Shown here: piece after piece, positions 1 to 40,788 of the stretch
Layout: every line of letters starts with the position of its first letter
How positions within the stretch are numbered: position 1 is the stretch's first letter
Assembly: GCA_017521005.1 (NCBI GenBank)
Contig: JAFXEC010000025.1
Span: forward strand, 1 to 40,788
Direction: 5' to 3'
Length of the DNA: 40,788 nucleotides
Source of the DNA: Clostridia bacterium
Lineage (GTDB): Bacteria > Bacillota > Clostridia > TANB77 > CAG-465
The notes under the pieces: generated by a model
What the model saw: only the letters and a program-made list of their open reading frames with translations
The model's database searches: none
What the model was told of the DNA's origin: nothing
Position numbers and translations under genes: made by a program

Positions 1-1
1 A

Positions 2-976
2 TATACATATAATTTAATCGAAGATAAAGATATAATTGTAATTGGCCTTTCAGGAGGTCCAGATTCAATATTTCTTATTCACGCATTAAGTGCACTTAAA
101 CCTGTAATAGAAAAAGAAAAGAAAATAACATATAGACTACATGCTGCGCATATTAATCACAAAATACGTGAGGAAGCAGGATATGATGAAAATCTTGCGA
201 TGGAGTATGCAACAGCACTTGGAGTTCCATTTCATGTATTAGAAATAGATGTAGAAGCCGAAGCTAAAAAGCTTAAAATAGGCACAGAAGAATGTGGTAG
301 ACGTGTTAGATATGATTTCTTTAATAAGGTTAAAGAGGAACTAAATGCTACTAAAATTGCAGTAGCACATAATGCGGGAGATAACGCTGAAACAATAATG
401 CTTAACTTCTTAAGAGGCGCTGGCATTCAAGGCTTAAGCGGTATGGAATATATTAATAAAGATATAATTAGACCGATATTAGACATAGACAAAAAAGATA
501 TATTAGAATATTTGGATGAAAACAAAATACCTTATGCAATAGATAAAACAAATCTTGAAAACGATTATACTCGTAACAAAGTTCGTAATGATTTGCTTAA
601 AAAAATAGAAAAAGAATTTAATCCAAATATTATTACAGCATTAAATAGGATGGCAAAAATAAATAAACAAGATAACGAAATAATATTAAATGCGGTAGAA
701 ACTGCATATAATAATCTTGGAGTAAAAAAAGACGAAGACGAAATAGCAATAGATACAAGAAAGTTCAACGAATATTCTGATGCTATGAAATTTAGACTTG
801 TTAGACAAATTGTTATGGATTTAACAGGTAATGTGCAAAATGTGGAAATGATACATGTTAAAGATACATGTAAGCTAATAGAAGCAAACATTACTGGTAA
901 ACAATATATATTGGGAAATAAATATAAAGTTGTAATTGTTAAAAAGAATACAGCAGTGTTTATGAAGAATGTGTAA
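2..976 (+). CDS. tilS: tRNA(Ile)-lysidine synthase TilS, 5' end missing
   Basis: TilS adenylates and then lysinylates C34 of the AUA-reading tRNA-Ile, changing its decoding and charging identity. The open frame runs in from the left edge; the PP-loop motif SGGPDS is encoded at about 47-64, so only around ten N-terminal residues are missing. A second conserved stretch, AHNAGDNAETIMLNFLRGAGIQG (written in parts: AHNAGDNAET and LRGAGIQG), is encoded near 364-430. About 324 codons are visible and the protein stops soon after the middle domain. It therefore lacks most of the C-terminal region of the usual 430-470 aa enzyme, as in the short forms known from some bacteria. ftsH follows directly; hpt, commonly placed between the two in Firmicutes, is absent here. 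Function is confident; the short C-terminus is read from the sequence. Confidence 0.93.
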   Translation, partial: YTYNLIEDKDIIVIGLSGGPDSIFLIHALSALKPVIEKEKKITYRLHAAHINHKIREEAGYDENLAMEYATALGVPFHVLEIDVEAEAKKLKIGTEECGRRVRYDFFNKVKEELNATKIAVAHNAGDNAETIMLNFLRGAGIQGLSGMEYINKDIIRPILDIDKKDILEYLDENKIPYAIDKTNLENDYTRNKVRNDLLKKIEKEFNPNIITALNRMAKINKQDNEIILNAVETAYNNLGVKKDEDEIAIDTRKFNEYSDAMKFRLVRQIVMDLTGNVQNVEMIHVKDTCKLIEANITGKQYILGNKYKVVIVKKNTAVFMKNV

Positions 977-1046
977 ATAAGCACACAATCATTGAACATA
1001 TATACTAAATATGTTAGACTAGTAAGACAAAATGAGGAGGAACAAA

Positions 1047-2957
1047 TTGAAAAAGACAGGATTTTTCAAAGGAGTGCTGAACTATTTACTAATAATATTA
1101 GTAGTAGTAATGTTAATCTCTGGACAAAAAGAAAATGAATCAAAGAAAATAGACTATTCTGAACTTATGACTAAGATAGAAGAACAAAAAATAGAATCTA
1201 TTGAAATGTCATATGACAGAACATCAGCAGTAGTTGTATATAAAAACGATACAACAAAAAGAAATGTAACTTTAGTTTCAGCAACTGCCTTTATGGAAGC
1301 AGTAGAAGACAGAATAAAAGCAGGAGAATTTGAATTAACGGTTAAGGAACAATCAAGCATGTCTGTTATTGGCGGAATGTTACCAAATCTAATGTTGATT
1401 GGTGTTGCCGGTTTCTTACTGTTCTTTATGATGAAACAAATGGGTAATGGAAACAACAGTACATTAAACTTTGGAAAGAATAGAGCAAAACTTACAAATC
1501 CAAATGCTAAAAAAGTAACATTTGAAAATGTAGCTGGACTTAAAGAAGAAAAAGAAGAACTAGTAGAAATAGTAGACTTCTTAAAAGAACCTAAAAAGTT
1601 CAAAGAAATGGGAGCAAGAATACCAAAGGGAATACTTCTAGTAGGCGGACCTGGTACAGGTAAAACATTACTTGCTAAAGCAGTAGCTGGAGAAGCTGGC
1701 GTACCATTCTTCTCAATAAGTGGATCAGACTTCGTAGAAATGTTTGTTGGTGTTGGTGCATCACGTGTAAGAGATTTATTTGAAGAAGCTAAAAAAGTAA
1801 ATCCTTGTATAGTATTCATAGATGAAATAGATGCAGTAGGACGTCAAAGAGGAGCAGGCTTAGGTGGAGGACATGATGAAAGAGAACAAACACTTAACCA
1901 ACTTCTAGTTGAAATGGATGGTTTCGGAACAAACGAAAACATTATAGTAATGGCTGCAACAAACAGACCAGATATATTAGACCCAGCGCTTTTAAGACCA
2001 GGTCGTTTCGATAGACAAGTGGTAGTTGGTGAGCCAGATGTAGCAGCAAGAGAAGAAATATTAAAATTACATGCAAAAGGAAAACCATTTGTAGAAAGTG
2101 TAGATTTCAAGGTAATAGCTAAAAATACAGCAGGATTTTCAGGTGCAGACCTAGAGAACATGATAAATGAATCAGCACTTTTAGCAGCTAGAAAAAATAA
2201 AAAACAAATAGATATGATAGATGCTGAAGAAGCACTAGTAAAAGTAATGATGGGACCTGAAAAACGTAGTAAAGTAATCTCAGATAGAGATAAGAAACTT
2301 ACTGCATACCATGAAGCGGGGCATGCTATAGTATCTAGATTCTTAAAGAATCATGATACAGTACATCAAATATCTATCATACCAAGAGGTATGGCTGGTG
2401 GATACACAATGTATAAACCAAACGAAGACAAATCTTATGCTTCAAAATTAGAAATGGAAGAACATATAGTATCTCTTCTAGGTGGTAGAGTAGCAGAAAA
2501 ACTTGTACTTAATGATATAAGTACTGGAGCTTCAAACGATATAGAAAGAGCTTCAAAAATTGCTAGAAATATGGTAATGCGTTATGGTATGAGCGATAAA
2601 CTTGGACCAATAACATTTGGAGCAAGTCAAGAAGAAGTATTCTTAGGAAGAGACTTTGGAAGTCAAAGAAACTACAGTGAAAAAGTAGCTGCAGAAATAG
2701 ATGAAGAAGTTAAGAACATAGTAATTACAGCTTATGATAAAGCAGAACAATTACTAACAGATAATATGGATAAACTTCATACAACAGCAAAACTTCTATT
2801 AGAAAAAGAAAAGATTGACGCAGAAGAATTTGAAGAAATCTTTACAGGTAAAAAAGAAAAGAAAGAAGAACCTAAAGTCGAAGAAGTAAAAGAAGAAGCA
2901 AAACCAGAAGTAGTAGAAGAGAAAAAAGAAGAAGCTACTACAGAAGAAAGTAAATAA
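1047..2957 (+). CDS. ftsH: ATP-dependent zinc metalloprotease FtsH
   Basis: Membrane-bound AAA+ protease for quality control of membrane and short-lived regulatory proteins. I choose the TTG at 1047: AGGAGG at 1035-1040 lies six bases before it, whereas an in-frame ATG at 1032 would place that ribosome site inside the gene. Order of parts: membrane segment at about residues 10-26, small external domain, membrane segment at about 107-129, AAA+ domain with Walker A GGPGTGKT (200-207) and Walker B IVFIDEID (255-262), and protease domain with the zinc motif HEAGH (422-426). The C-terminus is a Glu/Lys-rich low-complexity tail of about 35 residues. Length is normal. A terminator follows at once, so it is probably read with tilS. 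Confidence 0.97.
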
Positions 2958-2960
2958 ATA

Positions 2961-2988
2961 AAAGAGTAACAAAAGTTACTCTTTTTTT
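2961..2988 (+). terminator. Intrinsic terminator after ftsH
   Basis: A 10-bp perfect stem (AAAGAGTAAC with GTTACTCTTT, loop AAAA at most) runs straight into a T tract, four bases after the ftsH stop codon. Confidence 0.93.
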
Positions 2989-3143
2989 ATGCTCAAAAAC
3001 AACCATAAATTTACAGATATAAAATCAATGTCGAATTTTGTCACATTTTGTCAAAGTAACATACTCACACCAAAACACGATTACCAATTTCACAAACAAC
3101 CAAAATGATAATTTTTAGTCATAAGAGGTTGGAGGTGAACGGT
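2989..3143 (+). other. Non-coding upstream region of the mini-ORF
   Basis: This A/T-rich stretch holds no gene. Two ATTTTGTCA copies lie ten bases apart (3035-3043 and 3045-3053). A possible promoter is TTGTCA (3038-3043), 16-bp spacer, CATACT (3060-3065); the -10 matches consensus at only four positions, so this is tentative. The tandem repeat could be a regulator site, but no regulator can be named. Confidence 0.35.
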
Positions 3144-3182
3144 ATGAGTTTCTGGGAGTGGGTACTATACATGTTACGCTAA
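3144..3182 (+). CDS. 12-codon mini-ORF (leader or signal peptide candidate)
   Basis: ATG at 3144 is preceded by a near-perfect ribosome site, GGAGGTGA at 3131-3138, five bases upstream. It encodes MSFWEWVLYMLR and stops at 3180-3182. Two Trp residues in twelve is striking for an A/T-rich genome. A strong terminator hairpin starts 23 bases after the stop, and an AgrC-like sensor kinase gene follows. It could be a leader peptide in an attenuator, a tiny peptide signal, or a chance ORF. The strong ribosome site argues for translation; function is unknown. Confidence 0.4.
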   Translation: MSFWEWVLYMLR

Positions 3183-3205
3183 AAAAACAATCACCTGTTG
3201 ATTTT

Positions 3206-3244
3206 GAGGAACAATTATTATATTGATTGTTCCTCTTATTTTAT
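3206..3244 (+). terminator. Intrinsic terminator or attenuator before the sensor kinase
   Basis: A perfect 10-bp stem (3206-3215 with 3226-3235, 10-base loop) is followed by TTATTTTAT. Two alternative pairings exist: AACAATCA (3186-3193), just after the mini-ORF stop, is exactly complementary to TGATTGTT (3224-3231) in the right arm; and AATCA (3189-3193) can pair with TGATT (3199-3203), freeing the terminator. That is an antiterminator layout, but the stems are A/T-rich and the kinase may have its own promoter, so attenuation is only a hypothesis. Confidence 0.75.
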
Positions 3245-3251
3245 ATATAAT
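3223..3251 (+). promoter_or_regulatory. Candidate promoter of the sensor kinase
   Basis: TTGATT (3223-3228), 17-bp spacer and TATAAT (3246-3251) overlap the right arm of the preceding terminator. A transcript would start near 3258, just before the ribosome site at 3262. Confidence 0.55.
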
Positions 3252-3271
3252 ATATTAAAGTTGGAGGGATT

Positions 3272-4732
3272 ATGGATATTGATATAATAACATTATTTAT
3301 AAAGATGCTAATAACAAATAATTGTATATATTATGCGTGTAATAAAATAGTAAATATGAAATGTTCTTTTAAATTGATTGCTAGATTTAGTATTATAAAT
3401 TTAATATTAACAGTGACTTATGTGTATTTTAAGCCGATCATAAATAATATTTTATTGTTGCTAAGCATATATTTTATATTTGCTATATTGATAAACAAAA
3501 TAACAAATAAGAGCTTTTTACAATCGTTGTTAGTGATGATAATTGCATATTCAATTTCATACATAGCATTGATATTTGGTATAATACTTGGATATATTCC
3601 ATATAAAATAATATTAGGGAATAACATTGTTCTTGGAACATTATTAACATCGCTTGTTCAAAGCGCGTTAGTATTTTCCTTTTTCAAAATAAAAAGATAT
3701 AAAAATGGATTTGCTTTTTTGAAAAAGAGAACGGATAATGAAATAACAGACGCTATAGTATTATATATAAGTATAACTGTTGTATTAGTTGCTGCATTAA
3801 TGAGTACAATGTATGATGGTATGGCTACTATTGTTAACAATTTGCTGGCGGTATTAATTCTTCTAGGTATAACAATGTACATTATGATACAACGTACAAT
3901 CACTATGCAATATAAGCATTCGTTATTACTTAAAACATTAGAAGAATATAAAGAGGAAATAGATTCTAAGGATAAAGAAATAGAAAAGCTTAGTCAAGAA
4001 AAGTTTAATACTAGTAAAATAAGACATGAATTCTATAACAGACAAAAAGCGTTAGAATTAATGGTTAAACAAAACATGAATGGGAATGTAGATAAAAACG
4101 AAGTAAGCGAAAATATATTAAATATTGTCAATGAACTTACTAATGAATATTCTAAAGAATGTGAAATTATTAAAGGGCTTAATGTATTACCAAAAACTAA
4201 TATTGTAGAAATAGATAATATGTTTAAGTATATGCAAACAGAATGTGCAAAGAATAATATAGATTTTAAGTTAAATATACAAGATAGTTTGGAACCGTTA
4301 ATTAATAATTACATTCCTAAAAGTAGATTAGAAACATTATTAGGTGATCATATTCGTGATGCAATTAATGCGGTAAATAAATCTGAAAAAACTAATAAAG
4401 AAATAATGGTTGTTTTAGGATTAAAAGATGGTGTATATGAAATCTGCATATTAGATAATGGTGTTGAGTTTACAATAGACACATTATTAAAATTAGGAAA
4501 AGAACAAGTTACAACAGGTGGTACTGGTATAGGCTTCTTAACTACTTTTGAAACTCTTAAGGAAACTAAAGCCAGTTTGGTTATTAGTGAATTACAAGAC
4601 TTAGAATATACTAAATCTGTGGCATTTGTATTTAACAATAGATGTGAGTATGTTGTTAATTCATATAGAGCGGAAGCAATAAAAGAAAAGTGTGATAGAG
4701 AGGATATAATAATAAATAAAAATGAGGGCTAG
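3272..4732 (+). CDS. AgrC-like membrane sensor histidine kinase (GHKL)
   Basis: The first 200 or so residues are a run of about six hydrophobic membrane segments. A coiled-coil stretch (near residues 220-245) follows, then an H-box-like segment RHEFYNR with the candidate phospho-His at 252. The C-terminal GHKL ATP-binding domain has an N-box-like region (DHIRDAINAVN), a DNG motif (ILDNGVEF) and a glycine lid (TGGTGIGF). This architecture is typical of AgrC/ComD-like peptide receptors. The start follows TTGGAGGGA at 3261-3269. No AgrB, AgrD or LytTR response regulator lies in the window, so its partner is unknown; the mini-ORF upstream is the only nearby peptide candidate. The terminator overlaps the stop codon. 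Confidence 0.85.
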   Translation: MDIDIITLFIKMLITNNCIYYACNKIVNMKCSFKLIARFSIINLILTVTYVYFKPIINNILLLLSIYFIFAILINKITNKSFLQSLLVMIIAYSISYIALIFGIILGYIPYKIILGNNIVLGTLLTSLVQSALVFSFFKIKRYKNGFAFLKKRTDNEITDAIVLYISITVVLVAALMSTMYDGMATIVNNLLAVLILLGITMYIMIQRTITMQYKHSLLLKTLEEYKEEIDSKDKEIEKLSQEKFNTSKIRHEFYNRQKALELMVKQNMNGNVDKNEVSENILNIVNELTNEYSKECEIIKGLNVLPKTNIVEIDNMFKYMQTECAKNNIDFKLNIQDSLEPLINNYIPKSRLETLLGDHIRDAINAVNKSEKTNKEIMVVLGLKDGVYEICILDNGVEFTIDTLLKLGKEQVTTGGTGIGFLTTFETLKETKASLVISELQDLEYTKSVAFVFNNRCEYVVNSYRAEAIKEKCDREDIIINKNEG

Positions 4733-4747
4733 AAATAGCTCTTTTTT
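4724..4747 (+). terminator. Intrinsic terminator overlapping the kinase stop
   Basis: GAGGGCTA at 4724-4731 pairs with TAGCTCTT, with one wobble pair and a GAAA-type loop, followed by a T run. The left arm contains part of the kinase stop codon. Confidence 0.75.
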
Positions 4748-4783
4748 CTATATAAATTTTGTTAAAATAATAAACTTTATATG

Positions 4784-4812
4784 TTGAAAAAAAAAAATAT
4801 ATATAATATAAT
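4784..4812 (+). promoter_or_regulatory. Sigma-A-type promoter of the coupling-ATPase operon
   Basis: TTGAAA (4784-4789), 17-bp spacer, TATAAT (4807-4812). A second TATAAT at 4802-4807 is too close to the -35 to fit. Confidence 0.75.
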
Positions 4813-4851
4813 GGATTCGTAGAAGACTATTTGAAAAAATAGGAGGAATAT

Positions 4852-5517
4852 ATGGAAAGTATACAAATGAATAAATTTGAAATAGTGGATGTTCCTGGTA
4901 CAAGAACATTAGCGTTTCTTGTAGAAGAGAATGATTCAGAGTTTGTAAAGGGTGAGGTGTACTATTCTTTACAAAAACTTGATGCAACAAACAAAGAAGT
5001 TGCAGGAAGAATAGTTAAAGAATATTCTGTTATACCAGATTTTGACGGTAAACAAGATATAGTTCTATTGACTTTAACTAAGAGTAAAGCAGTACTAAGT
5101 ACAGGATTATTAGACGTAAATGGATTAGTTCCAACAGAAGACAAATTAGCATTATCTTATGGAAGCCTATACAATGATTCTAATGTAGAGTACAAAGAAT
5201 TTACTTATACACCAAACATGAAAAGAAGATTTGCCATAATTGACACTATAACATGTGAAGAAGTTAAACCAACTTTACATATAGACGAAGTGACTAAAGA
5301 AGTTAAAGGTATGTGCAAATTATTACCTTTAAGACCTTATGTTGTTTTAGAAATAAAAGGCAACTATAACAGAGGTGCTGTAGTAGCAACTGATGGTAAA
5401 AGATTAGAAGCTATGAGCCATGGTATGTTAAAACTACCAGAAGTTATGAAAGAAGCTCCTGTAGCTGAAGCTAATGATGTGGAAATTTCATTAGATGACG
5501 ATGAAATGATAGTGTAG
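4852..5517 (+). CDS. Unknown protein encoded with the VirD4-like ATPase
   Basis: I do not recognise this 221-aa protein. It has no signal peptide or membrane segment, so it should be cytoplasmic. It looks like mixed alpha/beta sequence and ends in an acidic tail (DVEISLDDDEMIV). AGGAGG at 4841-4846 supports the ATG at 4852; an alternative ATG at 4867 has no better site. The coupling-ATPase gene begins 15 bases after its stop, with no terminator, and both should be read from the promoter at 4784. That makes an accessory or substrate-adaptor role for the ATPase a reasonable guess, based only on position. Confidence 0.8.
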   Translation: MESIQMNKFEIVDVPGTRTLAFLVEENDSEFVKGEVYYSLQKLDATNKEVAGRIVKEYSVIPDFDGKQDIVLLTLTKSKAVLSTGLLDVNGLVPTEDKLALSYGSLYNDSNVEYKEFTYTPNMKRRFAIIDTITCEEVKPTLHIDEVTKEVKGMCKLLPLRPYVVLEIKGNYNRGAVVATDGKRLEAMSHGMLKLPEVMKEAPVAEANDVEISLDDDEMIV

Positions 5518-5532
5518 AAGGAGGCAAGAGTA

Positions 5533-7641
5533 ATGGAATGGTTAGATAAACTTAAAGGCTGGTTAAAAGAACATAAGATGAAACTTATAGTTATGTTCAT
5601 ATTATATGCAATAATAACAGTCTGCGTAATGGGCGGACTTATGACATCTTGGTATAAAGCTTGTGAGGATCCTGCAATTGCAGATGGTATAGCAAGAATG
5701 GAAGCAACTACTGGTAAATGGGCAGAATATGCTTTTAATATCCCGGTAATAATGGAAACAGTACTTGATGGGGCTGGAAAGCAAGATGCGTTTGTAGTAG
5801 GAGCAGGTATATTATTTGCACTATGCGTAGCGTTATTTATTAAATTAATAAGCAGCGAAAGAATAAAACACGACTACCAAGGAGAAGAACATGGTTCTGG
5901 TGGTTGGAGTAAAAATGGCGAAGAATACAAGAAAAGACCAGACGGTTCATATATATTAAATAAATCTGAAGGATTTATCTTAAGTAGAAATCACTATTTA
6001 GGAACAGATCCTAAAAAAGTAAGAGTAAATAAAAACATACTAGTATTCGGTGGATCTGGTACAGGTAAAACTGCATCATACATCAAACCTAACATATTAC
6101 AAAAATTAGGTTCATACGTTATAACAGACCCTAAAGGTGAGTTATATAGAGAAACATCAGGATACTTAAAAGCAAATGGTTATGATGTAAAAGTATTAGA
6201 CTTAGTTGATCCTCAATTAAGTAACAGATATAATCCACTTGCACACATTAGAGATTATTCAGACGTAGATATCATCGCTCATACAATAGTTTCTGGTGGT
6301 GAAGGTGACGGTAAAGCTGCAGATCCATTCTGGGATAACACAGCAAAAATGCTACTTAAAGCATGTATTTACTATGTAATATCTGTTTTACCAGAACCTG
6401 AAAGAAACCTTTCTAGCTGTCTAAACATAGTTAGAGCAGGTGGAGCAGACGAATCTATATTTGATAGATTATTCGTTGGTGAATTAAAACCAGATCACCC
6501 AGGTAGAAAAGAATACGAGGGTATTAGAGTTGGTGCGGATAAGACAAAACAAAGTATAGCAATATCTTTAGTTTCTAAATTATCTCACTTCGACAGCCCT
6601 AACATGCAAATGTTAACAACAACAAACGATATAGACTTTGAGCAGCTTGGAGAAAAGAAAACAGCGTTATATGTTATATCTCCAGACTCTCACTCAACAT
6701 ATAACTATATCTTAACAATATTCTATGGACAATTATTACAAAGACTTTATGCTCTAGCAGATAGAAGCGGTGGTGCTTTACACCAACCAGTTTACCTATT
6801 ACTAGACGAGTTCGCTAACATTGGTAAAATACCAGACTTTAACCAAAAACTAAGTACAAGTAGATCGAGACTTATATCTATGAGTATCATCGTACAAAGC
6901 TTAGACCAATTAGTAGACTTATATAAAGACTTACATGAAAATATCATAGCAAACTGTGATACACAATTGTTCCTAGGTTCTCAGTCTATTAAAACTTGTG
7001 AATACTTCTCAAAGAGTTTAGGTCAAACTACAATTACATTTGAAAGTAAATCAAGAAATAGAGACGAAAAGAATGAACATTCTCAAGGCTATTCATATAG
7101 CGAACAAAGACAAGGTAGAGATATCATGACAGTAGACGAATTAAAACGTTTACCTAATGATGATGAAATCATCCTTATCCGTGGACTTAGACCAATATAT
7201 GCTAAAAAAGCTTGGTTCTATAAATACCACCCAGCTAGAAATGAAGCAGCTAAATATATTATGAAATCTAACGCAGATAGACCAAAACCACCTGCAGTAG
7301 AAATCAAAACTATGGATGTTCAAGAGCATATTAATAACAGATTAAAAAGAGCAAGAGAAGTAGTAGCTCAAGCTAAATCTGGTACAGATAATATGCAAAT
7401 AGATACATCAGCAGCAAGCACACCAAAAGCTCCAATAACTCCAAATGTAGGAGTTCCAAAAGCTGAACCGGTTGCACCAATAAGTCCGGTAGTGCCAGAT
7501 GTTGAAATAGATGTTGGACCAGCAGTTGCCCCAACACCACAACCAAAACCTGCTGCAGTTGAATTAGATCTTCAAAAGGAATTAGAAAGAAAATTTGATG
7601 AACTATTCGGCACAGCAAAAAAGAATAATGTGGAAGAATAA
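5533..7641 (+). CDS. VirD4/TraG-type type IV coupling ATPase
   Basis: Family members are hexameric inner-membrane ATPases that deliver DNA or protein substrates to a type IV secretion channel. Visible parts: two N-terminal membrane segments (about residues 16-37 and 85-107), Walker A GGSGTGKT (173-180), Walker B LLLDEFANIG with D425 and E426, and the TraG/TraD-type motif STSRSRLISMSIIVQSLDQL. The C-terminal 130 residues or so form a Pro/Ala-rich linker ending in a short charged helix. Length (702 aa) fits the family. No relaxase, VirB4, VirB6 or integrase gene is nearby; neighbours are a sensor kinase and spoIID, so it does not look like part of an intact conjugative element. A VirB2-like candidate lies 23 kb downstream. 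Confidence 0.93.
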   Translation: MEWLDKLKGWLKEHKMKLIVMFILYAIITVCVMGGLMTSWYKACEDPAIADGIARMEATTGKWAEYAFNIPVIMETVLDGAGKQDAFVVGAGILFALCVALFIKLISSERIKHDYQGEEHGSGGWSKNGEEYKKRPDGSYILNKSEGFILSRNHYLGTDPKKVRVNKNILVFGGSGTGKTASYIKPNILQKLGSYVITDPKGELYRETSGYLKANGYDVKVLDLVDPQLSNRYNPLAHIRDYSDVDIIAHTIVSGGEGDGKAADPFWDNTAKMLLKACIYYVISVLPEPERNLSSCLNIVRAGGADESIFDRLFVGELKPDHPGRKEYEGIRVGADKTKQSIAISLVSKLSHFDSPNMQMLTTTNDIDFEQLGEKKTALYVISPDSHSTYNYILTIFYGQLLQRLYALADRSGGALHQPVYLLLDEFANIGKIPDFNQKLSTSRSRLISMSIIVQSLDQLVDLYKDLHENIIANCDTQLFLGSQSIKTCEYFSKSLGQTTITFESKSRNRDEKNEHSQGYSYSEQRQGRDIMTVDELKRLPNDDEIILIRGLRPIYAKKAWFYKYHPARNEAAKYIMKSNADRPKPPAVEIKTMDVQEHINNRLKRAREVVAQAKSGTDNMQIDTSAASTPKAPITPNVGVPKAEPVAPISPVVPDVEIDVGPAVAPTPQPKPAAVELDLQKELERKFDELFGTAKKNNVEE

Positions 7642-7657
7642 AATATAAATTAGTTCT

Positions 7658-7724
7658 AAAAACACAAACTCAAACATATATATATCTTAGGTGATATATT
7701 TTATGAAAAAGTTTGTGTTTTTTT
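7658..7724 (+). terminator. Terminator-like hairpin whose loop holds the spoIID start
   Basis: A perfect 13-bp stem joins 7658-7670 to 7710-7722 and is followed by more T residues (T run to 7724). The 39-base loop contains the spoIID ribosome site (AGGTGAT) and start codon; the right arm lies inside the coding sequence. It probably ends the coupling-ATPase transcript and may also affect spoIID expression. Confidence 0.75.
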
Positions 7725-8773
7725 ATGCTTTTGTACTAGCTCTGCTGGTATTTACAGTTGTTTTTTATACAAACAAATTGGACAAGGAAAGTATAGGTAA
7801 AGATAATGTACAAAACATATACAAAGAAAATATTATTGAACAAAATGGTAAGCTAACCACATTAAAGGTAAAAGAAGTAAAGGATAGAATTAAACTTAAA
7901 ATTTCTTCTACAGGCCAAATTAAAGAGTTAGAAACTAGCGAATACATAAAGGGTGTGTTGCCGGCTGAAATGCCGCCAGAATACCATATAGAAGCGTTAA
8001 AAGCACAAGCAATTGTAGCTAGAACATATCTATATAAAAAGATGAATAGTAATGCACATAAAGATGCAGATATTTGTGATAACCCTGCTCACTGTCAAGC
8101 ATGGTATAGTTTAGACAGGTTATATGATATCTGGAAAAGAAGTAAGGGATATACAGAAGAGGAGTGCAATATGTATTTTGCAAAAGTAGAACAAGCGGTA
8201 GATTCAACAAAAGATATTGTAGTTACATATGGTGGTAAATACATAAATGCATATTTTCATGCGTGTAGTGGAGATAAGACAGAAGATGTAAGTGCAATAT
8301 GGGGAAAACAGAACATACCATATCTTAAGTCTGTGGAAAGTAAAGGAGAAGAGGGATATAAAAACTATACAAGCAAAGTAAAATTAACAGTTTCGGATTT
8401 GCAGACAAAATTAAACAAAAGTAGCACAACTAAGTGTAGTATAAATAAAGATAATGAAGAAATAGTAGAAATTCTATCATATACAAATTCGGGTAGAATA
8501 GATAAAGTAAAAATAGGAGGTGTTGTATACAAAGCAGAAGAATTAAGAACATTATTAGGATTGAGGTCTACAAATTTTACAGTAAATAAAGAGGGAGAAA
8601 AGGTAATATTTAATGTAAAAGGTAATGGCCATGGAGTGGGTATGAGCCAAGTTGGAGCGGATTATTATGCAAAAATTGGATACACCTATATAGGTATAAT
8701 AAAACATTATTATACTGGAGTGGATGTTACAAAAATATATGTAGAAGGAGATACGAAAGAAAATGAAATTTAA
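7703..8773 (+). CDS. spoIID: Stage II sporulation protein D (peptidoglycan lytic enzyme)
   Basis: SpoIID acts with SpoIIM and SpoIIP in engulfment, cutting septal peptidoglycan after SpoIIP has removed stem peptides. I start at ATG 7703, seven bases after AGGTGAT (7689-7695); the longer frame from GTG 7691 would begin inside that ribosome site. The N-terminus is a signal anchor (FVFFYAFVLALLVF). Family motifs are clear: EYIKGVLPAEMP, EALKAQAIVARTY, HCQAW, AYFHACSGDKTEDV and, near the end, GHGVGMSQVGA. Length (356 aa) is normal. It overlaps the next gene by 11 bases, and spoIIID follows, the familiar spoIID-spoIIQ-spoIIID-mbl order. Confidence 0.95.
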   Translation: MKKFVFFYAFVLALLVFTVVFYTNKLDKESIGKDNVQNIYKENIIEQNGKLTTLKVKEVKDRIKLKISSTGQIKELETSEYIKGVLPAEMPPEYHIEALKAQAIVARTYLYKKMNSNAHKDADICDNPAHCQAWYSLDRLYDIWKRSKGYTEEECNMYFAKVEQAVDSTKDIVVTYGGKYINAYFHACSGDKTEDVSAIWGKQNIPYLKSVESKGEEGYKNYTSKVKLTVSDLQTKLNKSSTTKCSINKDNEEIVEILSYTNSGRIDKVKIGGVVYKAEELRTLLGLRSTNFTVNKEGEKVIFNVKGNGHGVGMSQVGADYYAKIGYTYIGIIKHYYTGVDVTKIYVEGDTKENEI

Positions 8774-9524
8774 TATACCAAAGATGGATAAAGTAAAAGA
8801 AGGAATAAACAATATTAAAAATAAAGTAAAAAACAAAAAGGAAAACAAGGTTAAAATACACACAAGATATTATGGACTACTTTTTTTAATGATTCTTTTA
8901 GGAGTAGTAACAGTAGCAAATAATATAAATGTATATAATACATTAAGCAAAGAAAACTATATAGAATACAAATTACCAAGTGATGTACAAACAGAAGCGA
9001 ACAATGTAGAAGTGGCAAAGTACGAAACCGCTATAAGCAGTATATCAACAAATGTATCAAACATTAAAGAGGATAAAACAAGTGACACTATAGATAATGA
9101 AGAAGAGAAAAAATTAAAAAGAGTATGGCCGGTTGATGGAGAAATAATAAGAGAATATGCAAAAGACACATTAATATATTCTAAAACATTAGGTATGTGG
9201 TTAATACATACAGGTATAGACATAAAATCAGAATTAGGTGAGAATGTAAAATGTATAGCAGATGGTAAAGTAATATCTATTGAGAGTAATAATTTCTATG
9301 GTAATGTTGTTAGAATAGAGCATGAGGACGGATATATATCTGTATACTCAAATTTAGCCGAAGATAATCTTCCAAAGGTAAATCAAAAGATAAATAAAGG
9401 TGAAATAATTGGAACTATTGGAGATACAGCATATGGAGAAAGTGAAGAAGAAAGTCATCTCCATTTTGAAATAATAAAGGATGGAACAAATATAAATCCT
9501 GAAGAATTCTTAAATAATCAGTAA
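8763..9524 (+). CDS. spoIIQ: SpoIIQ-type M23 (LytM) membrane protein
   Basis: Probable forespore half of the SpoIIQ-SpoIIIAH channel that joins forespore and mother cell. A basic N-terminus leads into one membrane segment (about residues 39-56), then a linker, then an M23 domain. Both halves of the zinc site are intact: HTGID (H149, D153) and HLHFE (H232, H234). That resembles clostridial SpoIIQ; the B. subtilis protein has lost a zinc ligand. AAGGAG at 8745-8750 precedes ATG 8763. Placement between spoIID and spoIIID supports the name; a different M23 cell-wall enzyme cannot be excluded from sequence alone. Confidence 0.82.
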   Translation: MKFNIPKMDKVKEGINNIKNKVKNKKENKVKIHTRYYGLLFLMILLGVVTVANNINVYNTLSKENYIEYKLPSDVQTEANNVEVAKYETAISSISTNVSNIKEDKTSDTIDNEEEKKLKRVWPVDGEIIREYAKDTLIYSKTLGMWLIHTGIDIKSELGENVKCIADGKVISIESNNFYGNVVRIEHEDGYISVYSNLAEDNLPKVNQKINKGEIIGTIGDTAYGESEEESHLHFEIIKDGTNINPEEFLNNQ

Positions 9525-9570
9525 TAAACAAGAATTTTAAGAATAAGATGTAATAGGTCAGGTGATATTT

Positions 9571-9828
9571 GTGATAGATAACGAAATAGAAGAAAGAGTA
9601 AAAACATTAGCCAGCTATATCATAGAAACGGGATGCACAGTAAGAGGAGCAGCAACAAAGTTTAATGTATCAAAATCTACTGTACACAAAGATATATCTG
9701 AACGTTTAGAAAAGATAAATCCAGCATTATGGAAAGAAGCAAAGCAAGTGTTAGAAAGAAATAAAGAAGAAAGACACATAAGAGGCGGAATGGCAACTAA
9801 AATAAAGTACGAAAGAAAAAAGGCATAA
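9571..9828 (+). CDS. spoIIID: Sporulation transcription factor SpoIIID
   Basis: Small mother-cell DNA-binding regulator that tunes the sigma-E regulon and promotes sigK expression. I start at GTG 9571: AGGTGAT (9560-9566) is its ribosome site, and a frame starting at GTG 9562 would sit within that site. The 85 residues include the helix-turn-helix FNVSKSTVHKDISERL and the conserved RHIRGGMATKIKYE C-terminal basic helix. It is followed by an independent promoter for the next gene. Confidence 0.96.
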   Translation: MIDNEIEERVKTLASYIIETGCTVRGAATKFNVSKSTVHKDISERLEKINPALWKEAKQVLERNKEERHIRGGMATKIKYERKKA

Positions 9829-9839
9829 AAATAAAAGCG

Positions 9840-9868
9840 TTGCACACACCGTATATTTATTGTATAAT
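9840..9868 (+). promoter_or_regulatory. Sigma-A-type promoter after spoIIID
   Basis: TTGCAC (9840-9845), 17-bp spacer, TATAAT (9863-9868), 22 bases before the start of the following gene. Confidence 0.75.
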
Positions 9869-9890
9869 ATAAGTGTGAGCGAGGTTGCTT

Positions 9891-10613
9891 ATGAAAAGGA
9901 AACAAAAAATAATAGTAACATTAGTGGCAGTTATTATGATAGTAATGATAGCATTATTATTAAATAACATAAAAACAATAGAGCCACAAAATACTACATC
10001 AAATGAAACAGAAATAGATGTAACGACTTCTAAAACTATTAAGGAACTAAATGAACATGGTTTTTATTATGACGTGCCATATGAAGATCGTTCTGAAGAA
10101 GCAGATGGAGAGATGTTTTACGTTGTGTTGAAATCAGATAATACGATTGAATTCTATGTAGAGTATCTAGATAAAAAATGTTCAATTATGTTAGATAAAG
10201 AAACAAATTGCGTATATTCAAATAACAAGGTAACACTTAGTAATGGAGTCGAGTTAACATTTAAGAACAACGGAAAAACATTAGATGCGATTGAGTGTGT
10301 ATACACTTATTGCGAAGTAGAATATAGAGATGTATATTACGGCGTAAAATATTATTTCCCAGAAAGGAAAGAATATATGGTGATATCATCAGACAATACA
10401 GTAAAATTATATAAAAACATATCTGATATGCCATATTATTCTATAGCAGGAACTGAAATAGTAAAATCTTCACACATGTTAACACTAGAACAAGAAAAAA
10501 TTTCTAGAAATGATTTAGAAGAAAAACTGCCATCAGAATGGTATATTGGTATTGATGGAAAAACAATAATAGATAATTTCTATGATATAGGCTACTTTGT
10601 AGAAAGTAAATAA
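9891..10613 (+). CDS. Membrane-anchored protein of unknown function
   Basis: I do not recognise this 240-aa protein. A basic start (MKRKQK) leads into one hydrophobic segment (about residues 8-26) with no lipobox Cys, so it is probably held by an N-terminal anchor with the rest outside the cell. The outer part is rich in Tyr, Asp and Glu and looks like beta-strand sequence. ATG 9891 is preferred over TTG 9885; the ribosome site (GAGG at 9881) is weak. It has its own promoter and terminator between spoIIID and mbl, so it is a separate unit inside an otherwise conserved neighbourhood. Confidence 0.75.
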   Translation: MKRKQKIIVTLVAVIMIVMIALLLNNIKTIEPQNTTSNETEIDVTTSKTIKELNEHGFYYDVPYEDRSEEADGEMFYVVLKSDNTIEFYVEYLDKKCSIMLDKETNCVYSNNKVTLSNGVELTFKNNGKTLDAIECVYTYCEVEYRDVYYGVKYYFPERKEYMVISSDNTVKLYKNISDMPYYSIAGTEIVKSSHMLTLEQEKISRNDLEEKLPSEWYIGIDGKTIIDNFYDIGYFVESK

Positions 10614-10643
10614 ATTGTTGCAATGCGCAACAATTTATTTTTT
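10612..10643 (+). terminator. Intrinsic terminator before mbl
   Basis: Perfect 10-bp stem (10612-10621 with 10627-10636), 5-base loop, then ATTTTTTG. Confidence 0.93.
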
Positions 10644-10674
10644 GTCTAGAATAGGTATATTTTCGGAGTTTCTA

Positions 10675-10703
10675 TTGCAAATGAAACAAAAATGTAATAT
10701 AAT
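10675..10703 (+). promoter_or_regulatory. Sigma-A-type promoter of mbl
   Basis: TTGCAA (10675-10680), 17-bp spacer, TATAAT (10698-10703), 37 bases before the GTG start. Confidence 0.78.
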
Positions 10704-10740
10704 TGACACATAAAATAAGGGTATAGAAAGGGGTATTAAC

Positions 10741-11757
10741 GTGACATTTGGACAAGACATTGCAATAGATTTAGGAACAGCTACAATACTTGTTTATGTT
10801 AGAGGCAAAGGCATAGTTTTAAGAGAACCTGCAGTTGTTGCTATAGACAAGAATACAAATGAAGTACTTGCAGTTGGACAAAATGCAAGAAAAATGTTAG
10901 GACGTACTCCTGGAAATATAGTTGCAATAAGACCACTTAAAGATGGTGTTATTTCCGACTATACAGTTACAGAAAAAATGTTAAAATACTTTATAACTAA
11001 AGTTGCAGATAAATCTATAATTTCACCACGTATCATGATATGTGTACCTTCTGGAGTAACAGAAGTTGAAAGAAAAGCAGTTATAGATGCAGCAAATCAT
11101 GCAGGAGCTAGAAAGGTTTATCTTATAGAAGAACCAATTGCAGCGGCAATAGGAGCTGGAATAGATATAACTAAACCATATGGTACGATGATACTAGATA
11201 TTGGTGGAGGTACTACAGATATAGCAGTAATTGCACTTGGTGGGGCGGTTAAAAGCAAATCCATAAAGGTTGCTGGAGACAAGTTTGATGAAGCAATTAT
11301 CAAATATATAAAGAAAGTACACAATATAGCGATCGGAGAAAGAACAGCCGAAGAAATAAAGATAAATATCGGTTGCGTATATCCAAGAACAGTAGAAGAA
11401 AGAATGAGCATTAAAGGTAGACACTTGCTAACAGGTCTTCCAGTAGAAATAGAAATAACATCTACAGAGATGCTTGAAGCGTTAAAAGAATCTGCAAATC
11501 AAATAGTAGAAGCAGTACATAGTGTATTAGAGGTTACACCTCCAGAACTATCTGCAGATATTAGTGATAGAGGAATATATATAACTGGCGGTGGGGGACT
11601 AATTTCAGGATTAGACAAACTACTAGAAGAGAGAACAGGAATTCCAGTTATGATTGCAGAAGATGCAGTTTCATGTGTTGCTATGGGAACAGGTAAAGCG
11701 TTAAATCACATAGAATTATTAGAAACAGGAAATACAATAAAAGTAAAGAAGTTTTAG
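10741..11757 (+). CDS. mbl: Rod-shape actin homologue Mbl/MreB
   Basis: Bacterial actin that forms membrane-bound filaments and directs lateral wall synthesis by the rod complex. GTG start after AAAGGGGT. Actin-fold signatures are present: phosphate-1 DIAIDLGTATILVYV, the conserved GRTPGNIVAIRPLKDGVI, phosphate-2 LDIGGGTTDIAVIA, GERTAEEIK, TPPELSADI and the adenosine motif ITGGGGLISGLD. Length 338 aa is typical. The paralogue name mbl rests on its place downstream of spoIIID, as in Bacillus; sequence alone says MreB family. The terminator overlaps its stop codon. Confidence 0.95.
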   Translation: MTFGQDIAIDLGTATILVYVRGKGIVLREPAVVAIDKNTNEVLAVGQNARKMLGRTPGNIVAIRPLKDGVISDYTVTEKMLKYFITKVADKSIISPRIMICVPSGVTEVERKAVIDAANHAGARKVYLIEEPIAAAIGAGIDITKPYGTMILDIGGGTTDIAVIALGGAVKSKSIKVAGDKFDEAIIKYIKKVHNIAIGERTAEEIKINIGCVYPRTVEERMSIKGRHLLTGLPVEIEITSTEMLEALKESANQIVEAVHSVLEVTPPELSADISDRGIYITGGGGLISGLDKLLEERTGIPVMIAEDAVSCVAMGTGKALNHIELLETGNTIKVKKF

Positions 11758-11779
11758 TATTAACTAAGACTTCTTTTTT
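11746..11779 (+). terminator. Intrinsic terminator overlapping the mbl stop
   Basis: A 13-bp stem (11746-11758 with 11763-11775, one G-U pair) with a 4-base loop, followed by TTTTC. The stop codon lies in the left arm. Confidence 0.9.
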
Positions 11780-11780
11780 C

Positions 11781-11810
11781 TTGACTACATGCTGCTGTAT
11801 ATGGTATAAT
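11781..11810 (+). promoter_or_regulatory. Strong promoter of the 104-aa gene
   Basis: TTGACT (11781-11786), 18-bp spacer, TATAAT (11805-11810). The 60-base leader contains a small hairpin (TGACA 11835-11839 with TGTCA 11844-11848). Confidence 0.8.
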
Positions 11811-11877
11811 TTGCCCACAAGTTAATATAGTACATGACAGATTTGTCAAAGTAAAAATATGGTATGGAGGTAGTATC

Positions 11878-12192
11878 ATGCTTAGTAAGCGGAAAAAGAA
11901 GATGAATGAGCACAGAGACTTTGACGTCTTTGGGATTCGTTCGCAGTATTGGTCAGCAGTTGAACAATACTTGGAAAGAAGAAACAGATTATCCTTTGTA
12001 GAGGAATGGGCAGATATATGTGAAAAAACAAACGGACGGGTTAGCTATGATGAGCTTTACGAACTTTTAGGAAGAGATTTCCCGAAAGCTCCTTGGCTTG
12101 ATCCGGAAAACAGGGATGCAAATATCAGAGCATTTTTTGAAATGTTAGATATTCCTTGCAAAGCTGACGAAACTCATATATATTTCCCATAA
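11878..12192 (+). CDS. Unknown 104-aa protein in a GC-richer cassette
   Basis: I do not recognise this protein. It is soluble, charged and rich in aromatic residues (YWSAVEQYLERRNRL, FPKAPWLDPENRD), probably helical. Start ATG 11878 follows ATGGAGGTAG. Its codons differ from the neighbours: CGG and CGT for Arg, GAG, CTT, TTC and GAC appear often, where nearby genes use AGA, GAA and TTA. It has a strong private promoter and a private terminator, so it is a single-gene cassette. This fits acquisition from a higher-GC source, or selection for different codon use. Two other units (14368-16012 and 36332-38167) share the style. Confidence 0.8.
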   Translation: MLSKRKKKMNEHRDFDVFGIRSQYWSAVEQYLERRNRLSFVEEWADICEKTNGRVSYDELYELLGRDFPKAPWLDPENRDANIRAFFEMLDIPCKADETHIYFP

Positions 12193-12219
12193 GGTCCAGT
12201 GTATACTGGGCCTTTTTTC
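12191..12219 (+). terminator. Intrinsic terminator of the 104-aa gene
   Basis: A 10-bp stem (12191-12200 with 12205-12214, one G-U pair), loop GTAT, then a T6 run. It begins at the stop codon. Confidence 0.93.
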
Positions 12220-12231
12220 TATGCCCTTATC

Positions 12232-12260
12232 TTGAGAAAACATAATAATTATGTTAAAAT
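12232..12260 (+). promoter_or_regulatory. Promoter of the U32/tcdA pair
   Basis: TTGAGA (12232-12237), 17-bp spacer, TAAAAT (12255-12260), 19 bases before the start codon. Confidence 0.65.
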
Positions 12261-12279
12261 ATTATTTGGAGTGATAAAA

Positions 12280-13512
12280 ATGAAAAAGATGGAATTACTA
12301 GCACCAGCAGGAAGCTTAGCCAAAGCTAAAGTGGCATTTATGTATGGAGCAGATGCGGTATATGCTGGAACAGCTAAATTATCTCTAAGAAGTAGAGCGG
12401 AAATGGATTCAGACGACTTAGAAGATACAATAAAATATGCACATTCAATAGGTAAAAAAGTTTATGTGGCAATGAACATTTATGCCTATGATAAAGATTA
12501 TGAAGAAATAAAAGAAGAAATAAAAAGATTAGATAGAATAAATGCAGATGCAATTATTGCAAGTGACCCTGGAGTTATAGCATGCATAAAAGAAACTGCA
12601 CCTAATATGGAAATACATATTAGTACACAAGCAAATATAACAAGTGTAGAAGCAGCTAAATTCTGGTATAGTTACGGAGCTAAAAGAGTAATACTAGCAC
12701 GTGAACTTTCAAGAGATAAAATAGAATATATTATGAAAAACAAACCAGCAGATTTAGAAGTTGAGATGTTTATTCATGGTGCAATTTGTTATGCATATTC
12801 TGGTAGATGCTATTTAAGTCAATATTTATCAGATAGAGGAGCGAACTGTGGAGATTGCAGTCAACCTTGTAGATGGCAATACAAATTAACAGCAGAAGAA
12901 GTAAATAAACCCGGAAGCATAATAAACATAGATTATGATGAAAAAGGAACATACATATTCTCATCTAAAGATTTATGCTTATTAAAACAGATACCAGTAC
13001 TTGCAGCTATGGAAATGGATAGCTTAAAGATAGAAGGGAGACTTAAAACGGACTACTATCTAGCAACAGTTGTTAGTGCATATAGAAAAGCAATAGACGA
13101 TTATTATAAGGATCCTGAAACTTGGAACTATGAAGACTACTTACCAGAACTAGAAAAGGTAAAAACAAGAGGTCTTTCAGAATTCTATTTCACTAATTCA
13201 AACAACCAAGATATTCATGATTACGATGGATTTAGTGAAAATCTAAAATATGAATATGGTGCAAAAGTATTAGAGAATCTAGGAGATAATCTATATCATG
13301 TAGAGATAAGAAATAAATTATCTGTAGGAGATTTACTAGATGTAATGGTACCTGGAGATATAACACCTCATGAATTTAACATAGAAGAACTTTATGATTC
13401 TAAAACTAGAGAAAGAATAGATACAGTAAACCCTGGAGTAAAAGGACAATCTGTAATAATTAAAGTACCATATAATATGGATGTAAACTATGTTATAAGG
13501 AGAAAGAAATAG
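12280..13512 (+). CDS. trhP: Peptidase U32 family protein, probable tRNA U34 hydroxylase TrhP
   Basis: U32 proteins of this type are linked to prephenate-dependent 5-hydroxylation of U34 in tRNAs. I start at ATG 12280 (TTGGAGTGA just upstream); the long frame from 12199 would run through the preceding terminator and promoter. Features: N-terminal TIM-barrel-like start MELLAPAGSLAKAKVAFMYG (20 residues), ISTQANITS, and the four-cysteine signature with AICYAYSGRCYLS followed by NCGDCSQPCRW, then DSLKIEGRLK. The C-terminal beta domain is present (410 aa in all). It overlaps tcdA, another tRNA modification gene, by one base, which supports the tRNA role. Some U32 members act in other hydroxylations, so the exact substrate is inferred. 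Confidence 0.85.
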   Translation: MKKMELLAPAGSLAKAKVAFMYGADAVYAGTAKLSLRSRAEMDSDDLEDTIKYAHSIGKKVYVAMNIYAYDKDYEEIKEEIKRLDRINADAIIASDPGVIACIKETAPNMEIHISTQANITSVEAAKFWYSYGAKRVILARELSRDKIEYIMKNKPADLEVEMFIHGAICYAYSGRCYLSQYLSDRGANCGDCSQPCRWQYKLTAEEVNKPGSIINIDYDEKGTYIFSSKDLCLLKQIPVLAAMEMDSLKIEGRLKTDYYLATVVSAYRKAIDDYYKDPETWNYEDYLPELEKVKTRGLSEFYFTNSNNQDIHDYDGFSENLKYEYGAKVLENLGDNLYHVEIRNKLSVGDLLDVMVPGDITPHEFNIEELYDSKTRERIDTVNPGVKGQSVIIKVPYNMDVNYVIRRKK

Positions 13513-14201
13513 TGGATTTAGAAAAAATATATGATAGAACGGAAATAGTTCTAGGAAAAGAAAAGCTAGAAATACTAAAAAAATCTCACGTAGTAATATG
13601 TGGAATTGGTGGAGTTGGATCATATACACTTGAAGCTTTAGCAAGAATAGGGGTAGGACATATAACTGTAGTAGATAAAGATGTTGTAGATATAACAAAC
13701 ATCAACAGACAAATAATTGCTACAGTGGATAATGTGGGCAACTCTAAGGTAGAAGTTGCTAAAAAACGTGTAAGTCTAATAAATCCAGCCATAAAAGTAG
13801 AGGCAGTTAAAGAATTTATTGACGAATCAAATATACCAATGTACATTACTAAAGATGTAGATTATGTAGTAGATGCAATAGATAGTACTGAGTCTAAAAT
13901 TGCTTTAATAAAATATTGTAAAGAACAAGATATAAAAATAATATCTTCAATGGGAACAGCAAACAAATTAGATCCATTAAAACTTACAGTAACAGATATA
14001 TCTAAAACAGAAATGTGTCCTTTAGCTAAGATAGTAAGAAAACGTCTTAAAGAGGAAGGAATAACAAAAGTTAAAGTTGTATATAGCACAGAACCAGCTG
14101 TAAAAACAAATACAACTACACTTGGTAGTGTATCTTTTGTACCATCTGTTGCAGGACTAATAATAGCTTCAGAAGTTGTAAAAGATTTAACAAGTAAATA
14201 A
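13512..14201 (+). CDS. tcdA: tRNA threonylcarbamoyladenosine dehydratase TcdA (ThiF/E1 fold)
   Basis: TcdA uses ATP to dehydrate t6A37 to the cyclic form ct6A in ANN-decoding tRNAs. The GTG start shares its G with the upstream TAG stop; AGGAGA at 13499-13504 is the ribosome site. The nucleotide-binding motif GIGGVGS spans residues 31-37, followed by VVDKDVVDITNINRQI and a DAIDSTESK segment, all usual for E1-like enzymes of this subgroup. At 229 aa it is close to the normal 230-270. The pairing with a U32 hydroxylase makes a compact tRNA-modification operon. Confidence 0.92.
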   Translation: MDLEKIYDRTEIVLGKEKLEILKKSHVVICGIGGVGSYTLEALARIGVGHITVVDKDVVDITNINRQIIATVDNVGNSKVEVAKKRVSLINPAIKVEAVKEFIDESNIPMYITKDVDYVVDAIDSTESKIALIKYCKEQDIKIISSMGTANKLDPLKLTVTDISKTEMCPLAKIVRKRLKEEGITKVKVVYSTEPAVKTNTTTLGSVSFVPSVAGLIIASEVVKDLTSK

Positions 14202-14207
14202 TGACAG

Positions 14208-14240
14208 AAAGAATAGACATAGGTCTATTCTTTATTTTAT
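14208..14240 (+). terminator. Intrinsic terminator after tcdA
   Basis: Perfect 11-bp stem (14208-14218 with 14223-14233), 4-base loop, then ATTTTAT. Confidence 0.88.
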
Positions 14241-14271
14241 ATTGTGTTACTAACATTTTGTTAATTACAAG

Positions 14272-14300
14272 TTGCAAAAATGGCATATTTGTGGTAAAAT
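14272..14300 (+). promoter_or_regulatory. Promoter of the PHP/NAD kinase cassette
   Basis: TTGCAA (14272-14277), 17-bp spacer, TAAAAT (14295-14300). Confidence 0.65.
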
Positions 14301-14367
14301 ATATGTGTTGAAAAATATTAACATGCTCTAACTATGGGCATAGAACGAAGAAAAGGAGAGTATTAGC

Positions 14368-15243
14368 ATGTACACAGATTTACACTTGCACACAATTTAT
14401 TCAGACGGAGAGTATGAACCACTTCAGGTTGTTACTATGGCAAGAGAACGGCAGGCATCAACTATAGCAATTACAGACCATAACAACATCGAAGGTAGCA
14501 AAATGGCAGTAGCAAACAACCCGTATTCAGACATTGTTGTAATTCCCGGTGTGGAATTTACTGCAAAGTCTCCGGCAACCATCAACATCCATATGCTTGG
14601 ACTCAATATCGATCTCAAAAACAAAGCATTAAACGAGCTTTGCGATGCATATACTGAAGATAGCAGAAACAGAACAAGGTCTCTGCTTTCGCTTCTTAAG
14701 AAGCATTACGGTATGGAGTTTGAAGATGAAGATGTCATAGCGCTGCTGTCGTCTATCGGAAACATCGGAAGACCAGAAGTTGCCAAGCTTTGCCTTAGGT
14801 ACGGTTACGTTTCAAGCGTACCCGAAGCTTTTGATAAGTACCTTAACCCTGTAAAGCCTCTTATTACAGATAAGAAGGTTGATCCTACGGATAAGGAACT
14901 TATTGAAGTTATTCTTGGTGCCGGCGGAGTTCCCTGCCTTGCACATCCGAGAAGTCTTAAGAAGACAATTCCTGAACTTCGGGAATATATCTTAGACCTT
15001 AAGGATAATGGCCTTATGGCTATTGAGGCGTACCACAGCGACTCTTCTAAGGAACTCACTTTTGAGCTTCTTAAGATGGCACATGAGTTTGGTCTCTATG
15101 TAAGTTGCGGCAGCGATTACCACGGTCCTGTTGTATCACCTAAAGTTCGCATAAGAAGCGGAAAAAACGACAATCTCAATCTTGAGAGAGTCAGCATACA
15201 AAACTTGTTTACGGAGGTTAAAGGATATGATGAAGAAAGTTAA
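14368..15243 (+). CDS. PHP-domain phosphoesterase (TrpH/YciV, RNase AM-like)
   Basis: PHP proteins of this group are metal-dependent phosphoesterases that act on nucleoside 3',5'-bisphosphates or short RNA 5' ends. Metal ligands are visible in order: H6 and H8 with D13 (DLHLHTIYSDG), H38 (TDHN), E63 (GVEF), H75 (INIHMLG), the HPR motif near residue 194 and GSDYH near 250. Length 291 aa is typical. Start ATG 14368 follows AAAAGGAGAG. It overlaps the NAD kinase gene by 17 bases. The row 14941-15000 has 24 G/C of 60, against 14 of 60 at 38881-38940, and codons such as CTT, CGG and TCC are common, unlike flanking genes. Substrate not determinable here. Confidence 0.88.
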   Translation: MYTDLHLHTIYSDGEYEPLQVVTMARERQASTIAITDHNNIEGSKMAVANNPYSDIVVIPGVEFTAKSPATINIHMLGLNIDLKNKALNELCDAYTEDSRNRTRSLLSLLKKHYGMEFEDEDVIALLSSIGNIGRPEVAKLCLRYGYVSSVPEAFDKYLNPVKPLITDKKVDPTDKELIEVILGAGGVPCLAHPRSLKKTIPELREYILDLKDNGLMAIEAYHSDSSKELTFELLKMAHEFGLYVSCGSDYHGPVVSPKVRIRSGKNDNLNLERVSIQNLFTEVKGYDEES

Positions 15244-16012
15244 ACTCTATGTAAACAGTACCAAAAACAACGCGTGGGTTGTTTCAGAAGAAGTACGGAA
15301 AGAACTTATAGCTGCTGGATACGAAGTTACGGATGAAAATCCGGATATTGTAATCGGCTTTGGAGGAGATGGAACGTTTATCAAGTGGATAAGCGATAAC
15401 AACTACGATACGGAAACTAGGTATATCGGAATAAATTGTGGAACTTTAGGTTTCATGCAGAGTTTCGATATCATCAGTGCAAAGATGTTCGTAGAAAACA
15501 TTCCAAGTTATATCGAAGAGCATTTAAGATATGTAAAACTCACTGTAAATACAGCAGGTAAAGAAAGAACATTCTATGCAGTAAATGAGTTTAACGTTCT
15601 TAATGCTGAAGATAAAACCTTCAGAGCAAATGTAAACATCGGCTACGAATTTCTTGAAACTTTTGTTGGTACTGGACTCATTTTTGCAACCCCAACGGGT
15701 TCAACAGCAAGAAACATTTCTTCTGTCGGAAGTATAATGTTTCCAACTATTGAAGCGATTCAGATGACTCCCATCGAAGCAATTGTTAACAGCAAAATAC
15801 ACTGCATGCCAAAGAGCATTTGCATTCCATCAGGAATGGATATACTTCTTACCCCTGCAAATGATAGCAGCATCAAAATCATTGCAGATGGCATCAATGT
15901 TTTTGAAGGTAATTACAACAGTATTACTATCTCGTATTCGGATAGATATATGATTACCTTAACTGACAGAAAAAACAGCTTCGTAAAGAAGATTCGTGAA
16001 AAGCTCATCTAA
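15227..16012 (+). CDS. nadK: NAD kinase (divergent)
   Basis: NAD kinase phosphorylates NAD to NADP. The GGDG motif (residues 46-49, in GFGGDGTFIKWI) and the second signature (ATPTGSTARNISSVG) identify the family; GINCGTLGFM and an IIADG strand also fit. The conserved Tyr after TGSTA is Arg here. I start at ATG 15227, nine bases after GGAGG (15213-15217); the frame opening at 15182 would overlap the PHP gene further and has no site. Length is 261 aa. It shares the GC-richer codon style of the PHP gene and is translationally coupled to it, so the pair likely moved together. Whether the genome carries a second NAD kinase cannot be seen. Confidence 0.87.
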   Translation: MMKKVKLYVNSTKNNAWVVSEEVRKELIAAGYEVTDENPDIVIGFGGDGTFIKWISDNNYDTETRYIGINCGTLGFMQSFDIISAKMFVENIPSYIEEHLRYVKLTVNTAGKERTFYAVNEFNVLNAEDKTFRANVNIGYEFLETFVGTGLIFATPTGSTARNISSVGSIMFPTIEAIQMTPIEAIVNSKIHCMPKSICIPSGMDILLTPANDSSIKIIADGINVFEGNYNSITISYSDRYMITLTDRKNSFVKKIREKLI

Positions 16013-16016
16013 CTTA

Positions 16017-16053
16017 AACCAGCCGCAGTAATTTACTGTGGCTGGTTCTTTTT
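16017..16053 (+). terminator. Intrinsic terminator after nadK
   Basis: A 14-bp stem (16017-16030 with 16034-16047, one G-U pair), 3-base loop, then CTTTTTT. Confidence 0.95.
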
Positions 16054-16070
16054 TATTTCTTAAATATGTA

Positions 16071-16265
16071 TTATTTTTCTATTGGTTGCACATTATCATA
16101 TTTGTATGATGCGCAAGCAGTATCCTTCTTTGGATCTTTTGTTTTAACTGCATTACAGTTACAAACTGAGATTTCTTCTAGTCTGCAAGTAGAATCTTCT
16201 ATACAATTGTGAGTACAGTCTGCAACTGTGCATTTAATTTTTTGATGTCCTTCGTTTTTACTCAT
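16071..16265 (-). CDS. Small Cys-rich DUF1540 protein
   Basis: A 64-aa protein with the DUF1540 pattern: CTVADCTHNC, a Cys in STCRLEEISVCNCNA and a last Cys near TACASY. Cys spacing suggests metal binding. I start at the ATG whose complement is 16263-16265, after GAGGTGA; the longer frame lacks a site. DUF1540 proteins are common in Clostridia and some are found in spores, but their biochemical role is unknown. It is divergent from sigK, with 114 bases between the two starts. Confidence 0.85.
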   Translation of the reverse strand: MSKNEGHQKIKCTVADCTHNCIEDSTCRLEEISVCNCNAVKTKDPKKDTACASYKYDNVQPIEK

Positions 16266-16379
16266 TATTTTCACCTCATATATATTGTTTGTAATATGTA
16301 TAAAATTATACAAAATGGATTTGCGTGACAGGCAAAAATATTTTTAAGATTAATACAAATGTATATAGGGGTGAAATAT

Positions 16380-17072
16380 ATGTTACAGTTTTTATCTAAT
16401 ATATTGTCTTATGTATTTTTGTTATTTGGATATATATCTGAGGAAAAACTTTTTCCAGAAGCATTAAGTAAAAGTGAGGAGGAATATTTATTAAAGAAAC
16501 ATTTTGCTAAAGATAGAGAGGCAAGAAATAAACTTATTGAACACAATTTAAGATTGGTTGCACATATTGCTAAAAAGTATGCAACTACTACTCAAGATAA
16601 TGAAGAGTATATATCCATTGGAACGATTGGCTTGATTAAGGGAGTAGATAGTTTTAAGGAAGATAAAGGGTTTAAGCTTTCTACATATTGTAGCAGATGT
16701 ATAGAAAATGAAATACTTATGCACTTAAGAGGATTAAAAAAGACAAGCGGAGATGTTTCAATAAATAGTGTTATTGGAACGGATAAAGATGGAAATGATA
16801 TGGAGTTAATTGATGTAATAGAAGAGGAAAGTGTTGATCCAATAGATAATATATATAACAAAGTTATTACTGAGGATATGATAAAATATGTTAACACTAA
16901 ACTTAGTAACAGGGATAGGAATATTATTAATATGAGATATGGACTAAATGGTGAAAAGGAAAGGACACAACAAGAGATAGCAGATATGTTAAATATATCT
17001 AGATCATATGTGTCTAGAATAGAAACGAAAGTTGCTAAAAAGCTAAATAAGTTCATATTAGAAGAAAAATAA
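16380..17072 (+). CDS. sigK: Sporulation sigma factor pro-SigK
   Basis: Late mother-cell sigma factor for coat and cortex genes. I start at ATG 16380 after AGGGGTGAAAT (16367-16377); the frame from 16359 would overlap that site. The first 20 or so residues are hydrophobic (MLQFLSNILSYVFLLFGY), matching the pro-sequence removed by SpoIVFB in Bacillus and absent in C. difficile. Then come region 2 (LIEHNLRLVAHIAKKY, ISIGTIGLIKGVDSF, STYCSRCIENEILMHLR) and region 4 with helix-turn-helix TQQEIADMLNISRSYVSRIE. SigE is the main alternative, but the short hydrophobic pro-sequence and GTDKDGNDMELIDVIEEE favour SigK. No skin element interrupts it. Confidence 0.88.
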   Translation: MLQFLSNILSYVFLLFGYISEEKLFPEALSKSEEEYLLKKHFAKDREARNKLIEHNLRLVAHIAKKYATTTQDNEEYISIGTIGLIKGVDSFKEDKGFKLSTYCSRCIENEILMHLRGLKKTSGDVSINSVIGTDKDGNDMELIDVIEEESVDPIDNIYNKVITEDMIKYVNTKLSNRDRNIINMRYGLNGEKERTQQEIADMLNISRSYVSRIETKVAKKLNKFILEEK

Positions 17073-17082
17073 CAAATACTGG

Positions 17083-17112
17083 TTGCACTTTATTTTTCTT
17101 ATATGATATAAT
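17083..17112 (+). promoter_or_regulatory. Promoter of the first DUF3137 gene
   Basis: TTGCAC (17083-17088), 18-bp spacer, TATAAT (17107-17112). Confidence 0.72.
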
Positions 17113-17150
17113 CTTTTAATTAAAAGAGATAGATAAAATGGGGTGAGTAT

Positions 17151-18011
17151 ATGAGCTTAAGAGAAGAAATGGCAAGAAAAGAACAAGAGAGAAAAGAAAA
17201 GATAAAGAAATTCTTATACTTCTTAATAGGTGTTGGAATAATAATAAGTTTCTTTAACATAGTAGTCGGAATGGTAATTGCTATACCATTAATAATAGTT
17301 TTAGCATCTATATCTGCAGCTAAAGATATAAAACACGAAGCGCAAGATTTTGCTGGAATAATAATAAACGAACTGTCTCCAAAGATAGTAAAAGTAGTGT
17401 TGCCAGAGGCAGAAAGATTCCCTGAAGAAGGAATTGAAAAAGAAGAATATCTATTATCCGAGTTTGTAGATTCTTGTGATGAATTTAAATCGAGAGATAA
17501 GATGATAGTACCTTTAACGATTAATGGTGAAAAAGTAAATGAAATAGAGCTTTACGATGTAACACACGAAATAACAGAAGGAGCTAAAGATCCTTTCTAT
17601 GGTATATTCGGAAGAACAACTTTAACTAAAGATATTAGAAGCAAAATAAAAGTAAGTACAGAAGGCAAGTATGCTTTTGGTAATGTGTTCAAACATGAGA
17701 TGGATAATAAATACTTTGAAAATGTATTTGATGTTATGGCTATGAACAAAAATTTAGTTGGCCAAATATTAACAGATGAAGTAATGAATTTCATGGTAGA
17801 AATCTATAAGAAATACAACTATATAGTAGAAGTTAGCATATTAAAAAACAAACTTAATGTAAGAGTAATAGGTAAATCTAAAATTGTTCAAACATTTAAT
17901 GGTAGTGATATAGACAGAATAGTAGTAGATAATCATTATAATATAATGAAAGAATTAGTAGAATTAGTTCATATGCTATATGCAAATGTAGACAAATTAG
18001 AAATAAAATAA
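17151..18011 (+). CDS. DUF3137-like membrane protein (first copy)
   Basis: The 286-aa protein has a charged N-terminal helix (residues 1-19), then a hydrophobic hairpin (about 23-60) made of one or two membrane segments, then a cytoplasmic or external alpha/beta domain. The later part matches the layout of the gene at 18173: a KYFENVFDV strand, then a region around ILTDEVMNFMVEIYKKY that parallels LLTADVMAEMVDMYEKY there. DUF3137 proteins are regularly encoded beside lemA, as here; their function is unknown. It has its own promoter and terminator. Confidence 0.78.
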   Translation: MSLREEMARKEQERKEKIKKFLYFLIGVGIIISFFNIVVGMVIAIPLIIVLASISAAKDIKHEAQDFAGIIINELSPKIVKVVLPEAERFPEEGIEKEEYLLSEFVDSCDEFKSRDKMIVPLTINGEKVNEIELYDVTHEITEGAKDPFYGIFGRTTLTKDIRSKIKVSTEGKYAFGNVFKHEMDNKYFENVFDVMAMNKNLVGQILTDEVMNFMVEIYKKYNYIVEVSILKNKLNVRVIGKSKIVQTFNGSDIDRIVVDNHYNIMKELVELVHMLYANVDKLEIK

Positions 18012-18019
18012 TGTATAAA

Positions 18020-18060
18020 AATAAAGTAAAACATATATATTGTGTTTTACTTTATTTTCT
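18020..18060 (+). terminator. Intrinsic terminator before tRNA-Thr
   Basis: Perfect 14-bp stem (18020-18033 with 18043-18056), 9-base loop, then TTTTCTTAT. The right arm overlaps the -35 region used for the tRNA. Confidence 0.85.
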
Positions 18061-18073
18061 TATGTGATATAAT
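18045..18073 (+). promoter_or_regulatory. Promoter of tRNA-Thr and the following gene
   Basis: TATAAT (18068-18073) lies ten bases before the tRNA. The -35 (TTTTAC, 18045-18050, 17-bp spacer) is weak and is inside the preceding terminator stem. Confidence 0.5.
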
Positions 18074-18082
18074 CACATAAAT

Positions 18083-18158
18083 GCTTCTATAGCTCAGTAG
18101 GTAGAGCGCATCCATGGTAAGGATGAGGTCACCAGTTCAATTCTGGTTAGAAGCTCCA
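18083..18158 (+). tRNA. trnT: tRNA-Thr (anticodon GGT)
   Basis: A complete cloverleaf: acceptor GCTTCTA with TAGAAGC, D arm GCTC/GAGC, anticodon stem CATCC/GGATG with loop ATGGTAA (anticodon GGT), variable loop AGGTC, T arm ACCAG/CTGGT with loop TTCAATT, discriminator T and an encoded CCA (18156-18158). It reads ACC and ACU. The next gene's ribosome site begins four bases after the CCA end and no terminator separates them. Confidence 0.96.
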
Positions 18159-18172
18159 GTAGAGGTGAAATC

Positions 18173-19099
18173 ATGAAACAAAATTTCGGAGATTTATATA
18201 GAAAGTTATATGATGAAAACAAAACGGAATTAGAAGAACTAAGATTAAAAAGTAAAGAAGAAACTAAAAAGATACTTGGATATGTTCTGGGTTTCTTTGC
18301 GTTGTTTATAATATTAGGTATTACAGGTATAGGAGCTTTCCTTATTCCAATAATATTTATAATTGCAATAGTAGCAATAATAAAAAGTTCAAGCGCAAGT
18401 AAAATAAAAGAATCACCAACATACAAATATAAAAAATTATTTAAAGAAAAAATAATGATGCCATTAATAACTAATGTTTTTGAAGGTGCAACATATAACC
18501 CTGATGCGGGCTGGACTCCAGCACAATACAAAGAAGCTGGATATAGAGATTGGATAGACAGATATAGTTCAGAGGATTTAATTATAGCGCCAATGAAATT
18601 AAAAGAAGGCGTAGAAACTAAAATGGAATTCTGTGAAGTTCATACAGAACGCGAAAGCAGAGATAGTGATGGAGATACTTCATATACAACTATATTCTAT
18701 GGTTTGGCTTCTAAAATGAAAATAGATAAAAATATAGGAACTGAAGTATATATTAAAAGAAATTGGTCTGCTGGTAAATCTAAAGTAAAATTAGATTCGC
18801 CAGAATTTGAAAAGAAATTTGATGTTGAAGCAGAAGATCAAATAATGGCAGTTAGACTGTTGACAGCAGATGTAATGGCAGAAATGGTAGACATGTATGA
18901 AAAATATAAATATTCATTTGAAATACATGTAATTCGTGATACAATATATATGAGAGTTTATACAGGAGAAGTGTTTGAACCAAATATATTTAAGGATTCT
19001 ATGGAATACCAAACACTTGAAAAATATTATAATGTTATTGAAGCGATGATGAGTCTTTCAAAACATATATATAAAGTAATAGACGAAATAATAGTATAA
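18173..19099 (+). CDS. DUF3137 membrane protein (second copy)
   Basis: A 308-aa protein with an N-terminal charged helix, two adjacent membrane segments (about residues 36-66) and a large domain carrying the DUF3137 hallmarks: GWTPAQYKEAGY, a DTSYTTIFYGLASKM strand, EFEKKFDVEAEDQIMAVRLLTADVM and TIYMRVYTGEVFEP. GAGGTGAAATC gives the start at 18173. It is probably cotranscribed with the tRNA upstream and with lemA, which starts 11 bases after its stop. Paralogous to 17151-18011. Function unknown; association with LemA is a known pattern. Confidence 0.88.
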   Translation: MKQNFGDLYRKLYDENKTELEELRLKSKEETKKILGYVLGFFALFIILGITGIGAFLIPIIFIIAIVAIIKSSSASKIKESPTYKYKKLFKEKIMMPLITNVFEGATYNPDAGWTPAQYKEAGYRDWIDRYSSEDLIIAPMKLKEGVETKMEFCEVHTERESRDSDGDTSYTTIFYGLASKMKIDKNIGTEVYIKRNWSAGKSKVKLDSPEFEKKFDVEAEDQIMAVRLLTADVMAEMVDMYEKYKYSFEIHVIRDTIYMRVYTGEVFEPNIFKDSMEYQTLEKYYNVIEAMMSLSKHIYKVIDEIIV

Positions 19100-19110
19100 G
19101 GAGAAATAAT

Positions 19111-19776
19111 ATGAATAAATATAAAAGAGGAGAAGCGAATCCAGCAGCAATAATAGTAGCAATTGTAGCTATATTTATGGTTTTACCACCACTTACAATG
19201 ATGTCACATATGTTTAATATTAAACTAACAGGAACACATTTATGGTTAATAGTAATTGGTGTGATAGTAATATGGATAATAGCAATGTACAACTCGCTTG
19301 TTAATGCTAGACAAAAAGTAAAACAAGCAAGTAGTGGAATAGACGTATATCTAAAACAACGTTTTGATTTAATACCAAATATAGTTGAGACAGTAAAAGG
19401 ATATGCTAAACACGAAGCAACAGTTTTAGAACAAATAACAATGCTTAGATCAGAATATGATAACAGAGAACAAGGAAATATGAAACAAAACCAAGAACTA
19501 AACGAAAGATTTACCAATCTTTTAGGATTAGTTGAATCATATCCAGAGCTTAAAGCTAATGAATCATTCTTAAATCTACAAAAGTTATTAACTAAAGTAG
19601 AAAGCCAACTTCAAGCGGCAAGAAGAATATACAACATAGAAGTAACTGAGTATAACACAAAGAGACTTAAATTCCCAAACAATATAATAGCAAGTATATT
19701 TGGCTTTGGTGAAGAAACTTTATTCGAAGCTACAGAAGTAGAAAGACAAGTTGTAAAAACATCTTTTGATAACTAA
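19111..19776 (+). CDS. lemA: LemA family protein
   Basis: LemA proteins have one N-terminal membrane helix and a coiled four-helix domain; their role is not settled. The helix WLIVIGVIVIWIIAMYNSLV lies at residues 45-64, preceded by an extra hydrophobic stretch at about 11-32 that is less usual. The core follows: NARQKVKQASSGIDVYLKQR, DLIPNIVETVKGYAKHE, NLLGLVESYPELKANESF and a helix ending in YNTKRLKFPNNIIASIFGF. AAGGAGAAAT precedes ATG 19111. A terminator follows directly, closing the tRNA-DUF3137-lemA unit. Confidence 0.93.
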   Translation: MNKYKRGEANPAAIIVAIVAIFMVLPPLTMMSHMFNIKLTGTHLWLIVIGVIVIWIIAMYNSLVNARQKVKQASSGIDVYLKQRFDLIPNIVETVKGYAKHEATVLEQITMLRSEYDNREQGNMKQNQELNERFTNLLGLVESYPELKANESFLNLQKLLTKVESQLQAARRIYNIEVTEYNTKRLKFPNNIIASIFGFGEETLFEATEVERQVVKTSFDN

Positions 19777-19784
19777 TAAAATAG

Positions 19785-19820
19785 AAACCACAAGGTATAT
19801 ATTCCTTGTGGTTTTATTAT
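19785..19820 (+). terminator. Intrinsic terminator after lemA
   Basis: Perfect 11-bp stem (19785-19795 with 19804-19814), 8-base loop, then TATTAT. Confidence 0.85.
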
Positions 19821-19975
19821 AGGAGATTACAAATTATTAATTATTAAACAGGCATATAAAGTGCTTTTGTTTAGCCTTTATATACTGTAGTATATGAAAC
19901 TATTTCTTTTTTGTGAATTGTTAGTAATAAAAAAATAAATATAGTCATATATATGTACTAAATAGGAGGTATAAA

Positions 19976-21490
19976 ATGGCTATAAAAACAGATAAGGAGC
20001 TTTTGAAATTAGATAAAATTATTGCTAGAAATACGCAAATATTATGGTTAGAGCAGGATCTTTTGGTGCCGGATTCTAAACCAGATGTTATGAAAATTGT
20101 ACAAGTGGAAGCGGTACCATATATTGCAAATACAGATGTATATGATGGGGGAATAAGAGTAAGCGGTGAGATTACATATTACATTATATATAGAAGTATG
20201 GACGAAGATAAGACAAGAGGGATAACAGCAACGTATCCATTTACGCAAAGTATCAATGTGCCAGAAGTAAAAAAGAACATGAAAGAAAACGTAAGGATTG
20301 CAGTAAGAAATATTGTATATTCTTTACCTAATGAAAGAAAAATAGGAATTAAGTTAGAGTTAGTATATAAATATGTGGTAAAGGAAAATACAGATGTAAG
20401 TATTATAACAGGTATGGAAGGTGAAGATGACATAGAATCTAAAAATGTAAGTGACACTTTTTATAACGTTATAGATGTAAAAGATGAAATAATAGATACG
20501 AATGAAGATATAATAATGTCAGATTCTACTCCTAAAATTGGCGAAATATTAAGAGTAGGAGCGGGTATTACTAATACAGATTACAAAGTAAGTTATAATA
20601 AAATTTTAGTAAAAGGTGATATAAGTTTAGAGGTAATGTATGTAGAACAAGATACAAATAATGTATTTACATATACTACTGAAGTGCCTTTTGCTGGTAT
20701 GATAGAATTTGAAAATATTAAAGAAGAATATAAATGGGATATAAAATACGCCCTAAGAAATCTTGAACTTACATTAAACGAAAATAACATACTAAACGCT
20801 AAAGCAGAGATAAATGTAAATGTGGTGCTTTATGAAGAAAAAGAAATTACATACATTAAAGACTTTTATAGTACAAAAAGTAATCTTAAATATGATGCAA
20901 AAGATGTTGTTATAGTAAAAAATAAAGATATTATGAACAAGACGATCGCTATTAAAGAAAATGTTGGAGTTACAGATATAAAAAACAAAGTAGCAACAAC
21001 TACAGTTTCAACTGAACAGTTAAACGCAAAAGTTGTAGGTGAAAATTTGTATGTAGATGGAGTTGTTAAACTTGGAGCCACTTTTGTAAATCAAGATACT
21101 GGAGTGTTAGAAAACAAGACTTATGATTTGTTGGTAGACACAACAATACCGCTTGGTAAAGATGTAAAGAATGAAAATGTAGACGTTACTATTAATGTAA
21201 TAAGTAAAGCGGCAACTAACATAAATGGAAATGTAGAAGCTAATATAAATCTAGAGTTCGTTGTAACTGTAGAAAATGTAGATAAAGTAATTTTAATAGA
21301 TGAGATAACAGATGAAGATGTTAAAGATGATGCGTTAAATAGCATGTATGTATATATAATAAAAAAAGGAGATACCCTTTGGGATATAGCAAAAAAATAT
21401 AAAACAACTGTAGATAAGATAGCAAATACTAATAATATAACTGACGAGAATAAATTAGATATAGGTCAAAAAATATTAATAATAAGATAG
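19976..21490 (+). CDS. sipL: SpoIVA-interacting coat protein SipL (DUF3794 repeats plus LysM)
   Basis: In C. difficile SipL binds SpoIVA through its LysM domain and is needed to encase the forespore with coat. The 504-aa protein here has the same plan: repeated DUF3794/SPOCS beta domains, seen for example in LVPDSKPDVMKIVQVEA near the start and MSDSTPKIGEILRVGAGIT in the middle, and a C-terminal LysM (about residues 459-503: KKGDTLWDIAKKYKTTVDKI). Length matches C. difficile SipL. AGGAGGT gives the start. yunB follows two bases after the stop. A sigma-E promoter is expected; CATATATAT at 19946-19954 could be a -10, but the -35 is weak. Presence of sipL points to Clostridia. Confidence 0.88.
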   Translation: MAIKTDKELLKLDKIIARNTQILWLEQDLLVPDSKPDVMKIVQVEAVPYIANTDVYDGGIRVSGEITYYIIYRSMDEDKTRGITATYPFTQSINVPEVKKNMKENVRIAVRNIVYSLPNERKIGIKLELVYKYVVKENTDVSIITGMEGEDDIESKNVSDTFYNVIDVKDEIIDTNEDIIMSDSTPKIGEILRVGAGITNTDYKVSYNKILVKGDISLEVMYVEQDTNNVFTYTTEVPFAGMIEFENIKEEYKWDIKYALRNLELTLNENNILNAKAEINVNVVLYEEKEITYIKDFYSTKSNLKYDAKDVVIVKNKDIMNKTIAIKENVGVTDIKNKVATTTVSTEQLNAKVVGENLYVDGVVKLGATFVNQDTGVLENKTYDLLVDTTIPLGKDVKNENVDVTINVISKAATNINGNVEANINLEFVVTVENVDKVILIDEITDEDVKDDALNSMYVYIIKKGDTLWDIAKKYKTTVDKIANTNNITDENKLDIGQKILIIR

Positions 21491-21492
21491 AT

Positions 21493-22179
21493 ATGAGAGT
21501 AAAATATTATATGAAATTATTCGGGCAAACGTACATAAGAAGGTCGTTTGCCTTGTTTTTAATTGCATTAACACTGGCTTTAATAATTGGAATTGTAATG
21601 TTAAAGAGGATAACTCCAAGTATAAAAGTGGCATGTGAAAGTAAAGCTAAAAGCGTAGCATTAGGTGTTACGAATGAAACGGTAAAAGAAATATTAAAAG
21701 AAGCAGAGCACGAATCGTTAGTAAAAATTACATATAATACAGAAGGAAAGATAGTAGGTATAAATGCAGATGTTGTAGAGATGAATAGACTGTCTTCAGA
21801 AATTGCATATAGAATACAAGAGAAACTTAGTAATTTAGATGATGTAACTGTAAAAATTCCATTAGCTAAACTTATAGGATTAAATATATTTTCAGGTTAT
21901 GGCCCAAAACTGAAACTAAAATTAGTTCCATACGGAAATACATTGGCTGAATTTAATACGGAGTTTGCATCAGAAGGAATAAATCAAACAAGACATACTA
22001 TATACATAGATATAGCAAGCACGGTTAATGTAATTATACCATTGAATATAGGGGCGGTAACAAGTATTACGAGAGTTACAGTTGCTGAAACGGTAATAGT
22101 AGGAGATATACCTGAAACATACTACAATATAGAGGGAATAAAAGATGCCGCAGAAGCAGGAATTCTAGATTCAATGTAA
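21493..22179 (+). CDS. yunB: Sporulation protein YunB
   Basis: YunB is a sigma-E-dependent mother-cell membrane protein of unknown activity. After a basic start there is one membrane segment (about residues 18-36), then the conserved pattern seen in the family: NADVVEMNRLSSEIAYRIQE, KIPLAKLIGLNIFSGYGPK and a long beta-rich end (TRHTIYIDIASTVNVIIPL). Length 228 aa is normal. The ribosome site before ATG 21493 is poor; only two bases separate it from sipL, so translation may be coupled. An alternative start is ATG 21511. Confidence 0.88.
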   Translation: MRVKYYMKLFGQTYIRRSFALFLIALTLALIIGIVMLKRITPSIKVACESKAKSVALGVTNETVKEILKEAEHESLVKITYNTEGKIVGINADVVEMNRLSSEIAYRIQEKLSNLDDVTVKIPLAKLIGLNIFSGYGPKLKLKLVPYGNTLAEFNTEFASEGINQTRHTIYIDIASTVNVIIPLNIGAVTSITRVTVAETVIVGDIPETYYNIEGIKDAAEAGILDSM

Positions 22180-22200
22180 TGGCTTAAAAAGTATTAAATA

Positions 22201-22232
22201 AAATAAAACCAGCAACGCTGGTTTTATTTTTA
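22201..22232. terminator. Bidirectional terminator between yunB and the minus-strand gene
   Basis: Perfect 13-bp stem (22201-22213 with 22217-22229), loop AAC. T runs follow on the plus strand and on the minus strand, so it can serve both converging genes. Confidence 0.92.
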
Positions 22233-22233
22233 A

Positions 22234-22971
22234 TTATTTAGTTTTTTTAGTTGCTGCCTTTTTAACAGGTTTTTTAGCAGCTTTCTTTACTGGTCCTGCC
22301 TTTTTGCCTTTAGCTACAACTATTATTATAGCTACAACTACAAGCGCACCCACCACACAAGCTATTATTACAGGAGTAGGATTTCCTTTAGCAACTGGTT
22401 CTGCTACTACAGGCGCTTTTCCTGATTCAACTGGTTTTACAACAGAAGTACCATAAGCACTTATTTCAGTAGTGTGAAGCTTAAAGCTTTCAATACCTTT
22501 TTTACCTGAACCATAATCAAAAGTTTTTACTTCTATTCCGTATTCATCAAAGTTGTATCTTGAAAAATCTTTATTCATATCTTCTAAGAAATCTCTTTGT
22601 AATAAGTTCATTTGTCCAACTGCATAGAAAACAGATTCGAAAGCAACTTTATCTACTTTTATTTGTGTTTCATTAGTTTTATCTCCAGTATAAGTATAAG
22701 ATAATACATTGTTATTTAACGCAAAAGAAGTGGTGTAAGTTGTAGTTGTTTCACCTTTAGTTACAACATATTTAAAATCTATACTATCTGCATCATATGT
22801 AAAAGACATCTTAGCATTAGCTGTATCCATTGATTTATAATGTCCATCATCTTCTAAGTTATATGCAAATGTTTCTAAAGGTAAGTTTAGAGTATCTGCA
22901 TAAACAAAGTTAAATGATAAGAATACTACCATAAAAATAGCAATTATGTTCATATAAAATGATTTTTTCAT
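22234..22971 (-). CDS. Secreted, C-terminally anchored protein with Lys/Ala tail
   Basis: I do not recognise the 245-aa protein. It has a signal peptide (cleavage likely after VYA, residue 25-26), an outer beta-rich domain of about 165 residues, a spacer with Pro and Val, one membrane segment (about 199-221) and a cytoplasmic tail, KKAGPVKKAAKKPVKKAATK and a few more residues. The tail resembles the Lys/Ala/Pro repeats of histone H1-like C-termini. AAGGAGG precedes the start; the promoter is within the repeat at 22981-23057. Function unknown. Confidence 0.82.
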   Translation of the reverse strand: MKKSFYMNIIAIFMVVFLSFNFVYADTLNLPLETFAYNLEDDGHYKSMDTANAKMSFTYDADSIDFKYVVTKGETTTTYTTSFALNNNVLSYTYTGDKTNETQIKVDKVAFESVFYAVGQMNLLQRDFLEDMNKDFSRYNFDEYGIEVKTFDYGSGKKGIESFKLHTTEISAYGTSVVKPVESGKAPVVAEPVAKGNPTPVIIACVVGALVVVAIIIVVAKGKKAGPVKKAAKKPVKKAATKKTK

Positions 22972-22998
22972 AATATAGCCTCCTTAATTATATCTTAA

Positions 22999-23027
22999 AT
23001 TATATTATATACATTTTTTTTTTGCAA
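22999..23027 (-). promoter_or_regulatory. Promoter of the secreted/anchored protein
   Basis: On the minus strand: TTGCAA (23027-23022), 17-bp spacer, TATAAT (23004-22999). Confidence 0.72.
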
Positions 23028-23030
23028 CAT

Positions 23031-23057
23031 AAAAAGCACGAATAAATCGTGCTTTTT
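23031..23057 (-). terminator. Terminator of the restriction-modification operon
   Basis: An 11-bp perfect stem with a 5-base loop and a T run on the minus strand. Its 27 bases are identical to the rpsI terminator at 25277-25303. Confidence 0.88.
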
Positions 23058-23087
23058 ATTAACTATTATATTATTATTAAACATATT

Positions 23088-24255
23088 TTAAGATTCAATC
23101 AGTTTTTGTAAAAATTCGATAGCATAATTTTTATCAATTAATGTATTGTCATTTGTAGTAAGTGCGTTTTCTAGGTTTGTACCGTCAAATTGAAATTCGC
23201 CTCTAGAGTTTCTACCAGCCCAATGATCATATATTCTTCCGTTTAGATTTTTATCAAACATAGAACAAAGTTTTAGCTTTATTTCTTCAGTTTCGGGATT
23301 TATTCCAATTAGATAAATCATATATACGGATTTGTCTTGCGATAAGAATCTAAGTAATTTGTCTATGTTATATCCTTTAGGATTGCTGCTTTTAGCTAAC
23401 ATTATTTTTGTCTTAATGTCTGTTTCGATGGTGTATTTTTCAAAGGATCTTTTATAGTCCCCAAGAGTGTTTACTGTTTGTACATCTTCTGGAAGAGGGT
23501 GACCATTTATTAGATTATTAATAACATTTATCTTGGTATCATCTTCTGGACCTTCAATTAAATATTCAATAATACGTCCCCTTAAATTAACATTATCTAT
23601 TCTTGAAGCGGCGAGTATCGCTTTTTCTACTCTTTTAACTTTATTATTTAATTCATCCTTTAATGTTAGATACTCTTGTGAAGTCATGAAATTCATTGCT
23701 CTGTTAATAGAATCTTTTATTATAGATAAATTAGAATTGTTTACAATGAATTTTTGTCCGGTATCCTTCAATGTTTGAAGTAGCATCAACCAAACGCTTT
23801 AGATTGTTGTTAAATCCAATAGTTAAGTGAAGGTTAAAAATTTCTTCAAAATTTTCTGGAATATTTTTTATTCCAAAAATTTCACTAGATATATCGCTGA
23901 AATTAATACTACCAATAATTTTTGTAAGCGTTAATTTATGCGAAGAATGACTAACCTTCTTAACACATGTGCTATTTGCAAGAACAATTTTATGATTAGC
24001 AGGTGATACAACTATAACAAAAAGCGGAATGTTATCATATGCTTTAATTTTAGCAAGTCCAAGAACAGTGTTAGATACAGTTGCTGTTTTAGAGTAGGAA
24101 ACGCGCACGGCAAAATCATCACAATAATAAACAGTACGATCTGTTTTTAAGTTAAACTCGCTTTGAAGTTTGTTTTTGAAAACAGCCTTGTCTACTAAAT
24201 CTTTATTGTTATTTACGAAATCAACTAATTTTTGAATTTTAGCTTGATTATACAT
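23088..24255 (-). pseudogene. Type II restriction endonuclease gene broken by a frameshift
   Basis: Two minus-strand frames overlap: 24255-23731 (174 codons) and 23789-23088 (about 233 codons). The first ends in unrelated-looking residues (GYRTKIHCKQF), the second begins in LKDTGQKFIVNNSNLS. Dropping one base near 23763 joins ATSNIEG to TGQKFIVNNS in a smooth reading, giving one protein of about 390-400 aa. The second part has IEYLIEGPEDDTK and a helix-rich middle. The upstream start overlaps the methyltransferase stop (TAATG), the usual coupling for a restriction-modification pair. The nuclease call rests on that context; I see no certain catalytic motif. Sequencing error, real inactivation or programmed shift cannot be told apart here. 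Confidence 0.72.
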
Positions 24256-25208
24256 TAAATATCACCTTTTTTCTTTGCATTTTGAAGAGAACTTGTATTT
24301 CTTTCCCAAAATACACCGTCGGTATATCCTTGGATAGACATGTCTGAGTTGGCCATTTCTAAACGTTTTTCTGCCCAAACACAATATTGAGGATTTTGTT
24401 CTATTCCGATATAATGTCTGCCTAATTTTTTGGCTGTAACAGAAGTTGAACCTGATCCTAAGAATGGATCTAATATTATATCTCCCTTGTTTGTACTTGC
24501 TAGTATAAGTTTAGCGAGTAATTTTTCTGGCTTTTGTGTTGGATGTGCTGTGTTTTCCGGCATAGACCAGTAAGGAATAGATATATCGTCCCAAAAATTA
24601 GAAGGACAAGTATCTCTAAATTTTCCTTCGGCAGTTTCTTCCCAATCTTTTGGTTTGCCATCTTGCTTGTATGGTGCGATAACTTTTCTTCTAATTTTTA
24701 CATCATCTACATTAAATGTATAATTTGTTTTAGAAACGGTTGCAAACCAAATATCTTCCATGCCGTTTTTCCAATTCGCTTTTGCGCCTCTTCCTTTTTC
24801 ACGTTGCCATGTTATACGGTTTTGTACATAGAAATGCTTTTTAAGTACACGTTCTATAGCACCGCTAGATTTCCAATCACAGCAAACATAAATAGAAGCA
24901 TTGTCTTTAAGAGTGGGAATTAATGCTGTAATCCAACTATCTATATAATCCTCGTAATTGTCATCTGACATACTCTTAAATTCATTACCGTGAAATTCTT
25001 TATCTAAGTTATATGGTGGATCTACTAACAAAAGATCTACACTTTTTTCTGGTAATTTAGTTAATACATCGAATGTATCTCCTAAAATTGTTTTATCTAT
25101 AACATTTTCAATTGTAGTTTTACTATGCAAAGAAATACATCTATCTAGATATTCTTTTCCTTGCTCTATAGTTATATCTATTGTTTTGTTTTTTTCAGAT
25201 TTAGCCAT
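24255..25208 (-). CDS. Beta-class DNA methyltransferase (probably N6-adenine), type II system
   Basis: Modifies DNA using S-adenosylmethionine. Motif IV DPPY (residues 63-66, DPPYNLDKEF) comes before motif I DPFLGSGST (near 245-252), with the target-recognition segment between: this order defines the beta class. A motif X-like region (PTQKPEKLLAKLI) precedes motif I. Length 317 aa is normal. AAGGAG precedes ATG 25208, and a TTGCAA/TATAAT promoter lies upstream. The frame is intact although the partner nuclease is not. Target sequence cannot be predicted from what I see; N4-cytosine activity is possible. Confidence 0.9.
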   Translation of the reverse strand: MAKSEKNKTIDITIEQGKEYLDRCISLHSKTTIENVIDKTILGDTFDVLTKLPEKSVDLLLVDPPYNLDKEFHGNEFKSMSDDNYEDYIDSWITALIPTLKDNASIYVCCDWKSSGAIERVLKKHFYVQNRITWQREKGRGAKANWKNGMEDIWFATVSKTNYTFNVDDVKIRRKVIAPYKQDGKPKDWEETAEGKFRDTCPSNFWDDISIPYWSMPENTAHPTQKPEKLLAKLILASTNKGDIILDPFLGSGSTSVTAKKLGRHYIGIEQNPQYCVWAEKRLEMANSDMSIQGYTDGVFWERNTSSLQNAKKKGDI

Positions 25209-25234
25209 TGTTTTAACTCCTTAGTATGTCTTAA

Positions 25235-25262
25235 ATTATATCACATACGACATTTTTTGCAA
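25235..25262 (-). promoter_or_regulatory. Promoter of the methyltransferase operon
   Basis: On the minus strand: TTGCAA (25262-25257), 16-bp spacer, TATAAT (25240-25235). Confidence 0.7.
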
Positions 25263-25276
25263 GAAAATAGGTAACA

Positions 25277-25303
25277 AAAAAGCACGAATAAATCGTGCTT
25301 TTT
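25277..25303 (-). terminator. Terminator of the rplM-rpsI operon
   Basis: Perfect 11-bp stem, 5-base loop, T6 run on the minus strand, 20 bases past the rpsI stop. Confidence 0.92.
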
Positions 25304-25323
25304 GTATAATCCATAATTTGATA

Positions 25324-25725
25324 TTATCTCTTTGAGAATTGAGGTGCTTTTCTTGCTTTTTTAAGACCGTATTTTCTTCTTTCTTTAACTCTTGAATCTC
25401 TAGTGATAAGACCGCTTCTTTTTAAAGCTGTTCTTGTATCTAAATCGATAGTAGCTAAAGCTTTAGAAATACCATGTGCTACTGCACTAGCTTGAGCTGA
25501 GAAACCGCCACCTTTAACTGTAGCTATAACATCATATTTTTCCATCATGTTTGCAACTGCGAATGGTCTTGTAACAACTGCTTTTAAAGTTTCTAGTGAA
25601 TAAAATTCAGCTATATCTTTTTTGTTGATTGTTATTTTACCTGTACCTGGAGTAATTCTTACTCTAGCGATAGCAGATTTTCTTTTACCTGTTGCGTAAA
25701 TGAATTTCTTTTCTGTTTTTGGCAT
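25324..25725 (-). CDS. rpsI: Ribosomal protein S9
   Basis: Small-subunit protein whose C-terminal tail reaches the P-site tRNA. The family start YATGKRKSAIARVRI, the GGGFSAQASAVAHGI segment and the end RKYGLKKARKAPQFSKR (the invariant S-K-R terminus) are intact. 133 aa is normal. AGGAGG precedes the ATG, 16 bases after the rplM stop; it is the second gene of the standard rplM-rpsI operon. Confidence 0.98.
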   Translation of the reverse strand: MPKTEKKFIYATGKRKSAIARVRITPGTGKITINKKDIAEFYSLETLKAVVTRPFAVANMMEKYDVIATVKGGGFSAQASAVAHGISKALATIDLDTRTALKRSGLITRDSRVKERRKYGLKKARKAPQFSKR

Positions 25726-25741
25726 TGTTCTATCCTCCTAA

Positions 25742-26176
25742 TTAAAAATTCCAGATTTCTGGTTTTTGAGCTTGTTGTTCGTGTTCTGCACCTTTGTATA
25801 CTCTTAATTTAGTAAGCATTGCTCTTCCTAAAGAGTTCTTAGGTAACATACCCTTAACAGCTATTGTAACGGCTTTATCAGAACGATTTGCCATCATATC
25901 TTTAGCTTTAACTTCTTTTAGACCACCAATGTAGCCAGAGAAGCTAGTGTAAGTTTTGTTATTTAATTTGTTTCCTGTTAATACAACTTTATCTGTATTA
26001 ATGATTATTACATGATCTCCACAGTCCATGTGTGTAGAGTATGTAGGTTTGTGTTTACCTTTTAATAGTCTTGCAGCTTCAGTAGCAACTCTACCTAAAG
26101 ATTTATCTGCAGCATCAATTATATACCATTTTCTTTCAATTTCACTTGCTTTAACGCTGTGTGTTTTATTGTTCAT
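25742..26176 (-). CDS. rplM: Ribosomal protein L13
   Basis: Early-assembling large-subunit protein. Diagnostic segments are KWYIIDAADKSLGRVATEAA, KPTYSTHMDCGDHVIIIN, KVVLTGNKLNNKTY and the MLPKNSLGRAMLTKLRVYKG stretch. 144 aa is normal. AGGAGGAATT is the ribosome site. It heads a two-gene operon with rpsI and has a candidate autoregulatory leader upstream. Confidence 0.98.
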   Translation of the reverse strand: MNNKTHSVKASEIERKWYIIDAADKSLGRVATEAARLLKGKHKPTYSTHMDCGDHVIIINTDKVVLTGNKLNNKTYTSFSGYIGGLKEVKAKDMMANRSDKAVTIAVKGMLPKNSLGRAMLTKLRVYKGAEHEQQAQKPEIWNF

Positions 26177-26270
26177 GGGATAATTCCTCCTAATTAATTT
26201 AATATAAAATTTCGTACATATACACTAACTGCAAATTACCGGGAACAGGTAATGCATACATAACATTGCT
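26177..26270 (-). promoter_or_regulatory. rplM leader, candidate L13 leader RNA
   Basis: The transcript from the promoter at 26304-26276 would have a leader of about 90 bases. It holds a hairpin in which GCATTACC pairs with GGTAAT and a following GC (plus-strand span 26231-26254). Low-GC Firmicutes often carry an L13 leader at this place; I have not matched its full consensus. Confidence 0.5.
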
Positions 26271-26275
26271 CATAT

Positions 26276-26304
26276 ATTTTACAACAGGAATAAAATAAAG
26301 TCAA
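26276..26304 (-). promoter_or_regulatory. Promoter of rplM-rpsI
   Basis: On the minus strand: TTGACT (26304-26299), 17-bp spacer, TAAAAT (26281-26276). Confidence 0.78.
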
Positions 26305-26401
26305 TACAAAAACGAAAAAATAGTTAAAAAATAATAGAAAAACGATATTAAGTGCAACATAATATGGTGAGAAAATTGTTAAAATTTATATCTAATATTT
26401 A

Positions 26402-26430
26402 TTGTATAAAAAAATGTTATATGATAGTAT
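26402..26430 (+). promoter_or_regulatory. Candidate promoter of the HD/EAL gene
   Basis: TTGTAT (26402-26407), 17-bp spacer, TAGTAT (26425-26430). Both boxes deviate from consensus. Confidence 0.5.
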
Positions 26431-26465
26431 ATACATAGATAGATTAGAGACAAAGGAGAAATATC

Positions 26466-28127
26466 ATGGAAGAGCTAGAATTTGATGATTTAATAGATAA
26501 AGAATATGCGCCGAAAGTAAACTTGCCTAAATCTGAAATCGATGGGTGGATATCTAAACTTTCAATGCATTCAAATGATCCAGAAATGTTAACTAAATTA
26601 TATACATCAATCCTTATGGATGATAATGTTATGTTTATTCTAACAAGAATAAGCCAAAATCCAATATTTAGACAACATTTTCCAGAGTTTTATGTAAAAA
26701 ATAAATATGGAGAAAGTGTAATAAACTGTCAACAAAATACAGTGTATCATAGATATGGTGTGTTTAAACATACGTTGTGTACTGTTGAAAGTGTTGGAAG
26801 GGATAGTTTAAAGTTTAACGCACAAGAATTAAAAATATTAAAGTGGACAATGCTTTTACATGATATAGGCAAACCTATGGCTAAAATGATAAATGGTTCT
26901 GGAAGTGATTCTTTTGCTGGCCATGATGATATATCTTGTGAAATGGCGGTTGATATATTAGATAGATTTTCATTTACAGATGATGAGAAAAATGTAATTC
27001 TAACTTTAATAAAATATCATGATAAATTCTTAAACGAAGGAGATCTTACATATGATAATTTAACTTTCCTAGCTAAAGAATTAGGAGATAAAAGAGATTT
27101 ATTCTATCTTTTAATAGAAGTTAAAGTTTCAGATAATAAAGCGAAGAGCCTTGATGTATACAATAGATTCATAAATGTACAAAATAAATATTTTGAATTT
27201 GCAAATGAGTATTTTGGTAATGCAGAAGAAAATAAGATGTTTGGGGCTATACTACCAAATGCAAAATTCGTTGTAGATTTAGATGATGACGATGATGAAG
27301 AAGAGGATACTACTACAAAACGTGAAGGACCAGCAAGTGTATATGAAGATGGCGGAAGTGATGTAGATATAACAGAAAAAATTATAGTTGGATTATGTAG
27401 AGATGTTACTTCTGGTAAGAGATTAAAATGTTATTATCAACCAATTATTGATCTTAAGAATAAAGTGGTTGAAGGCTATGAAGTGTATTATAAAATAATA
27501 ACTGATGAAAACTTTTCATATGATCAAATTATCAAGAAAGCAAAAGAATTTGAAAGATATGATAAGTTACAACAAATGTTGTTTGTAAATTCGTTGGAAA
27601 GATTTAATGAATTAAACCCATCTTCGAATTTGACAGAATATATAAACATAGATGCAAGAAGCTATAAAAACTATGTAAATAAATCTAGAATATTTGATTC
27701 TATAGCAGGTAAAAAAGTCGTTGTAGATTTCAATAATTTTGAGTTAATCAATACTAACGATTTAAGAGAAATGGTTGCAGAAATTCAAAAAGTTAAAGCA
27801 AAAGCTTGTATAGATAATTTTGAATCAAGTAACAAAACAGTTAGAGATATAGATAAAATAGAACCTAAAGTTGTTAAATATAAAATTGTGGATACTGATG
27901 AGAATACAATTAAGCAAATTAAAGAGCTTGTATCATATTGTACAGCAAGATTAATAAGACTTGTTGTTTTCGGTGTGGATTCTGCGGAAAAACTAAATGC
28001 ATTAATTAGCATAGGAGTAAGATATGTGGAAGGTAAGTATTTCGGCAGACCAACAGATGGTTTAGATATGACAAAAGCAAAAATTGAAGAATTGCTAGCA
28101 CAAGCTGGTGAAGAATTGATTTGTTAA
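26466..28127 (+). CDS. HD-domain protein with a catalytically dead EAL domain
   Basis: The N-terminal half holds an HD phosphohydrolase core like that of CCA-adding enzymes: H132-D133 in LLHDIGKP, then GHDDISCEMA and IKYHDKF. An acidic linker (DLDDDDDEEED) near residues 276-288 leads to a C-terminal EAL fold of about 230 residues. There the catalytic motifs are lost: EVY (339-341) replaces EAL, DNFESS (450-455) replaces DDFGTG, and only the fold markers remain (YYQPIIDLKNKVVEGYE; GVRYVEGKYFGRP). It should not cleave c-di-GMP but might bind a nucleotide or act as a scaffold. AAAGGAG gives the start. The flavin-reductase gene follows 18 bases after its stop. Confidence 0.87.
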   Translation: MEELEFDDLIDKEYAPKVNLPKSEIDGWISKLSMHSNDPEMLTKLYTSILMDDNVMFILTRISQNPIFRQHFPEFYVKNKYGESVINCQQNTVYHRYGVFKHTLCTVESVGRDSLKFNAQELKILKWTMLLHDIGKPMAKMINGSGSDSFAGHDDISCEMAVDILDRFSFTDDEKNVILTLIKYHDKFLNEGDLTYDNLTFLAKELGDKRDLFYLLIEVKVSDNKAKSLDVYNRFINVQNKYFEFANEYFGNAEENKMFGAILPNAKFVVDLDDDDDEEEDTTTKREGPASVYEDGGSDVDITEKIIVGLCRDVTSGKRLKCYYQPIIDLKNKVVEGYEVYYKIITDENFSYDQIIKKAKEFERYDKLQQMLFVNSLERFNELNPSSNLTEYINIDARSYKNYVNKSRIFDSIAGKKVVVDFNNFELINTNDLREMVAEIQKVKAKACIDNFESSNKTVRDIDKIEPKVVKYKIVDTDENTIKQIKELVSYCTARLIRLVVFGVDSAEKLNALISIGVRYVEGKYFGRPTDGLDMTKAKIEELLAQAGEELIC

Positions 28128-28145
28128 ACGGAGGAAGAATATTAA

Positions 28146-29096
28146 ATGGAACCTAAAAGAATAGAAAACTTAGATGGTTTTAAGGACATGAGAATAGTAG
28201 ATAATTTTTATCAAACATCAAGTTTCTTTCCAATGCCAACAATAGAAATTTCTACTGTAGATGAAAACGGTTTTACTAATATCGGATCATATTCATTATG
28301 TTTCCCATATTATATTGCTGGAAAAGAATACTATGCTATGATACTTGAATGTAGAAATAGTTCTAATACGTGTAAAAATTTACTTAAAACGGGTAAATGT
28401 GCATTAAATTTTATAACCGATGAAAAGAAATATTTCAAAGAAGCTGTAAGACTTGGATTCCCTGGAGATACACCGGAAGAAAAAATGAAGGATTGCATAT
28501 TTACTTTAGTAGATGGTAAAAGAAAAAGAGAAGACCCTGATGGAAATTATCCTAAAATAATAAAAGAAGCTTATCAAGTGTTTGAATGTACTTGGGTTAA
28601 AGAATTAGACGGTGCAGAAAACGATGTAATTCAAGAAGAGTATGACGGACCGTATCATGATTTTAATGGTATAACTTCTAAGTTTGGTGCGCACTTTATA
28701 TTAAAAATAGATAATATCTTAATGAAAGACAAATACTATAATACAATAATCAACGGTGTAAAACCTTGGGGCTTCCCAAATGTGCCGGTAGATTATGGTT
28801 ATAGAGATTCTAAGAATTTCTGGTATACAAGATTTAAAACTCCGATATCTGAACCGATACCTAAAAATAAAGGCGTTGGATTGGACTCTGTAAAATATGC
28901 AGCTTCTAGAATAGATCCTGAAGTTAAATTTACAGATGAGGCCTGCGGAATGCTTGTTAAAGTGCCAAGGCCGTTCTTAAACATGGTATTAAAAGGTTGC
29001 GTGGCGTGGGCAAAAGAAAACAATGTAACGTTGCTAACAGAAAAAGAAATAGAAATAATTAATGATAAAAGGGCTAAAGAAAAATTACGAAAATAA
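28146..29096 (+). CDS. Flavin-reductase-like FMN-binding protein with PCP_red-like tail
   Basis: Residues of about 30-220 look like the split-barrel flavin-reductase family (FPMPTIEISTVDENGFTNIG; YYAMILECRNSSNTCKNLL; GKCALNFI), which binds FMN and reduces flavin or related substrates. The last 55 or so residues (TDEACGMLVKVPRPFLNMVL, then KGCVAWAKENNVTLLTEKEI) resemble the small helical PCP_red domain. GAGGAAG precedes ATG 28146; no terminator separates it from the HD/EAL gene. The substrate is unknown. Confidence is good for the fold, moderate for the C-terminal domain. Confidence 0.75.
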   Translation: MEPKRIENLDGFKDMRIVDNFYQTSSFFPMPTIEISTVDENGFTNIGSYSLCFPYYIAGKEYYAMILECRNSSNTCKNLLKTGKCALNFITDEKKYFKEAVRLGFPGDTPEEKMKDCIFTLVDGKRKREDPDGNYPKIIKEAYQVFECTWVKELDGAENDVIQEEYDGPYHDFNGITSKFGAHFILKIDNILMKDKYYNTIINGVKPWGFPNVPVDYGYRDSKNFWYTRFKTPISEPIPKNKGVGLDSVKYAASRIDPEVKFTDEACGMLVKVPRPFLNMVLKGCVAWAKENNVTLLTEKEIEIINDKRAKEKLRK

Positions 29097-29119
29097 TTAA
29101 AAAATAAATAATAAAAATT

Positions 29120-29173
29120 AAAACTTCTAAAATAACACATACTATTTGTATGATATATTTTGGAAGTTTTTTT
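29120..29173 (+). terminator. Terminator-like hairpin whose loop holds the next start codon
   Basis: A 15-bp stem (29120-29134 with 29156-29170, one G-U pair), 21-base loop and a T7 run (29167-29173). The ATG at 29150 lies in the loop and the right arm is inside the first TauE/SafE half gene. Confidence 0.8.
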
Positions 29174-29497
29174 GCGGGAATAATTAATGGAATGTTTGCA
29201 AGTGGCGCTGGACAAATATTAGTTTTTATGCTGATTTTTATACTCAAGCAAGATACATATAGGTCTAGAAAATTAAGCCTTTTTGTAGTAGGAATAACAA
29301 GTATATTAACACTATTAAGATATATAAAAATGGTAGATGTTAATCTCAAAGAAATTATTATAGTCATAATTACTGGAATTATTTTTGGAACAATTGGAAC
29401 AAAGGCTATGAAAAAAATAAATCCTAATATTCTTAATATGATTTCCGGGCTACTAATAGTAGGGTTATCTTTATATAAAATATTGAGAGGTGGATGA
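29150..29497 (+). CDS. TauE/SafE-type permease, N-terminal half
   Basis: A 115-aa, very hydrophobic protein with three or four membrane segments. The first, FFAGIINGMFASGAGQ, is the signature TauE/SafE repeat. The family usually has two such repeats in one protein of about 250 aa and moves sulfonates, sulfite or other anions outward; here the two repeats are separate genes. The ribosome site is weak and no promoter is visible, and a terminator hairpin spans the start. It overlaps the second half by four bases (ATGA). Substrate unknown. Confidence 0.8.
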   Translation: MIYFGSFFAGIINGMFASGAGQILVFMLIFILKQDTYRSRKLSLFVVGITSILTLLRYIKMVDVNLKEIIIVIITGIIFGTIGTKAMKKINPNILNMISGLLIVGLSLYKILRGG

Positions 29498-29874
29498 TGT
29501 TGATATTAATATCTAGTATTTCAAGTATACTTGCAGGTATGGGAATAGGCGGAGGTGCAATATTTGTGCTTCTGTCTACAATGTTTGTAAATTTTGACCA
29601 AAAAGAGGCGCAATTATTAAATTTGATTTCGTTTTTATCTGTGAGTTTTGGAGCGACAATTTTTAATATAACAAATAAAGAAGTGGATGTTAAAATGGCT
29701 AAAAAGATGTTGCCGTTTACCGTTATTGGTAGTTTAGTTGGCACGTATTTTTTTAATAAAATAAATGAGCAAAAATTAAGCAAATACTTTACATACTTTT
29801 TACTACTAATTGGAATTTATGAAATAATTTCAAGTGTAAATAAGATGAAAAAAGAGAAGAATAATACTAAATAA
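29494..29874 (+). CDS. TauE/SafE-type permease, C-terminal half
   Basis: A 126-aa membrane protein with about four segments. It begins with the second family repeat (ISSILAGMGIGGGAIFVLL) and has a matching cytoplasmic loop (DVKMAKKMLPFTVIGSLVG) before further helices. AGGTGG lies directly before ATG 29494. It probably pairs with the upstream half to form one transporter. The tail is Lys-rich. Confidence 0.8.
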   Translation: MMLILISSISSILAGMGIGGGAIFVLLSTMFVNFDQKEAQLLNLISFLSVSFGATIFNITNKEVDVKMAKKMLPFTVIGSLVGTYFFNKINEQKLSKYFTYFLLLIGIYEIISSVNKMKKEKNNTK

Positions 29875-29889
29875 GAAAGGAGTAAAAAT

Positions 29890-30036
29890 ATGGAGTGTAT
29901 AAAAGGTATGATAGCAGGACTTGTGCTAGGAATGGTTGCTGGTGCGTTTGTTGGCGCTTGCAATAGTAATGCTATTTGTGATTGTTTAAGAGAAGGAAAA
30001 AGAGAAATCAAGAGATTTAAAAGAAAATATATGTAA
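29890..30036 (+). CDS. 48-aa glycine-rich single-pass membrane protein
   Basis: This gene is short but well supported: AAGGAG (29877-29882) lies eight bases before ATG 29890, and a strong terminator starts at its stop. The product has one Gly/Ala-rich membrane helix (GMIAGLVLGMVAGAFVGAC), three Cys in CNSNAICDC and a basic tail (REGKREIKRFKRKYM). It looks like a YtxH-type small protein. It lies 15 bases after the TauE pair and is probably cotranscribed with it. Function unknown. Confidence 0.75.
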   Translation: MECIKGMIAGLVLGMVAGAFVGACNSNAICDCLREGKREIKRFKRKYM

Positions 30037-30070
30037 AATAAAGCTCGAGTAAATCGAGCTTTATTTATTT
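30036..30070 (+). terminator. Intrinsic terminator after the 48-aa gene
   Basis: Perfect 13-bp stem (30036-30048 with 30054-30066), 5-base loop, then ATTTTT. Its core resembles, but is not identical to, the repeated terminator at 23031 and 25277. Confidence 0.9.
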
Positions 30071-30092
30071 TTAATTTATCTTGTAAATTCTA

Positions 30093-30122
30093 TTGAAATT
30101 TTACTAAAATATATAATATAAT
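30093..30122 (+). promoter_or_regulatory. Promoter of the DUF4190-like gene
   Basis: TTGAAA (30093-30098), 18-bp spacer, TATAAT (30117-30122). Confidence 0.7.
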
Positions 30123-30147
30123 TAAACTGCAAATACGGAGGATGTAT

Positions 30148-30612
30148 ATGGCAATTGTAAGTTTAATATTAGGAATAGTATCTGTAGCGCTTTGTTGGAT
30201 GCCTGTAGTTGGATTAATAGTATCTGCTATATGTGTTGGCGCAACAGCGTTAATGAAACGTAAAAAAGAATACGGAAAAAACAAAAGAACAATGAAGTCT
30301 GTAGCTTTAATTATGGCTATAACAGGGCTTGTTATTTCTATATTTGTAACTGGAATTAACGTTACAGAAAGTGCCATCATTAATAAGACTAATGAAGAAG
30401 CATTAAACGATGTTAAAGCTAGTGTTAGTGCGATGACTTTGGCGCAAGCACAACAAACAGCAGATTATGCGTGGAATGAAGCGAGAATGAAGGGGCTAAG
30501 AAACGAAAGAATGACACAATATATATTTAATGCAATAAGTAATTCTGGACTAGATGCTGATGCATATATTTTAGAAGTATCTAAAACAGGAGTTATAGTA
30601 AAAGTAAGATAA
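30148..30612 (+). CDS. DUF4190-like two-helix membrane protein
   Basis: A 154-aa protein. I start at ATG 30148, since GGAGG at 30137-30141 is too close to the ATG at 30142. Two membrane hairpins, MAIVSLILGIVSVALCWMPV and MKSVALIMAITGLVISIFV, flank a basic loop (KRKKEYGKNKR), which is the DUF4190 pattern. The outer domain of about 85 residues is helical (MTLAQAQQTADYAWNEARMK) and ends in a short beta strand. It has its own promoter and terminator. Function unknown. Confidence 0.75.
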   Translation: MAIVSLILGIVSVALCWMPVVGLIVSAICVGATALMKRKKEYGKNKRTMKSVALIMAITGLVISIFVTGINVTESAIINKTNEEALNDVKASVSAMTLAQAQQTADYAWNEARMKGLRNERMTQYIFNAISNSGLDADAYILEVSKTGVIVKVR

Positions 30613-30618
30613 TAAGAT

Positions 30619-30663
30619 GACATTTTGGGAGGTAATATTAATCCTAAAATGTCTTCTTTTTTT
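30619..30663 (+). terminator. Intrinsic terminator after the DUF4190-like gene
   Basis: A 12-bp stem (30619-30630 with 30642-30653, one G-U pair), 11-base loop, then TTCTTTTTTT. Confidence 0.88.
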
Positions 30664-30695
30664 CTAAAGATAACCTTACTTTTTGTAAAAATTAC

Positions 30696-30724
30696 TTGCT
30701 ATTATGACCAATATATAGTAAAAT
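30696..30724 (+). promoter_or_regulatory. Promoter of the pilin-like/TadZ-like operon
   Basis: TTGCTA (30696-30701), 17-bp spacer, TAAAAT (30719-30724). No terminator is seen from here to 35091. Confidence 0.65.
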
Positions 30725-30767
30725 ATATGTGTTAAAAGATTACATAAAATAAGAATGGAGGGTTTTT

Positions 30768-31097
30768 ATGGTATACAATAAAGTTTTTAAGGTATGCGCA
30801 ATGATTTCTATAATAGCGTTATTAGCAACAACAGTAGTTTTTGCTAGCACAGATTTAGAAGTAAAAGATAACGAAATTGTAGGTGGAGTTATGACAGTAC
30901 TTAAAAATGTTCAAACTTATTCATGGCCAGTAGCAGTGCTAGTATTAGTATATGGTATGTATCAATACTATGTTGTTGGTTCAGAAGCTTTCGAGCAAAA
31001 AGTAAGTGGACAAAAACTAATAGTTGGACTTTCAGTGTTTATGACAATAATTCAATGTCTACCATTAGTATATGCAATAATTACAATATCACAATAA
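30768..31097 (+). CDS. Small exported two-helix protein, VirB2/TrbC-like pilin candidate
   Basis: A 109-aa protein with a signal peptide (cleavage likely after VVFA, residue 26), a short polar head, then two membrane helices joined by a small loop: TYSWPVAVLVLVYGMYQYYV, loop with GSEAFEQKVSGQK, and LIVGLSVFMTIIQCLPLVYA. That is the layout of VirB2/TrbC major pilins of type IV secretion systems. Family identity is by architecture only; other small exported proteins could look similar. It is the first gene of an operon with a TadZ-like ATPase. A VirD4-type ATPase is at 5533-7641. Confidence 0.65.
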   Translation: MVYNKVFKVCAMISIIALLATTVVFASTDLEVKDNEIVGGVMTVLKNVQTYSWPVAVLVLVYGMYQYYVVGSEAFEQKVSGQKLIVGLSVFMTIIQCLPLVYAIITISQ

Positions 31098-31165
31098 TTG
31101 ACGAAGGACTAAACTAGGGTATAGATAAAAACAAAAGAAATTTTAATAACAAGGGTGGTAACTAA

Positions 31166-32899
31166 ATGAAAGTATTATTTGGATTAAATAATGATGATAC
31201 GGTAAAATCCATAGTAAAATATTACGAGGAAACATATAAAGAAAAGGTAGAGTATAAAAATGTATACTACTTTAAGCAAGCTGTACAAGAATTAACAGGT
31301 GGTAATTATGATAGAGTAGTATTACTAGAAAATCTAGAAAAATATCCAACAAACAATCAAGCTCAAATAGATGACTTTATCTTTCATAATATAGATGCGA
31401 TGACAGATGAGTTTGATGCAAAGAAAATAGTTTTTATAGCATCAGACAGAAGAGAACTTGGAGACGAGTTCTTAGCCAAGTTATTTAACATAGGTGTATA
31501 TACAGTACTAACTGGTAGAGATAGAACAAAGAGTAAAACAGCTCAAGCTATTAATACACCAAAGATGAAAAAAGATGTAAAACAATATTACGAAAATAGC
31601 GCAAGCAAAAATGTGTATAGCAAGATTGAAGTTTCAGAAATGGAAATTCAAAGAATAATAAGCTATTATCAAAACCAAAAAGGTGATACATCTAAATATG
31701 TTGAAATATTTGATAAAATAGGGGCTCAATATACAAACGAGCAATTAAGAATAATAGTAGGATTTTTACCAGCATCAGTTAAGGACTTCTTAAAGGAAAA
31801 TAGCGATAGATATAACCAAGTTTTAATTAATGTAGAAGTAAGTCCTACACCAACAACTCCAGTAAACAATACGGTTGAAGGTGTAAAAGAGGTTGTACAT
31901 ATAGAAAAACAACCAGAAATTATAGAAAAAATAGTTGTAAAACAACAAAACACACAAGCTGCAGTTGTAACTAAAGTTGTAGAAAAAGAAGTTGTTCGTA
32001 ATGTATACGAAGTACCGAAAGACTATAAAAAAGTTGTATGTGTTGTAGGTGCTCCAAAGGTTGGAACAACATTCTGTATAAATGCTATATCAAATGCATT
32101 ATATAGAAAAGATGTTAAAGTTGGTATTGTAGACTTAACAAAGAAAAGAGATACATATACGCTTTATACATATGATAACGAAGGTAAGAGAGCAATAGCA
32201 GCAGAAAGTATGAAATATGCATCAAATGGTCTTAATGAACCATTAATGTACGGTAAACTAAGTATATATACTGGTATGCCAGGTGAAGATAGAAGACAAT
32301 ATGATGCAGCAAAAATGTTAGAAACAGTATCTAACAATAACAGTATAGTATTATTAGATTGTGATTTCTCTACACCAGTAGATTATTACAGATTAGCTCA
32401 AGAAATATATATTGTACAAGATATGGATGTGTTAAACGTTAGTCTTCTTACAATATTCTTAAGAGAAATAAAAGCTAGAGGAATTCCAATGAACAAGGTA
32501 AGAGTAATAATAAACAAGCATGTTAAATGTGCGTTAACAGCAATGGATATCTTAAATGGTATAGCTGTATACTCAAGCCCAGACTTAAAGATGTTTGATG
32601 ATTTATTTGTATCATCAGAAATGACATATTATACAATTCCGTTTGATCAAGAGAACTATGTAAAATATGTTGAAATGATGTATAAATATACAAATACATT
32701 CAAATCATTTACAGATGAATTTAAGGAAAGTATAGACTATATAGCAAATGCTATTTATCCACTAGGAGTGACTAAATCTTCAGGTGCAAGTAGCATAGTT
32801 AATAAATACAAAAAGAATGGTGGACTAAATTTATTTAAGAAGCCTAAAATAACAGAAGTAAAAACTACGTCTTCAGGATTCGAGAAGGTTGTAGAATAA
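31166..32899 (+). CDS. TadZ/CpaE-like ParA-fold protein with altered P-loop
   Basis: The first 140 residues look like a receiver-type fold (MKVLFGLNNDD; YDRVVLLENL; KIVFIASDRR), then a helical part, a Val/Glu-rich linker (about 225-285) and a MinD/ParA-type domain from about 290. Its P-loop reads GAPKVGTT (295-302): both signature lysines of MinD-type KGGVGKT are replaced (by A296 and T301). Walker B-like SIVLLDCDF is kept. Similar P-loops occur in TadZ/CpaE-type proteins that place pilus or secretion machines at the cell pole, so polar localisation is an inference. AGGGTGGT precedes the start. It is followed 12 bases later by the dead-GGDEF gene. Confidence 0.78.
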   Translation: MKVLFGLNNDDTVKSIVKYYEETYKEKVEYKNVYYFKQAVQELTGGNYDRVVLLENLEKYPTNNQAQIDDFIFHNIDAMTDEFDAKKIVFIASDRRELGDEFLAKLFNIGVYTVLTGRDRTKSKTAQAINTPKMKKDVKQYYENSASKNVYSKIEVSEMEIQRIISYYQNQKGDTSKYVEIFDKIGAQYTNEQLRIIVGFLPASVKDFLKENSDRYNQVLINVEVSPTPTTPVNNTVEGVKEVVHIEKQPEIIEKIVVKQQNTQAAVVTKVVEKEVVRNVYEVPKDYKKVVCVVGAPKVGTTFCINAISNALYRKDVKVGIVDLTKKRDTYTLYTYDNEGKRAIAAESMKYASNGLNEPLMYGKLSIYTGMPGEDRRQYDAAKMLETVSNNNSIVLLDCDFSTPVDYYRLAQEIYIVQDMDVLNVSLLTIFLREIKARGIPMNKVRVIINKHVKCALTAMDILNGIAVYSSPDLKMFDDLFVSSEMTYYTIPFDQENYVKYVEMMYKYTNTFKSFTDEFKESIDYIANAIYPLGVTKSSGASSIVNKYKKNGGLNLFKKPKITEVKTTSSGFEKVVE

Positions 32900-32911
32900 T
32901 AGGAGATTGAT

Positions 32912-33973
32912 ATGGTATTTATAATAATTTGTTTAATATTAATCATACTAGCGTTAGGAACATTAATATTCTTCCTAATTAGAAGAAATAATTATTACAA
33001 ATTGGCGCTAGGAAACATGGCTGGTTTTGTTATAATGCAAAGAATGTTTGAACTTATGGCATCAGCTATACCAGCATCAAAGAAAATAGAAGAATTAAAT
33101 AATATAATTCTAGAAGTTTTCAATAGTAAAAGCTCAACAATATCAATATTTGATGGAATGGAATATCACATAAAAGCAACAAATGTTGAAGAAGTATTTA
33201 GAGAAAGTATAAAAAACTTAGCTGAAGAACAAAACTTCAAGGCTAATGCTCAAAAGAATATATCTAAATATTTAGTATCAGCAGGTGGAAGACTATTAGG
33301 ATATAAATCAGCAGTTGAAAGAAGCATTCGTTCAGCAATGTTCTCACCTATATATTATAATGGTATGTACTTAGGATTCTGGTTACTAGAAGATAATGCA
33401 GAAAATGCGTATGATTCTATATCTAAAGAAGAATTAGCAAAACTTAAAGACCATATAGGTGTATTTATAGAAAATGTTCTAAGTCAAGAATCAATTGAAG
33501 GTGCATATAATACAGATAAACAAACTGGATTCTATAACAACCTTTACTTGTATTCAAATGTAAGACAAAGAACAACTACTGAATCTAATTCAGTACTTAC
33601 ATTAATGCAACTTGCTAACCTAGGCGAAATAAACACTACATATGGTAGAGAAGTTGGTAATAGGCTTCTAGAAAGAGCGGCAAATTTAATAAAAGATATA
33701 TTTAGTAATGAACATATCTTTATTAGATATAGCGGAAGCAAATTCTGTATAGTAAGTTTAGGAATGGGTGCAGAATCTTTACATTCAACAGTAGAGAGAT
33801 TCATAAGCAATGTAAAAATGGAAGAAGAAATCGCTAGAGGCGAAAAAGTTTCATTAAATATAAATGTTGTAATGCACAATATACAACAACAAAGCAACAT
33901 AGATAGAGAATTAGCAAAAATGTCTAATTATCTAGATGGAATGACAGATACAAATACAATAAAGATAATATAA
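32912..33973 (+). CDS. Membrane protein with GAF-like and degenerate GGDEF domains
   Basis: A 353-aa protein with an N-terminal membrane helix (residues 1-24), a helical/GAF-like middle (about 45-200; FSPIYYNGMYLGFWLLED is typical) and a C-terminal GGDEF fold starting at TDKQTGFYNNLYL. The active-site loop RYGGDEF is RYSGSKF (272-278), so no diguanylate cyclase activity is expected. Metal-binding Asp before LxN is also not seen in LMQLANLGEINTTYG. It may be a receptor or scaffold. AGGAGATTG gives the start. No terminator separates it from ireB. Confidence 0.83.
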   Translation: MVFIIICLILIILALGTLIFFLIRRNNYYKLALGNMAGFVIMQRMFELMASAIPASKKIEELNNIILEVFNSKSSTISIFDGMEYHIKATNVEEVFRESIKNLAEEQNFKANAQKNISKYLVSAGGRLLGYKSAVERSIRSAMFSPIYYNGMYLGFWLLEDNAENAYDSISKEELAKLKDHIGVFIENVLSQESIEGAYNTDKQTGFYNNLYLYSNVRQRTTTESNSVLTLMQLANLGEINTTYGREVGNRLLERAANLIKDIFSNEHIFIRYSGSKFCIVSLGMGAESLHSTVERFISNVKMEEEIARGEKVSLNINVVMHNIQQQSNIDRELAKMSNYLDGMTDTNTIKII

Positions 33974-34003
33974 TAAATATTGTATAAGAAAGGAGGAATA
34001 AAT

Positions 34004-34249
34004 ATGGATCAACACACAGCCGTATTTAGTCCACAAAAAGAAGAGTCAAAAAGAGTAAGAGAGATAATGGAACAAGTGGTGGCGGCACTTAAAGATAAGG
34101 GCTATGAACCAGTAAGCCAAATTATCGGATATATATTATCAGGAGATCCAACATATATAACATCTCATAACAATGCAAGAGCATTAATTTGCAAAGTAGA
34201 AAGAGATGAGTTGTTAGAAGAAATGATAAATAGCTACTTAAACAACTAG
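34004..34249 (+). CDS. ireB: IreB family regulatory phosphoprotein (DUF965)
   Basis: IreB is a small substrate of the IreK/PrkC kinase in enterococci and affects cell-envelope stress responses. I start at ATG 34004 after AGGAGG (33991-33996). The 81 residues include EVVAAL-type helix (REIMEQVVAALKDKGYEPVS), QIIGYILSGDPTYITSHNNARALI and ERDELLEEMINSYL, all usual. ireB-ruvX-DUF1292 is the conserved Firmicute order. Confidence 0.93.
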   Translation: MDQHTAVFSPQKEESKRVREIMEQVVAALKDKGYEPVSQIIGYILSGDPTYITSHNNARALICKVERDELLEEMINSYLNN

Positions 34250-34256
34250 GTGACTT

Positions 34257-34673
34257 ATGGGAAAAATATTAGCGATAGATTATGGCATGGCAAGAGTAGG
34301 TCTTGCAATAACTGATGCTTTAAAGATAACAGCACAACCTATGGATACTTTGGAAACAAAAGGTGATAGCGAAATCTTAATTAGTAAAATAAAAGAGATT
34401 ATGGCTACATCAAAACTAGAAAGAGTAGTAATAGGATATCCAAAACATATGAATGGAGATATATCTGAAACTGCTAAAAAAATAGATGATGTGATTGTTA
34501 AAATTGAAGCTTTAGGATTACCAGTAACTAAATGGGATGAACGTTTAACAACAGTTATGGCGTATAATACTATGAAGGAAATGGGAATCAAACAAAAAGA
34601 TAAGAAAGTTCATGCAGATAGACTTGCTGCTATGTACATATTACAAGACTATTTAAGTAGTCAAAATTATTAG
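34257..34673 (+). CDS. ruvX: Holliday-junction-type nuclease RuvX (YqgF family)
   Basis: RuvX/YqgF is an RNase H-fold nuclease linked to resolution of junctions or to 16S rRNA 5' processing. Motifs: ILAIDYGMARVGLAITD, ERVVIGYPKHMNG, VTKWDERLTT and HADRLAAMYILQDYL; the acidic catalytic positions are intact. AGGTGA precedes ATG 34257, seven bases after the ireB stop. 138 aa is normal. Confidence 0.95.
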   Translation: MGKILAIDYGMARVGLAITDALKITAQPMDTLETKGDSEILISKIKEIMATSKLERVVIGYPKHMNGDISETAKKIDDVIVKIEALGLPVTKWDERLTTVMAYNTMKEMGIKQKDKKVHADRLAAMYILQDYLSSQNY

Positions 34674-34727
34674 AATATATTTGCTTTTTTAGCAAATAAT
34701 ATTATAAAGAATTTGGAGGAGTTAAAA

Positions 34728-35066
34728 ATGGGAGAAAATTGCACACATGATTGTTGTTCTTGCACAGGATGCGGACATGATCACGAACATGATGTAGAAG
34801 AAATGGAAACAGGAATATTAACATTTGTTGATGATGAAGGAAACGATGTTAGATTCGAAATACTAGATGTTGTAACTCTAGATGAAAAAGAATATTTAGT
34901 AGTTCTACCAGTTGATGAAACTGAAGGCGGAGTTCTAATTCTTGAAATAAAACAAGAAGATGGCGAAGAAGTATACGATACAGTTATGGATGACGAAGAA
35001 GCTGAAAGAGTATTTGCTAAATTCCAAGAAGAATATGGCAATGACGATGAAGAAGACGCTGAATAA
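34728..35066 (+). CDS. DUF1292 (YrzB) protein with a Cys/His N-terminus
   Basis: Acidic 112-aa protein. I start at ATG 34728, since the TTG at 34713 lies within the GGAGGAG ribosome site region. The body is the DUF1292 beta fold (LTFVDDEGNDVRFEILDVVT; EYLVVLPVDE; VYDTVMDDEEAERVFAKF). The N-terminus adds CTHDCCSCTGCGHDHEHD, a likely metal-binding segment not found in all members. Function unknown; conserved partner of ireB and ruvX. Confidence 0.9.
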   Translation: MGENCTHDCCSCTGCGHDHEHDVEEMETGILTFVDDEGNDVRFEILDVVTLDEKEYLVVLPVDETEGGVLILEIKQEDGEEVYDTVMDDEEAERVFAKFQEEYGNDDEEDAE

Positions 35067-35090
35067 TCTACATTAAAATATGAATTAAAG

Positions 35091-35115
35091 TAAGGGCAGT
35101 AGCCCTTATTTTTTT
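35091..35115 (+). terminator. Intrinsic terminator of the ireB-ruvX operon
   Basis: Perfect 7-bp G/C-containing stem (35091-35097 with 35102-35108), 4-base loop, T7 run. Confidence 0.9.
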
Positions 35116-35166
35116 GCTATTTTATAGAAGCTTAATTTTCTTGTCGAATATTGCGACCGATTTTTC

Positions 35167-35195
35167 TTGAAAATAGTTGCATACATATATATAAT
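35167..35195 (+). promoter_or_regulatory. Promoter of the Rpn-like gene
   Basis: TTGAAA (35167-35172), 17-bp spacer, TATAAT (35190-35195). The leader of about 120 bases carries two exact TTTATTCAAA copies (35220-35229, 35236-35245). Confidence 0.72.
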
Positions 35196-35323
35196 ATGGA
35201 CAAGCTTTGTTCATATATTTTTATTCAAACATATATTTATTCAAATTATATTAAGTCAATATGTTTTTTTTCAGTATTTAAGTCTTTTAATTTTTATTCA
35301 ATAAAGGAGATGAACAAAAGTAA

Positions 35324-36202
35324 ATGGAGAAAAATCAAACATATAAATTACTAGATCCTAAAAATGATTATGTTTTTCATACGTTATTTAGGGAAAAGAA
35401 TAATAGACTTACAGAAGCTTTTTTAGCTTCTGTACTAAAAGAAAAAGTAAAAATAATAGCAAATCTAGATAGACATTTAGATATATCTAAAGTAACGGAT
35501 AAATTCGGAATAATGGATTTAAATGTTGAACTTGAGGATAATACAAAATGTAATATAGAAATGCAAGTAAAGGAATATGATGGAGAGTTAGAAAGATTTT
35601 TATATTATCTAGCTAATTCGTATTCTAGGCAACTAAAGAAGAATGTAGATTATGCGGAAATTAATAGATGCATAAATATAATAATAGTAAATCATGAAAT
35701 AAAAGAGTTAAATGATATAGAAAATTTTGTAACAAAATGGGCAATGATTGAAACTGAGACGAAAAGTAAAATATTGACAAATAAATTTGAGTTATATATA
35801 ATAATTTTACCTAAAGTAGCAAAGAATTATGAAAAGAATCAAAGAGATAAATTAGCACAATGGGGAATGTTTTTTGCTAAACCGTATTCTAAGGAGGTAA
35901 AATCTATTATGGAAGAGAATAAAGATATACAAGCTATAGCAGATGAGTTAGAAATATTAAATGGAGATTATGAAGCACAAAGATTAGCAGACATAAGAGA
36001 AAAAGCGCTACACGATGAAGCGGCAGCGTTATCGTATGCTAAGAAGCATGGTTTAGAACAAGGCATAAAACAAGCCCAAGAACAAGCCAAAGAGAATATG
36101 CTTAAGGTGGCAAAGTTTTTACTAAAGAAAGGAATGTCAGTTGAAGATATAATAGAAGCAACAGGATTAACAAAGGAAGAACTGTTAAAATTAAATGGGT
36201 AA
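35324..36202 (+). CDS. Rpn/PD-(D/E)XK nuclease family protein (PDDEXK_2-like)
   Basis: A 292-aa protein of the transposase-derived Rpn group, which includes recombination-promoting nucleases and phage-defence factors. The start KLLDPKNDYVFHTLFREKNN and the nuclease core GIMDLNVELEDNTKCNIEMQ (acidic residue, then E-x-Q) are typical; the C-terminal part has a helical charged region (EQGIKQAQEQAKENMLKVAK) and a short helix-turn motif (GMSVEDIIEATGLTKEEL). The ribosome site AAGGAGA (35304-35310) is 13 bases before ATG 35324, longer than usual. Such genes are often mobile, but no ends or repeats are visible. Confidence 0.87.
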   Translation: MEKNQTYKLLDPKNDYVFHTLFREKNNRLTEAFLASVLKEKVKIIANLDRHLDISKVTDKFGIMDLNVELEDNTKCNIEMQVKEYDGELERFLYYLANSYSRQLKKNVDYAEINRCINIIIVNHEIKELNDIENFVTKWAMIETETKSKILTNKFELYIIILPKVAKNYEKNQRDKLAQWGMFFAKPYSKEVKSIMEENKDIQAIADELEILNGDYEAQRLADIREKALHDEAAALSYAKKHGLEQGIKQAQEQAKENMLKVAKFLLKKGMSVEDIIEATGLTKEELLKLNG

Positions 36203-36215
36203 ATAATAAAAGAAT

Positions 36216-36245
36216 AAAACGGGTGGTATTACCACCTGTTTTTAT
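36216..36245 (+). terminator. Intrinsic terminator after the Rpn-like gene
   Basis: A 12-bp stem (36216-36227 with 36231-36242, one G-U pair), loop ATT, then TTTAT. Confidence 0.92.
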
Positions 36246-36253
36246 ATGTTAAA

Positions 36254-36282
36254 TTGACATAATACTATTATTGTGATAGAAT
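36254..36282 (+). promoter_or_regulatory. Strong promoter of the WG-repeat cassette
   Basis: TTGACA (36254-36259, full consensus), 17-bp spacer, TAGAAT (36277-36282). Confidence 0.82.
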
Positions 36283-36331
36283 AATACCAGTCAAAATAAA
36301 AAATCTTAATTTAATTAAATTGGAGGATAAT

Positions 36332-37144
36332 ATGGAAATTTTGAAGGCAATGTTTAAGAACAAGAAATATGTTGCAAATAAGAAAGGACGGAGAGTAACA
36401 GCAAAGTTTGATGTTATAGACCTCTACGAACACAGAAAGGTAGTTGTAGCGGTTTGTAGAAATCACTGCGGTATTCCGTTGGCAAAAAAAGTATACATAT
36501 GGGATAAGGCGACAGAAAAGCCACTTGACTATGGCAATATCCAGTCGTATACCCAGATGGATAATGGTATGTTTGTGCTTAAGGTGGACAATGAGCTCGT
36601 TTTGTATGATATGGATGGCAGGTGTGTTCGCAGAGACATTACATATTATTTGAAATGTAATGGTACGGATTTATATATCATAAAAATTGAAGGCAAGTAC
36701 TATTTTGCCACCACGGAATTTAACATTCTGGCAGGTCCTTTTCTTAGCGCAAAAGAATTTGATCATTTTGGTTATGCTGTTGTTCAGAAGGACAACGAGT
36801 ACTTTACGCTTTTAACGAAGGGCTTAAAAGAGGTCTTTGATGGAGTGCAGTGTGAGGAGTTAAGAGCACTTTCAAAAGATTTTTTCCTTGTAAGGAAGAA
36901 CGGCAAGTATGGTGTTATAAACAAGGAAAAAAGAGAAATTATCCCTGCGCTATATAATAGAATCGAGTGCAAGGGTAATAATCATTTTGAACTGTTATAT
37001 AACAGAAAGTTTGGCCTTGCAGATATCAAGGGCAACCTCATCTTTGAATGCCTTTATGACGAAATTATGGAGACACCGGATAAATTTGTTGTAAAAGATT
37101 TTGCAAGACTTGAAAGCGGAAAAACTCTCGAAACAAAAAAATAA
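36332..37144 (+). CDS. WG-repeat-type protein (first of pair)
   Basis: A 270-aa soluble protein. I start at ATG 36332, after TTGGAGGAT. It is built of short beta repeats; the clearest are KNGKYGVINKEKREIIPALY and the C-terminal unit NRKFGLADIKGNLIFECLYD, which have the WG-repeat shape with Y or F in place of Trp. Its last 40 residues closely match the end of the next protein (ETPDKFVVKDFAR against ETPDKFVVQDFCK). Codons are GC-richer than in nearby genes. WG-repeat proteins are often of unknown function. Three genes lie in one unit with a private promoter and terminator. Confidence 0.78.
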   Translation: MEILKAMFKNKKYVANKKGRRVTAKFDVIDLYEHRKVVVAVCRNHCGIPLAKKVYIWDKATEKPLDYGNIQSYTQMDNGMFVLKVDNELVLYDMDGRCVRRDITYYLKCNGTDLYIIKIEGKYYFATTEFNILAGPFLSAKEFDHFGYAVVQKDNEYFTLLTKGLKEVFDGVQCEELRALSKDFFLVRKNGKYGVINKEKREIIPALYNRIECKGNNHFELLYNRKFGLADIKGNLIFECLYDEIMETPDKFVVKDFARLESGKTLETKK

Positions 37145-37160
37145 TTTCAAGGAGGATTAT

Positions 37161-38021
37161 ATGCGAATTACACACGGAAAAACAGATACTCCTAAACCTA
37201 TACATGGTCGTTTCTCTAACCGGACATGGCTTGTAAATAGTAGAGGAGAAAGAATAACCCCCAAGTTCAAAATGATTTGCGATTACCGCAAAGACGGTTT
37301 TATCCTTTACAGGACAAGTGTTGGATATTTCCTTTGTCATATCATGCATAATGATATCATATTCAGTAATAACTATCCCAACTCCGATGTAAATATCTAC
37401 AAGGTGGATGAGCATATGTACAAGCTTGTGCACAATACATTCGGTTGGAGAGTAACGCTGTATACTCAGTATGGTCGTGAAATAACGGATAAGTACACTT
37501 GCGTACGTGATATAAAAAGCGGACTTTGTGCAACTGAGTATAAAGGGAAATATGGTTTCATTGATGGTGATGCGAATGAGAGTATCCCTTTTAAGTACAA
37601 ACATGTTGAGGATTTCACGGACGATGGATATGCAATCGTAACCTACCCTGACGATATGAAAACTGTTATAGATACAAGGGGCAAAGAACTCTTTGATCCG
37701 GTTGATGCATATCGTATGGATTTTTTAACTCCGAACCTTCTTAAGGTAAATATGAGAAGAGGAAAAGTTGGAGTTATGGACCTTGAAGGGAACTTTATTG
37801 CAGAACCCATCTATGATGATCTTTGGATGCGCTCTGGACATATTCAAACAAAATATGGTCTGAAGTTTGGCCTTATTACCGTAACTGGTGAGGTTGAGTT
37901 TGAATGCATGTATCCGGAAATCATCGAGACGCCAGACAAGTTTGTTGTTCAAGATTTCTGCAAAACAGAAATTAAAAAAACAAAAGAAGTAAACAAAAAG
38001 CCTAAGGAGGAAGACAAATGA
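37161..38021 (+). CDS. WG-repeat-type protein (second of pair)
   Basis: A 286-aa paralogue of the preceding protein. I start at ATG 37161, five bases after GGAGG. Repeats include TEYKGKYGFIDGDANESIPF, RRGKVGVMDLEGNFIAEPIY and YGLKFGLITVTGEVEFECMY, followed by a Lys/Glu tail. GC-richer codon use continues. No signal peptide. Its TGA stop overlaps the ATG of the small basic gene, so translation is coupled. Confidence 0.82.
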   Translation: MRITHGKTDTPKPIHGRFSNRTWLVNSRGERITPKFKMICDYRKDGFILYRTSVGYFLCHIMHNDIIFSNNYPNSDVNIYKVDEHMYKLVHNTFGWRVTLYTQYGREITDKYTCVRDIKSGLCATEYKGKYGFIDGDANESIPFKYKHVEDFTDDGYAIVTYPDDMKTVIDTRGKELFDPVDAYRMDFLTPNLLKVNMRRGKVGVMDLEGNFIAEPIYDDLWMRSGHIQTKYGLKFGLITVTGEVEFECMYPEIIETPDKFVVQDFCKTEIKKTKEVNKKPKEEDK

Positions 38022-38167
38022 AGGCAAACTATGGAAAAAAGAAAGGTGGAAAAACACCGAGACCGGTAGCTTCTACCATTCCCAGCAATGTTAAGCAGCA
38101 AAACCTTAAGATGAACACCAATCCTAAGAAAAACCAGATGCGGGTAACCAAAAGAGGTCGCACCTAA
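38018..38167 (+). CDS. 49-aa very basic protein
   Basis: AAGGAGG (38003-38010) lies eight or so bases before ATG 38018, and a strong terminator follows. The product is rich in Lys and Arg (YGKKKGGKTPRPVAS; NPKKNQMRVTKRGRT) with few hydrophobic residues, so it is probably disordered and could bind nucleic acid or ribosomes. It is the third gene of the GC-richer cassette. I know no family for it. Confidence 0.72.
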   Translation: MKANYGKKKGGKTPRPVASTIPSNVKQQNLKMNTNPKKNQMRVTKRGRT

Positions 38168-38189
38168 CAAAAACAACTAAATAATCATA

Positions 38190-38218
38190 AAGAGCAGAGT
38201 TAAAACTCTGCTCTTTTC
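38190..38218 (+). terminator. Intrinsic terminator of the WG-repeat cassette
   Basis: Perfect 11-bp stem (38190-38200 with 38205-38215), loop TAAA, then TT. Confidence 0.9.
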
Positions 38219-38287
38219 ATGTTTAAGTACTAGATTAGTTAATTAAAATATAGTATAATATATATTATGTAAATTAAGGAGAAAATA

Positions 38288-39562
38288 ATGGAAGAATTAA
38301 AAATTAAAGCATATAAGAATTTTGGATTATCTGAAAGAGTAATAAATTTAGCAGAAGAATGCGAAAAAGAAATACAAGATAAATTTGATGAGATAGAAGC
38401 AGTGTCTCTATACAATACAGCAAAAGTATTAAAAGCATTCAAAGAAGCAAGAATAAGTGATACACATTTCAAAGCAACAACAGGTTACGGTTATGACGAT
38501 ATTGGTCGTGAAGCTATAGAAAAAGTGTATGCAGATATATTTAAAGCAGAGGATGCATTAGTAAGAATTAACTTTGTAAATGGAACACATTCGTTAAGTA
38601 CAGCACTTCAAGGCAACCTTATGCCAGGTGACTTACTTGTAAGTGTTACAGGTGCACCATATGATACTTTAGCAGAAACAATAGGTATAGTAGAAAACAG
38701 CATGTCTTTAATGGCAATGGGTGTTAAATACAAACAAGTAGACCTTAAAGATGGATATATGGATATACCAGCTATAGAAGAAGTAGTAAGAAATAACAAA
38801 GTAAAAATGGTGTTTATAGGACGCTCTAGAGGATATGCAACTAGACCTTCACAACCAATAGCTAAGATAGAAGAAGCAATTAAAGCAATAAAGAATATAG
38901 ATAAAAATGTAATAGTAATGGTAGATAACTGTTATGGTGAATTTGTAGAAACAAAAGAACCAACAGAAGTAGGAGCAGACTTAATTGCAGGTTCTTTAAT
39001 TAAAAACTTAGGTGGTGGACTTTGCGAAACTGGTGGATATATAGTAGGAAGAAGAGATTTAGTAGAAAATGCAGCTAGAAGACTTACTGCACCAGGAATA
39101 GGTAAAGAATGTGGAGCGACATTAGGTAAGAATAAAGAAATACTTCAAGGATTATTTATGGCACCACAAGCTGTAATGAATGCAGTAAAAACAGCAACAT
39201 TATCTGGAGCAATATTAGAAAAATTAGGATATGAAGTTAGTCCAACAAAAGAAGAATCAAGAACAGATATAATAGAATCTGTAATATTTAACGATAGACA
39301 AAAATTAATATCTTTCATACAAGGAATACAAATGGCAAGTCCAGTAGATGGATTTGTATTACCAGAACCTTGGGCAATGCCAGGGTATGCTGATGAGGTA
39401 ATAATGGCAGCAGGTACATTCGTAAGTGGAGCATCAATAGAACTTTCAGCAGATGCACCAGTTAAAGCGCCTTATGCAGTATTTATGCAAGGTGGCCTTA
39501 CATATGAAAGTGCAAAACTTGGAATATTAACAGCAATAGATAGAATGTTAGCAGGTGAATAA
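38288..39562 (+). CDS. PLP-dependent methionine gamma-lyase family protein (YnbB-type)
   Basis: Cys/Met-metabolism-type PLP enzyme, 424 aa, of the group also called aluminium-resistance protein. The PLP lysine is likely K239 in GSLIKNLGGGLCETGGYIVG; other conserved parts are ATTGYGYDDIGREAIEKVYA, FVNGTHSLSTALQGNLMPGD and VDNCYGEFVE. AAGGAGAAAAT precedes ATG 38288. A TATAAT at 38254-38259 may be the -10, but the -35 is poor. The reaction of this subgroup is not well established, so C-S lyase activity is a family guess. The next gene starts two bases after the stop. Confidence 0.88.
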   Translation: MEELKIKAYKNFGLSERVINLAEECEKEIQDKFDEIEAVSLYNTAKVLKAFKEARISDTHFKATTGYGYDDIGREAIEKVYADIFKAEDALVRINFVNGTHSLSTALQGNLMPGDLLVSVTGAPYDTLAETIGIVENSMSLMAMGVKYKQVDLKDGYMDIPAIEEVVRNNKVKMVFIGRSRGYATRPSQPIAKIEEAIKAIKNIDKNVIVMVDNCYGEFVETKEPTEVGADLIAGSLIKNLGGGLCETGGYIVGRRDLVENAARRLTAPGIGKECGATLGKNKEILQGLFMAPQAVMNAVKTATLSGAILEKLGYEVSPTKEESRTDIIESVIFNDRQKLISFIQGIQMASPVDGFVLPEPWAMPGYADEVIMAAGTFVSGASIELSADAPVKAPYAVFMQGGLTYESAKLGILTAIDRMLAGE

Positions 39563-39563
39563 T

Positions 39564-40788
39564 TTGAAAGTAATAATAGTAGGGGCAGGACCTGCTGGAA
39601 TGATGGCAGGTATAAAAGCTGCAGAAAATGGTAATGAAGTATTAATACTAGAAAAAAATACTATACCAGGTAAAAAATTAAATATAACAGGCAAAGGTAG
39701 ATGCAATATATCCTTTGTAGGAGATATGGAATATTTTCTTTCAAATGTGGTTACAAATCCTAAGTTTATGATGAGTAGTATCAACAATCTAGACAACTAC
39801 TCACTTGTGGATTATGTGAATTCTTTAGGAGTAAAAACTAAAGAAGAAAGAGGGAATAGAGTGTTTTTAGCATCAGATGATGCATCTGAACTTACTGAAG
39901 CGTTAAAGAGAGAACTTAAGAGATTAAATGTTAAGATTCAGTATTCAAGTGTTGTTAAGAAAATAAATGTAGAAGAAGATAAAGTTACAGGTATTACACT
40001 AGAAGATGGAAGTACACTTGCTGCAGATAAAGTAATAATAGCAGTTGGTGGAAAGAGCTATCCTTTAACTGGTAGTACAGGAGATGGATATACACTAGCA
40101 AAAGAAGTTGGACATACTATAACAGATATTAGACCAGCACTTGTACCATTTAGACTTAAAGAAACAGATATATGTAAAAGTCTTAAAGGCGTAAGTTTAA
40201 GAAATGTAGCACTTAAGGTAAATGTAGACGGTAAAGAAGTAGACAACCGCTTTGGTGAAATGGTATTTACAGATAAAGGAATATCTGGACCAATAGTTTT
40301 AAGTAGCAGTAGTAAGATAAACAAAATACAAGATTTAGATACATTAGCTAAAGAAAATAAAGTTAAGGTATATATAGATCTTAAACCAGCATTAGATAAA
40401 GAGAAACTATACAAGAGAATTACTAGAGATTTTGAGAAGTATTCTAACAAAGAATTTAAGAATAGTTTATCAGACTTAACAATATCTAGTTTAGTACCGG
40501 TTATAGTTAAAGCAAGTAAGATAGAAGAAACTAAGAAGGTAAATGGTATTACTAAAGAAGAAAAAGAAAGACTAGTAAATGCATTTAAGAATCTAGAGTT
40601 TACATTTAGCTCACTTGAGAGTGTAGCAGTAGGAATTGTAACAAGCGGTGGAGTAAATGTAAAAGAAATAAATCCTAAGACAATGGAATCTAAACTAGTA
40701 GAAGGATTATACTTTGCAGGAGAAGTAATAGATGTAGATGCATATACCGGTGGATTTAATCTTCAAATAGCATTTTCAACTGGATATA
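39564..40788 (+). CDS. HI0933/YhiN-family FAD-dependent oxidoreductase, 3' end missing
   Basis: Flavoprotein of unknown substrate. TTG start at 39564 after AGGTGA (39553-39558); no ATG nearby gives the full nucleotide-binding site. The FAD motif GAGPAG is at residues 7-12 and the family signature PGKKLNITGKGRCN follows. Later marks are AVGGKSYPLTGSTGDGY, FTDKGISGPIVLSSSS and, close to the right edge, LYFAGEVIDVDAYTGGFNLQ. About 408 codons are visible and the frame is still open at the window end; family members have about 400-420 aa, so little is missing. Probably read with the PLP enzyme gene. Confidence 0.92.
   Translation, partial: MKVIIVGAGPAGMMAGIKAAENGNEVLILEKNTIPGKKLNITGKGRCNISFVGDMEYFLSNVVTNPKFMMSSINNLDNYSLVDYVNSLGVKTKEERGNRVFLASDDASELTEALKRELKRLNVKIQYSSVVKKINVEEDKVTGITLEDGSTLAADKVIIAVGGKSYPLTGSTGDGYTLAKEVGHTITDIRPALVPFRLKETDICKSLKGVSLRNVALKVNVDGKEVDNRFGEMVFTDKGISGPIVLSSSSKINKIQDLDTLAKENKVKVYIDLKPALDKEKLYKRITRDFEKYSNKEFKNSLSDLTISSLVPVIVKASKIEETKKVNGITKEEKERLVNAFKNLEFTFSSLESVAVGIVTSGGVNVKEINPKTMESKLVEGLYFAGEVIDVDAYTGGFNLQIAFSTGY

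Follow-up and report, generated by a model that had tools for sequence, protein, structure and literature searches.

Results

Three genes upstream of ireB

The window analyzed here is the whole 40,788-nucleotide stretch of Clostridia DNA, which is contig C34 of a draft genome of 1.18 Mb. Three adjacent genes, all read from the forward strand, lie immediately upstream of ireB in this window. The first, PIL109 (30768..31097), encodes a 109-aa membrane protein with a signal-peptide-like N-terminus followed by a helical hairpin. The second, TADZ (31166..32899), encodes a 577-aa protein of the TadZ/CpaE type with an atypical receiver, a linker, and an atypical ParA-like ATPase. The third (32912..33973) encodes a 353-aa protein with a transmembrane segment, a GAF-like region, and a GGDEF domain that appears to be catalytically dead. 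On the same strand, ireB (34004..34249) begins with the ATG at 34004 and matches PF06135 (IreB) with 123 bits; it is followed by ruvX (yqgF) and a DUF1292 gene. A degenerate-looking HD-EAL protein is encoded farther upstream (26466-28127).

Re-reading the open reading frames confirmed both this arrangement and the coordinates given in the original prediction. A scan of positions 30000-34800 for intrinsic terminators also agreed with it, with none between PIL109 and ireB and the sole terminator of the region at 30036-30066. The further claim that the genes are under one promoter was not supported, since promoter-like sites are no commoner than in shuffled sequence (25 versus 30.9 expected).

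Conservation of the locus

We compared the locus across 56 genomes, namely its own, 34 of the same family, and 21 of the order, which together represent five families (f1 to f5). We take this order to be the GTDB order TANB77. Order TANB77 has been described as wholly uncultured (PMC9606305). Among named records, the nearest come from metagenome bins of uncultured Clostridia, and a more distant locus belongs to Candidatus Merdicola faecigallinarum.

With absences scored on draft metagenome assemblies, TADZ was found in 55 of the 56 genomes, in 54 as the gene and in G043 as its C-terminal part, cut off by the end of a contig. The single negative genome (G003) is also missing ireB, so its TADZ locus is probably unassembled. 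In a class-wide sample, full-length TADZ was confined to the order, and six other genomes had partial matches. PIL109 is located upstream of TADZ at 50/50 loci read. The gap between them is -23 to 151 nt and mostly <80 nt, with the genes overlapping at two loci; at one locus (L035) a short open reading frame lies between the two, and PIL109 was recognized there by eye. At the loci read, TADZ has ireB and ruvX as neighbors, together with genes for housekeeping or the cell wall. The ireB neighborhood is kept in f1, f3, f4, and f5. In f2 the pair is found away from ireB, near ATP synthase and smpB genes (smpB being the neighbor at L031).

The GGDEF gene is the third member in only part of f1 and in f3. 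It is not at the locus in f2, f4, f5, and one f1 subclade, and it is missing from more than one-third of the TADZ-bearing genomes. Because PIL109 stays with TADZ even where the link to ireB is broken, it is PIL109-TADZ that forms the conserved unit, to which the GGDEF gene is an optional addition. Chance falls far short of explaining the arrangement, since this pair is kept across five families. The idea of a chromosomally fixed module therefore holds for the pair, which is chromosomal and found order-wide, but does not extend to the GGDEF gene. We also considered a mobile element or defense gene and set this aside, as there was no phage or plasmid match and no PADLOC hit.

TADZ is related to TadZ proteins but is found outside Tad clusters

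The domains of the TADZ model are confident. A receiver-like N-terminal domain (31166..31525, about residues 1-120) is followed by a helical region (residues 135-220), a disordered charged linker with pLDDT <50 (31826..32023, about residues 221-286), and the atypical ParA-like ATPase domain (32024..32770, about residues 287-535), the last delimited by the model together with a fold search. The linker is 65-100 aa long in f1 and reaches about 480 aa in f5.

In the motif alignment the P-loop is GAPKVGTT (32048..32071), and the consensus from 32 TADZ homologues is G-x-x-K-x-G-T-(T/S). All 32 lack both Walker A lysines, at positions 2 and 7, in accord with what had been read from the window. The lysine at position 4 (K298), which had been overlooked, is invariant, as are D323, D398, D400, F401, and T403; the Walker B-type DxDF motif is likewise invariant. 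In the receiver-like domain, the presumed phospho-acceptor position is occupied by Glu (E55) in all 32 homologues, an equivalence drawn from the end of strand 3.

Pfam CbiA matches 7 of the 32 family members, the MinD model TIGR01968 gave no match in an NCBIfam scan, and the Walker A motif of bacterial tyrosine kinases, GxxGxGK(S/T), is not present (a Wzz-like partner with a CapB-type kinase was the comparison). A sequence-only search of the PDB returned nothing or low-complexity matches to the linker (huntingtin and similar). A fold search with the model was more informative. It recovered ParA, BcsQ, MinD, and FlhG proteins, with TM-scores for the ParA domain of up to about 0.77 depending on the target, and also 3fkq, a two-domain protein from E. 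rectale (Eubacterium rectale) that aligned with both domains over 558 columns. Entry 3fkq is the TadZ structure from this species. Two papers (PMC13170226, PMC11217815) cite an E. rectale TadZ structure in which both the receiver and the ATPase are atypical.

A genome from another family (G185) contains a protein that matches the TADZ profile with an E value of 8e-40 (locus L085) and has the motifs GNRKAGTT, DLT, and DMDFDT. Its gene adjoins SAF-domain (CpaB-like), ParA-like, and T2SSE genes, that is, a Tad cluster. This homology and context tie the TADZ subfamily to Tad. Judged by modeled fold and sequence homology, TADZ is a genuine TadZ relative. The 3fkq match, the deviant Walker A, and the G185 homologue thus bear out the original assignment to the TadZ type. 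Within the order, TADZ is an orphan; it has TadZ-like anatomy but not the gene context of a Tad protein, and no Tad genes (CpaF, TadB, TadC, CpaB) were found beside it at the loci read.

PIL109 is a hairpin protein distinct from VirB2/TrbC pilins

The PIL109 model has an N-terminal helix (residues 2-22) and then a helical hairpin (36-70/75-108). This matches the earlier description of a two-helix protein with a signal peptide, the latter judged by eye. Conserved motifs are YS-x-P in TM1 and LPL-x-(Y/F)A in TM2, and there is a charged loop with an invariant Gly.

This protein had been proposed to be a VirB2/TrbC pilin. The PIL109 of the window has no significant family match in Pfam, NCBIfam, or PHROG, and a fold search with its model gave no significant match, leaving the hairpin without a solved-structure counterpart. 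One relative (L041) scored 25.1 bits against PF18895 (T4SS_pilin), just under the cut-off of 26.6. When signal peptides were included, the PIL109 profile matched the VirB2-like pilins of its own genome with P 1.2e-6. With the hairpin only, P was 0.047, and reversed decoys did better (0.003 and 0.014); comparisons made family by family agreed. As a positive control, a pilin profile of hairpins only recovered the double pilin of this genome at 2e-21. The apparent match is thus due to the signal peptide, as it vanishes once signal peptides are removed. Two PIL109-profile matches within T4SS loci (L196 and L202) were found on inspection to be a sortase-like protein and an unrelated single-TM protein. 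No VirB4 or VirB6 gene was seen beside PIL109 at the loci read. We therefore do not retain the pilin identity, and PIL109 is best called a hairpin family of its own that is unassigned.

Motifs mark the GGDEF domain as inactive

The GGDEF domain matches PF00990 with 57 bits (cut-off 23.8). The GAF-like middle region was read by eye, and Pfam makes no call there. Residues 272-278 are RYSGSKF, in which SGSKF (33731..33745) replaces GG(D/E)EF. Among 20 homologues the catalytic Glu is changed to Lys (11) or Arg (9) in every case, the metal-binding D-x-D-x-F-K region is lost, and the RxxD I-site for c-di-GMP is found in 0/20, positions -9/-6 never being R and D. Judged from these motifs, the domain is inactive, as originally read. 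The accompanying suggestion that it is a nucleotide sensor is weakened by the missing I-site. Relatives of similar length in f2, encoded at other loci and matching most of the profile, have intact DIDHFK, RDTD, and RFGGEEF motifs, and one of these intact-looking relatives (G035) is encoded just upstream of flagellar genes. Because such relatives persist, the protein in the window appears to be a pseudoenzyme that arose from a diguanylate cyclase of the membrane.

We also considered a strict dependency between the GGDEF gene and pili. On the TADZ tree the gene was lost twice in f1, both times in lineages without a pilus-type ATPase, which is suggestive. The relationship is broken elsewhere: G029, G032, and G044 retain the gene without a pilus-type ATPase, and f2, f4, and f5 have T2SSE ATPases but no dead GGDEF gene.

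TADZ is retained in the absence of each candidate machine

The genomes encode several envelope machines that could be clients of the pair. On contig C30 of the window's own genome there is a chromosomal T4SS with three tandem VirB2-like pilins and a double pilin, a PrgI-like protein, a split VirB4, and a VirB6-like protein. A second type of cluster (C17-type) encodes a split VirB4-like ATPase, a MinD/TadZ-like ATPase, CpaF, TadB, and a 251-aa protein. T2SSE ATPases (type IV pilus, CpaF) were found in 40 of the 56 genomes, with 16 having no match, and the VirB4 of the C30-type T4SS in 42, with 14 lacking it. The C17-type VirB4, scored from strong matches read by hand, is present in 51, making this cluster the most widespread of the three machines; the five without it are G009, G039, G044, G052, and G053.

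TADZ is retained in genomes without each of these machines wherever the locus was assembled. Six genomes (G014, G016, G017, G023, G026, and G027) have neither a T2SSE ATPase nor a T4SS VirB4 and keep TADZ. It is also kept in G044, which is without T2SSE and the C17-type cluster, and in G039, which is without the C17-type cluster and the T4SS. Since the pair persists without each machine, and without two at once, no single machine accounts for TADZ. None of the 56 genomes is without all three, so TADZ may, through redundancy, have a dedicated role in any of them.

A type VII secretion system was found in one genome only (G051), where a paralogue of the TADZ ATPase is encoded right after the FHA-FtsK ATPase of that system. 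We rejected type VII secretion as a universal client because the YukD model finds none and no counterpart of the G051 EssC-like protein exists in any of the remaining 55 genomes.

These results bear on the original prediction of a complete, compact secretion or pilus machine. A motor, a platform, and a VirB4 are all missing from the three genes, and even genomes without any T2SSE ATPase keep the pair. VirB4 and Tad genes, which had been named as support, are present elsewhere in the genome but absent from the locus, and none is obligatory. A link of the pair to VirB4- or Tad-type machines is possible, with none obligatory.

Discussion

The original interpretation is partly supported. In the reading that we propose, with a probability of roughly 0.4, the pair of PIL109 and TADZ would be a scaffold of the TadZ/CpaE type, anchored in the membrane, by which envelope machines are recruited or positioned. 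The TadZ fold, the degenerate motifs, the pairing with PIL109, and the retention that is independent of machine all point to this, and it is the most economical reading, with the pair not being part of one fixed machine. TADZ would bind nucleotide and dimerize without a normal hydrolysis cycle. Its docking site may be the short, charged loop on the cytoplasmic side of the PIL109 hairpin, so that PIL109 would be its membrane anchor, a contact that we propose purely from gene adjacency. The receiver-like domain and long linker would then recruit or position whichever envelope machines are present in the genome; possible clients are the type IV pilus, the chromosomal T4SS, and the VirB4/CpaF cluster. 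The dead GGDEF pseudoenzyme could add a further docking subunit in some lineages, which may have a link to the type IV pilus.

TadZ/CpaE is known as a component of Tad pili. If the scaffold reading is true, the TadZ fold can serve as a general envelope scaffold, beyond any one pilus or secretion ATPase, and the pair gives a first handle on how surface machines are organized in small-genome, largely uncultured gut Clostridia. The pattern of absences among relatives makes the idea testable. A more specific history, which we consider speculative and rather unlikely, is that TadZ escaped the Tad pilus and gained the PIL109 anchor, becoming an order-wide, machine-independent landmark for several envelope machines with the GGDEF pseudoenzyme as an option.

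It is improbable, though less so than the other alternatives, that the pair belongs to the C17-type cluster and has become dispersed from it. The VirB4 of this cluster occurs in every genome that has neither T2SSE nor T4SS, and the cluster also encodes CpaF and TadB, components of the Tad machinery that TadZ usually serves. However, all five genomes without a C17-type VirB4 keep TADZ, and a receiver/CbiA protein whose Walker A is intact is already encoded within the cluster (L095, 7938-9176).

We also doubt strongly that the locus is a compact pilus or secretion machine with PIL109 as a VirB2/TrbC-like pilin, TADZ as its ATPase, and the dead GGDEF protein as a scaffold. The VirB2-like topology, the near-threshold score of L041, and the VirB4 and true VirB2-like pilins encoded elsewhere in the genome are what such a machine would have in its favor. 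Weighing against it are the decoy-level profiles once signal peptides are removed, with the control succeeding, the missing motor, platform, and VirB4, the lack of a solved-structure match for the hairpin, and the persistence of the pair without a T2SSE ATPase and also without a T4SS.

There is similarly little likelihood of a second-messenger receptor complex in which the GGDEF protein, as the receptor for c-di-GMP or GTP, would control TADZ. PelD, where a degenerate GGDEF domain in a GAF-bearing membrane protein is a c-di-GMP receptor, offers a precedent (PMC7112168), and the upstream HD-EAL protein and the intact motifs of the f2 relative fit with it. Yet the RxxD I-site through which PelD binds is intact (PMC7112168), whereas it is missing in 20/20 homologues here; the catalytic Glu is reversed to Lys/Arg in all of them, and more than one-third of the genomes that keep TADZ have no GGDEF gene.

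Finally, TADZ is most unlikely to be a MinD-like division or polarity regulator that replaces Min, for although it is an essentially universal ParA/MinD-fold protein and true MinD (TIGR01968 over cut-off) occurs in 0/35 f1 genomes and none in f4, it coexists with MinD in f2, f3, and f5, has no MinD family match, and has no division genes adjacent.

Comparison with known systems places the proposed PIL109-TADZ scaffold nearest to TadZ/CpaE. PIL109 is like the VirB2/TrbC-type T4SS pilins (PF18895 family) in its signal peptide and two-helix hairpin topology, but differs in having similarity only at decoy level, other conserved motifs, and no adjacent VirB4. The GGDEF protein resembles PelD and other degenerate GGDEF receptors, the known ones serving an envelope system, in being a membrane protein with a GAF-like region and a dead GGDEF domain; unlike PelD, it has no RxxD I-site, has Lys/Arg for the catalytic Glu, and has no Pel genes seen adjacent.

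TadZ-like proteins also occur in machines other than Tad. TsfV has a TadZ-like receiver domain and belongs to T7SSf, a type VII secretion system of Clostridia (PMC11217815), and the paralogue beside the T7SS ATPase of G051 is a second example. TADZ shares with TsfV a TadZ-like domain in a Clostridia envelope setting. By contrast, TsfV was described from its TadZ-like receiver domain, and the window's own genome has no such (EssC-like) T7SS ATPase.

As a comparison with Tad (type IVc) pili themselves, CpaE/TadZ reportedly binds ATP to dimerize despite a deviant Walker A, and CpaE dimers have been modeled as a ring that encircles the motor of the Tad system at the inner membrane (PMC13170226). 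TADZ differs from these proteins in being outside Tad clusters in the order, where it is paired with a membrane hairpin protein, in its long linker and invariant P-loop Lys at position 4, and in its retention without any T2SSE ATPase. It is like them in combining an atypical receiver with an atypical ParA-like domain and a degenerate Walker A, and the G185 homologue places a P-loop of the TADZ type inside a real Tad cluster.

Genes surrounding the module and proteins with EAL or GGDEF domains

Two short, adjoining reading frames (window 29150–29874) lie upstream of the module that comprises the 109-aa membrane protein PIL109, the TadZ/CpaE-type protein TADZ and an optional dead-GGDEF gene. When inspected by eye, these frames look like the halves of a TauE/TSUP-type permease, and such a permease-like pair precedes the module in many genomes of family f1. 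The window also encodes an HD and EAL protein (26466–28127; PF01966, PF00563) where the EAL motif is EVY and the remaining motifs look degenerate. A homologue of this protein adjoins rplM in genome G031 as well. An apparent relative of the dead GGDEF protein is a TM-GGDEF diguanylate cyclase that looks intact, found in a genome of family f2 (G035, locus L219, 7336–8469). Flagellar genes lie directly downstream of it.

TADZ paralogues and MinD

One paralogue of TADZ, in G031 (contig C5, locus L091, 8845–9957), corresponds to the N-terminal half, lacks the ATPase domain and has a Cys-rich C-terminus. It is encoded close to genes that we named recA and recX by eye. Another paralogue, consisting of the ATPase only with the P-loop GSRQSGTT, occurs in a T7SS cluster of G051 (contig C2, locus L092, 160–10146). 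This cluster also contains WXG100, an FHA-FtsK ATPase and a small YukD-like ORF. Using matches exceeding the TIGR01968 cut-off to call MinD, we found none in any f1 (G000–G034) or f4 genome and one in f2, f3 and most f5 genomes.

VirB4-type clusters elsewhere in the genome

The genome that contains the window carries a chromosomal T4SS cluster on contig C30 (locus L195, 4420–14376). Clusters of this type were found again across the order, in each of its five families, and their VirB4 was present in 42 of the 56 sampled genomes. The C30 cluster encodes three tandem VirB2-like pilins, a double pilin, a PrgI-like protein, a split VirB4 and a VirB6-like protein. A second order-wide cluster, on contig C17 (locus L095, 5769–11883), encodes a split VirB4-like ATPase, a receiver/CbiA protein, CpaF, TadB and, in addition, a 251-aa protein without a family assignment. 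Walker A is intact in the receiver/CbiA protein. In one f1 subclade CpaF and TadB are gone from this type of cluster, with the other members retained.
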